41,209 nt of DNA from Flavobacteriales bacterium (GTDB lineage: Bacteria > Bacteroidota > Bacteroidia > JANQJC01), in contig JANQJC010000075.1 of assembly GCA_028281825.1 (NCBI GenBank), forward strand, positions 1 through 41,209. The letters run 5' to 3'. A program made the translations under genes and the position numbers. Every line of letters starts with the position of its first letter. The stretch's first letter is position 1. The notes beneath the pieces are model-generated. The model did no database searches. It saw only the letters and a list, made by a program, of their open reading frames with translations, and was not told the origin of the DNA. This document shows positions 1 to 41,209 of this stretch, piece after piece.

Positions 1-180
1 GCCATTCAATTCCAACCTTGGGGGCAAAAAGCCACGCCTGTCACTGGTTAAGTCCAATACAGCCTGTGTATTAGGTGTAAAAGTTGCATCACTGATACCC
101 ACGGTTTGGGCATCCAGCTTTGTAAGCGCAGTAAGTAAAATAAAAACAAGTGTTAAAGAACTTAATAAGAGAGTACGCAT
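1..180 (-). CDS. Secreted tail-fibre-like protein, N-terminal part only (runs off the window)
   Basis: Reading down from an ATG at 180, the first 60 codons are open to the window edge. They encode a signal peptide (MRTLLLSSLTLVFILL..., cleavage near LDAQ-TVG) and then the mature start TVGISDATFTPNTQAVLDL, followed by the SDRRGFLPPRLELNG motif. These are nearly identical to the starts of the three genes upstream (217-3366, 3601-6507, 6533-9595), so this is the fourth member of a tandem paralogue array. It begins 36 nt after the stop of the 217-3366 gene, so the two probably share one transcript. The rest of the protein, including whether it ends in an S74 chaperone domain, is outside the window. 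Confidence 0.85.
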   Translation of the reverse strand, partial: MRTLLLSSLTLVFILLTALTKLDAQTVGISDATFTPNTQAVLDLTSDRRGFLPPRLELNG

Positions 181-216
181 GAATTGATATCTAATTTTCT
201 ATCGTCTATTCTAAAA

Positions 217-3200
217 TTAAAGGTTTGATGATTGGTGATATACTGTTGCACTAATATTAAAATTAGTACCAGTTGGATTAACAAACCAACCTGAAACGGA
301 AAAACCAAGATAATAATTTGAACCACCCGGGTCAAGCCTGATCACTACATAACCATCACTGCTCTTGTATTGAGATATACTCACCCCGTTGGAGTGATTA
401 ACATTTTGCATGTTGATAAGACTACCATTGGTATAGGCATAACCCACAGCCTCAGAATTAATTGCCCTACTCATTCCATAATTATAACCTTCTACTAAGA
501 AACGATACATAATAGCCGTGAAAGTGATATTGGTTTTAATATGAATAGGCACATTAGTATTGCTGGTTGTATTCCAGGTAAGAAAGTCACGCTTCACTTT
601 ACCATTTTGGCTCACAATAGCACCATCCACGTGCAGTTTCTCTGTTGGGCTAGTAGTTCCAATAGCCACATTACCATAATGGTCTATCGTCATCCTGTTT
701 TGCATACCTGATGCATAGCTTGGAGTAGTGAAGAAATGTATCTTAGTACCATAAGAACCCGAACCTTGGAATAAGATACCACCTTGGGTACCGCTTGAGG
801 TAGCTGAAGTAGTAATACCTACATAACCGTCATTTCCAGCATTTTGGTCAAGGTGTACACCACCATAGCCGCTCAATCCGGTCATTCCACCTGATGATGT
901 ATGGGCCAATTGCAACTTAGTACTTAGGCTTGTTGAGCCAATACCTACATTACCGTTCAAATCTATAAGCATCTGGTCAACAGAACCATTTGAACCTAGG
1001 CTTAGCATGTAACCTGAGAAACCATTCATATAAAAGCGATTACCACCGCCCCAGGTTATCCTACCCACATTATCGGATGAGCCAAAAGAAAGCCAATCTC
1101 TCATCCTTGATGGCCCATTAACATCAAGCAAGCGTTGTGGCCCTGCAAGGCCAATACCTACATTACCATTTTCCAATACCGTCATCAAGGCATTTCCACC
1201 CGTTGGCCCTGTGGCATTCTCCCTGATGCTAAAAGGTGTGCTGGTACCATTACCATTGGCATCAATATTTATGCTTATCCCCTCAGGGGCATTAAGTGAT
1301 AGGCTGTAATTACCATCTCCAAACAAACCAAGGTCTGTCCTGTTATTGTAGCTTAAGTAATTTGATAAACCTGCCAAATCAGCATTACCATTCACCTGTA
1401 ATTTTTGAGCTGGTGCAGTGGAACCTATACCTAGGTTGCCGTTACTGGTTAGTGTCATACCATGTGCATTGCTGCCTACATAAAAATCAAGTCCCGAACC
1501 ATGGGTCAGTAAGCGCGCATTACTAGCATCATCCAATGGGCTCAACCACACGTAGTCACTATTATCATTATTCTGTATTTGTAAGGCAGATGTCCATGCT
1601 CCAGGATATGAGCCATGATTAATCTGCGCTTGACCATCACTCAACACAGTAAGTGTCCTGCTGTTTGAGCTTGAACCATTGGTCCCGATAATTTGCCCAC
1701 CGCCTGATACATGAAACTTGGCGGCAGGAGAAGTACCACCTACACCTGCATTACCACTCACCCAGAAGTTGGCGCTCTGCGATGAGCTGATTTGGTTTTG
1801 CACATAACTACCACTGCCTGTTGGCAAAGTTGTTACATTAGGCACAGTAGTAACATAGTCATAACCCGACAACGAAGTTAACTGAGTAATAATCCACCCA
1901 TCAGCATAAGCCTCATTAATACTGCTATGCCCTTGCATAAAAGAAGTTACATTCAACTTTGGGTAAGGATAGGTACTTCCCTCACTACCCAAAATAATAG
2001 CAAGTGTATTTGTACTGGTATTCCTGGCATATCTTACTTGAAGGTCTTTACCACCCACATTCACATAACCTATATTATAAAAGGTATTGTTGTTATAAAT
2101 ATAACCACCCATGGTGCACTCAAAAGGGGAAGATGAATCATAAAAGAAACCTTCCACTTTCACCCTAAACATGCAAGAGCTATTCCAAGGTTGAGTGGTA
2201 TTAATAATAAATGCACCAGGTGCCGCATTGCTACCAGAATTGAAAGAAGCGAGGTTTCTATACACCCTCCATGTAGAAGTACCCTCCACCATCATGTTGT
2301 CATCCAGCTTTATGTTTCCATTTACTTGCAGCCTTTGTGAAGCTGAAGTTGTTCCTAAACCAGTATTACCCTCTACTAAAAGCCCATTGGCAGGCACTGC
2401 TTGCCCATCATAACTTGAACCAATGGTAGTACCACCATCAATATGTAGTTTTTTACCACTCACATTGGCACCACCACCACCAATAGCAAAGGTTTGGTTA
2501 CCCCCATTATACCAAATATAGCTGGTGTTGGATGCATCAGAGAAACCAATACCACTCCAGGTATCAGTACCTTTTAAGTACAATGGAGCATCGCTGGTAC
2601 TCTCTATATAAACCTGGTCTGAGCCAGCCCTCACATCCAACTTATAAGCAGGGTTGCTAGTTCCCATACCTATATTGCCATTATGCTGCAAGCTAAATAA
2701 TGATGAAGCTGCAGTAACAGCGCCATATCTTAAATCAAGAAATGCACTACTGACATCGTCCCTGGCAACAAAATTAAAAGGCCCTCCAGTATGTCCATAA
2801 GGCTGCAATGCCAACCTGTAAGCCTCGCCTACCGTGCCTGCTGCATCCACCTGCTCACCCACGTGTAATTCTGCATCACCATCGGTATCAACCAAAAGCC
2901 CTCCATTCTCATTGTAAATAGTAGTAGTTCCCGCAACGGATAGTTTTGAGCTGGTAGTAGAAGTACCTACTCCCACATTAGTTCCATCATCAAAAAGTTG
3001 ACTGTTTCCAATAGTTGTTCCATCGGGTGTCCATTTTGAGATATAGTTCAGCGTACCTGAACCATAAACAACATTCGAACCAGTCGCAACCTGAGTCCAG
3101 GCGCTTCCTGTCCAGTAATACAAGCCATCAGGGCCAATAGCACCACCTGAATTGTATACCATCAATCCAGCAGGCTTTGTACCGCTAATAGGTAAATCAT

Positions 3201-3366
3201 TGCCATTCAGCTCCAACCTAGGTGGCAAGAAACCGCGCCTGTCACTTGATAAATCAAGCACTGCTTGTGAATTTGGAGTAAAGGTAGCATCACTGATACC
3301 TACTGTTTGTGTAAAGCCTTCAGCAGCTAAAAAAACTACTATTAATAAGAGTATCAGTTTTTTCAT
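217..3366 (-). CDS. Secreted tail-fibre-like repeat protein without S74 domain (array member)
   Basis: About 1049 residues. An ATG 15 nt upstream (3381) is also in frame, but 3366 gives a clean signal peptide (MKKLILLLIVVFLAAEGFTQ). Mature start is TVGISDATFTPNSQAVLDLS, then RRGFLPPRLELNG and a 'GLYYWTGSAWTQ' motif (to about residue 90). The body is a string of short units with the signature N(V/L)G(I/V)G(T/S)..PAxKLxVxG, as in Bacteroidota fibre proteins. Two regions resemble each other: about residues 358-509 (MFRVKVEGFFYDSS..., GGYIYNNN) and the C-terminal 125 residues (MYRFLVEGYNYGMS..., VGYAYTNG), a duplicated beta-rich domain. Unlike the two paralogues upstream it lacks an S74 chaperone end. 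A surface or released adhesin is inferred; the ligand is unknown. Confidence 0.85.
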   Translation of the reverse strand: MKKLILLLIVVFLAAEGFTQTVGISDATFTPNSQAVLDLSSDRRGFLPPRLELNGNDLPISGTKPAGLMVYNSGGAIGPDGLYYWTGSAWTQVATGSNVVYGSGTLNYISKWTPDGTTIGNSQLFDDGTNVGVGTSTTSSKLSVAGTTTIYNENGGLLVDTDGDAELHVGEQVDAAGTVGEAYRLALQPYGHTGGPFNFVARDDVSSAFLDLRYGAVTAASSLFSLQHNGNIGMGTSNPAYKLDVRAGSDQVYIESTSDAPLYLKGTDTWSGIGFSDASNTSYIWYNGGNQTFAIGGGGANVSGKKLHIDGGTTIGSSYDGQAVPANGLLVEGNTGLGTTSASQRLQVNGNIKLDDNMMVEGTSTWRVYRNLASFNSGSNAAPGAFIINTTQPWNSSCMFRVKVEGFFYDSSSPFECTMGGYIYNNNTFYNIGYVNVGGKDLQVRYARNTSTNTLAIILGSEGSTYPYPKLNVTSFMQGHSSINEAYADGWIITQLTSLSGYDYVTTVPNVTTLPTGSGSYVQNQISSSQSANFWVSGNAGVGGTSPAAKFHVSGGGQIIGTNGSSSNSRTLTVLSDGQAQINHGSYPGAWTSALQIQNNDNSDYVWLSPLDDASNARLLTHGSGLDFYVGSNAHGMTLTSNGNLGIGSTAPAQKLQVNGNADLAGLSNYLSYNNRTDLGLFGDGNYSLSLNAPEGISINIDANGNGTSTPFSIRENATGPTGGNALMTVLENGNVGIGLAGPQRLLDVNGPSRMRDWLSFGSSDNVGRITWGGGNRFYMNGFSGYMLSLGSNGSVDQMLIDLNGNVGIGSTSLSTKLQLAHTSSGGMTGLSGYGGVHLDQNAGNDGYVGITTSATSSGTQGGILFQGSGSYGTKIHFFTTPSYASGMQNRMTIDHYGNVAIGTTSPTEKLHVDGAIVSQNGKVKRDFLTWNTTSNTNVPIHIKTNITFTAIMYRFLVEGYNYGMSRAINSEAVGYAYTNGSLINMQNVNHSNGVSISQYKSSDGYVVIRLDPGGSNYYLGFSVSGWFVNPTGTNFNISATVYHQSSNL

Positions 3367-3432
3367 ATCGATTAACTTCAAATATCTTTAGACGACTATC
3401 CACAAAATAAAGACATATATCTTTAATATGTA

Positions 3433-3461
3433 GATAAAATTCGACTAACGCAAAGTTAATA
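3433..3461 (-). promoter_or_regulatory. Promoter of the 217-3366 operon (TAACTTTG, shared 29-nt block)
   Basis: On the minus strand 3458-3451 reads TAACTTTG, a match to the Bacteroidota -7 element TAnnTTTG. It lies 85 nt upstream of the ATG at 3366. The surrounding 29 nt match the block at 9664-9692 ahead of the other array operon at 27 of 29 positions, including the 16-mer TTCGACTAACGCAAAG (plus-strand sense). A -33 TTTG at the usual 19-nt spacing is absent; the nearest lies 25 nt away in both copies. Confidence 0.6.
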
Positions 3462-3600
3462 ATCGTTTTTCAGCTATTTACGCCAAAATTAAACTGTTTT
3501 TAATTTCCCAAGATGGAAATTATCAAACAACTAGCTGAAAAACAGCAATATATGTGTGAGAAAATTAATTTCCTAATACGGTATACCAGAGTGTTAATGC

Positions 3601-6507
3601 TTATTTACTCTCCACTTTACGCTTTAGTTCCTCCAGTTCTTTTCTTAGGTTCTTTATTTCGGTATTTTCTTGCTTCAATTCGTCTATTTCTTCCTGCTGC
3701 TCTTGTATAGCCCTTATTAACAATACAGACAACAATGGATACTTCACTCCCTCAATCTCCCCATTGTCATCTTTTATCACCATCTCAGGATAATATTGAT
3801 TTAACTCTTCAGCTATCAGTCCCCAACCCCTGTTTCCAGGCGTACCTGTGTTTTCATTATCAATAAAAGTCACTGGGCGTAGCTTACGGATGAATGACAT
3901 ATCCGGCTCGTAGTTCTCAACGTTATCCTTATACTTGATACTTGATGCGTTTCTGTATAAAGTACCATCAGTACCTACTACCACCCAGGTACTAAGGCTC
4001 GAAGTATTATTGTAGATACGAGGGGCAACTATATCACCATTGTTCTTCACCGTAAAGTGAGCATAGGTGGTTTGAGCTGTGCTCTCGTCATGCGCACTCA
4101 CACCGCTTTTTCTACCAATAATATACCTGTCTGATGCGGCATATGGGGTACCTGCATACCACTCAGTGTTACCACCATCATCATGCATAAAAACACCCAA
4201 ACCACGGTAGTGAGTGGAGTTGGTAGCCTCTAATATCACACCTGCATTGGTATATCCAGTGGCGCCACCCCTCAACCTAAGACTTGAAGTACCAGTACTA
4301 TGCACATCCAGTTCATAAGATTGACTGGTAGTGCCAATACCAACACTACCTGCAAAATAGGCACTACCATTACCCCGCAAATAACTAGTCCATGCTGAAC
4401 CATTATAAACGGCAAACCCATATGTTGCACTATTAGCAACATTCACTCTCATACCATAATCATAACCTGTTTTATCACTGATAACACCCCAATCAGAATT
4501 GCTTCTATCTGATACCATCAATACAGCATCAGTATTACCTATAGTGTATGGATTAGAACTTCTATAGAATACTACAGAACCATTGGTTACTCCTCCAGCA
4601 ATCAAAGAACCAGCTACATCCAACTTAGCATTCAAGTTACTGTTACCAATACCCATGTTCCCGTTCAAACCCATATTAAACCATGAGCCACCGCCACTAA
4701 AATCATTATAGAAAAAAACATCACCAGAATTATTCTGGTAAATCTGCAAACCACCACCCGTAGCCGAGAGATTCCTCATAATAAAGCCCCACGGGCTTGA
4801 ATTGTCTGTGTTAATAGTAAGCGCAGTAGTTGTTCCTGCATCAATAAATAGCTTTGATGACGATGATGTTGAACCTAAGGCCATATTACCACTGTTAATG
4901 TATGAAGTACCTCCATTGGCATCCAACATAATATTATTAGTGCCCGATGGATTAGTAAAGGCATATCTCCCAGTATTTGTATTCCTGAAGCGAGTATATC
5001 CATTAGTTGCATCCTCATTAAAAATATAGGTAGAAGAGCCGGGCCCAGCAATATTGATACCTGATGTCCAGGCCAATGAACCATTCTGGTCAAATCGGGC
5101 AGTCAAGCCACCACCCAATACATCCAAATTATAAGCAGTGGTACTGGTACCAATACCCACATTACCATTTACAAAAAGCCTTCCCGTTGATGAACCAGGT
5201 GAGGCATAACCAATACCCACTTTATTTTGGTCAATAAACAAACCATCAGTCGGCATGGCGGTAGCTTGGTCTCCATTATATCCTGTGGCTAACACTATTT
5301 GTCCATTAGCATTTTCATGCCATATCCTCATTTCAGCATCACCATTATCATACACTCGTATACCACTGTTCCAGGCATTGGGCTGCCCAAACACAAGGTT
5401 TGACCTATATACATTGGCAGGGTCACCAATCCGAATACCGCTGGCTGAATAAACATCCAACTTATAGCCTGGGGTAGTCGAACTCATACCTACATTACCA
5501 TTGTCGTCAATAGCCATTGCAGTGTTGGTAAGCCCTGTTGCATAAGTAGTTGATGTACCAAACAACATAGTGGAACCCGCAGCCGTAGTATTCAAAAAGA
5601 TACCTGCTTTTGGCTTAGTAGGATTCTCATTATCCGTATTCCAAAACACCCCTGGCTGGTAATTTCCACTACCAAAACTGCCTGTAAGCAACAAACCATG
5701 CTTATCAGTAATCGTTTGAGTATAATCTGTCAGTGTAGAACTATTACTTCCAGCCTTCACTGTAAGCTTAGTGCCCGTGCTAGTAGTATTGATACCCACG
5801 TTACCATCAGGGTTAATAGTCATTCGAAGCTGGCCAGTATTATTAGTTTCTGTATAGGTCGGTGCTGTATAGAAATTAAGCCTTGTCGCATCGGGTCTAT
5901 TCCAGTTGCCACCTCCAAAATATCCTATCCTGTCTGTACCATTGTCCCAAGTACCTAAAGCCATAAAAGGAAGGGTTGAATGATCTTTTCTCATCCCTGT
6001 AATAATACCCCCGTTGTTAGCTAGGTTAGTAATACTGCTTGATAGGGTTATATTATTCCAGTCACTACCCGAAACTATATGCAGCTTTGATGCTGGCGCA
6101 GTGGTACCAAAACCAATATTAGTGCCATCATCATAAATCACACTATTGCCAATAGCAGTGCCATCAGGCGTAAATTTAGGCACATAATTAAGCGTTCCTG
6201 AGCCTTCAATGGTATTAGCATCGGTAGTTATTTGCGTCCATGCACTACCTGTCCAGTAATACAAGCCATCTGGGCCTATCGCACCACCTGAGTTGAATAC
6301 CATCAACCCTGCAGGCTTGGTTCCTGATATGGGTAAGTCATCACCATTAAGCTCCAATCTCGGGGGCAAGAAACCACGCCTATCGCTGGTCAAGTCAAGT
6401 ACAGCCTGAGTATTAGGAGTAAATGTCGCATCACTGATGCCTACTGTTTGCGCATATCCTTCGATAATTGCAAAGCAGGTAAAAAGCAAAATTCCAATTC
6501 TCTTCAT
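3601..6507 (-). CDS. Secreted tail-fibre-like protein with C-terminal peptidase S74 chaperone domain
   Basis: 968 residues. Signal peptide MKRIGILLFTCFAIIEGYAQ, then the array's common start TVGISDATFTPNTQAVLDLT and RRGFLPPRLELNG. The middle is made of repeated G(I/F)GTTxPxxKLxV units. From about residue 856 comes an intramolecular chaperone domain of the S74 type: SSIKYKDNVENY..LRPVTF, GLIAEELNQYYPEMV, YPLLSVLLIRAIQEQQ, ending in a coiled coil. In the S74 family this domain helps a homotrimeric beta-helix fold and then cuts itself off at a Ser with a nearby Lys; both fit here (SSIKYK against the usual SDxRxK). The gene starts 25 nt after the stop of 6533-9595 and has no promoter of its own, so the two form an operon. 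Codons at 5510-5769 are shared with the upstream gene at a different protein position. Confidence 0.9.
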   Translation of the reverse strand: MKRIGILLFTCFAIIEGYAQTVGISDATFTPNTQAVLDLTSDRRGFLPPRLELNGDDLPISGTKPAGLMVFNSGGAIGPDGLYYWTGSAWTQITTDANTIEGSGTLNYVPKFTPDGTAIGNSVIYDDGTNIGFGTTAPASKLHIVSGSDWNNITLSSSITNLANNGGIITGMRKDHSTLPFMALGTWDNGTDRIGYFGGGNWNRPDATRLNFYTAPTYTETNNTGQLRMTINPDGNVGINTTSTGTKLTVKAGSNSSTLTDYTQTITDKHGLLLTGSFGSGNYQPGVFWNTDNENPTKPKAGIFLNTTAAGSTMLFGTSTTYATGLTNTAMAIDDNGNVGMSSTTPGYKLDVYSASGIRIGDPANVYRSNLVFGQPNAWNSGIRVYDNGDAEMRIWHENANGQIVLATGYNGDQATAMPTDGLFIDQNKVGIGYASPGSSTGRLFVNGNVGIGTSTTAYNLDVLGGGLTARFDQNGSLAWTSGINIAGPGSSTYIFNEDATNGYTRFRNTNTGRYAFTNPSGTNNIMLDANGGTSYINSGNMALGSTSSSSKLFIDAGTTTALTINTDNSSPWGFIMRNLSATGGGLQIYQNNSGDVFFYNDFSGGGSWFNMGLNGNMGIGNSNLNAKLDVAGSLIAGGVTNGSVVFYRSSNPYTIGNTDAVLMVSDRSNSDWGVISDKTGYDYGMRVNVANSATYGFAVYNGSAWTSYLRGNGSAYFAGSVGIGTTSQSYELDVHSTGTSSLRLRGGATGYTNAGVILEATNSTHYRGLGVFMHDDGGNTEWYAGTPYAASDRYIIGRKSGVSAHDESTAQTTYAHFTVKNNGDIVAPRIYNNTSSLSTWVVVGTDGTLYRNASSIKYKDNVENYEPDMSFIRKLRPVTFIDNENTGTPGNRGWGLIAEELNQYYPEMVIKDDNGEIEGVKYPLLSVLLIRAIQEQQEEIDELKQENTEIKNLRKELEELKRKVESK
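5510..5769. repeat. Coding module shared with 8919-9178 (copy in the 3601-6507 gene)
   Basis: This 260-nt stretch aligns without gaps to 8919-9178 in the neighbouring paralogue and is nearly identical by eye. It encodes the same segment (DKHGLLLTGSFGSGNYQPGV ... AGSTMLFGTSTTYATGLTNT). In this gene the module sits at about residues 247-332, in the other at about 140-225, so it has moved relative to its flanks. Such blocks arise by recombination between paralogues. Confidence 0.8.
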
Positions 6508-6532
6508 GATTATTAGATTCTAATTCAATAGC

Positions 6533-9500
6533 TTATTTCTGTTGGTCTTTCAGCTTCTCAACTTCCCTTTCAAGCATTTCTATTTGAGCTTGCTGCTCTT
6601 GTAAGGCTTTCACAAGCACTGAGCCTAGTTTGGAGTAATCTACACTCCACAAGTCACCCTCCTCATCGGCTGGTTTATTGACCATTTCAGGTATTATTTC
6701 GTAAGCTTCTTGAGCAAGCAAACCAAATGTGTTTGAACCCTCTTTTGATAGTTGCAAACTACCATCTTTAAACTCGGAATTGTGATGGTAATAACTCACA
6801 GGCCTCAGCTTCATTACGGCATCCAACCCATAGTTCAGTTCTGCCACGTTTGTCTTTAGCCGTTTATCTGAATAAGTAGCATAGTTATAGGCTCTCACCC
6901 ACCCTTCTGATACTGAACTATTATTGGGCAACTCTAGTTTATAGGCAGGGCTCATACTACCAATACCTACTCTACCCAAACCTGTGATAACCATATTCTG
7001 ATTACCGCTCAAACCGCCATCTTTAAAGCATATAGCCTCACCGCCTGAAGTAGCAACTATAAGCCCAGCAGCACTTGCGCCAGCGCCACCATACTCACTA
7101 CCTTCCACGGCTTGTATATAACCACGTGTATTGTTTGAGCCAGTACCATATATTGAACCAGCATCACCGCTTATATACACATTACCACCTTGTACATGCA
7201 ATTTCTGACTTGGAGCCACAGTACCCATACCTACATGTCCACTTGACGGTATTGAAATAGCTTCAACACTGGAAGTAATCACGTTACTGGCATTCCTGCT
7301 ATTGAAATCAATAGCAATACGTGGCGAACCACCTGAGTTTGATTTCATTGCAAAACGGCTTTGCCACAAAGCATAGTCGCTTGAGTTTTGCGCTAAGATT
7401 GAGATACCAGCATCCTGGTTATTACTATACAAATTACCCCAAACATCCACATCATCATAAACAGCCCCTGGTGTACCATAAGTTCCATGCTGCGTTTGCA
7501 CTACAAGGCTTCCATTCACATGTGCTTTACCTATTGGGTCTGTCACACCAATACCAACAACACCACTAGCCTGTATTCTCATTCTCTCGGCATTGGTAGT
7601 AGCAAATTGTATCGGTGTATTATCTGTATTCCAAATTTCATAGCCACTACCTGCTACCCAACCCATGTGTCCTCTATTTCCATTTGAGCCATACAACTGC
7701 AACTTAGCGTCCGTTACACTGCTTATCCTAATGTCTGTTGAGGCAACCTCTAGTTTAGCTGCTGGGGCCGATGTGCCAATCCCCATGTTGGTAGTGTTTG
7801 GGTTAATAGCTGCCAAAATATTGCCCGAAGCATCTTCCCAATGGAACAAGTCTCCATTGCTACTTACTTTAAACAGCATACCAGTTCCATCATGCGCTAC
7901 GGTTGAGTATCTGCCATTTCCACTATTCTGCAACCTTATATATCCATCTTCGTTTCCAGCGCTGGTAATATGTAGCTTAGCATTCGCTGTGCTTGAACCC
8001 ACACCTACATTACCACCCTGGTCAGCCATAATGATAGTTCCGTAAGTGGTCGCTGGTGAAGTAGGTGTGCCTGGTCTTAGGTAAAGGTGACCACCCCTGC
8101 GGGCGGCATTATTATCCGAAGGACCACCAGTCAGTATCAATTCACGCCCATTACCGCCATTGATAACCGATGCTCCAGAGTAAGGGGCAATGGTATATGA
8201 ACCAATTCCATTATCAACACCCACTGCCCCAAGCGTGATATCACCGGTAACTACCAGCTTTGAACCCGGAGTAGATGTTCCTATACCCACATTGCCGCTC
8301 ACAGTCGAATATTGATTACTACCACTCACGGTCCAGTCACCATCAGATACGGTAGTTGGGTCAGTCCACGTCATTGCACCATTAGCATCTGAAACTGGTA
8401 TGTAACCAGCAGCAGCACCACTGCGCATTCTTATCTTTCCGCTCACATCTAATTGCTCCGTAGAATTGTTATTACCTATCCCAACATATCCATTGGTTGA
8501 GTGAACAAATATCCTCTCAGTACCACTGGTGATGATGGAAACACCATCAGAAGCTAAAGTACCAAACTCAGTATCAGCACCATTGTATCTCCATATTGCT
8601 AAGGAAGAAGGTGTTCCTGCACGTCCCACCGCCACACCACTATTAGTAGCGTGATACACATGCAGTTTAGTTGAAGTGGCATCGGTACCTATCCCTACTG
8701 TACCACCATTCACCACTGTAAGGCCACGGGCAGCCTGTCCGCTATCATCACTAATCAATATATTACCATTACCAATAGATGGCCTTAAATTCACACGGCT
8801 ACTTCCCTGACTGAGTACGTGAAGCCCACCATTGCTATTACCTATCCTTGCATCACCTACCACATCCAATGAGGTTCCTGGTGATGTTGACCCAATTCCG
8901 ATATTGCCCAAATCATTGATAGCCATCGCAGTATTGGTAAGCCCTGTTGCATATGTAGTTGATGTACCAAACAACATGGTGGAACCCGCAGCCGTTGTAT
9001 TTAAAAAGATACCTGCTTTAGGTTTATTGGCATTCTCATTATCCGTATTCCAAAACACACCCGGTTGGTAATTTCCACTACCAAAGCTACCCGTAAGCAA
9101 CAAACCATGTTTATCGCTCAAAGCTTGGGTATAATCTGTAAGGGTTGTTGTGCTACTTCCAGCCTTCACTGTTAGCTTGGCGCTATTGGAGGTAGTACCA
9201 ATACCTACATTGCCGTCATCATAAATAGTACTATTACCTACAGTAATGCCATCCGGTGTAAATTTAGGCACATAATTAAGCGTTCCTGAACCACCTATAG
9301 AAGAAGCATCAGTAGTTATTTGGGTCCATGCACTACCTGTCCAGTAATACAAGCCATCTGGGCCTATCGCACCACCCGAGTTAAATACCATCAACCCCGC
9401 CGGCTTGGTTCCTGATATGGGTAAGTCATCACCATTGAGCTCCAATCTCGGGGGCAAGAAACCACGCCTATCGCTGGTCAAGTCAAGTACAGCCTGAGTA

Positions 9501-9595
9501 TTAGGAGTAAATGTCGCATCGCTTATACCCACAGTTTGGGCAGTAACTTGTTGAATTGCAATTACAACAAGAGACAAAAGGATAAAACGCTTCAT
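6533..9595 (-). CDS. Secreted tail-fibre-like protein with C-terminal peptidase S74 chaperone domain (first gene of operon)
   Basis: 1020 residues. Signal peptide MKRFILLSLVVIAIQQVTAQ, then TVGISDATFTPNTQAVLDLT and RRGFLPPRLELNGDDLPISG, almost identical to the next gene down to codon level. The body has many GIGTxxPxxKLxV units. The C-terminus from about residue 907 is a canonical S74 domain: YSDKRLKTNVAELNYGLD, LRPVSYYHH, FGLLAQEAYEIIPEMV, YSKLGSVLVKALQEQQAQ and a terminal coiled coil. The Ser of SDKRLK is the expected self-cleavage site. A trimeric released or surface-bound fibre is the family expectation; export is inferred from the signal peptide. No T9SS sorting domain is seen, so how it crosses the outer membrane is open. 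Promoter at 9664-9692. Confidence 0.9.
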   Translation of the reverse strand: MKRFILLSLVVIAIQQVTAQTVGISDATFTPNTQAVLDLTSDRRGFLPPRLELNGDDLPISGTKPAGLMVFNSGGAIGPDGLYYWTGSAWTQITTDASSIGGSGTLNYVPKFTPDGITVGNSTIYDDGNVGIGTTSNSAKLTVKAGSSTTTLTDYTQALSDKHGLLLTGSFGSGNYQPGVFWNTDNENANKPKAGIFLNTTAAGSTMLFGTSTTYATGLTNTAMAINDLGNIGIGSTSPGTSLDVVGDARIGNSNGGLHVLSQGSSRVNLRPSIGNGNILISDDSGQAARGLTVVNGGTVGIGTDATSTKLHVYHATNSGVAVGRAGTPSSLAIWRYNGADTEFGTLASDGVSIITSGTERIFVHSTNGYVGIGNNNSTEQLDVSGKIRMRSGAAAGYIPVSDANGAMTWTDPTTVSDGDWTVSGSNQYSTVSGNVGIGTSTPGSKLVVTGDITLGAVGVDNGIGSYTIAPYSGASVINGGNGRELILTGGPSDNNAARRGGHLYLRPGTPTSPATTYGTIIMADQGGNVGVGSSTANAKLHITSAGNEDGYIRLQNSGNGRYSTVAHDGTGMLFKVSSNGDLFHWEDASGNILAAINPNTTNMGIGTSAPAAKLEVASTDIRISSVTDAKLQLYGSNGNRGHMGWVAGSGYEIWNTDNTPIQFATTNAERMRIQASGVVGIGVTDPIGKAHVNGSLVVQTQHGTYGTPGAVYDDVDVWGNLYSNNQDAGISILAQNSSDYALWQSRFAMKSNSGGSPRIAIDFNSRNASNVITSSVEAISIPSSGHVGMGTVAPSQKLHVQGGNVYISGDAGSIYGTGSNNTRGYIQAVEGSEYGGAGASAAGLIVATSGGEAICFKDGGLSGNQNMVITGLGRVGIGSMSPAYKLELPNNSSVSEGWVRAYNYATYSDKRLKTNVAELNYGLDAVMKLRPVSYYHHNSEFKDGSLQLSKEGSNTFGLLAQEAYEIIPEMVNKPADEEGDLWSVDYSKLGSVLVKALQEQQAQIEMLEREVEKLKDQQK
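8919..9178. repeat. Coding module shared with 5510-5769 (copy in the 6533-9595 gene)
   Basis: Gap-free counterpart of the module at 5510-5769. Differences are scattered and mostly silent, for example in the third position of codons in the FGSGNYQPGVFWNTDNEN segment. A second near-identical stretch of roughly 290 nt lies at the 5' ends of both genes (about 6160-6455 and 9246-9541). Confidence 0.8.
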
Positions 9596-10016
9596 TTTTC
9601 TATGCTTTGATTAAAACTTCCGACGAACAAATACAAAGTAACGATATTTTGCCATAACAGCAAGATAAACTTCGACTAACGCAAAGATAATATTGCAAGC
9701 AGGTAAGATAACACCAAATAACCCTATTTTTTAGCCTTTTAATAACCTTACAAACTAACTATATCATTGATTTTGAATTGATTACATATAAATACCTTTA
9801 AGTTTTTAATTCATCACAAAGCGCAAACCAAAGTTTTCTCATTCCATTTATAAACATTTGCACCCCTTGTTGCGCAAGTCTAAGAACAAGACCAATTGTA
9901 ATTTATATATAAACTATATAGTGTTATATGAAAATTTAGACAATTAATCACCTGAAAATATTTCTAAATCCAAAATGAATTAATACCTTTAACCAACATC
10001 AATGACCTAAAGCTGT
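9596..10016. other. Divergent intergenic region, AT-rich
   Basis: This 421-nt gap separates the minus-strand fibre operon from the plus-strand gene at 10017. It holds the operon promoter (9664-9692). Near the other end is a -7-like TACCTTTA at 9984-9991, 25 nt before the ATG at 10017. I see no ORF, tRNA or strong hairpin in the middle part. Confidence 0.6.
9664..9692 (-). promoter_or_regulatory. Promoter of the 6533-9595 / 3601-6507 operon (TATCTTTG)
   Basis: On the minus strand 9689-9682 reads TATCTTTG, a perfect TAnnTTTG -7 element, 87 nt before the ATG. The 29-nt block matches 3433-3461 at 27 positions; both blocks sit at almost the same distance from their start codons (87 and 85 nt). 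Conservation extends past the -7 box into what would be the first transcribed bases. Confidence 0.65.
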
Positions 10017-10631
10017 ATGAAAAAAATAGTACTTCTCGCTACACTGCTTATCACTTTTGTGCCATTCTCAATGGCTCAGTTTGACATGGATGAAGAGATA
10101 ATGAAAGGCTCCACCCTTCTGCCCTCCGTGGGTCAAAAACTGGTTTATGGTGTGGATTATTACGGCAACAGCTATGATTTCATTGTCACCATCACCTCAT
10201 TGAAAGATGGAATTAGTTTTGAATATGAAATGACTAACGCTACTAACACAAAAGGCACCGTTTCTATCTCAGCGAAAGCTATGGACGATGCTTTGGCTCA
10301 AAATAACATGTTTAGTGGTGGTGAAATGAATTTATTAAACAAAACCACAGTATGGGTAAGCCACAAGGTATTCACTGACTTACAAGAAAGTGGTGTGGCT
10401 GGTGTATTGCCTGATGGTGTAAACCAAACTAAACTCAGGTATAAAAAAGTAGCCCATGACTACGAGGCGATGAATGGTATCAGCGGAAAAAAGATGAATA
10501 ACCTATCCTATGTATATGCTGAGTCAGATGACCAAAAATACAAGTACTGGGTTCACCTTGATGATAACTACCCGCTTATCTTAAAAATGGATATAGGTTG
10601 GTCTATTTGGCTTAAAGAGATTAAAAAGTAA
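10017..10631 (+). CDS. Exported protein of unknown function
   Basis: 204 residues with a signal peptide (MKKIVLLATLLITFVPFSMAQ). The mature part looks beta-rich and has no cysteine cluster or metal motif that I recognise. Features include LLPSVGQKLVYGVDYYGNSY near residue 40, a central KGTVSISAKAMDDAL and a C-terminal YVYAESDDQKYKYWVHLDDN, ending in a WSIWLKEIKK tail. The pattern resembles lipocalin-like or DUF3108-like periplasmic proteins only loosely. It stands alone: divergent from the fibre operon upstream and followed by a strong terminator. A -7-like TACCTTTA lies 25 nt before the ATG. Confidence 0.75.
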   Translation: MKKIVLLATLLITFVPFSMAQFDMDEEIMKGSTLLPSVGQKLVYGVDYYGNSYDFIVTITSLKDGISFEYEMTNATNTKGTVSISAKAMDDALAQNNMFSGGEMNLLNKTTVWVSHKVFTDLQESGVAGVLPDGVNQTKLRYKKVAHDYEAMNGISGKKMNNLSYVYAESDDQKYKYWVHLDDNYPLILKMDIGWSIWLKEIKK

Positions 10632-10675
10632 ACAGGACCCTCGCACAGAATTCATAGTGTTCTTATACCAACAAG

Positions 10676-10704
10676 AAAAATCCCCTCGAGTGAGGGGATT
10701 TTTT
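10676..10704 (+). terminator. Intrinsic terminator after the 10017 gene
   Basis: Stem AAAAATCCCCTC / GAGGGGATTTTT with a GAGT loop and a T-run, 44 nt downstream of the stop codon. The matching A-run on the other side would let it work on the minus strand too. Confidence 0.85.
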
Positions 10705-10889
10705 CATTATTGATCCAGCCAACCATTAAACCTAACACCTATGAAAAAGCTGGAGTTCAAATGTAATTATTTTTATTTTAAAATTTGTGTTAGTTGGCGA
10801 CAAAAAACCTATCAAATTCACATTTGTTAATTCTAACATTGCAAACCGTCTTACGAGTAGTTATCAATAAAACACTGTTACTACTACCC

Positions 10890-11381
10890 CTATCTTCTTG
10901 AAAACCGCACGGTAACTGTAAAGCCGTTAAATTGTTTCCAGGCAGTTATCACTATCTCATGCCTTTCTTCACCCACTGTCTTGGCAAATTTATAATCGCG
11001 CTTGTCCCTATCCTGAATTTTCGTTCTGTCCTTCCCTGTCCAATCATCTGATAGGCAAGCCGTAACCTCTTTTACCAATTCATCATATTTGGCAAAGGCC
11101 TTTTCTTTTGAAGGCTCATTCTCTATAAATATGTTTTGGCACACTACCGTCTGGTAATCCGGTATTCGTGCCTCAATAGCTCCGGGTAGTTTCTTGGTAG
11201 CCATATACTCGTCTCCCTGGTAGCCTGAATAAATATCACCCTTTATATTATCAAAATTGCTATCCATCTCAGTAAGCATTTCATCAATACTCGTGCACAT
11301 GGCACTTTCTGATTGCGCCAAAGCCCATGGGCAGTTTACCAAAGTCAATAAAGCTACAATGGTTGTAAGTGTTTTTTTCAT
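10890..11381 (-). CDS. Small exported protein of unknown function
   Basis: 163 residues. Signal peptide MKKTLTTIVALLTLVNCPWALAQ. The mature part is mixed alpha/beta and highly charged (KEKAFAKYDELVKEVTACL, DRDKRDYKFAKTVGEERHEI) and ends in a beta strand (FTVTVRFSRR). Two cysteines in the mature region (about residues 81 and 109) could pair. I do not recognise a family. It is divergent from the phosphatase gene at 11496; a -7-like TATCTTTA (11410-11403) lies 22 nt before its ATG. Confidence 0.7.
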   Translation of the reverse strand: MKKTLTTIVALLTLVNCPWALAQSESAMCTSIDEMLTEMDSNFDNIKGDIYSGYQGDEYMATKKLPGAIEARIPDYQTVVCQNIFIENEPSKEKAFAKYDELVKEVTACLSDDWTGKDRTKIQDRDKRDYKFAKTVGEERHEIVITAWKQFNGFTVTVRFSRR

Positions 11382-11402
11382 GATGCAAAGTGTTTATTAG
11401 GC

Positions 11403-11476
11403 TAAAGATAAAAAGATTTACTGCTTGCCTTAACCAATATTTAATGCCCGGTTCACAAGAGCAATGCTTATCTTTC
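11403..11476. promoter_or_regulatory. Divergent promoter region with two -7-like boxes
   Basis: On the minus strand 11410-11403 reads TATCTTTA (for the 10890-11381 gene) and on the plus strand 11469-11476 reads TATCTTTC (for the gene at 11496, 19 nt before its ATG). Each differs from TAnnTTTG only in the last base. No -33 box at standard spacing is evident. Confidence 0.4.
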
Positions 11477-11495
11477 GCCACCCAAAATTAACACC

Positions 11496-12554
11496 ATGAG
11501 AAAAGTATACTTCACAGCCCTTGCAATACTCATAGCCTTTTCAGGCTTTTCGCAAGATGATGAACCAGCTCCACCAACTACCTATCCAGGTAAAACCATT
11601 AAGCGCATCACTTTCGGTTCATGTGCTGACCAAAACAAAAAACAACCCATACTTTATCAAGCAGCTGGTGTCAGGCCAGACCTATTCATTTACCTTGGTG
11701 ATAACATATACGGCGACACAGAGGATATGAAGGTATTAAAAGAAAAGTATGCCAAGTTGGGAGAAAAAACTGAATTCAAAACCTTGAATAAGGCAACTCA
11801 AGTGCTAGCCGTGTGGGACGACCATGATTATGGCATTAATGACGGCGGTAGAGAATACCCTAAAAAAGCGGAGTCAAAAGAGATATTTCTCGACTTTTGG
11901 AAAGAACCTGAAGTATCACAACGCCGTGAGCATGAAGGTATCTATCATAGTATGCTTTTTGGGCAAGGTGACAGATTGGTTCAAGTGATATTGCTCGATA
12001 CACGCACCTTTAGGGATAAACTTATCTTCTGTGATAAAGAAGATAGAGACTACAAAAACGACTATATGCCCAACCCAAGTCCAGACTCTACGTTTTTGGG
12101 TGAGCAGCAATGGCAATGGCTCGAAGAGCAATTCAAGATAAGGGCTAACATCAGGATAATAGCCAGCAGCAACCAATTCAGCCATGAGTACAACGGCTAC
12201 GAAAGCTGGACTAACGTACCCCACGAGCAACAAAAGATGATTGACCTGATAAAGAAAACCAAAGCCAATAACGTCATCTTTATTTCAGGCGATGTGCATT
12301 GGGGTGAAATATCCAAGCTACCTGTCGAGGGGGGCTACCCTATCTATGACGTTACAAGTAGCGGCATTACACAAGAATGGGGGAGTACTGAACCTAACAA
12401 ATACCGCGTGGGCCAGGTAATCCGCGAAAACAACTTCGGACAAATTGATATCGACTGGTTACTGGAAACCATTGAAATGAAACTGGTTAATGTAAAAGGC
12501 GAGGTGGTAGCAAGCCACTCTACCAAGTTTCATGAAATCATGTTCAAAGACTAG
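11496..12554 (+). CDS. PhoD-like (alkaline phosphatase D family) metallophosphoesterase
   Basis: 352 residues with signal peptide (MRKVYFTALAILIAFSGFSQ). The two-metal phosphoesterase motifs appear in order: GSCADQ (41-46), PDLFIYLGDNIYGD (61-74), VWDDHDYG (106-113), an SNQFSHEY segment (225-232) and SGDVHWGE (264-271). This matches the PhoD-like family, which hydrolyses phosphomonoesters or phosphodiesters in the periplasm using Fe/Ca-type centres. It is shorter than classical PhoD and lacks the N-terminal PhoD_N beta domain. Such short forms are common in Bacteroidota; the substrate cannot be told. No T9SS tail. Confidence 0.88.
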   Translation: MRKVYFTALAILIAFSGFSQDDEPAPPTTYPGKTIKRITFGSCADQNKKQPILYQAAGVRPDLFIYLGDNIYGDTEDMKVLKEKYAKLGEKTEFKTLNKATQVLAVWDDHDYGINDGGREYPKKAESKEIFLDFWKEPEVSQRREHEGIYHSMLFGQGDRLVQVILLDTRTFRDKLIFCDKEDRDYKNDYMPNPSPDSTFLGEQQWQWLEEQFKIRANIRIIASSNQFSHEYNGYESWTNVPHEQQKMIDLIKKTKANNVIFISGDVHWGEISKLPVEGGYPIYDVTSSGITQEWGSTEPNKYRVGQVIRENNFGQIDIDWLLETIEMKLVNVKGEVVASHSTKFHEIMFKD

Positions 12555-12575
12555 TTTCAGAACACAAAGTCAAAG

Positions 12576-12930
12576 TTACAATCTGGCGATTTTTAAAAGA
12601 GTTGTTGTAGCAACACCCCAAGTATCGTTCTTCACATAAAAGTACACGTCTACCGTATCATTATTCACCTGGTCATTCCACACCAAGTCATGGGTCATTT
12701 CACGTGTACTGTTTTACGCCTACAGCCAACAATAAACAAGAACCATAAAAATCTATTGGTCCATAGGTATCTTCAAAGATTTTATACCCCCTGCAAGAAT
12801 CTGGGGCTTCCCTTAAACCAGCCAGGTATTTATACAAAGCAGTATCAATAGTCAATGGCAAGCACTCCCTTGTTTGTGAAAAAGCCAATTGAGCAGTAAG
12901 AATGAATAATAAAGCTAATGTTCGTTTCAT
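12576..12930 (-). pseudogene. Frame-broken small exported protein
   Basis: An ATG at 12930 starts a signal peptide (MKRTLALLFILTAQLAFSQ) and an open frame of 76 codons to a stop at 12700-12702. In another frame the next stretch (12713-12576) is open with strongly protein-like content (STREMTHDLVWNDQVNND, then VDVYFYVKNDTWGV) and ends at a TAA at 12578-12576. The first frame's last codons (GVKQYT) look unlike the rest. The simplest reading is one gene broken by a frameshift or small deletion near 12700-12720. It lies 29 nt downstream of the hydrolase gene at 12960, probably on the same transcript. Alternatives are a genuine 76-residue protein followed by non-coding DNA, or a sequencing error. 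Confidence 0.55.
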
Positions 12931-12959
12931 GCTAATAACTATAGGCTAACTGCTAACAG

Positions 12960-13892
12960 CTAGTTTAGAAAAAACATCTTGGCATCATTAGCAGACTTAA
13001 TGGGTATCTCCTCTTGAGGGATATGCCCCGCTTGGGTGTACACCAACATCTTTGAGTTTTCCAGGTCTTTGCTAAACTGCTCACCATGGTCCAATGGCAG
13101 CCAAACATCCTCCCTACCCCATTGTATCAAGGTTGGTGTTTTTATCTCTTTTATCCTTTCATGTGATTTGGCTCCCCGTTTCCATATTTGTTTTACACGC
13201 TCTACATAGGCTTTCCTATTTCCCTTTCTCAGCAATAGCTCATAATGCCTGTTCACCAAGTCCTCTGTTACCAATTCATCATTATACATCACCTGTATCA
13301 GCGAACGTTTCACCAGCCGCTTGGGTGTCACCTTCGTCATCAGCTGATTAATCACAGGTATCCTGGGCAACTTAAAAGCAATAGGTATAGGCCCTTCTTT
13401 AGGATATCCCGCCGCATCTATCAATACCATCTTCTGCACCTTCTCAGGGTGGGTCAATGCATAATTCCAAACTATCTCACCACCCAAGGAGTTACCCGCC
13501 ATCAAAAAGCTATACACCTCCAACTTGGCGGTAAACTTGTTAATAAAATCAACATAGGCCTGCATACTATAATCATCAGTGGCATTTGGCCCCGTAAGCC
13601 CAAAAGCCGGGATATCCACCCGTATCACCCTAAAATCACTTTTCAGGTGTTTAGCCCAACCATCCCAGGTATGCAACGAAGAAGCCGTACCATGCACCAA
13701 CACCAACACTGGCCCACTACCCTCATCACGATAGTGTACTTGCATGCCATCCAACTCCATAAACTCACTCTCCATATTGGCATACTTCATCTTCAATACT
13801 TCCAGAGGAATATCATTCGTCCAGTATAGCACCGTGTAGCCCAACACTATTAACACCAAAACCAGTAATATTCTCTTTAGCCACTTTTTCAT
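12960..13892 (-). CDS. Membrane-anchored alpha/beta hydrolase
   Basis: 310 residues. An N-terminal segment KRILLVLVLIVLGYTVLYW (6-24) is an uncleaved membrane anchor. The alpha/beta-hydrolase core follows: LVLVHGTASSLHTWDGW (63-79, oxyanion-hole HG), nucleophile elbow GNSLGG (Ser135), LIDAAGYP, then acid Asp262 in WGREDVWLP and His290 in AGHIPQEE. The full Ser-Asp-His triad is therefore present. Family members include esterases, lipases and C-C hydrolases; the substrate is not predictable. The broken gene at 12576-12930 lies just downstream. Confidence 0.9.
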   Translation of the reverse strand: MKKWLKRILLVLVLIVLGYTVLYWTNDIPLEVLKMKYANMESEFMELDGMQVHYRDEGSGPVLVLVHGTASSLHTWDGWAKHLKSDFRVIRVDIPAFGLTGPNATDDYSMQAYVDFINKFTAKLEVYSFLMAGNSLGGEIVWNYALTHPEKVQKMVLIDAAGYPKEGPIPIAFKLPRIPVINQLMTKVTPKRLVKRSLIQVMYNDELVTEDLVNRHYELLLRKGNRKAYVERVKQIWKRGAKSHERIKEIKTPTLIQWGREDVWLPLDHGEQFSKDLENSKMLVYTQAGHIPQEEIPIKSANDAKMFFLN

Positions 13893-14050
13893 AGCTCAAA
13901 CTTTGCACTGTGAATTTAGTTAAAATTTAAAATCCCAATCACCCCACTTTGTTATCGTGGGAGTTTGATTTTAGCTTGTTAAAAGTAATGTTTATCACCT
14001 CTAGCTTGTCATTTAATTCTTACATTAGTGCCCCTCTTAAAATCGACTAA

Positions 14051-14800
14051 TTGGCTAAGAAAGAAGAAAACAAACCCCAGGTAGAAACCCTTTTCCTGGA
14101 TGGTCCCGGCGGTAGAAGTATTGAATTAAGATTTGCATTTGAAGTATTCATGGAATTTTTCAAAGGCTTTAGAAAAATGCACTTCATTGGCCCATGCATT
14201 ACTGTATTTGGCTCAGCCCGATTTACTGAAGAACATGAATATTACAAAGCCGCTATGGAAGTAGGCAAAGGTATTGCTGGTATGGGTTTCACAACCATGA
14301 CAGGTGGTGGCCCAGGCGTGATGGAAGCAGCCAACAGAGGGGCATTTGAAAACAGGGGCCGTTCCGTTGGTTGTAATATAGTACTACCCATGGAGCAACA
14401 TCCCAACCCATACATGCATCGCTCCATCAACTTCAAATATTTCTTTGTGCGCAAGGTACTACTACTCAAGTACTCTTATGGCTTTGTGGTGTTACCAGGT
14501 GGTGCCGGCACCATGGACGAGTTTTTCGAGACGCTTACCCTCATTCAAACTGGGGTAATCAAAGACTTCCCAATAGTGCTTATCGGTAAAGAGTTCTATC
14601 AAGACCTGATTGATTTGGTGGACAAAATGATAAAGAGGGGAACCATGTCTCCTCAAGATAGAGACTTGATATTACTCACCGACTCGGTAGATGAAGGCAT
14701 CGCACACATTAAAAAATACGTGTACACCAATTACCAAGTACGGAAAGGCAAAGCTCCAAAACCACGCCGCTGGATGTTTGAAAAACTATTTGATATCTAA
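14051..14800 (+). CDS. LOG-family (TIGR00730) Rossmann-fold nucleotide phosphoribohydrolase
   Basis: 249 residues from a TTG start. An in-frame TAA lies directly before it, and the first ATG (codon 34) would remove residues upstream of the core, so TTG is preferred. Motifs: ITVFGSARF (50-58), MTGGGPGVMEAANRGAFENR (83-102) and the family signature PGGAGTMDE (149-157). LOG proteins cleave the N-glycosidic bond of nucleoside 5'-monophosphates, releasing the base and ribose 5-phosphate; many are annotated as cytokinin riboside phosphate hydrolases or, wrongly, lysine decarboxylases. Cytoplasmic. It is divergent from the hydrolase at 13892; the 158-nt gap holds an imperfect inverted repeat near 13929-13974. 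Confidence 0.92.
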   Translation: MAKKEENKPQVETLFLDGPGGRSIELRFAFEVFMEFFKGFRKMHFIGPCITVFGSARFTEEHEYYKAAMEVGKGIAGMGFTTMTGGGPGVMEAANRGAFENRGRSVGCNIVLPMEQHPNPYMHRSINFKYFFVRKVLLLKYSYGFVVLPGGAGTMDEFFETLTLIQTGVIKDFPIVLIGKEFYQDLIDLVDKMIKRGTMSPQDRDLILLTDSVDEGIAHIKKYVYTNYQVRKGKAPKPRRWMFEKLFDI

Positions 14801-14812
14801 AAACTGGATGTA

Positions 14813-14851
14813 CTCCTTCCGTTAAAGGGGAAGGCTGGGTTAGGGTGTAAA
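14813..14851 (+). repeat. Dispersed intergenic repeat fragment
   Basis: Contains CCTTCC..GGAAGG followed by GGCTGGGTTAGGGTGTAAA. The same 3' part (GGGCTGGGGATGGGGTGTAAA) occurs at about 34998-35018. It sits directly after a stop codon, as such G-rich palindromic repeats often do, and may act as a terminator or mRNA stabiliser. Confidence 0.45.
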
Positions 14852-14929
14852 CGCAGATATGTATGTATTACAAGGCTTCCCCCAATGCTCTCACTTTCCT
14901 ATATTTACCGCTTTCAAAAAAATCAAATC

Positions 14930-16582
14930 ATGAAAAACATTTTTCTCGCTATTCTTGCCGCTACACTATTGCTATCTGCTTGCAAAGAAAAGCCCAAGCC
15001 ACCAAAAGTGGTTTTCAACCCTGCAAAAGACTTTGACTCTACCAGGCTGGATATATATGCACCTGTTAAACTCACTACTGACCTGAGTCAACTAACTGAG
15101 AATGAAAGGAAAATGATTCCCATCCTTATCAAAGCTGCTGACCTGATGGACCAAATCTTTTGGAAACAGGCCTTCGACGGGGATAAAACCGAATTTTTAA
15201 GCCACATTGAAGACGAAAAACTGAAAAACTTTGCCGAAATAAATTATGGACCATGGGATAGGCTGGACGGTGATAAGATTTTCCTCAACCACTTCTTCAA
15301 AAAACCATTGGGTGCCAACTTCTATCCCAAGAAAATGACCAAGGAAGAATTTGAAGCCTGGGACGACAATACCAAAAATAGCCTTTACACCGTGGTAACA
15401 CATGACCATACAGGTAACCTGAAAACAGTACCCTACCACCTGATGTATGAAACACAGGTAAAGAAAGCATCGAAATACTTGAAAGAAGCAGCCCAACTGG
15501 CTGAAACTGAAGACCTAAAAGCCTACCTCAATGCCCGTGCTGAAGCACTGCTGACTGACGACTACGACCCAAGCGATATCCTTTGGTTACAAATGAAAGA
15601 CAATACGCTAGATATTATCATAGGCCCTATTGAAACCTACGAAGATGCTCTTTTTGGATACAAGGCAGCCCATGAAGCATACATACTGGTAAAAGACAAG
15701 GCATGGAGCCAAAGATTGAAAAAATATGTTCAATTTTTACCCGAACTCCAAAAAGGCCTGCCTGTGGATGACAAATACAAGCAAGAAACCCCAGGCTCTG
15801 ATGCGCAACTAAATGCCTATGACGTAATTTACTACGCTGGCCATTGCAATGCAGGGAGTAAAACTATCGCTGTCAACCTGCCCAACGATGAAAACCTTCA
15901 ACTCAACTATGGCACACGACGCTCACAGTTGAAAAACGCCATGAAGGCCAAGTTCGATAGGATACTGGTTCCCCTGGCAGATGAACTAATCGCCAAAGAC
16001 CAACGCAAGCATATTACCTTTGAGGCTTTCTTTGCCAACACCATGTTCCATGAAGTAGCTCATGGCTTAGGTATCAAAAACACCATTAACGGCAAAGGCA
16101 CCGTTCGTGAAGCGTTGAAAGACCAGGCTTCTGCTTTGGAAGAAGGCAAGGCTGATATTTTAGGCCTTTACATGGTGACCCAACTGTTTGACAAAGGCGA
16201 GATAAAAGAAGGCGAATTGATGGATTACTACACTACCTTCCTTGCCGGTATATTCCGTAGTGTCAGGTTTGGGGCTTCAAGTGCTCATGGTAAAGCCAAT
16301 ATGTTACGCTTCAACTATTTCTGGAGGCAGGATGCCTTTACTTATGATAAAGAGACACAAACCTACCGCGTAAATGAGAAAGAATTCAGGGCAGCCATCG
16401 AGTCACTTTCGGCTTTGATACTCACTATGCAAGGCGATGGCAATTATGAAGGCGTGACCAAAATGATGGAAGTAAGCGGCAACGTAAGCCCCGAACTTCA
16501 AACCGCTTTAGATAGATTGAATGAAGCAGGCATCCCGGTTGACATCGTATTTGAACAAGGTACAGAGGTATTGGGGCTGTAA
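14930..16582 (+). CDS. M49-like (dipeptidyl-peptidase III family) zinc peptidase, lipoprotein
   Basis: 550 residues from the ATG at 14930. An in-frame ATG at 14885 is less likely: the later start gives a lipoprotein signal (MKNIFLAILAATLLLSAC), and a -7-like TATATTTA lies at 14900-14907. Zinc motif HEVAHGLG (His374 to His378) and downstream EEGKADILGLYM (Glu404/405) correspond to HExxGH and EECRAD of family M49. The conserved segment IGPIETYEDALFGYKAAHEA is typical of bacterial members. The protein is probably anchored to the periplasmic side of a membrane and cleaves small peptides; substrates are unknown. Motif form HEVAH is the short five-residue variant rather than the HELLGH of classical DPP III. 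Confidence 0.85.
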   Translation: MKNIFLAILAATLLLSACKEKPKPPKVVFNPAKDFDSTRLDIYAPVKLTTDLSQLTENERKMIPILIKAADLMDQIFWKQAFDGDKTEFLSHIEDEKLKNFAEINYGPWDRLDGDKIFLNHFFKKPLGANFYPKKMTKEEFEAWDDNTKNSLYTVVTHDHTGNLKTVPYHLMYETQVKKASKYLKEAAQLAETEDLKAYLNARAEALLTDDYDPSDILWLQMKDNTLDIIIGPIETYEDALFGYKAAHEAYILVKDKAWSQRLKKYVQFLPELQKGLPVDDKYKQETPGSDAQLNAYDVIYYAGHCNAGSKTIAVNLPNDENLQLNYGTRRSQLKNAMKAKFDRILVPLADELIAKDQRKHITFEAFFANTMFHEVAHGLGIKNTINGKGTVREALKDQASALEEGKADILGLYMVTQLFDKGEIKEGELMDYYTTFLAGIFRSVRFGASSAHGKANMLRFNYFWRQDAFTYDKETQTYRVNEKEFRAAIESLSALILTMQGDGNYEGVTKMMEVSGNVSPELQTALDRLNEAGIPVDIVFEQGTEVLGL

Positions 16583-16598
16583 GCATCACCAATATTCT

Positions 16599-16606
16599 TA
16601 CCTTTG
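16599..16606 (+). promoter_or_regulatory. -7 promoter element TACCTTTG before the MoxR-type ATPase
   Basis: Perfect TAnnTTTG 18 nt before the ATG at 16625. It overlaps the alternative TTG start at 16604, which argues for the ATG. Confidence 0.55.
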
Positions 16607-16624
16607 CAACCATTCGAGAAAGAC

Positions 16625-17464
16625 ATGGATTTTAAAGGAACTGAAAATTACATCGCATCACGCGAGTTACAAGTAGCTGTAAATGCTGCTATACACTTAC
16701 AAAAACCCCTACTGGTAAAAGGTGAGCCAGGAACAGGCAAAACCTTGTTGGCTCATGAAATAGCCAAGAGTATGGGTAAAAAGATACTTACCTGGCACAT
16801 CAAGTCCACTACAAAGGCACAACAAGGCTTGTACGAGTATGATGCCGTATCGAGGCTGCGCGACTCTCAGCTAGGCTCTGAGAAAGTGGAAGACATCGCC
16901 AACTACATCAAAAAGGGCAAACTGTGGGAAGCCTTTGATACCGATGAGCAAGTAGTGTTGTTGATTGACGAAATTGATAAAGCAGATATCGAATTCCCGA
17001 ACGACTTGCTATTGGAGTTGGACAAAATGGAGTTCTATTGCTATGAATTACAAAAGAACATTGTAGCCAAAACCCGCCCAGTAGTGATTATCACTTCAAA
17101 CAATGAAAAAGAGCTACCTGATGCCTTCCTGAGGCGTTGCTTGTTTCACTACATCCGTTTTCCTGAAAGGGAATTGATGCGTGAGATAATCCAGGTGCAC
17201 TACCCCAAGCTGGAAGATGAAATGATGAACAGCGCCATGAAGGTGTTTTACAACCTGCGTGAAGTAAAAGGCCTTAAAAAACGCCCAAGCACTAGTGAGC
17301 TTATCGACTGGATAAAACTCCTATACATGGACCAGGTAGGCCCTGAGTCATTGGACAAGGTAGACCTTATCAACCAACTGCCACCACACCTGAGTGCATT
17401 GGTAAAAAATGAGCAAGACCTTAATGCCATTGTTAGTGGAGGTAAGACCTACAACAGGTATTAA
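16625..17464 (+). CDS. MoxR-type AAA+ ATPase
   Basis: 279 residues from ATG 16625 (a TTG at 16604 is also in frame but overlaps the -7 box). Walker A GEPGTGKT (33-40), Walker B VVLLIDEID (110-118), sensor-1 IITSNN (155-160) and arginine-finger candidates LRRC (169-172), then an all-helical lid (KRPSTSELIDWIKLLYMDQ). MoxR ATPases act as chaperones for metal-enzyme assembly and usually sit next to a VWA-domain partner. No VWA gene is beside it here; the next gene is lgt. Cytoplasmic. Confidence 0.9.
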   Translation: MDFKGTENYIASRELQVAVNAAIHLQKPLLVKGEPGTGKTLLAHEIAKSMGKKILTWHIKSTTKAQQGLYEYDAVSRLRDSQLGSEKVEDIANYIKKGKLWEAFDTDEQVVLLIDEIDKADIEFPNDLLLELDKMEFYCYELQKNIVAKTRPVVIITSNNEKELPDAFLRRCLFHYIRFPERELMREIIQVHYPKLEDEMMNSAMKVFYNLREVKGLKKRPSTSELIDWIKLLYMDQVGPESLDKVDLINQLPPHLSALVKNEQDLNAIVSGGKTYNRY

Positions 17465-17557
17465 GCTATGTTTTTGTGAATTTTTAAGAAAGTATTACCA
17501 CCAAGAAAGTTTATCTGAGTAAATTCGCCAGCCAAAACAGGCTAACACCTAAAGCAA

Positions 17558-18721
17558 ATGTATCCAACTCTATATCACCTAATAAGCGACCTTTTTGGCA
17601 TTGAATTACCAGCACTCAAGATAGTTCAAAGCTTTGGCCTTATGGTGGCTCTGGCATTTTTGGCAGCTAGCTACACCCTGGTACTCGAACTCAAGAGAAA
17701 AGAAAGAGAAGGCTTATTGGGCACAATTACCCGCAAGGTATGGAAAGGCCCCGCTGGCATGCAGGAATATGTTGTTTCTGGTATCATTGGCTTTATCGTA
17801 GGCTACAAGGCAGTTGCCATGGCTATGAACTTCTCAGTAGTATCTGAAGACCCACAGAGCTTTATCCTTTCAATGGAGGGTAGTTTTTTGGGCGGTATAG
17901 TCTTTGGTATACTCTCCCTCGTTTGGACCTGGTATGAGGACCGCAGCAACCCATACAAAGAGAAAAAACTGATAGATGTTACCATGCACCCTTATCAGCA
18001 CGTGGGTACAATCACCATAATTGCAGCAGTAGCAGGTATATTGGGTGCCAAGGTATTCCATAACCTGGAGTATTGGGACGATTTCATGTCAGACCCATGG
18101 GGGCAATTGATGTCATTCAGTGGATTGACTTTTTATGGAGGTTTGATTGTTGCCGCAACCGTGATACTCATTTATGCCCGCAAAAACAATATCAAGATAC
18201 TCCACCTAATGGACTCTAATGCACCAGGCTTGGTATTGGCTTATGGTATCGGGCGCATAGGATGTCAGGTAGCTGGTGATGGCGACTGGGGCATCCCTAA
18301 CCACACTACTAAACCTGATTGGTTGAGTTGGCTACCTGAATGGGCTTGGAAATTCAGTTACCCACACAACGTTATCAATGAGGGGGTGCTTATCCCCGGC
18401 TGTGAAGGCAAATACTGCCGTATGCTGGCCGAACCAGCATGGCCTACCCCTATTTATGAAACATTGATGTGCTTTGCCATATTCGGGATACTATGGGCGC
18501 TGAGAAAAAGGATAAAAACCGCAGGTGTGATGTTCTGCTTGTACCTGATATTAACTGGCATAGAACGTTTCTTTATCGAGAAGATAAGAACCAATATACC
18601 TTACCACATCTTTGGCAGGGAAATCACCCAGGCTGAAATCATATCTGTGACAACCATACTAATTGGAATACTTGGCATCTGGTATCTAAGAAAATACGGC
18701 AAGAAATTGGCGGAGATTTAA
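17558..18721 (+). CDS. lgt: Prolipoprotein diacylglyceryl transferase (divergent Bacteroidota type)
   Basis: 387 residues, about seven membrane segments. Lgt moves diacylglycerol from phosphatidylglycerol to the lipobox cysteine of prolipoproteins, the first step in lipoprotein maturation in the inner membrane. Supporting motifs: FYGGLI (192-197), the signature-region segment GIGRIGCQVAGDGDWG (230-245; classical Lgt reads GRxGNFxNxE), WPTPIYE in place of HPTQLYE, and GIERFFIEKIRTN near the C-terminus. It is longer than E. coli Lgt (about 290 residues) because of an N-terminal extension and a loop around 245-290. Neighbours are unrelated. A Bacteroidota genome may carry more than one Lgt-like gene, so it could be a second copy. 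Confidence 0.85.
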   Translation: MYPTLYHLISDLFGIELPALKIVQSFGLMVALAFLAASYTLVLELKRKEREGLLGTITRKVWKGPAGMQEYVVSGIIGFIVGYKAVAMAMNFSVVSEDPQSFILSMEGSFLGGIVFGILSLVWTWYEDRSNPYKEKKLIDVTMHPYQHVGTITIIAAVAGILGAKVFHNLEYWDDFMSDPWGQLMSFSGLTFYGGLIVAATVILIYARKNNIKILHLMDSNAPGLVLAYGIGRIGCQVAGDGDWGIPNHTTKPDWLSWLPEWAWKFSYPHNVINEGVLIPGCEGKYCRMLAEPAWPTPIYETLMCFAIFGILWALRKRIKTAGVMFCLYLILTGIERFFIEKIRTNIPYHIFGREITQAEIISVTTILIGILGIWYLRKYGKKLAEI

Positions 18722-19142
18722 AATCGACCACACTTAAATAATGCAATAATCTTGTGTATGTCATATCGCCATGCACGCTGATGTCCAAGAAAAGTGCAAA
18801 CCGTGAACACCCTCGTTGCCTAGCGTATCACGCAATAACGGTTTCTACCTTATTAATGGCACTCCTGAAATAGTAGCAGCAAATATCCTGGCAGGGCGGA
18901 CCGAAAGATGGATTGCCTTCATCCCCACTCATTAACACTCCCTCCTACTCATTAAATACCAATCCATTCTAGTTATTGTTCCCCCCTCGAGGGGGAACCA
19001 AGCCCAGCTAGTTAATAAATACAGGAAAATGTGGGAGTGTAAAGAAAAGGAAGCCTTGACTTTTTGGTCAAGCAAAAAGTATTAAAGTAGATTCTTCGCT
19101 CCGCGCAGAATGACAAAACCCAAAGTCAATAAAGCTTTAAAA
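18722..19142. other. Convergent intergenic region with repeat fragments
   Basis: 421 nt between convergent lgt and the response regulator. I see no ORF or tRNA. It holds an inverted repeat GTTCCCCC/GGGGGAAC around TCGA (18978-18998), another CTTGAC/GTCAAG (19055-19072) followed by CAAAAAG, and the stretch AGATTCTTCGCTCCGCGCAG (19091-19110), which looks like a dispersed repeat. None has a convincing terminator T-run for the plus strand. Confidence 0.5.
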
Positions 19143-19796
19143 CTAAATTATACCCTGCCTACTGGCCTTTTGCACGGCCTCCATCTTGTTGTGCACCTGC
19201 ATCTTCTTGTAGATATTCTCAATGTGCTTGCGAACGGTAGATGGTGCGATAAAAAGGTTCTCCGCTATTTGTTGGTAATTAAGCCCACGGCTTACCTGCT
19301 CCAGTATCTCCACTTCTCGCTTAGAGAGCTGCACCACAGCCTCGTCAGTAGTGGCAGTGCCAGGTGCATCTGCCTTACGCATCAGGCTCAGCACCTTCAA
19401 AGCGATAGATGGCGTAACAGGAGCACCACCTTCCATGATATCTAATAAGCCACTATGTATCGCTTCAGGGCCTGTATCTTTCAACAGGTAACCATCAGCC
19501 CCTGCCTGTATAGCATTAATGATGTTCTGGTCATCATCAAACACGGTAAGCATCACTACCTTTATCTGTGGGTAACGCTGCTTCACTAGCTGGGTAGCTT
19601 TGATGCCATCCATGTCAGGCATCTGTATATCCATGAGTATGATATCCACATTATGGTCATTCCTCAACTGCTCCAAAATCAGCTTCCCATTATCTCCATG
19701 AAACTTCACTTGAAGGTCGTCATAAAACGATAATTTTTCGAGTATAGAGTTAAGAAGAAACGAATTGTCTTCGGCTATGGCTAGTTTTATTTTCAT
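19143..19796 (-). CDS. NarL/LuxR-family response regulator
   Basis: 217 residues. Receiver domain 1-125 with phospho-acceptor Asp56 (IILMDIQMPDMDG), acidic pair at E9/D10, switch Thr in VVMLTVFDDD and the Lys of GYLLKD. C-terminal LuxR-type HTH at about 150-215 (LSKREVEILEQVSRGLNYQQ, then STVRKHIENIYKKM). It is the cytoplasmic output partner of the kinase gene 48 nt upstream, with which it surely forms an operon. Targets are unknown; the nearest large gene in the same direction upstream is the fibre gene 21787-25527. Confidence 0.93.
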   Translation of the reverse strand: MKIKLAIAEDNSFLLNSILEKLSFYDDLQVKFHGDNGKLILEQLRNDHNVDIILMDIQMPDMDGIKATQLVKQRYPQIKVVMLTVFDDDQNIINAIQAGADGYLLKDTGPEAIHSGLLDIMEGGAPVTPSIALKVLSLMRKADAPGTATTDEAVVQLSKREVEILEQVSRGLNYQQIAENLFIAPSTVRKHIENIYKKMQVHNKMEAVQKASRQGII

Positions 19797-19844
19797 GTTG
19801 CTAAATTACTTTCATTCACCTTTTTCACCAATACGACTAATGCC

Positions 19845-21626
19845 TTATTTTTTAGGCATGCGGGCTATCACTTTAGTACCTTTCCCAGGCTCACTTTCCA
19901 CCTCTAGTGTGCCGTTAAACTCCTGCGCTCTGCGCCTCATATTACTCAATCCGTTACCTGTGTCTTTACTTAAAGCATCAAATCCAATTCCATTATCTAA
20001 AATATTGATTATCAACTCGTTATTTTCATAAAATTGAATAACTACCTCACTAGCTTCAGCATACTTAATAGTATTATTTAAGGCTTCCTGTATTATCCTG
20101 AATAGGTTAATACCTTGGGTGCCATTAAAGCGATAATCCTTATCCACGTTCACTACAAATTTCACGTTGGGCATAGTACCCGTTTCCCTGGCTTTTGTGA
20201 TAGCATTCAAGGTTCGTGATTGGATATCTTCAATCGTGATTCTCTCCTTGTTCATTGCCCAAATGGTATCCCTAAACTGTGCAATCGTATCTCGGGTAAA
20301 GTTGTTGATTTTCTCTATCCTTTCCCCCACATTTCTCTCCCCTTTTTTCAGCAAAAAATTCAGGTTATCCAATGATGAAATAATAAAGGTCAACTGCGAA
20401 CCGATGTTATCATGTAAGTCTCTTGATATACGTAACCTCTCCTCTTGCAACTCACTCACTAGTTGTATTTTGGCTATCTCATCTTTCAATCTATTCTCTT
20501 CCACCAGTCGGGCCTGCTTCATCCTTTGCTGCTGATATATAAACCAAGCCACCAGCAGAATAACAAAAAGGGATACTGCCAATCCAATTATCCATTCATT
20601 TCTCTTTTTGAGTTTTATGGCGTTCTCTGCCAATACAACTTCCTGTTGCGCTATTTCTTTCTCTTTCTTCTCCGTCTCATAGCGTATCTCCAACTCAGCA
20701 ATAGACTTGTTAGTCTCCGTATTCACCAGGCTATCGCTGTAATGGCTTGCCAGCTTGTAATACTTCAGTGCATTGCCCTGATCACCTACTACCTCATAGC
20801 TCTCCGAAATCTTCTGCGCAGCATATTGCATCAAATACAAGTACTGATGCTCCTTTGCCCTATCAAGTGCCACCTGATAACTCTCTATAGCTTTTTCATA
20901 ATCTCCCTTCTTGATGTAATAATCTCCGTAAAGCACATAGTTCTCAGTAATACCTACTTCATCCTTATTCCTCTGCCGAATCTCGGCAGTTCGCTCCAAA
21001 TAAGGCAAGGCACTATCTGGCTGGTTAGCCAATAGCAAGGCCTCAAAAATGTTATTCAATGAATAAGGTATCCCCAAGCTATCGCCAGACATCTCTATCA
21101 ACCTAAGGCCATTCTTGTAGTAATACAGGGCACTATCAATATCCCCTTTCATCTCATGCAGCACCCCAAAGTTGTTGTAATTTCGAGCCAATAGACTTTC
21201 ATTACCATAGGCTTTCACCAACACCAATCCATCCCGCATATATTCAAAAGCCTTATCCAAATCTCGGCGCTTCATCATGTAGCCTGTCTCACACTGCTGG
21301 TTGCCCATGTGGTCCCACATCTGCAACTCACCAAAAAGTTTGGTAGCCGTAATAGAGTACTCAGTGCTTTTATCGTAATTACCCATATAGTAATGAGCCA
21401 AGGTAAGCCTCGTATATAGGGTAGCCATCGCCTCTTTATCGCCATTGCTATCGGCAATAGCTAAATAGTGCTCAAAAGTTTGGGCAAGCTTTTTGGGATG
21501 AGCCACTATCTCCTCAAAACGGATATCAATAACAGAATCAATCTCCCGCCTCACATCCGCTTGGGCAAAAGCACCGCTGGAAACAATCAAAATAAGTATA
21601 CCACAAAACCAGCAAAGTCGGTTCAT
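19845..21626 (-). CDS. TPR-containing sensor histidine kinase (HisKA_3 type)
   Basis: 593 residues: signal peptide (MNRLCWFCGILILIVSSGAFAQ), periplasmic TPR repeats to about residue 320 (e.g. ALYYYKNGLRLIEMSGD, YEKAIESYQVALDRAKEH), a coiled coil, one membrane span at about 345-368 (IIGLAVSLFVILLVAWFIY), the dimerisation/phosphoacceptor segment ISRDLHDNIGSQLTF with His405, and an HATPase_c domain (ALNNTIKYA, NILDNGIGFD, GNGLSNMRRRAQEF). This architecture is common in Bacteroidota and pairs with NarL-type regulators, here the gene 48 nt downstream. The sensed signal is unknown. A -7-like TATCTTTC lies at 21659-21652 on the minus strand. Confidence 0.93.
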   Translation of the reverse strand: MNRLCWFCGILILIVSSGAFAQADVRREIDSVIDIRFEEIVAHPKKLAQTFEHYLAIADSNGDKEAMATLYTRLTLAHYYMGNYDKSTEYSITATKLFGELQMWDHMGNQQCETGYMMKRRDLDKAFEYMRDGLVLVKAYGNESLLARNYNNFGVLHEMKGDIDSALYYYKNGLRLIEMSGDSLGIPYSLNNIFEALLLANQPDSALPYLERTAEIRQRNKDEVGITENYVLYGDYYIKKGDYEKAIESYQVALDRAKEHQYLYLMQYAAQKISESYEVVGDQGNALKYYKLASHYSDSLVNTETNKSIAELEIRYETEKKEKEIAQQEVVLAENAIKLKKRNEWIIGLAVSLFVILLVAWFIYQQQRMKQARLVEENRLKDEIAKIQLVSELQEERLRISRDLHDNIGSQLTFIISSLDNLNFLLKKGERNVGERIEKINNFTRDTIAQFRDTIWAMNKERITIEDIQSRTLNAITKARETGTMPNVKFVVNVDKDYRFNGTQGINLFRIIQEALNNTIKYAEASEVVIQFYENNELIINILDNGIGFDALSKDTGNGLSNMRRRAQEFNGTLEVESEPGKGTKVIARMPKK

Positions 21627-21718
21627 CTTTCTCTCATAGGTTTAGGAACCCGAAAGATAAGAATAATGCTTTTTGTTCGCGGGCGCAGACCCGCGGCCTC
21701 AAACAGAATCGTCGTCAC

Positions 21719-21747
21719 AAAAAAGGGAAATCTCTCGGCTTCCCTTC
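21719..21747 (-). terminator. Intrinsic terminator of the composite fibre gene
   Basis: Read on the minus strand: stem AAGGGAA / TTCCCTT around a 10-nt loop, then a T-run, 40 nt past the stop of the 21787-25527 gene. Nearly the same sequence recurs at 25688-25716. It separates the fibre gene from the kinase operon. Confidence 0.8.
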
Positions 21748-21786
21748 TCTTATATTATATATACTGACTCCTAGCTACCTAATAAC

Positions 21787-24700
21787 TTATTGCCCCTCTA
21801 TAGCTTCCAATCTCCTGCGCAATTCCTCATTCTCCGCTCTCAACTCTTTTACAGCTTCAACCAACACAGGTATAAAGGTGGAGTAACTCAATCCATAATT
21901 ACCCTCTTTATCAATGCTAACGGCTTCAGGCACTATAGCTTCTACATCCTGTGCTATAAAACCCAATTGTTTCCTGTTATCAAATTTCTTTTCAGGAAAC
22001 TCCTTCAATTTCCAGTCGTAGCTCACACCCTGCAGTTGATTGATTTTATCTAGTGCACTGCCACCAATAGGCTGTATATTGGTTTTAAACTTCCTGTCAC
22101 TGGTGTTTACATAAGCTCCAATACCAGCCACAGAACCATTCACATGCAAATTATAAGATGCACTGGAGTAGCCGATACCCACGTTACCCGTTGAAGCATT
22201 TACAACCAACTCAGGGATACCATTATTGGTTTGCTTGATAATAAAGTCATCTGTGCTACCACCACTATTACTGTTATCCATCCCTACTTTCCATTGCTCT
22301 ACGCCACTTTCTTTAAATGAGATAGCTTTCTCCCTGGTATCAGTTCCGTCGATATTAATTATAGCGTGGTCTTGCCCTTGAAAGGTAGCCACATTATCAG
22401 AGGTACTATAAACCGCCAATCTGTTAATTGGTGTGCTAGTGCCAATACCCACATCTCCATCTTTCATAATCACCATAGCATCTGACCTACTTGAGGTGCC
22501 AGTTCCATTACCTACTACAAATAACCTATCACCTGTATCCCAATCAGAAGTATCATTAGGGGTGTAATCAGTATTGTAAGCACCAATAGCCACTTCTCCA
22601 TATGATTCTGCTGTAGTTACAAGCCCCAAAGCAGTTGAAAAATAACCTGAGGCAATTGTACTGGTTCCCATAGCAGTTGAGGCATGACCATTAGCATTCG
22701 TGAGGGAGCCAAGTGCGGTAGCATAATCACCACTTGCCTCTGTACTATATCCCATAGCAATTGAAGAACCACCACCAGCATCCGTTATGAGACCAAGTGC
22801 AGTAGCGTAATCACCACTTGCAATTGTATTGTAACCAAGAGCTACAGAAGCATAACCAGTAGCTTGTGAACTATTTCCCATAGCGAACGAGGCAAAATCT
22901 TTAGCCAAGGTATTAAAACCCATAGCTACTGAGTGTAAACCTATACTATCGTTGTCCCAATAACCGTCTGAACCTGCAATTTGACCAGCTCTAAACGCAC
23001 CCTTGGATGGATTAAAGAACATTCGCATACCGCTTCCACTAACCTTTACCGTATCACCACTTAGGTAGGTACCTGTAACTAAAAATCCATCTTCCCCGCC
23101 AATGTGAACAGCACCACTATCTGCAATTATCATTTTTCCTGCACCTGTTCCTCCACCATCATAAGCTTCATCAAGCGTACTTGCTCCACTAGCAGCAGGG
23201 GTTTGCCAACTTGCAACACCACTGGCATCACTGGTCAATACTTTACCATTTCCTTCATTACCGTCCTCTATCATTACCTCACCTACCACATGTAATTTAG
23301 CATCAGGTGCACTGGTACCTATACCTACATTCGCTGCATTTCCTAATACCACTGAACTATCCTGTGTAACAGTTGCATCTGAACCAATTGCTGTGGCATT
23401 TACCAGTGTTGCACTACCATCAGCACCACTACCTAAATAAGTATTTCCAGCCCCATTGGTATTGCTAATTCCTGCTTGATAACCTATTGCTGTGTTTTTG
23501 TAACCAACAGTATTATCAACCAAAGCTTTAGAGCCAACAGCAGTATTGTTTGTTGAATGCTCAGCAGAAGATGCTCCAGAACCATTTGAAAACAGAGCAC
23601 TATCACCTACAGCTACAAGATTACTTCTAGTGGTATTAGTATATAAAGCCCTTTGACCAATAGCCGTATTGGATGTTCCTGATGTATTGTTTCTAAGTGC
23701 CTCTTGTCCACTTGCCGTGTTTCTATGCCCAGTAGTGTTTGAGCGCAAAGCCTGATTACCCACTGCTGAGTTGTTAACTCCTGTCATATTTGAAAACAGA
23801 GTTTGAAATCCAATGGCTGAATTACCTGTTCCAATGGTGTTAGCCTCAAGTGTTTTATAGCCCACAGCAGTGTTGCCAGAACCCGTGGTATTGGCATAAA
23901 AGGATCTACTGCCAATAGCTACATTAAGCAAAGAACTAGTACTATTATATCCGGCAGAGTCGCCTATAAAAACATTATCGTTATTACTAAAGTTATCGTT
24001 ATAACCAGCACCAGCGCCGTAAAAAACAGATCTTCCAGTATTAATCACCTCAAGGCGACCATTGTTCATGGTAAAAAACTCTGTACCTCCCATATCAAAA
24101 CGTATAATATCCTCATCAGGGTTTTCTTCTGCTTGTATCTTGGTATCTTTATCTGCATCCATCACTATCGGTAAAGTATCATTTGAGCCTCCGCCAGCAT
24201 CCATCCAATCGGTACCAGTAACAGTTGAAGAAAGAACCTGACCTGAAGTACCTGTTTCATTATTGCTATCATATATAGCACCAGTAATTCTGGCATCACC
24301 TACCACATGCAGTTTTTGGTTGGGCGCACTGGTACCAATACCTATATTCGCGGCATTACCTAATACCACTGAGTTATCTTGTGTTACAAGAGCGTTTGAA
24401 CCTATTGCGGTAGCATTAACCAATGTTGCACTACCATCGGCACCTGTACCTATGTATGTATTTTGAGTTCCTGTCGTGTTGTCTCTTCCAGCCTCATAAC
24501 CTATAAATACGTTCTCATTGGTAGTAGTGTTAAATCCACTATTCCTGCCTATAAATACATTATTGTTACCTCCATTCAGGCTGAAACCTGAATTGGTTCC
24601 CAAGGCTACGTTATTCACACCACTTGTAGAATTGTAACCTGCATTCAAGCCTCCATAAAAGTTGTTACCACCTATCGTGTTGCCGTAACCAGCCTTATAA

Positions 24701-25527
24701 CCAAGGAACATATTGGCAACACCTGTGGTATTGTTGTAACCCGCCTGATAACCAATCATGCTGTTGTTGCTACCAGATGTCGTTCTCCATCCCGCTCGGT
24801 AGCCGATAAAATTATTGTTTACACCAGTAGTTAAATCTTGCCCTGATTGCCTACCTTGCATGATGTTTCTACTGCCATCCATCGCCAAAGCCCTGTCGCC
24901 GTCAAAAGTAATTTCACCACCAGTGCCAAGCTCAATATTTCCAATCACATGCAATTTAGCCTCGGGGCGGTCAGTGCCTATTCCAATATTAGTGCCATCA
25001 TTAAATAAAAGTGAACTTGCCTCCCAATCGCTGCCATTATGCCTGATGGTTTGACCATCTATTCCACTAAAAGGGATATCCCTGTATTGGTCTGCGTTTT
25101 CTACGTCTTTGGCCATGCCAGCCTTCTCAGCATAAAAAGCATAAGGCACGCTTAGTAGCTGGCTCACACCCATTTGCACAAAATGCCCGTTGTTCTCTGC
25201 ATCCAACTCTACTGCTATAAAATGGTCGGCCTCACCCCACTCCACACTATTAAATGAACCATCCACAACCTGCCCTTCACCTATCTTCAGGTTAATCAGG
25301 CCAAAAGCATTGGTAGTAGTAGTTTGCATTTCAGAATATACAGGGTTGTCTATATCCTGCTCACTTATTATATGCAACTTGAGGGTTACATCCTTGTTCA
25401 TTAATACGGCGCCATTCATATCGCGAACAGCACCTTGATAACTCATTTTCTTGGTGACTTGGGCATAACTCAATAATGAGCTACCAATAAGGCAAGACAA
25501 TACCAATAGAGACAACAGATTTCTCAT
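21787..25527 (-). CDS. Composite fibre/adhesin with beta-roll repeats and C-terminal S74 chaperone
   Basis: 1246 residues. Signal peptide MRNLLSLLVLSCLIGSSLLSYAQ; then an N-terminal beta-sandwich (about 24-135: KMSYQGAVRDMNGAVLMNKD ... VPYAFYAEKA) also found at 38721-39347. Next come two blocks of short repeats of the form GYxAGxxNTTGxxNxxxG (about 218-390 and 500-730), each ending in ADGSATLVNATAIGS and a GIGTSAPxxKLHVVG unit. A third block (about 890-1020) has YadA-head-like ALGxxTxASGxYATALG repeats. The S74 domain starts near 1138 (SDRKFKTNIQPIGG, LGFIAQDVEAIVPEAV) and ends in a coiled coil. A trimeric stalk with several beta-roll heads is inferred. It is flanked by a canonical promoter and a strong terminator, so it is transcribed alone. 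Confidence 0.9.
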   Translation of the reverse strand: MRNLLSLLVLSCLIGSSLLSYAQVTKKMSYQGAVRDMNGAVLMNKDVTLKLHIISEQDIDNPVYSEMQTTTTNAFGLINLKIGEGQVVDGSFNSVEWGEADHFIAVELDAENNGHFVQMGVSQLLSVPYAFYAEKAGMAKDVENADQYRDIPFSGIDGQTIRHNGSDWEASSLLFNDGTNIGIGTDRPEAKLHVIGNIELGTGGEITFDGDRALAMDGSRNIMQGRQSGQDLTTGVNNNFIGYRAGWRTTSGSNNSMIGYQAGYNNTTGVANMFLGYKAGYGNTIGGNNFYGGLNAGYNSTSGVNNVALGTNSGFSLNGGNNNVFIGRNSGFNTTTNENVFIGYEAGRDNTTGTQNTYIGTGADGSATLVNATAIGSNALVTQDNSVVLGNAANIGIGTSAPNQKLHVVGDARITGAIYDSNNETGTSGQVLSSTVTGTDWMDAGGGSNDTLPIVMDADKDTKIQAEENPDEDIIRFDMGGTEFFTMNNGRLEVINTGRSVFYGAGAGYNDNFSNNDNVFIGDSAGYNSTSSLLNVAIGSRSFYANTTGSGNTAVGYKTLEANTIGTGNSAIGFQTLFSNMTGVNNSAVGNQALRSNTTGHRNTASGQEALRNNTSGTSNTAIGQRALYTNTTRSNLVAVGDSALFSNGSGASSAEHSTNNTAVGSKALVDNTVGYKNTAIGYQAGISNTNGAGNTYLGSGADGSATLVNATAIGSDATVTQDSSVVLGNAANVGIGTSAPDAKLHVVGEVMIEDGNEGNGKVLTSDASGVASWQTPAASGASTLDEAYDGGGTGAGKMIIADSGAVHIGGEDGFLVTGTYLSGDTVKVSGSGMRMFFNPSKGAFRAGQIAGSDGYWDNDSIGLHSVAMGFNTLAKDFASFAMGNSSQATGYASVALGYNTIASGDYATALGLITDAGGGSSIAMGYSTEASGDYATALGSLTNANGHASTAMGTSTIASGYFSTALGLVTTAESYGEVAIGAYNTDYTPNDTSDWDTGDRLFVVGNGTGTSSRSDAMVIMKDGDVGIGTSTPINRLAVYSTSDNVATFQGQDHAIINIDGTDTREKAISFKESGVEQWKVGMDNSNSGGSTDDFIIKQTNNGIPELVVNASTGNVGIGYSSASYNLHVNGSVAGIGAYVNTSDRKFKTNIQPIGGSALDKINQLQGVSYDWKLKEFPEKKFDNRKQLGFIAQDVEAIVPEAVSIDKEGNYGLSYSTFIPVLVEAVKELRAENEELRRRLEAIEGQ

Positions 25528-25558
25528 CGTAGGAAAGGTTTGGTTAGTAAATCAATAC

Positions 25559-25589
25559 CAAAAATAAGTTAATCCAGCAGAAAGCCAAA
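25559..25589 (-). promoter_or_regulatory. Canonical Bacteroidota promoter of the composite fibre gene
   Basis: On the minus strand: TTTG (25589-25586), exactly 19 nt, then TATTTTTG (25566-25559), which is 31 nt before the ATG at 25527. This is the best full match to TTTG-N19-TAnnTTTG in the window. Confidence 0.75.
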
Positions 25590-25687
25590 CTACTTAGATA
25601 TTAATTCTTTCAACCCTTTCCTGAATATCCAAAGTATAACGATTAACATTACCTCCTTCCTGGGAATATGGATATGTGAGAGGGCAC

Positions 25688-25716
25688 AAAAAAGGGAAAC
25701 CTCTCAGCTTCCCTTC
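25688..25716 (-). terminator. Intrinsic terminator of the DEAD-box helicase gene
   Basis: Minus-strand stem AAGGGAA / TTCCCTT with a T-run, 21 nt past the helicase stop. The 29 nt differ from 21719-21747 only in the loop. Confidence 0.8.
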
Positions 25717-25736
25717 TCCTGTATCTTAGTAATGGA

Positions 25737-27464
25737 TTACTTAATCAAATCCTCATTCACTCTCAATGGCCTGTTATTCAGGTACAGGTTCTTAAAGCGG
25801 CCACCAGCCTTGTGGGCCTTACCTCCCGTTATCTCAAAAAATGAGTGCTTCTTATGCACGGTCACTTCGCCAATAGCAGCTCTATCTAGCTTGCCCTGCT
25901 CACACACAAAATCAATCAAGTCCTTCTTTGAAACTGCATCTATACTACCCACATTAATAAAAAACCTTACCATGTCACCATCGTTTCTTCCCTTCTTCCT
26001 GTCACGGCCTTTGTGACGCTCGTCATTCTCAAACCTATCGCCCTTCTTACCCTTCTTCCTTTCAAAGTCTTTCTTCTTGCCGTAGTCGTTCCTTATCTCA
26101 CGCTCTTTGTGTTTCTTTTTCTTTTCGCCCCTGCTGGCAGTATCGTTCAGGTCACGGTCGCTGCCATATCCTTCCATCTGCTTTAATTCCAATGCAATTA
26201 GCTTTTGTACCAGTTCCTCACCTGTCATGTTACCAAGGGTATCAGCTACTACCGCCATCAACTCAGGGTCAACTGTATTAATATCCGCCTCAACCAGGTT
26301 TTCGGCCCATTGCTTCACACGGTTGTTCTTGATATCCTTCATGCTAGGCACGGTAACTTTGGTAAAGCCCACGCCCAACATCTTCTCAAGTTGGCCTACC
26401 TTCCACAACTCCTTGCTACCACTCACAAAAGACAGTGAGATACCCTTCTTACCTGCCCTGGCAGTCCTTCCGCTACGGTGAGTATAGTTGGTAATATCAT
26501 CTGGCAACATAAAGTTGATAACGTGGGTAAGGTCATTCACATCAATACCACGTGCCGCTACGTCAGTAGCTATCAATAGCTTCAAGTGTCTTTCTTTAAA
26601 GCGCCTCATCACTCTGTCGCGCTGTGCCTGGCTCATATCACCATGCAATGCCTCAGCAGGGTATTTGCTCTTCATCAAGTCATCAGCAAGGCTTTGCGTA
26701 CCCAACTTAGTGCGGCAAAACACAATACCATGCATATCAGGCGATTGGTCAATAAAACGCTTCAATGCCTCCACCTTGTCATGCCCCTTCACGGTAGCAA
26801 ATTGGTGGTCTATATTTTGGTTCACCCTTTGTTCGGTATTCACGCTCACTTCCACACGGTCTGCCATGTATTTGGCAACAATACCCTTTATCTCCTTTGG
26901 CATGGTAGCCGAAAATAACCAGGTCGAGTTATCCTTAGCCGTGAAAGAAAGTATCTTATCAATATCCTCCTGAAAACCCATGTTAAGCATCTCATCAGCC
27001 TCATCCAACACCACCAACTCAACCACGCTAAGGTCTAGCGCCCTGCGCTCAACCAGGTCAATCAACCTACCCGGGGTAGCAATCACAATTTGTGGGTTTC
27101 TTCTCAGCCCTTGTATTTGGCCAGATATAGCAGCACCGCCATACACAGGCAACACATTCACCCTTTGCATATATTTTGAGAAAGCCTCCAACTGGCTGGC
27201 TATCTGCTGCCCCAACTCACGAGTAGGTGCCAACACCAATGCTTGCACCCTCTTCTCATCAGGGTTAATAGCCTCCAATAGCGGAAGGCCAAAGGCAGCA
27301 GTTTTACCAGTACCCGTCTGCGCCAGGCCAATAAAGTTTTGGCGGGGTTGCATCAGCACTGGTATGGCTTTGCTTTGAATTTCGGTAGGTGTTACGATAT
27401 TCAAATCGCCAAGTGCCTTCAGCAAGTTAGATGAAAGCCCTAATTGGGAAAATGTATTATTCAA
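25737..27464 (-). CDS. DEAD-box ATP-dependent RNA helicase with DbpA-type RNA-binding domain
   Basis: 575 residues. Q-motif region (F5 to Q30), motif I AQTGTGKT (48-55), PTRELGQQ (80-87), TPGRLID, motif II DEAD (154-157), motif III SAT (185-187), then IATDVAARGID and HRSGRTARAGKKG. After a highly charged Lys/Arg/Glu-rich linker (about 430-495) comes a DbpA-like RNA-binding domain (VRFFINVGSIDAVSKKDLID ... GRFKNLYLNNRPLRV). Such CsdA/DeaD/DbpA-like proteins unwind RNA during ribosome assembly and cold adaptation in the cytoplasm. Promoter -7 box at 27490-27497. Confidence 0.95.
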   Translation of the reverse strand: MNNTFSQLGLSSNLLKALGDLNIVTPTEIQSKAIPVLMQPRQNFIGLAQTGTGKTAAFGLPLLEAINPDEKRVQALVLAPTRELGQQIASQLEAFSKYMQRVNVLPVYGGAAISGQIQGLRRNPQIVIATPGRLIDLVERRALDLSVVELVVLDEADEMLNMGFQEDIDKILSFTAKDNSTWLFSATMPKEIKGIVAKYMADRVEVSVNTEQRVNQNIDHQFATVKGHDKVEALKRFIDQSPDMHGIVFCRTKLGTQSLADDLMKSKYPAEALHGDMSQAQRDRVMRRFKERHLKLLIATDVAARGIDVNDLTHVINFMLPDDITNYTHRSGRTARAGKKGISLSFVSGSKELWKVGQLEKMLGVGFTKVTVPSMKDIKNNRVKQWAENLVEADINTVDPELMAVVADTLGNMTGEELVQKLIALELKQMEGYGSDRDLNDTASRGEKKKKHKEREIRNDYGKKKDFERKKGKKGDRFENDERHKGRDRKKGRNDGDMVRFFINVGSIDAVSKKDLIDFVCEQGKLDRAAIGEVTVHKKHSFFEITGGKAHKAGGRFKNLYLNNRPLRVNEDLIK

Positions 27465-27489
27465 AGGGGGAGTTGTATTAATGAGGGTG

Positions 27490-27497
27490 CAAAGATA
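27490..27497 (-). promoter_or_regulatory. -7 promoter element TATCTTTG of the helicase gene
   Basis: Perfect TAnnTTTG on the minus strand, 25 nt before the ATG at 27464. No clear -33 box at 19 nt. Confidence 0.6.
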
Positions 27498-27718
27498 CCC
27501 TATTTATTGGATTTAACACAGTTTTACAAGTAACAACCCATTATTTTCGACCAATGGGTATTCTTGAGCTACTACGGGTTATTGCTAGAAAAGTTCAAAT
27601 CTTTACTCTGCCTCCCAAACCACTGACCAATGTCACCCCCTACCCATGACCTGTGTTATCGTTTCCATCACTCCTATCAAACATCTTTGCCCACATAAAT
27701 CTACAATACAATTGAGCC

Positions 27719-27898
27719 ATGAAGAATAAACTTATAGGTCTTGCCATTATCACGGTAATCTTTATCATATCATTTACACCTGCCTACCTGACGTTTGATA
27801 TCAATAAGCCTGCTATCCAATTGTTAGCGTTTCTATCATTGATTATAGGCAGTTTAGCGGCATGGCTTATAAGCAATAAAGAGGTAACTCAGGGATAA
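27719..27898 (+). CDS. Small two-helix membrane protein of unknown function
   Basis: 59 codons from ATG 27719 to TAA 27896-27898. Starts MKNKLIGLAIITVIFIIS (helix 1, about 5-22), a short loop with DINKP, a second hydrophobic helix at about 33-51 (IQLLAFLSLIIGSLAAWLIS) and a charged tail NKEVTQG. Composition and codon use look like a real membrane peptide. A near-match -7 box CATCTTTG lies at 27682-27689. The stop codon directly abuts the structured region 27899-28012. Not recognised as any known family; a short chance ORF is the alternative. Confidence 0.55.
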   Translation: MKNKLIGLAIITVIFIISFTPAYLTFDINKPAIQLLAFLSLIIGSLAAWLISNKEVTQG

Positions 27899-28012
27899 GT
27901 TACCTGGCTCTATCCCACAAGGGCCACCCTTCTGAACTGAGGATTAAGGCAAGGGAGCAAAGACACTTGTGGGACATACGGGATGTGTTTATGAGGTCAC
28001 AAACCGTAACCT
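27899..28012 (+). ncRNA. Candidate structured RNA ending in a strong terminator
   Basis: Nested inverted repeats suggest a rod-like RNA: GTTAC/GTAAC outermost (27899-27903 with 28006-28010), a perfect 9-bp helix TCCCACAAG/CTTGTGGGA (27913-27921 with 27966-27974), and CCCTT/AAGGG inside it (27927-27931 with 27951-27955). A large internal loop with a possible small TGTG/CACA hairpin on its 3' side lies between the outer two helices. The terminator at 28013-28065 follows at once. The shape recalls 6S-type RNAs, but I cannot identify a family. It could instead be the structured 3' end of the small-protein mRNA. Confidence 0.35.
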
Positions 28013-28065
28013 AAAAGGAGGCACATAGCAACCCACCCGGAACACGGTTGCTAGCCTCCTTTTTT
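28013..28065. terminator. Strong bidirectional terminator hairpin
   Basis: Outer stem AAAAGGAGGC / GCCTCCTTTT and inner stem TAGCAACC / GGTTGCTA around a 12-nt loop, with a 3-nt bulge. T-run on the plus side and A-run on the other, so it can end both the plus-strand 27719 unit and the minus-strand 28064 gene whose stop codon touches it. Confidence 0.85.
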
Positions 28066-29512
28066 ATTGTTTGATTATCTTAACAGATGTAGCATCATCA
28101 CTACCTAGCAAACTGAGCACATATACCCCGCCTGATAGCTTTCCACCCTCCCAATTTACCTTCACTTTGCCCCTCAAATCTATCTGTGCCACCTCGCACC
28201 CAAGTAAATCACTCACAATAGCATATTTGTAATCATGCCCAATTTCTAATTCAATATTTATCTCATCTACAAATGGATTGGGAAACACTTCTTTTATCGA
28301 TGATTGCTCCGTATCATTTATGCCCACGCCTGACAACCTATATGTTTTAACTTTTCCTGCCCAATCTCCATTAATACGATCCGTTGGTGAACCAACTATA
28401 ATCCTATCTCCAGCAGCGTTTAACTCAATCGCATAACCTGCCAATTCACTCTCCAATTCCCCAATGATGGTATGACTGAGTTGCCAATCATCATTTATCC
28501 ATCTGTATATTCTCACCAGCCCTTTGTTTTCAGGACCCCAATAGGGCACACCAATAGCCAACACTTCACCATTCTCATTCAAGCTCACCACTCCACCGCC
28601 AGAATATTCCGAACCAGCCGATATATCATCCCCCATCTGCGACCATTGTGAACCCGTCCACCCAAACACTCTAACACTACCAGGTGAAGAAGGTGGATTT
28701 ATTAGTTCGTGTCCTAATCCAATGGCAAGAATAGTTCCATTCGCATTAAGACTAACCGTTGAACCCGAAGCAATCCCCCAAGCTTCACCACTAATGTCAG
28801 CCTTTTGCTGCCAATCACTATTTTCATACTTAAAAACTCGGACTCTCCCATTGTTATAGTCTAAACCATCATGAATGGGTGAACCAATAGCAATAACATC
28901 TCCAGTGGAATTTAGACTTAGTGTAAACAATTCCATAAACCAAGATGACTGTGTGGTTTGCTCACTGATAGTATTCCCTTTTTGAGACCATATATTTCCA
29001 TTCCAATGGTATATTTTGGTATAGCCTCCACTTCCATTTCTCACATCGCCACCAAGGGCAACTGTGTTACCGTCAGCGCTCAAAGCAATCCCATCTGAAG
29101 CTGCCACTATATCAAACAATCCCTTTTGTTGCCAACTGCTTCCGTCCCAATAACGCACATGCACACTACTATCATTGGCAATGGCTATGGTATTTCCATC
29201 TGCACTTAATTGTATGTCACCAACAAAATCAATACCTATGCTACCGCCAGGCAGGTGAGATTTAGGCACCCAATCACTGCCATCCCATGAAAAGGTTTTT
29301 ATCACCCTAACTTCTCCAACCCCAGTTATATACTCTTCATCATTCATCGCTATTGTACTACCATCAGCACTCATACTCACCCAGCCACCCAAATAGGTAT
29401 TCTGCTCATACCCCAAAAAGGTACTCCCAAACTGTATCCATGGCTGGCAATAGGTTCCTGGTGAGAAAAAACTGGTTACTAAGAAAGTAAAGGCAAATAA
29501 AACTGGTCTCAT
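28064..29512 (-). CDS. T9SS-secreted protein with beta-propeller-like repeats
   Basis: 482 residues from the ATG at 29512. A longer frame to 29554 exists, but the -7 box at 29539-29546 lies inside it and 29512 opens a good signal peptide (MRPVLFAFTFLVTSFF..). About seven repeats of the form LSADGNTIAIG......VRVYxWxGxxWxQxG follow, typical of FG-GAP/kelch-like propellers. The last 75 residues are a type-A T9SS sorting domain (VFPNPFVDEINIELE, GGVYVLSLLG, SVKIIKQ), so it is exported across the outer membrane by T9SS and probably attached to the surface. Ligand unknown. Confidence 0.88.
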   Translation of the reverse strand: MRPVLFAFTFLVTSFFSPGTYCQPWIQFGSTFLGYEQNTYLGGWVSMSADGSTIAMNDEEYITGVGEVRVIKTFSWDGSDWVPKSHLPGGSIGIDFVGDIQLSADGNTIAIANDSSVHVRYWDGSSWQQKGLFDIVAASDGIALSADGNTVALGGDVRNGSGGYTKIYHWNGNIWSQKGNTISEQTTQSSWFMELFTLSLNSTGDVIAIGSPIHDGLDYNNGRVRVFKYENSDWQQKADISGEAWGIASGSTVSLNANGTILAIGLGHELINPPSSPGSVRVFGWTGSQWSQMGDDISAGSEYSGGGVVSLNENGEVLAIGVPYWGPENKGLVRIYRWINDDWQLSHTIIGELESELAGYAIELNAAGDRIIVGSPTDRINGDWAGKVKTYRLSGVGINDTEQSSIKEVFPNPFVDEINIELEIGHDYKYAIVSDLLGCEVAQIDLRGKVKVNWEGGKLSGGVYVLSLLGSDDATSVKIIKQ

Positions 29513-29538
29513 GGCAGTAAATTGGTTATTAGGCATAT

Positions 29539-29546
29539 CAAATGTA
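29539..29546 (-). promoter_or_regulatory. -7 promoter element TACATTTG
   Basis: Perfect TAnnTTTG on the minus strand, 27 nt before the ATG at 29512; it decides the start codon of the propeller-like protein. Confidence 0.55.
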
Positions 29547-29601
29547 TGAAACAATATTAACTAGAAAAGTTCTGCAACGACCATTTACCATAAAAATCAT
29601 A

Positions 29602-29628
29602 TTGTAAAATATATTTATTTTTTGTAAA
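29602..29628 (+). promoter_or_regulatory. Direct-repeat operator candidate TTGTAAA-N13-TTGTAAA before the small terminase
   Basis: TTGTAAA at 29602 and again at 29622, two helical turns apart. The whole block aligns to 34066-34098 at about 29 of 33 positions, although the two genes are 4.5 kb apart and otherwise unrelated. The second repeat lies 8 nt before the ATG at 29637. Possible target of the HTH protein at 36219-36551. Confidence 0.5.
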
Positions 29629-29636
29629 TTAGTTGC

Positions 29637-30107
29637 ATGACAGCGACTAAGCAAAACCAATTCTGGAAACTCCGCTCAAAGCACGGTAGAGACACCCTAT
29701 TCAGCAACCCACAAACCCTGTGGCAAGCCGCTTGCGAATATTTCCAATGGTGTGATGACAACCCACTATACAGCAGCGAAATGATGAAGGCAGGCCCATT
29801 GAGTGGTGAGTTTGTAAGTATACCACACGCCCGCCCTTATACCATTGAGGGCTTTTGCAGATATTGCGGCACAGGGGTTAACTACCTTCAAAATCTCAAA
29901 AACACGGCTACCCCTGAAATGCAGGAAGTGATTGACATGATACAAGCTACCATTCGTCAGCAAAAGTTTGAAGGTGCAGCAGTAGGCCTTTTCAATTCAG
30001 CCATTATCTCCCGCGATTTAGGCTTGAAAGAATACACCCCACAAAACAGCACCATCCACATCACTGTCGCCAACAACGATGAACGCGAGATAATAGAAGG
30101 ACTGTAA
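29637..30107 (+). CDS. Phage terminase small subunit (gp3-type DNA-packaging protein)
   Basis: 156 residues, full length for the family. Recognised from the opening FWKLRSKHGRDTLF, the LWQAACEYFQWCDDNP segment, RPYTIEGFCRYCG, and the near-invariant QKFEGAAVGLFNSAIISRDL followed by GLKE. These are hallmarks of the gp3-like small terminase that recognises phage DNA and recruits the large subunit for packaging. The next gene but one feature, at 30201, is the large subunit. No frameshift or stop is seen. No other packaging or head genes are near. Confidence 0.88.
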   Translation: MTATKQNQFWKLRSKHGRDTLFSNPQTLWQAACEYFQWCDDNPLYSSEMMKAGPLSGEFVSIPHARPYTIEGFCRYCGTGVNYLQNLKNTATPEMQEVIDMIQATIRQQKFEGAAVGLFNSAIISRDLGLKEYTPQNSTIHITVANNDEREIIEGL

Positions 30108-30109
30108 AC

Positions 30110-30153
30110 CGTCGCTGCGAGCGGGTGATAACCACCGCGGCAATCTCTTGAAC
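30110..30153 (+). repeat. Intergenic repeat fragment after the small terminase
   Basis: Starts 3 nt past the stop with CCGTCGCTGCGAG and ends GGCAATCTCTTGAAC. The first part resembles CCGTCATTGCGAA right after the stop at 34848, the last part CAATCTCTTGTAC after the large terminase (31421). Downstream (30160-30180) GGCTAACAGCTA also matches part of 12948-12962. Confidence 0.4.
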
Positions 30154-30200
30154 AAATATTAGCCGTTAAAGGCTAACAGCTAAATGCTTAAAGCTCATTC

Positions 30201-31370
30201 ATGAAATTCACCTCAGTATTCTGGAAAAACGCCAGGGCCAACACCCGCTTTGTCATCAACCAGGGTGGCACATCATCCTCTAAAACACACTCATTGCTGC
30301 AACTGATGTACCTCAAGGCACTCAATCGCTCACAGCAAGGCAAGTCTATACTTATCTCCGTGCTGGCAGGCACCATGCCCCACCTTCGCAGGGGAGCCAT
30401 GCGTGATTTCCTCAAAATGCTGCAAACCGAAGGCGTGTATGACGAGAGTGCCCACAACCGCTCTGAAGACATCTATCGGGTAGGCAACTCACAAATAGAA
30501 TTCTTTAGTGCCGATGATGCCGCCAAGGTACGTGGCGCCCGCCGTGACTTGCTTTTCATCAATGAGTGCAATAACGTATCCTTTGACGTATTCGAGCAAC
30601 TGGAAGTACGCACCAAAGAACAAGTCTTTCTGGACTACAACCCCGTCACCGAGTTTTGGGTACACCAAAAGATAGCACCTCTAAGCGAAGCCACCTTTAT
30701 CCACAGTACCTATAAAGACAATGACTATCTCGACCCACGAATCGTTCGAAGTATTGAACTACGCAAAAAGATGCCAGGCATGGAAAACTGGTGGCGCATC
30801 TATGGCATGGGGCAAACAGGCCAGTTTGAAGGGCTGATTTACACCAATTGGGAAACAGTAAACGAATTCCCCGCCGATTGCAAATGGATTACCTGTGGTC
30901 TCGACTTTGGCTTTACTAATGACCCAACCGCCTGCATCAAGGTGGGTTACTACGATGGTGCCCTTTGGCTCGACGAACTCTTCTACGATACCAACCTCAC
31001 TAATGGTGATATCTGCCGTCAACTGGCTCAAAGCCACCTACCACCCCATTCTGAAATCATTGCCGATAGCGCCGAACCCAAAAGCATTGAAGAAATACGC
31101 CGTACCGGTTACCACATCAAGCCAGCCATCAAAGGCAGGGACAGTATAGCGGCTGGCATCAGCCTGGTAAAAAGCTACCCACTCAAAATCACCCACACCA
31201 GCACCAACATCATCACCGAGCTACGCAACTACAGCTGGCAAAAAAACAGCAACGGCCAATGGCTCAACACCCCTATCGATAGCCACAACCATGCTATGGA
31301 TGCCCTGCGCTATGCCATTCAATACAAGCTCAATCGGGCGGGCATCAGAGTACCTACCTATCATTTCTAA
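30201..31370 (+). CDS. Phage terminase large subunit (Terminase_3 type)
   Basis: 389 residues, close to full length. ATPase domain: variant Walker A QGGTSSSKT (21-29), Walker B LLFINE (117-122) with catalytic Glu122, and a coupling-type segment LDYNPVTEFWV (144-154). RNase-H-like nuclease: GLDFGFTNDP (233-242, Asp235), ADSAEP (288-293, Asp289) and NHAMDALRYA (363-372, Asp367), so all three metal-binding acidic residues are present. The protein would translocate DNA into a prohead and cut it. There is no portal, protease or capsid gene downstream; an exported non-phage protein follows. Codon use is visibly more GC-rich than in that next gene. Confidence 0.93.
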   Translation: MKFTSVFWKNARANTRFVINQGGTSSSKTHSLLQLMYLKALNRSQQGKSILISVLAGTMPHLRRGAMRDFLKMLQTEGVYDESAHNRSEDIYRVGNSQIEFFSADDAAKVRGARRDLLFINECNNVSFDVFEQLEVRTKEQVFLDYNPVTEFWVHQKIAPLSEATFIHSTYKDNDYLDPRIVRSIELRKKMPGMENWWRIYGMGQTGQFEGLIYTNWETVNEFPADCKWITCGLDFGFTNDPTACIKVGYYDGALWLDELFYDTNLTNGDICRQLAQSHLPPHSEIIADSAEPKSIEEIRRTGYHIKPAIKGRDSIAAGISLVKSYPLKITHTSTNIITELRNYSWQKNSNGQWLNTPIDSHNHAMDALRYAIQYKLNRAGIRVPTYHF

Positions 31371-31420
31371 CTTGCTCGCAGGCAAAGACCCGTAATCTCT
31401 CCACCATTCTGTTTCCTAAA

Positions 31421-31460
31421 CAATCTCTTGTACCTGAATCACCGCACTTCAAGTCAGGTA
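31421..31460 (+). repeat. Inverted repeat and repeat fragment after the large terminase
   Basis: CAATCTCTTGTAC followed by a perfect inverted repeat TACCTGA/TCAGGTA (31431-31437 with 31454-31460). A weak transcription terminator is possible (followed by TTGTTGTT), but the stem is short. Confidence 0.35.
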
Positions 31461-31565
31461 TTGTTGTTCTCCTGCAACCAATTCTATAACAATCATTTGC
31501 ATTTTTGTTAGTAATTCAATATCATTGTTGAGCATTACATTGTTTTACCAACCAAACCAACCGCC

Positions 31566-34058
31566 ATGAAAAGAATTCTCCTCGCTTTTCCAATACTGTT
31601 ATTTTCTTTTTTCACCATCGCCCAAGAGTTAGAACATGAAGCCCCTACGCTACAAGTAGGCTTAAATGGCTTAGGCTTTTCACCAGGTAGCCTAGACGCA
31701 AAACTGGTAATGGAAATAGTAGCAGAAAAACAACAAGAAGTAAAACTTAAAATTGTCCAGAACATGTTTCTAGAAAAAATGGGAGCTACGGGTGGCACTT
31801 TTTATTCATTTGCTGACAATATTGTGAAAAATATCATAGAAGAGCACAACCCCCAGATCAGAACCAAAAAGATTCTAGAAAATGCCGTAAATCTAGTATT
31901 CGTTGTTACGTTTCTTGATTACTACTTGCGTACGCTTGATAATGCCAATAATAAGGATAATCTTGAGAAATTCCTTGAATATTACACAATAGAAAACCCA
32001 ACATATACACAAAAAGGCCTACTGGGCCTGTGGAAGGAAAATAATACCCATCGGAGAGAGAAACGTGTGTTTTATGATGAAAAAAATATCAAAGCCATAG
32101 CTCTTCTTATTGATATGTGTAGTGATGTGATAAAAAACAACGAAAAACTAGAAGAGCTTGGACTCATGCAAACCTCCTATTCTGCATCCTATGATAGGCT
32201 CAATCTATATCTTAATCCAAAAGAGATAAAACCAGCAACAACACAAGCAATTTATGACGACCTTACAAAGAAACTAAACCAAGTAGTCAACTATATAGGT
32301 CTAGCCAATTACTTAACCCAGCAATATAGTTTTCTATACACTGAATTAGGAAGAAGAGGTGTCACAGAAGGAATATCAAAAAAACTCGAACTTTTCGGTG
32401 CAGAAAAAGCCCAATTAATGTTTCAAAAACAAAACTTCAAGTATGAGAAAGAACAATTAGAAAGTACAAAAAACCAATTAATTAACAAAAGAGATAGTTT
32501 TAAAACCTTCAAGAAAAGACGGAAGAAAAAACTTAACAAGGAAATTAGAGAAGTTGATGATAAAATAACCCTTTATGAAAAACAAGCCCAATCCTTTCAG
32601 GATAAGATAGATAAAATAAACAAGGAAATTGGTGAAGGTCTTACCAAAAAGGTAAGTGACATAGAAGAAGAACTGAAAGGACTGAAGAAAAAGCTTGACG
32701 AACAAAAACTTAAACCAGAAGAGGTTATAGCCACCTCAAAAAAGGTTATAGGATACAACGGCGTATACTTTAATGATAATGCTCTAATTACTGGTCCACT
32801 GAACAAAGTGGCAGATAATTTAAAAGAGGTGATAAAGGGCCTAGCCGTGAAAAGTAACACAGATTTGTTATCAGAGGAAAACGCGGAGATGACTAGACTA
32901 GCGGTAAATAACCTTATTGAAATACAAAACTACCTATACAAAACTGTTAATCTACTGGATGGCACAGCTAGAGCTTCAAAAAAAGAAGTTTTAAGCGATG
33001 TAGTTTATAGTTTGTTTACTTGGATATTACCAGAGATAAGGCAATTAGCTTGGGTTAATGCTGAACTGGCAACACAACTAAAAACCCTTCAAGGTATTAC
33101 AGATGACCTAGCAATGGGCCTAATTGCAGATAATCCCAATTTCATAAATCTTAAAAAGGTTTACCCATTCATCAACCTCGCTGGAAAACTCTATGAATTT
33201 AAAGATGCCAAAACATTCTCAGACTACCTGGCATTCATTACCATGCTCGAAGACGTATTCCCAGGTGGACATATAAAAGATGCAGTAGCCACCCTTGTAT
33301 CCTTTGTAAAAGACTATACTGTAATTGAAACAGATGGAAACAACAATGAGTATGTCAGCTTTAATGTAGAAAGTTTTTTAGTAAAACTCCAATCTATTAA
33401 GCCAAATAAACTTAGACGTTTAGGCTTCCAGTTTACTGTTGGTGTTAACCATACCTTCTTTGGCAAAAATGTCACGATAACTACTAGTGACAATTCACTC
33501 ACCAATGTGCGCAACTTCTCCTATGTAGGGGAAAAAATTGGTGTGAAAATAAAAATATTAGATAGGGAATTTTGGATGACACGTAATCCTGGTGAAGTAT
33601 ACAAAAGATACAAATGTGGAAACTGGCTAATAAAAAACACACCTCCCAAGGAACCAGTATTGAGTAATATTTTTCTAAATATTTACGGTTCTGGTATTCT
33701 ATACAACTTAGTGAATACCAGTACCAATGAGGAATTTAAACTTCCGTTAGTAGGTACTGGTTTGGGCTTTACTTTCTTTAACGGCCTCGATATCACCTTC
33801 TCAATGGGCGTACCCATTTTTGATAACAAACCATTTATATCCAAATTAGATTCATACACCGTTAATTACAACAATGGAGAGAGCATGACTTATCGCAAGC
33901 AACTTAACTCCTTCGACTATGCATTCTTCAATGTTGGCTTCGATATCCAATTCACTGAGTATTTGGATAGGTTGAACAAAAGAAGAAAAGCCAACAAAAC
34001 ACAAAAACAATTAGCCAAGGCAGTTGCTGCTCAAGACTCAAAGAATAATCAAAATTAA
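31566..34058 (+). CDS. Large exported coiled-coil protein of unknown function
   Basis: 830 residues. Signal peptide MKRILLAFPILLFSFFTIAQ. The N-terminal half is helical; residues about 275-385 form a long charged coiled coil (KEQLESTKNQLINKRDSFKT, KKKLNKEIREVDDKITLYEK). A helical middle follows, and the last 200 residues look beta-rich with aromatic-ended strands (FQFTVGVNHTFFG, GTGLGFTFFNGLDITFSMG, YAFFNVGFDIQF), like an outer-membrane or surface beta domain, ending in a basic tail. I recognise no family. It is clearly AT-richer than its flanking phage-type genes, which points to separate origin. It sits between the terminase and the 34114 gene on the same strand. Confidence 0.8.
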   Translation: MKRILLAFPILLFSFFTIAQELEHEAPTLQVGLNGLGFSPGSLDAKLVMEIVAEKQQEVKLKIVQNMFLEKMGATGGTFYSFADNIVKNIIEEHNPQIRTKKILENAVNLVFVVTFLDYYLRTLDNANNKDNLEKFLEYYTIENPTYTQKGLLGLWKENNTHRREKRVFYDEKNIKAIALLIDMCSDVIKNNEKLEELGLMQTSYSASYDRLNLYLNPKEIKPATTQAIYDDLTKKLNQVVNYIGLANYLTQQYSFLYTELGRRGVTEGISKKLELFGAEKAQLMFQKQNFKYEKEQLESTKNQLINKRDSFKTFKKRRKKKLNKEIREVDDKITLYEKQAQSFQDKIDKINKEIGEGLTKKVSDIEEELKGLKKKLDEQKLKPEEVIATSKKVIGYNGVYFNDNALITGPLNKVADNLKEVIKGLAVKSNTDLLSEENAEMTRLAVNNLIEIQNYLYKTVNLLDGTARASKKEVLSDVVYSLFTWILPEIRQLAWVNAELATQLKTLQGITDDLAMGLIADNPNFINLKKVYPFINLAGKLYEFKDAKTFSDYLAFITMLEDVFPGGHIKDAVATLVSFVKDYTVIETDGNNNEYVSFNVESFLVKLQSIKPNKLRRLGFQFTVGVNHTFFGKNVTITTSDNSLTNVRNFSYVGEKIGVKIKILDREFWMTRNPGEVYKRYKCGNWLIKNTPPKEPVLSNIFLNIYGSGILYNLVNTSTNEEFKLPLVGTGLGFTFFNGLDITFSMGVPIFDNKPFISKLDSYTVNYNNGESMTYRKQLNSFDYAFFNVGFDIQFTEYLDRLNKRRKANKTQKQLAKAVAAQDSKNNQN

Positions 34059-34065
34059 AATCCAC

Positions 34066-34092
34066 TTGTAAAATATATTCACATTTTGTAAA
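34066..34092 (+). promoter_or_regulatory. Direct-repeat operator candidate TTGTAAA-N13-TTGTAAA before the 34114 gene
   Basis: TTGTAAA at 34066 and 34086, exactly the 20-bp period seen at 29602/29622. The first 14 nt (TTGTAAAATATATT) and the TTTTGTAAATT block are identical in both places. The ATG follows 21 nt after the second repeat. Confidence 0.5.
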
Positions 34093-34113
34093 TTGGCGTC
34101 TAATTCAAAATAG

Positions 34114-34848
34114 ATGCTACTACCCTACACCATCAATAGTAAAACCATTGACTGCCCTACCAATTGGCACGAAGTAAGTCTTGAGCTACTCCTCAAACTG
34201 GAAGGCAAAAACATCTACCAAAAGCTGGCTATTGTCACAGGCTTATCCGTTGGTGAAATAAAAGCCCTGGAGCCTCAAATAGACCAGCTTTTTGGTGTGG
34301 TACTGCAATGGATGACCCGTCAACCCGACTTCAGTAAGATACCCCTGCCTCAAGAGTTTTTGGGGCACCCTCTCCCCTTCGACCCCAAGAAAAAAACCTT
34401 TGGGCAAAAGCTCTACGCCCAGCAGATAGTCACATTACCTACTGCCGAAAAAATTGTGCAGTCCTTCCCTGAACTGATAGGCACTTACTTGACAGATGAA
34501 TTCAACGACGAAAGGATTGAGCATTATACCCAACTAGCCCGTGATGCCAAAGCCATCGAGGCTGTGCCTATAGCCCTGTGGTTGCAAAAGGAAGTAATTA
34601 AAATACTGGAAAGCGAGAACAAACTCCTTAAAAACGAACCCACCAATGAAGAGCGACGTGCAGGCTTAAAAAACTTCGACAAGTTTGGTAGCTTCAACCT
34701 GATAGACACCCTTGCCGGTGGCGACATACTTAAACACGATGCCATCTACCAGCAAAACTATGAACGTATCTTCATCAAGCTACTGAGAGACCTTGAGGTA
34801 AGCAAATTCCAACGCCGCCTTAACGAGATATACTCCCAAAGGAAGTGA
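34114..34848 (+). CDS. Phage-type protein, possibly tail-assembly-chaperone-like
   Basis: 244 residues, no signal peptide. The opening (CPTNWHEVSLELLLKLE, IVTGLSVGEIKAL, LFGVVLQWM) follows the pattern 'W-x-E-hydrophobic-x-x-x-x-hydrophobic ... LTGIPxEEIxxL' seen in tail-assembly-chaperone-like proteins of Bacteroidota phages. The middle contains FGQKLYAQQIV and a long run predicted helical; the C-terminus (FQRRLNEIYSQRK) is basic. It shares the TTGTAAA direct repeat with the small terminase, which supports a phage-related role. The family call rests on pattern only and may be wrong; a generic phage hypothetical protein is the safe reading. Confidence 0.6.
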   Translation: MLLPYTINSKTIDCPTNWHEVSLELLLKLEGKNIYQKLAIVTGLSVGEIKALEPQIDQLFGVVLQWMTRQPDFSKIPLPQEFLGHPLPFDPKKKTFGQKLYAQQIVTLPTAEKIVQSFPELIGTYLTDEFNDERIEHYTQLARDAKAIEAVPIALWLQKEVIKILESENKLLKNEPTNEERRAGLKNFDKFGSFNLIDTLAGGDILKHDAIYQQNYERIFIKLLRDLEVSKFQRRLNEIYSQRK

Positions 34849-34849
34849 T

Positions 34850-35020
34850 ACCGTCATTGCGAAGAGGAACAACGAAGCTATCCCTGACCGTTACGGAAAC
34901 ACCGCGTTGGTGAATGCCCTCATCCCTGCCCCTCTCCTGAGGGAGAAAGGAGTAAAAATCCCGCTCGGCCTGTCCCGAAGAATTTCGGAAAGGGGGAGGG
35001 CTGGGGATGGGGTGTAAAAC
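34850..35020. repeat. Composite palindromic repeat between convergent genes
   Basis: Begins CCGTCATTGCGAAGAGG (like 30110). Then comes an imperfect long inverted repeat: a C-rich arm at 34917-34937 (CCCTCATCCCTGCCCCTCTC) and a G-rich arm at 34992-35011, with CCGAA/TTCGG inside. The G-rich arm continues into GTGTAAA as at 14813-14851. It lies between convergent 34114 and 35038 genes and may stop transcription from both sides. Confidence 0.5.
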
Positions 35021-35037
35021 AGGCTCTCAATGACACC

Positions 35038-36156
35038 CTACTCCTTCACAAACCTACCCGTACTCACCTTACCCTCCTGTATCAATTGCACAAAGTAGTT
35101 ACCTGTTGGTAATTGGCTCACGGGCAATCTGTTCACCTTACCTGCAACAGGCTGGCTCACCACAATCCTTCCCTCGGCATTATAGATAACCACTGTGCCT
35201 TGGGTAGGCTCATCCAAATTGAAGATAATTGTCTCAGTAGCTGGATTTGGGTAAATGCTTAGCTGCGTATGGTCCAGTTCCTCCGTACTTTGATAAGTGT
35301 CATAAGTATAGGTATGCCTGCTGTGGTTTTCCCAAACATTTACCAACCATGATTGGGCAATCTCCTGGTAAGGTAAATCATTATTACCATAAATAGTCTC
35401 TATCCTGCCTGCAATCTCCCAATCACTGCTATTCACATTCCAGTTTGAAATTACTTCCATAATAAGGTCGCTATCACTATTGTAGGTATATTCTCTTTTG
35501 TTTTGGCTTCGCCATCCGCCATTCTCCCACAGCTGGGTTTCTCTCAATGTTAGCAATCCATTGCCATTGTATGTACGAAGTACCTTACCATCCGTGAGCC
35601 ACGTATCTATCTGGTCATCCCAACTTTCATAAAGTTCTTCTGTTAACACCCCATTGCTGTAAGTATACGTCCCCCTGCTTGAGTTAACCCAAAGGCTATT
35701 GTTGCTGTCCCATACTTTAGAAACCGCTTGTATTTGGTTGCCATTGCCATCATAGGTATACTCAATCCTATTGGCATTAACCCACACGCTACCACTCTTA
35801 AACTGGTGAACATAGGTAGCCACATTGCCGTTGCCATCATAGGTATATAGGTCTCTACCTGTGTCTTCCCAGCCATTGTTTTCACTTTGGCTTAGCTGCT
35901 CTGTAAGTTGGGTGCTAGAGTTATAGGTATAAACAGTCCTGTAAAATGGAATCCAAAAGCTTTGCAGTTCATCCCATGTATAAGAATAAACTTCCTCCTC
36001 ATTCAGGTTGAAGTTGTAGAAGTAGGTACTGAGGGTGGTGTACTCCCACTGCCCACTTTCCCATTCTTCATACAAATCCTCAGTTAACAATAACTGGGCA
36101 TTGCCAACACCAACAAAAGTGATGAAAACGATAAATAGAAGTAAGGGTCTTTTCAT
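35038..36156 (-). CDS. T9SS-secreted protein with YD-like tandem repeats
   Basis: 372 residues from the ATG at 36156; an upstream in-frame ATG at 36189 lies before the -7 box and is rejected. Signal peptide MKRPLLLFIVFITFVGVGNAQ. Roughly ten repeats of about 28 residues, each with (E/G)YTYxxNGxL and W.xxxW, e.g. YTYDGNGNQIQAVSKVWDSN, resemble the YD motifs of RHS proteins but without an RHS core or toxin. The C-terminal 80 residues are a T9SS sorting domain (LSIYPNPATETIIFNL, GNYFVQLIQEGKVSTGRFVK). A surface or secreted protein is expected; function unknown. Confidence 0.87.
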   Translation of the reverse strand: MKRPLLLFIVFITFVGVGNAQLLLTEDLYEEWESGQWEYTTLSTYFYNFNLNEEEVYSYTWDELQSFWIPFYRTVYTYNSSTQLTEQLSQSENNGWEDTGRDLYTYDGNGNVATYVHQFKSGSVWVNANRIEYTYDGNGNQIQAVSKVWDSNNSLWVNSSRGTYTYSNGVLTEELYESWDDQIDTWLTDGKVLRTYNGNGLLTLRETQLWENGGWRSQNKREYTYNSDSDLIMEVISNWNVNSSDWEIAGRIETIYGNNDLPYQEIAQSWLVNVWENHSRHTYTYDTYQSTEELDHTQLSIYPNPATETIIFNLDEPTQGTVVIYNAEGRIVVSQPVAGKVNRLPVSQLPTGNYFVQLIQEGKVSTGRFVKE

Positions 36157-36186
36157 GGCCTGCAAGGATTTTGGTTTACTGCAAGC

Positions 36187-36217
36187 CAAAAATAAGAAAT
36201 AACAGCCTAACGGGAAA
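36187..36217 (-). promoter_or_regulatory. Promoter of the YD-repeat gene (TTTC-N19-TATTTTTG)
   Basis: On the minus strand TATTTTTG (36194-36187) lies 31 nt before the ATG, with TTTC at the -33 position (36217-36214) at the standard 19-nt spacing. Same -7 box and same distance as in the composite fibre gene. Confidence 0.6.
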
Positions 36218-36218
36218 G

Positions 36219-36551
36219 CTAGTCGCCCACCTTCTTTTCAAGCACCTCTAGGCGGTTCATAATGGTTTTCAGCATGTCTTTTTCTTCTTCGCCAAACATG
36301 GTGCCTTTGCCCGTGAGCAGCCAATGGCCATTCACATCATAGCGTTCGCAAAGTTTAGTAAGCATTTGCAGGCTCACGCTGCGTTGGTAAGCAGGATTTT
36401 TAATTTGTGTAATGGCTGAAGCATTACTACCCAAACTCTCGGCAAACTGACTGATATTAGTGACTTCTGTGGTGCGCTTGGCTATAATATTGTTCATAGC
36501 CTCCAGAAAACGCTCATTTACACCGTCCAGGGCTTGATTTTTACGTGGCAT
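36219..36551 (-). CDS. Phage-repressor-like HTH transcriptional regulator
   Basis: 110 residues. An XRE-type helix-turn-helix at about 28-90 (ISQFAESLGSNASAITQIKN, SVSLQMLTKLCERYDVNGHW) followed by the LLTGKGTMFG motif typical of Bacteroidota phage and mobile-element regulators, then a short C-terminal helix (KTIMNRLEVLEKK) likely used for dimerisation. Its own upstream region carries a TGTAAA-N9-TTTACA palindrome, related to the repeats before the small terminase and the 34114 gene, so autoregulation and control of those genes is a reasonable inference. The next gene downstream has its own promoter. Confidence 0.85.
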   Translation of the reverse strand: MPRKNQALDGVNERFLEAMNNIIAKRTTEVTNISQFAESLGSNASAITQIKNPAYQRSVSLQMLTKLCERYDVNGHWLLTGKGTMFGEEEKDMLKTIMNRLEVLEKKVGD

Positions 36552-36791
36552 CGTTATTATACAGTTGGTTTGCCCTGTAAAGATATATAATTTACAAATG
36601 GATTAAAAGTAATTCGTAGGACAGTTTATAGCCTCACCTAATCATCCACCTTATGGTCTCGGGTACTGTAAATATTACTAAAAACAATTACCAAAAAGAT
36701 GATAAATCTTTCTGCCTATTCAAGGTACGGCTATTTTGAGTCATCTGTGGACGTTTGTTAGGTGCAGCCATTCAAAAACCCCATCTTACTT
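36552..36791. other. Intergenic region upstream of the HTH gene
   Basis: 240 nt. Apart from the palindrome at 36576-36597 I see no ORF, no tRNA and no strong terminator for the 36792-38315 gene that ends here. Confidence 0.5.
36576..36597 (-). promoter_or_regulatory. Palindromic operator candidate TGTAAA-N9-TTTACA before the HTH gene
   Basis: TGTAAA (36576-36581) and TTTACA (36591-36596) form a perfect inverted repeat with an AT-rich 9-nt spacer. Read on the minus strand it contains TTTGTAAATTA, the core shared with 29621 and 34085. Lies 25 nt before the ATG and includes a -7-like TATCTTTA (36585-36578). Confidence 0.5.
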
Positions 36792-38315
36792 TTACGCCGT
36801 CACCATCTCTTTGTAGCTCTTGTCCTCCAGTTTACTATCTATCCAAGCCATGATATTGAAATACTCCAATGCTTCCCGCTCATATGGGTCTTTGATAATT
36901 TCCTCCAGTTCTTTTTTGCCGGCTTTTAGCAACTTGAGGAACTTCTCTTCACTTATTGCGCGGTTTAGCTTCTTGATAAAATTAATCACCAGCTTCTCAA
37001 AGGCAAAAAGCCTTTTCTTTTTGCGCAGATATCGGTATAATGATTTCAAACTTGACTCTACCAACTCTTGGTTACCTTTTTCATAATGGATTATTAAGTT
37101 AATAATCTTAGCAAAGGTCCGGATATCTTCACGGGCATCTTTATGAGCATCATCAGTCAATATCAATTGTAGCCATTTGCCCGATTCAGTCAGCTTGCCT
37201 TCGGCAAAACACAACTTTGCAAAACCAAAATGATTGAGCAACTCCAGTTCTTTGGTTAGAGCTGTGTTGCGCCTCATTTCTGCATTCACTTCGGCTATTT
37301 TTGAGTAACCCACTTCAAATTCCTTATCCACAATATGCAAATATACCTCCAATGAATATCCGTTAATCCTTGCCAGGTCATCCATCAAACTTGAGCCCGT
37401 TTTTATCGTCTTCAGCCAATCCAGTGATTGCCCCACTTCATCCATCTTACCCATAGCATGTGCAGTAAGAACATGATTTCTGAATATCACGATACACCTA
37501 CGGGGTTGTTTCAGCAATACTTCAGGGTTAGTTAGGGCAAGTTTTACAAGTTGCTGGTCATACCCAAAAGCCTTTTTCACATCACCCTTCAGGTGGCTGT
37601 ATACACTATGTAGTATATTAAATATCACTTTGGCTTGTACCGTTCTCGCCTTTGACTCATCCGACAGTAATGGATGTTCCATTATTTTGAGATACTCCTT
37701 CTTATCATCCTCTGAGCGAATGTTCATGTACTTGATATTCATGATTGAGAGGCGGCTATCCAACAACTGGTATTGAAACACATTCTCAATATTCTTCAAC
37801 TCATCAAATATGGTATTATAAAGCCCTTCAATTTTCTCCTCCAACTCAGTTATATTAAAAGTGGCTCTCAGCAGGTCATCTTCCAACTCCGCCAACTCAA
37901 TAAGCTCCGTGTGTCGCTCATGCTTAATAGCCAAGGTCATTACCCTTTTCAGTTTTTTAGCACACTGTTCATACAACCCTTTTTTAAGCAAAAACTTCAG
38001 GTCATCCATCAGCCCCCTAAACTTCTTATCTTCATCTATCTCGGCCTGGTAGGTTCTCATGGTGCGAAGGATACAGTGATAGAGATAGTTTTTGGTCACC
38101 GCCAGGTGCTTCATTAAGTCTTTCTTTTCCAGTTGCCGTTGCAAAAGCTGCTCACCATTGCCATTAGTATGGCTTGCAAGGTGCTTATCTATGGTATCAA
38201 AAAGCTCAAGGTAGGCCTTTTCCCCTTTTTGTATTGACGAGGCCAGCTTGAAATATCTTTTTTCAGCAGGGGTGAGTGAGGAGATAAGGAGAAACAAGTC
38301 GTCAGTCTTTTTCAC
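36792..38315 (-). CDS. Helical repeat protein of unknown function
   Basis: 507 residues from a GTG start at 38315 (GTG AAA AAG ACT). No signal peptide. Almost entirely alpha-helical and charged: begins DLFLLISSLTPAEKRYFKLA, continues with paired helices such as LKFLLKKGLYEQCAKKLKRV and LIELAELEDDLLRATFNI, suggesting a TPR-like solenoid. I know this only as a widespread type of uncharacterised Bacteroidota protein. Cytoplasmic by default. The -7 box TAGCTTTG at 38335-38342 gives a very short leader. Ends in the convergent direction of nothing: the HTH gene lies downstream on the same strand with its own control region. Confidence 0.8.
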   Translation of the reverse strand: MKKTDDLFLLISSLTPAEKRYFKLASSIQKGEKAYLELFDTIDKHLASHTNGNGEQLLQRQLEKKDLMKHLAVTKNYLYHCILRTMRTYQAEIDEDKKFRGLMDDLKFLLKKGLYEQCAKKLKRVMTLAIKHERHTELIELAELEDDLLRATFNITELEEKIEGLYNTIFDELKNIENVFQYQLLDSRLSIMNIKYMNIRSEDDKKEYLKIMEHPLLSDESKARTVQAKVIFNILHSVYSHLKGDVKKAFGYDQQLVKLALTNPEVLLKQPRRCIVIFRNHVLTAHAMGKMDEVGQSLDWLKTIKTGSSLMDDLARINGYSLEVYLHIVDKEFEVGYSKIAEVNAEMRRNTALTKELELLNHFGFAKLCFAEGKLTESGKWLQLILTDDAHKDAREDIRTFAKIINLIIHYEKGNQELVESSLKSLYRYLRKKKRLFAFEKLVINFIKKLNRAISEEKFLKLLKAGKKELEEIIKDPYEREALEYFNIMAWIDSKLEDKSYKEMVTA

Positions 38316-38672
38316 TTCAAAAAAATGCTTGACGCAAAGCTATGGCTCTGGCAAAAACTTAAGCTGCAGTTAACCGAATTTTCACATCAATAAAGATGAG
38401 CTTGTGTTTTTAATTCAATACCAAGCCTATATGTTGATTTTATTAATAATAAGATGCATTTGCCACCTATAAAGTTAAGCTGTGTTTTTAATAATTCAAA
38501 AAATTTAGTTTGAAAAAGACCCCAACAAGAGGGACTTTTGAGTGGTGGTAATTTTTAACAAAACGCACATTTTAAATGCAAAGTTTAAATAACAATTACC
38601 ACAACGTTTTCTCATAACATATATAAAAAGGAAGGATAATTCTAACAACAGACGCAATTAATCTAAAAATGA
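38316..38672. other. Divergent AT-rich intergenic region
   Basis: 357 nt between the minus-strand 36792-38315 gene and the plus-strand 38721 unit. It holds the -7 box at 38335-38342. On the plus strand, ATGCTTTG at 38673-38680 is a poor -7 candidate, about 40 nt before the chosen start. No ORF, tRNA or clear hairpin is visible. Confidence 0.5.
38335..38342 (-). promoter_or_regulatory. -7 promoter element TAGCTTTG
   Basis: Perfect TAnnTTTG on the minus strand, 19 nt before the GTG start at 38315. No -33 box at standard spacing. Confidence 0.5.
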
Positions 38673-38720
38673 ATGCTTTGTAGAGCCTCCTTAGGCATAA
38701 CCAAACCAGATTCCAAAATC

Positions 38721-39347
38721 GTGAAAAGACTTTACCTTACCTTCATATTGCTCGGCTTGCTCAGTTTCGCCTACGCCCAAACTCCACAACTTATTAATTA
38801 TCAAGGTGTGGCACGCGATGCCAGTGGAAATGTACTCGCTAATCAAGCCATAGGCCTAAGGATAAACATACATAGCACCAACGGCACAGGCCCTGTCGTG
38901 TACCAGGAAACTCACAGCGTTACCACCAACCAGTTTGGTTTATTCAGTATCCATATTGGTGGTGGCACACCAGTCACAGGTACTTTATCAGCTATCGATT
39001 GGGGCAGCAACACCTACTTTACTGAAACTGAAATGGATGCCAATGGAGGTACCAATTATATAAGTATGGGAACCAGCCAATTGGTTACAGTACCTTACGC
39101 CTTTCATGCCAAGTATGCTGAAAACCCCGGACCTGAAGGTCCCACAGGCCCTACTGGCGCCAATGGAACCACAGTACTCACGGGCACCGGAGCAACAAGT
39201 TCCATCATGGTGGTAACGGGTGGTGATATACAATATAAAAACACTGCCACACCAGGAGTAATACTTATTGACCCCAACAACCAGTGCTGGAAACTCACGG
39301 TTGACATACAAGGCAATCTAAATACACAATCTGTTACATGTCCTTAA
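38721..39347 (+). CDS. Secreted protein with N-terminal beta-sandwich and short collagen-like segment
   Basis: 208 residues from a GTG at 38721. An ATG at 38673 is in frame, but the GTG gives the expected signal peptide (VKRLYLTFILLGLLSFAYAQ). The domain INYQGVARDASGNVLANQA ... SQLVTVPYAFHAKYAE (about 22-130) matches the N-terminal domain of the composite fibre at 21787-25527. Four collagen-like Gly-X-Y triplets (GPEGPTGPTGANG) follow, then a small beta-rich end (GVILIDPNNQCWKLTVDIQG) with two cysteines. In Bacteroidota this module sits at the N-terminus of many surface fibres. It forms an operon with the gene 35 nt downstream. Confidence 0.82.
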   Translation: MKRLYLTFILLGLLSFAYAQTPQLINYQGVARDASGNVLANQAIGLRINIHSTNGTGPVVYQETHSVTTNQFGLFSIHIGGGTPVTGTLSAIDWGSNTYFTETEMDANGGTNYISMGTSQLVTVPYAFHAKYAENPGPEGPTGPTGANGTTVLTGTGATSSIMVVTGGDIQYKNTATPGVILIDPNNQCWKLTVDIQGNLNTQSVTCP

Positions 39348-39382
39348 ATCAAAATTAACTAACCCCACAAATAGCAAGAACT

Positions 39383-41209
39383 ATGAAAAATTTAATCAAC
39401 AAACTACCAATTGCCCGCAGCATTTCGAGGATATTGCTCCTGGGTTTATTGTATACTTCAATGGGGGTGCTGGATATACACGCCCAGGGAGTAGGTATTA
39501 ACGAATTCGGTGCATTGCCTGATGCCTCAGCCATCCTCGATGTGAACGCAGACCGCAAAGGTCTGTTGGTGCCACGTATTTCATTAGTATCAATTACTGA
39601 CAATACTACCATACCCAACCCTGCCATCTCCCTTTTGGTTTATAACACTAATGATGCCATCACTAATGGCTCTGGTAAGGGCTTCTATTACTTTAATGGT
39701 ATCCAGTGGATGAACCTGAACGAAGGTGGAAGTGGTGGAAACAGTGAAAACGCCTGGGAACTTCAAGGTAACTCAGGCACCACAGCTGGCCTTGACTTTG
39801 TAGGTACTATTGACTCAGTTGACTTTGTAGTAAAAACCAACAGTAACGAAAGAATGAGAGTAATGGGCTCAGGCCGTGTTGGTGTCGGCACAGCGTCACC
39901 TGATGCTTCTGCCATCATGGAGCTAAACTCAACTGAAAAAGGAATACTCATCCCACGCCTCACTTCATCTGAAAGGGATGCTATCACATCACCTGCAATA
40001 GGCCTGCAGATTTACAATACCGATTGCAGGGCATTCAACTACTATAACGGCACTTGTTGGATATCAATGAGTACACCATTGAGATACCCAGGCACTATCA
40101 CCACAGATACTACAAGTTTCTGCTCTGGTTCTTCACATACCTATTCAATAGCTTCAGTACCAGGTGCTAACTCTTATACCTGGACGGTGCCAGCAGGTGC
40201 ATCAATCACTTCAGGACAAGGCACAACTTCAATGACGGCAACTTTCTCCAATTATTCAGGCGAAGTATGTGTGGTAGCCTATAACGATTGCGAAACCAGT
40301 TCTGAAAGCTGCATATCAATCAGTGTTGACCCGGTGCCAGATGCTCCGGGAAGTATCACAGGTTTAACTACGGTATTACCTAACCAATCAGGTGTTACCT
40401 ACTCCATCAGTGGCACAGGCTCCTTCCAGTGGACAGTGCCTTCTGGTGCTACCATCACTTCAGGACAGGGCACCAACACCATTTTGGTAGACTTTGACTG
40501 CTCTGCCCAATCAGGCAACATTACAGTTACAGGTAGTAACGCTTGTGGTCAAGGATCACCAAGCACACTAGCTGTTACAGTAGATGTATTGGTTGCAGAT
40601 GCAGGTGGTGATTTTGATGCCACTGCTTGTCCTAACTCAACACCTATAGGCCCTGCAACGGCTACTGGCGGTAACGGCGGTTACTCCTACTCATGGAGCC
40701 CAACAACCAATGTATCAAGCCCTAACTCTGCATCACCAACACCTACAGCATGTGTAAACGAGACTTACACTGTAACTGTAACCGACGCCCAGGGATGTAC
40801 TGCTACAGCTTCAATGAGCTTTACTTTTGGTAACACTTCTCCATTAACGCTCAACTTTACTGACGGTAGCGTAAACTGGACAGTACCATCAGGCGCTTCA
40901 AGCATTACAGTTGATGCCACAGGAGCTCAAGGTGCTGGCGGTGGTGGTAAGGGTGGCCGTGTGCAAACCGACCTTGCCGTAACACCAGGCAGCGTATTGC
41001 AAATCAACGTTGGTGGCACCAATGGATTTAATGGTGGTGGTAACGGTGGCGGCGTGAACAATGGTAACAACGGCTCCAACGGTGGTGGCGCTTCTGACAT
41101 TCGCGTATCACCTTATGCCCTTGGTAATAGAATGGTATCTGCCGGTGGCGGTGGCGGTAAAGGTGGCTACAGCAACAATGGCGGTGGCCAGGGTGGTACT
41201 GGTGGACAA
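39383..41209 (+). CDS. Giant exported protein with PKD-like and glycine-rich domains (5' part, runs off the window)
   Basis: The 609 codons from ATG 39383 to the window end are all open. Signal/anchor segment near ISRILLLGLLYTSMGVLDIH, cleaved after AQG. Two copies of the module A(S)AILDVNADRKGLLVPRIS ... GFYYFNGIQWMNL follow (about 40-120 and 172-232; second copy AIMELNSTEKGILIPRLT), the same module that opens the 1-9595 array proteins. Then two PKD/Ig-like domains with SYTWTVPAGASITSGQGT and FQWTVPSGATITSGQGT (about 240-400), an SprB-like domain (ATGGNGGYSYSWSPTTN ... YTVTVTDAQGCTATAS, about 410-490), and a glycine-rich domain from about 510 (GAQGAGGGGKGG, NVGGTNGFNGGGNGGGV). A T9SS sorting domain is likely beyond the window. 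Confidence 0.85.
   Translation, partial: MKNLINKLPIARSISRILLLGLLYTSMGVLDIHAQGVGINEFGALPDASAILDVNADRKGLLVPRISLVSITDNTTIPNPAISLLVYNTNDAITNGSGKGFYYFNGIQWMNLNEGGSGGNSENAWELQGNSGTTAGLDFVGTIDSVDFVVKTNSNERMRVMGSGRVGVGTASPDASAIMELNSTEKGILIPRLTSSERDAITSPAIGLQIYNTDCRAFNYYNGTCWISMSTPLRYPGTITTDTTSFCSGSSHTYSIASVPGANSYTWTVPAGASITSGQGTTSMTATFSNYSGEVCVVAYNDCETSSESCISISVDPVPDAPGSITGLTTVLPNQSGVTYSISGTGSFQWTVPSGATITSGQGTNTILVDFDCSAQSGNITVTGSNACGQGSPSTLAVTVDVLVADAGGDFDATACPNSTPIGPATATGGNGGYSYSWSPTTNVSSPNSASPTPTACVNETYTVTVTDAQGCTATASMSFTFGNTSPLTLNFTDGSVNWTVPSGASSITVDATGAQGAGGGGKGGRVQTDLAVTPGSVLQINVGGTNGFNGGGNGGGVNNGNNGSNGGGASDIRVSPYALGNRMVSAGGGGGKGGYSNNGGGQGGTGGQ

Follow-up and report, generated by a model that had tools for sequence, protein, structure and literature searches.

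A twin TTGTAAA block before two units of a dispersed, GTA-like phage-derived gene set in a Flavobacteriales genome

Gene transfer agents (GTAs) are phage-like particles through which bacteria exchange their own DNA. They have been described in few lineages, with very few outside the Alphaproteobacteria (PMC12946183, 2026). No report of a GTA in Bacteroidota was found among open-licence PubMed Central papers; a report in a subscription journal or a preprint is possible. The phage-derived element described here, found in the genome of a Flavobacteriales bacterium (G000), resembles RcGTA, the other alphaproteobacterial GTAs, BhGTA of Brachyspira, and FpGTA of Faecalibacterium (PMC12946183) in its terminase, portal, capsid, and tail genes, all derived from tailed phages. 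It also resembles them in full endogenisation at several loci, where integrase and replication genes were not seen, and its relatives are under purifying selection and probably inherited vertically. It differs from them in its unrelated phage ancestor, which is of the phi46:1 type with the tail genes before the head genes, and in the class of its host (Bacteroidia). Secreted-protein genes among the structural genes and the palindromic operators of the related genus g82 are further differences, and a particle and transfer are predicted for the present element. As to the phages, Cellulophaga phage phi46:1 and Elizabethkingia phage TCUEAP1 have a like gene order (TerS-TerL-gp16-gp17-gp18-gp19-gp20-tape measure) and, as in the element, keep the genes for Clp protease, capsid, and portal apart as a block of their own. 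In contrast to the element, which is spread over three contigs, both are complete and have replication genes, and their structural proteins are only ~25–35% identical to those of the element. In the BT12/SJC01 group of Bacteroides phages, TerL is 45% identical and a related TerS lies directly upstream, but these are free phages of B. thetaiotaomicron, and no match was obtained for their tail and head genes.

The twin block and its neighborhood

The window, i.e., the whole stretch of DNA that was analyzed (41,209 nucleotides), is the entire contig C6 of G000 (4,020,893 bases in 144 contigs). The first-pass annotation of this DNA had reported a TTGTAAA-N13-TTGTAAA repeat of 20-bp period before two phage-type genes, and both copies were present on the forward strand with no mismatch (29602–29628 and 34066–34092). 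The likeness of the blocks is slightly lower than reported (about 29/33), at 26/29 from TTGTAAA to TAAATT and 27/31 one step on. In the whole genome, the pattern has two exact matches, both on C6, against ~0.1 expected by our own estimate from base composition. No further exact copies were found, and the scattering before housekeeping genes that had been named as contrary evidence was not seen. The reversed control pattern gave 0 matches over all 4,020,893 bases, and a 25-base block consensus with up to three mismatches retrieved nothing from the whole genome beyond the same two sites. When the 70-bp upstream regions of 130 genes in a 276-kb genome sample were compared pairwise (non-overlapping pairs, n = 8,376), the highest 33-bp identity (27/33) belonged to the regions upstream of terS and the 34114 gene; the runner-up pair reached 26, and the bulk of the pairs 15–19.

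The second TTGTAAA of block 1 overlaps the usual site of the Bacteroidetes −7 element (TAnnTTTG) in G000. This element preceded 33 of 100 sampled genes versus 12 in controls, mostly 10–40 bp upstream of ATG. The position of the block would thus fit an ordinary housekeeping promoter of G000. We consider this explanation improbable, because the genome holds just two exact copies in 4.02 Mb, TTTGTAA was found before only four genes in a sample of 100, including two of the element, and the block departs from the Bacteroidetes −33/−7 spacing. With a spacing ~7 bp too short, the block was not accepted as a canonical Bacteroidetes promoter (TTG-N19-21-TAnnTTTG). A sigma-70 scan performed no better than on shuffled sequence.

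The features around the blocks are listed in Table 1. TerL appears intact, as judged from the motifs GGTSSSKT, LLFINE, LDFGFTND, ADSAEP, and HNHAMDALRY, and it is the single TerL found in G000 (one phrog_2 match genome-wide). The gene at 34114 is called gp16-like by position in phage phi46:1. Its product matches TCUEAP1_3 of the Elizabethkingia phage (35% over 92 amino acids, E = 9e-9) and a relative in genome G056 (25%, E = 2e-12). Relatives were found in 2 of 60 other genomes searched (G056 and G013, of one genus), and homologues also occur in the prophage-like loci L060 and L066 of other Bacteroidia. A single-sequence structure model was uninformative (mean pLDDT 36.5), and an assignment as tail assembly chaperone was dropped, its basis having been position alone. 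Judged from these homologies, terS–terL and the 34114 gene are members of one phage-derived set. As had been noted, unrelated DNA lies between the blocks: the two phage-type units are separated by the gene of an 830-aa secreted protein, which had no convincing family or phage match in Pfam and PHROG. This gene was also considered as the tape measure and rejected (E = 0.017, signal peptide). The two phage-type units are flanked by genes (28064–29554 and 35038–36189) for proteins with matches to the type IX secretion C-terminal sorting domain; for the first gene, the match is below the Pfam cut-off.

In phages and in g82, terS, terL, and gp16 are adjacent, whereas in G000 the unrelated gene lies between them, and the likeness of the two blocks is promoter-sized. 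The terS promoter may therefore have been copied before the 34114 gene when the 830-aa gene was inserted, the likeness then reflecting copying and not a regulator. We regard this origin as possible but somewhat doubtful. The 13-bp core has diverged at three positions, but neither TTGTAAA copy has changed, a pattern suggestive of selection on the TTGTAAA copies. Moreover, a duplication is compatible with co-regulation, as a copied promoter still co-regulates.

Table 1. Coordinates of the features discussed. Positions without a contig or locus label are those of the window.
Feature	Location	Strand	Remarks
Candidate promoter/operator block 1 (TTGTAAA-N13-TTGTAAA-TT)	29602..29630	+	7–35 bp upstream of terS start codon
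terS, small terminase subunit	29637..30107	+	156 aa; PF16677 GP3_package, E = 3e-25; phrog_606, E = 6e-38
terL, large terminase subunit	30201..31370	+	389 aa; PF04466, E = 2e-12; PF17288, E = 3e-18; phrog_5653, E = 6e-38
Secreted-protein gene, unrelated insertion between terL and 34114	31566..34058	+	830 aa; signal peptide, coiled coil
Candidate promoter/operator block 2	34066..34094	+	20–48 bp upstream of 34114 start codon
gp16-like gene (34114)	34114..34848	+	244 aa; homologues directly 3' of terL in phages/elements; phrog_28240, E = 4e-6
XRE-type HTH gene, candidate regulator	36219..36551	-	110 aa; phrog_9710, E = 8e-15; phrog_8, E = 1e-7
TGTAAA-N9-TTTACA palindrome	36576..36596	-	upstream of HTH gene; resembles 5' half of blocks
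68-bp intergenic repeat	34968..35034; L032 3010..3077		C6 and C71
Tail-type genes	C71 286..5073		
Clp-type head protease	C143 (L095)		phrog_94, E = 2e-53
Probable major capsid protein	C143 (L095)		phrog_38780, E = 6e-46; 23% to TCUEAP1 gp15, E = 2e-13
Portal	C143 (L095)		phrog_11226, E = 5e-90
gp05-like, DUF6712, spike-like proteins and holin	C143 (L095)		
TTGGRAGTTCCATGTGA..TCACATG site	C5:14450 (L113)		before XRE-S24 regulator
TTGGRAGTTCCATGTGA..TCACATG site	C13:50004 (L143)		before secreted-protein gene
TTGGRAGTTCCATGTGA..TCACATG site	C138:27566 (L144)		before PaaZ-like gene
TTGGRAGTTCCATGTGA..TCACATG site	C90:4347 (L127)		before dnaN
TTGGRAGTTCCATGTGA..TCACATG site	C143:36426 (L145)		before head operon
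g82 palindrome (T)ATGCC-N4-GGCAT	L057 3970, 13882, 16892		similar places in L056–L062, L154–L173
XRE-S24/S24 (CI/LexA-like) genes	L097 7548..8423; L017 7579..8454; L073 698..1399; L104 14491..15315		by head genes in G013, G056, G113; also on G000 C5

Further element genes in G000 and in other Bacteroidia

Portal, capsid-type, and tail genes had been expected elsewhere in the genome, and they are present on contigs C71 and C143. With the five tail-type proteins of G013/G056 as queries, homologues of four were found on C71. One of these genes is split into two frames (473a/473b); the other examined element genes of G000 are open and of full length. The head genes on C143 were found by searching with those of related elements, and the C143 portal has no close relative in IMG/VR. 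No tape measure was found in G000 with G013 and g82 queries, no lysin or endolysin was found in G000, and no integrase or replication genes were seen beside the element loci on C6, C71, and C143. An active prophage would have its structural genes in a single block together with integrase and replication genes; here, the structural genes are on three contigs. C6 and C71 have in common a 68-bp intergenic repeat of 93% identity whose copies adjoin element genes on both contigs, and the G+C content is similar across C6, C71, and C143; these facts support the assignment of the three contigs to one genome. TerL of G000 is ~40–45% identical to other phage and g82 TerLs and ~33% to those of G013/G056. 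Since it is nearer to the former, the gene set is mosaic.

G013 and G056 carry the same gene set at two loci, with the tail and packaging genes apart from the head genes, and the loci have the same neighbors in both genomes. The 34114 relative is followed by the five tail-type genes, and terS–terL is divergent. By our own arithmetic, and with synonymous change near saturation, dN/dS in this pair is ~0.02–0.12; the range across the element genes of the relatives is ~0.02–0.2. The portal and tape measure genes of G056 are frameshifted. Assembly error is likely, because housekeeping genes of that assembly also appear frameshifted.

In the genus g82, the 640-aa tail gene occurs in 91 of 150 genomes (81 of the 118 good ones), in most cases as a single copy with an open frame. 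With few exceptions, the order at 26 loci is TerS, TerL, gp16, t157, (gp10), g473, g640, TMP, Clp, MCP, gp05, and portal, and the element usually adjoins one lipoprotein gene on the opposite strand. Small secreted or lipoprotein-type genes stand between the structural genes, often before TMP (L056–L062, L154–L173). For the g82 element genes, dN is far below dS. Protein distances of TerL parallel those of the flanking lipoprotein (Mantel r = 0.90, p = 0.0005), as do those of the 640-aa protein (r = 0.82). The related elements are single-copy and stand at conserved sites. Purifying selection on them is strong, and their divergence parallels that of a flanking gene. In the g82 genome G230 (L072 1–2600), the Clp protease gene is split and the capsid and portal genes are missing there; elements of such class can therefore decay. 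Because of this apparent loss and of g82 species without the 640-aa gene, the element is regarded as kept but not indispensable.

These observations bear on whether the genes of G000 are the scattered debris of one or more broken-up phi46:1-like prophages, the twin block being a leftover phage promoter of no present role. The phage homology, the gene order shared with phi46:1 and TCUEAP1, the failure to find a tape measure and lysin in G000, and the g82 genome without head genes would agree with debris. We nevertheless judge it unlikely. Apart from the split 473a/473b, the examined genes of G000 are open and full-length. Against debris also stand the low dN/dS values of the relatives, the occurrence of one copy per genome at a conserved site across most species of the genus, and the divergence parallel to the flanking gene. 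Retention of a genome-unique promoter before exactly two units would also be unexpected.

Operators of the scattered units

The small regulon proposed in the first-pass annotation stands in part. The two units on C6 have a common block and the units of the relatives have a common operator, but the expectation of the 20-bp repeat before further phage-like genes failed: it is absent from the tail genes on C71 and from the head operon on C143. The upstream region of the C71 unit carries just TAAATTTGTAAC, and no TTGTAAA pair lies upstream of the head operon. Instead, the head operon is preceded by a block of TTGGRAGTTCCATGTGA with an inverted repeat, CATGTGA..TCACATG, that extends to the start codon. 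This block also stands before four other genes, which encode the XRE-S24 regulator on C5, DnaN, a PaaZ-like protein, and a secreted protein; dnaN and the PaaZ-like gene were named by us from sequence, without a family search. The copy at the head operon has matching substitutions in its two arms (CATCTG..CAGATG), a hint that pairing matters. Because the block also precedes dnaN and the PaaZ-like gene, the idea of a TTGGRAGTTCCAT regulon confined to the element was dropped.

The g82 palindrome is located directly downstream of the promoter, before the TerS, TMP, and Clp units. ATGCC-N4-GGCAT is intergenic almost everywhere, with at least one copy in 25 of 26 g82 loci, and about half of its distinct occurrences in six whole g82 genomes fall inside the ~26-kb element. 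As the separate units of g82 have a common palindromic operator, cis elements tie scattered units together in such elements.

The TGTAAA-N9-TTTACA palindrome reported before the HTH gene was found where expected, and it is possibly the gene's own operator. The 110-aa protein, whose HTH_19 match is below the Pfam cut-off, may bind TTGTAAA, and it could regulate the element through such half-sites, including one in its own promoter. In its favor, the upstream regions of the HTH and 34114 genes match at 18 of 20 bases (AATCCAyTTGTAAAwTATAT), a score reached by 1 of 126 background regions, and the HTH is of phage type and encoded 1.4 kb from the 34114 gene. On the other hand, the half-sites are inverted with N9 at the HTH gene and direct with N13 in the blocks, and the HTH and 34114 genes are separated by the gene of a secreted protein, which is on the opposite strand. 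No close relatives of the protein were found near the elements of other genomes, where XRE-S24 proteins are near the head genes instead: an XRE-S24 gene adjoins the head operon in G013 and G056, and an S24 gene is near the element in one g82 genome. The C143 head operon, which has no such half-site before it, would be left unexplained. Regulation of the element by this local protein is thus rather unlikely.

A GTA-like reading of the element

The blocks are, in our view, probably a matched promoter/operator pair of a domesticated, dispersed, GTA-like phage-derived element. The second TTGTAAA of each block would cover the −7 region of RNA polymerase, and the first, two helical turns upstream, would be the probable site of a regulator. 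The two blocks would jointly switch on the separated units terS–terL and gp16-like 34114. The tail genes on C71 and the head operon on C143 (protease, probable capsid, portal, and holin) would complete the set from other promoters. Together, the encoded proteins would form a phage-like particle, into which the single terminase of G000 would load DNA. The gene set, its scatter, and the twin block are present in G000, and co-regulation of the two units by the block is strongly suggested. We infer that particles form, that they package host DNA, and that this DNA is transferred.

The element was compared with the definition of GTA viriforms through six features (PMC9662315). Tailed-phage-derived proteins are represented by terminase, portal, head protease, holin, and tail homologues. 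Full endogenisation, often at multiple loci, is seen in the three loci of G000 and the two of G013/G056. Mostly vertical inheritance, with co-diversification with the host, is suggested in g82 by the conserved site and by the Mantel correlation (r = 0.90) against one flanking gene. The definition also names packaging of largely random host DNA, delivery of DNA to other cells, and an own genome that does not fit whole into one particle; as to the last, the dispersal in G000 suggests that all loci would be too much for one headful. With two of the six features found (PMC9662315), the element is termed GTA-like, not a GTA. The best reading is a gene-transfer-agent-like viriform, for which packaging and transfer are predicted.

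A further step would be a domesticated, working GTA of Bacteroidia with an independent origin, vertically kept in most of a large genus. Its scattered units would fire together via lineage-specific operators, namely ATGCC-N4-GGCAT in g82, TTGTAAA-N13-TTGTAAA for two units of G000, and a dnaN-type promoter for the head operon. We put this forward tentatively, with somewhat less than even confidence. If true, the conserved g82 element (81/118 good genomes), with its readable operator, would be a tractable system and would give insight into host control of a dispersed phage and into DNA exchange in a major phylum.
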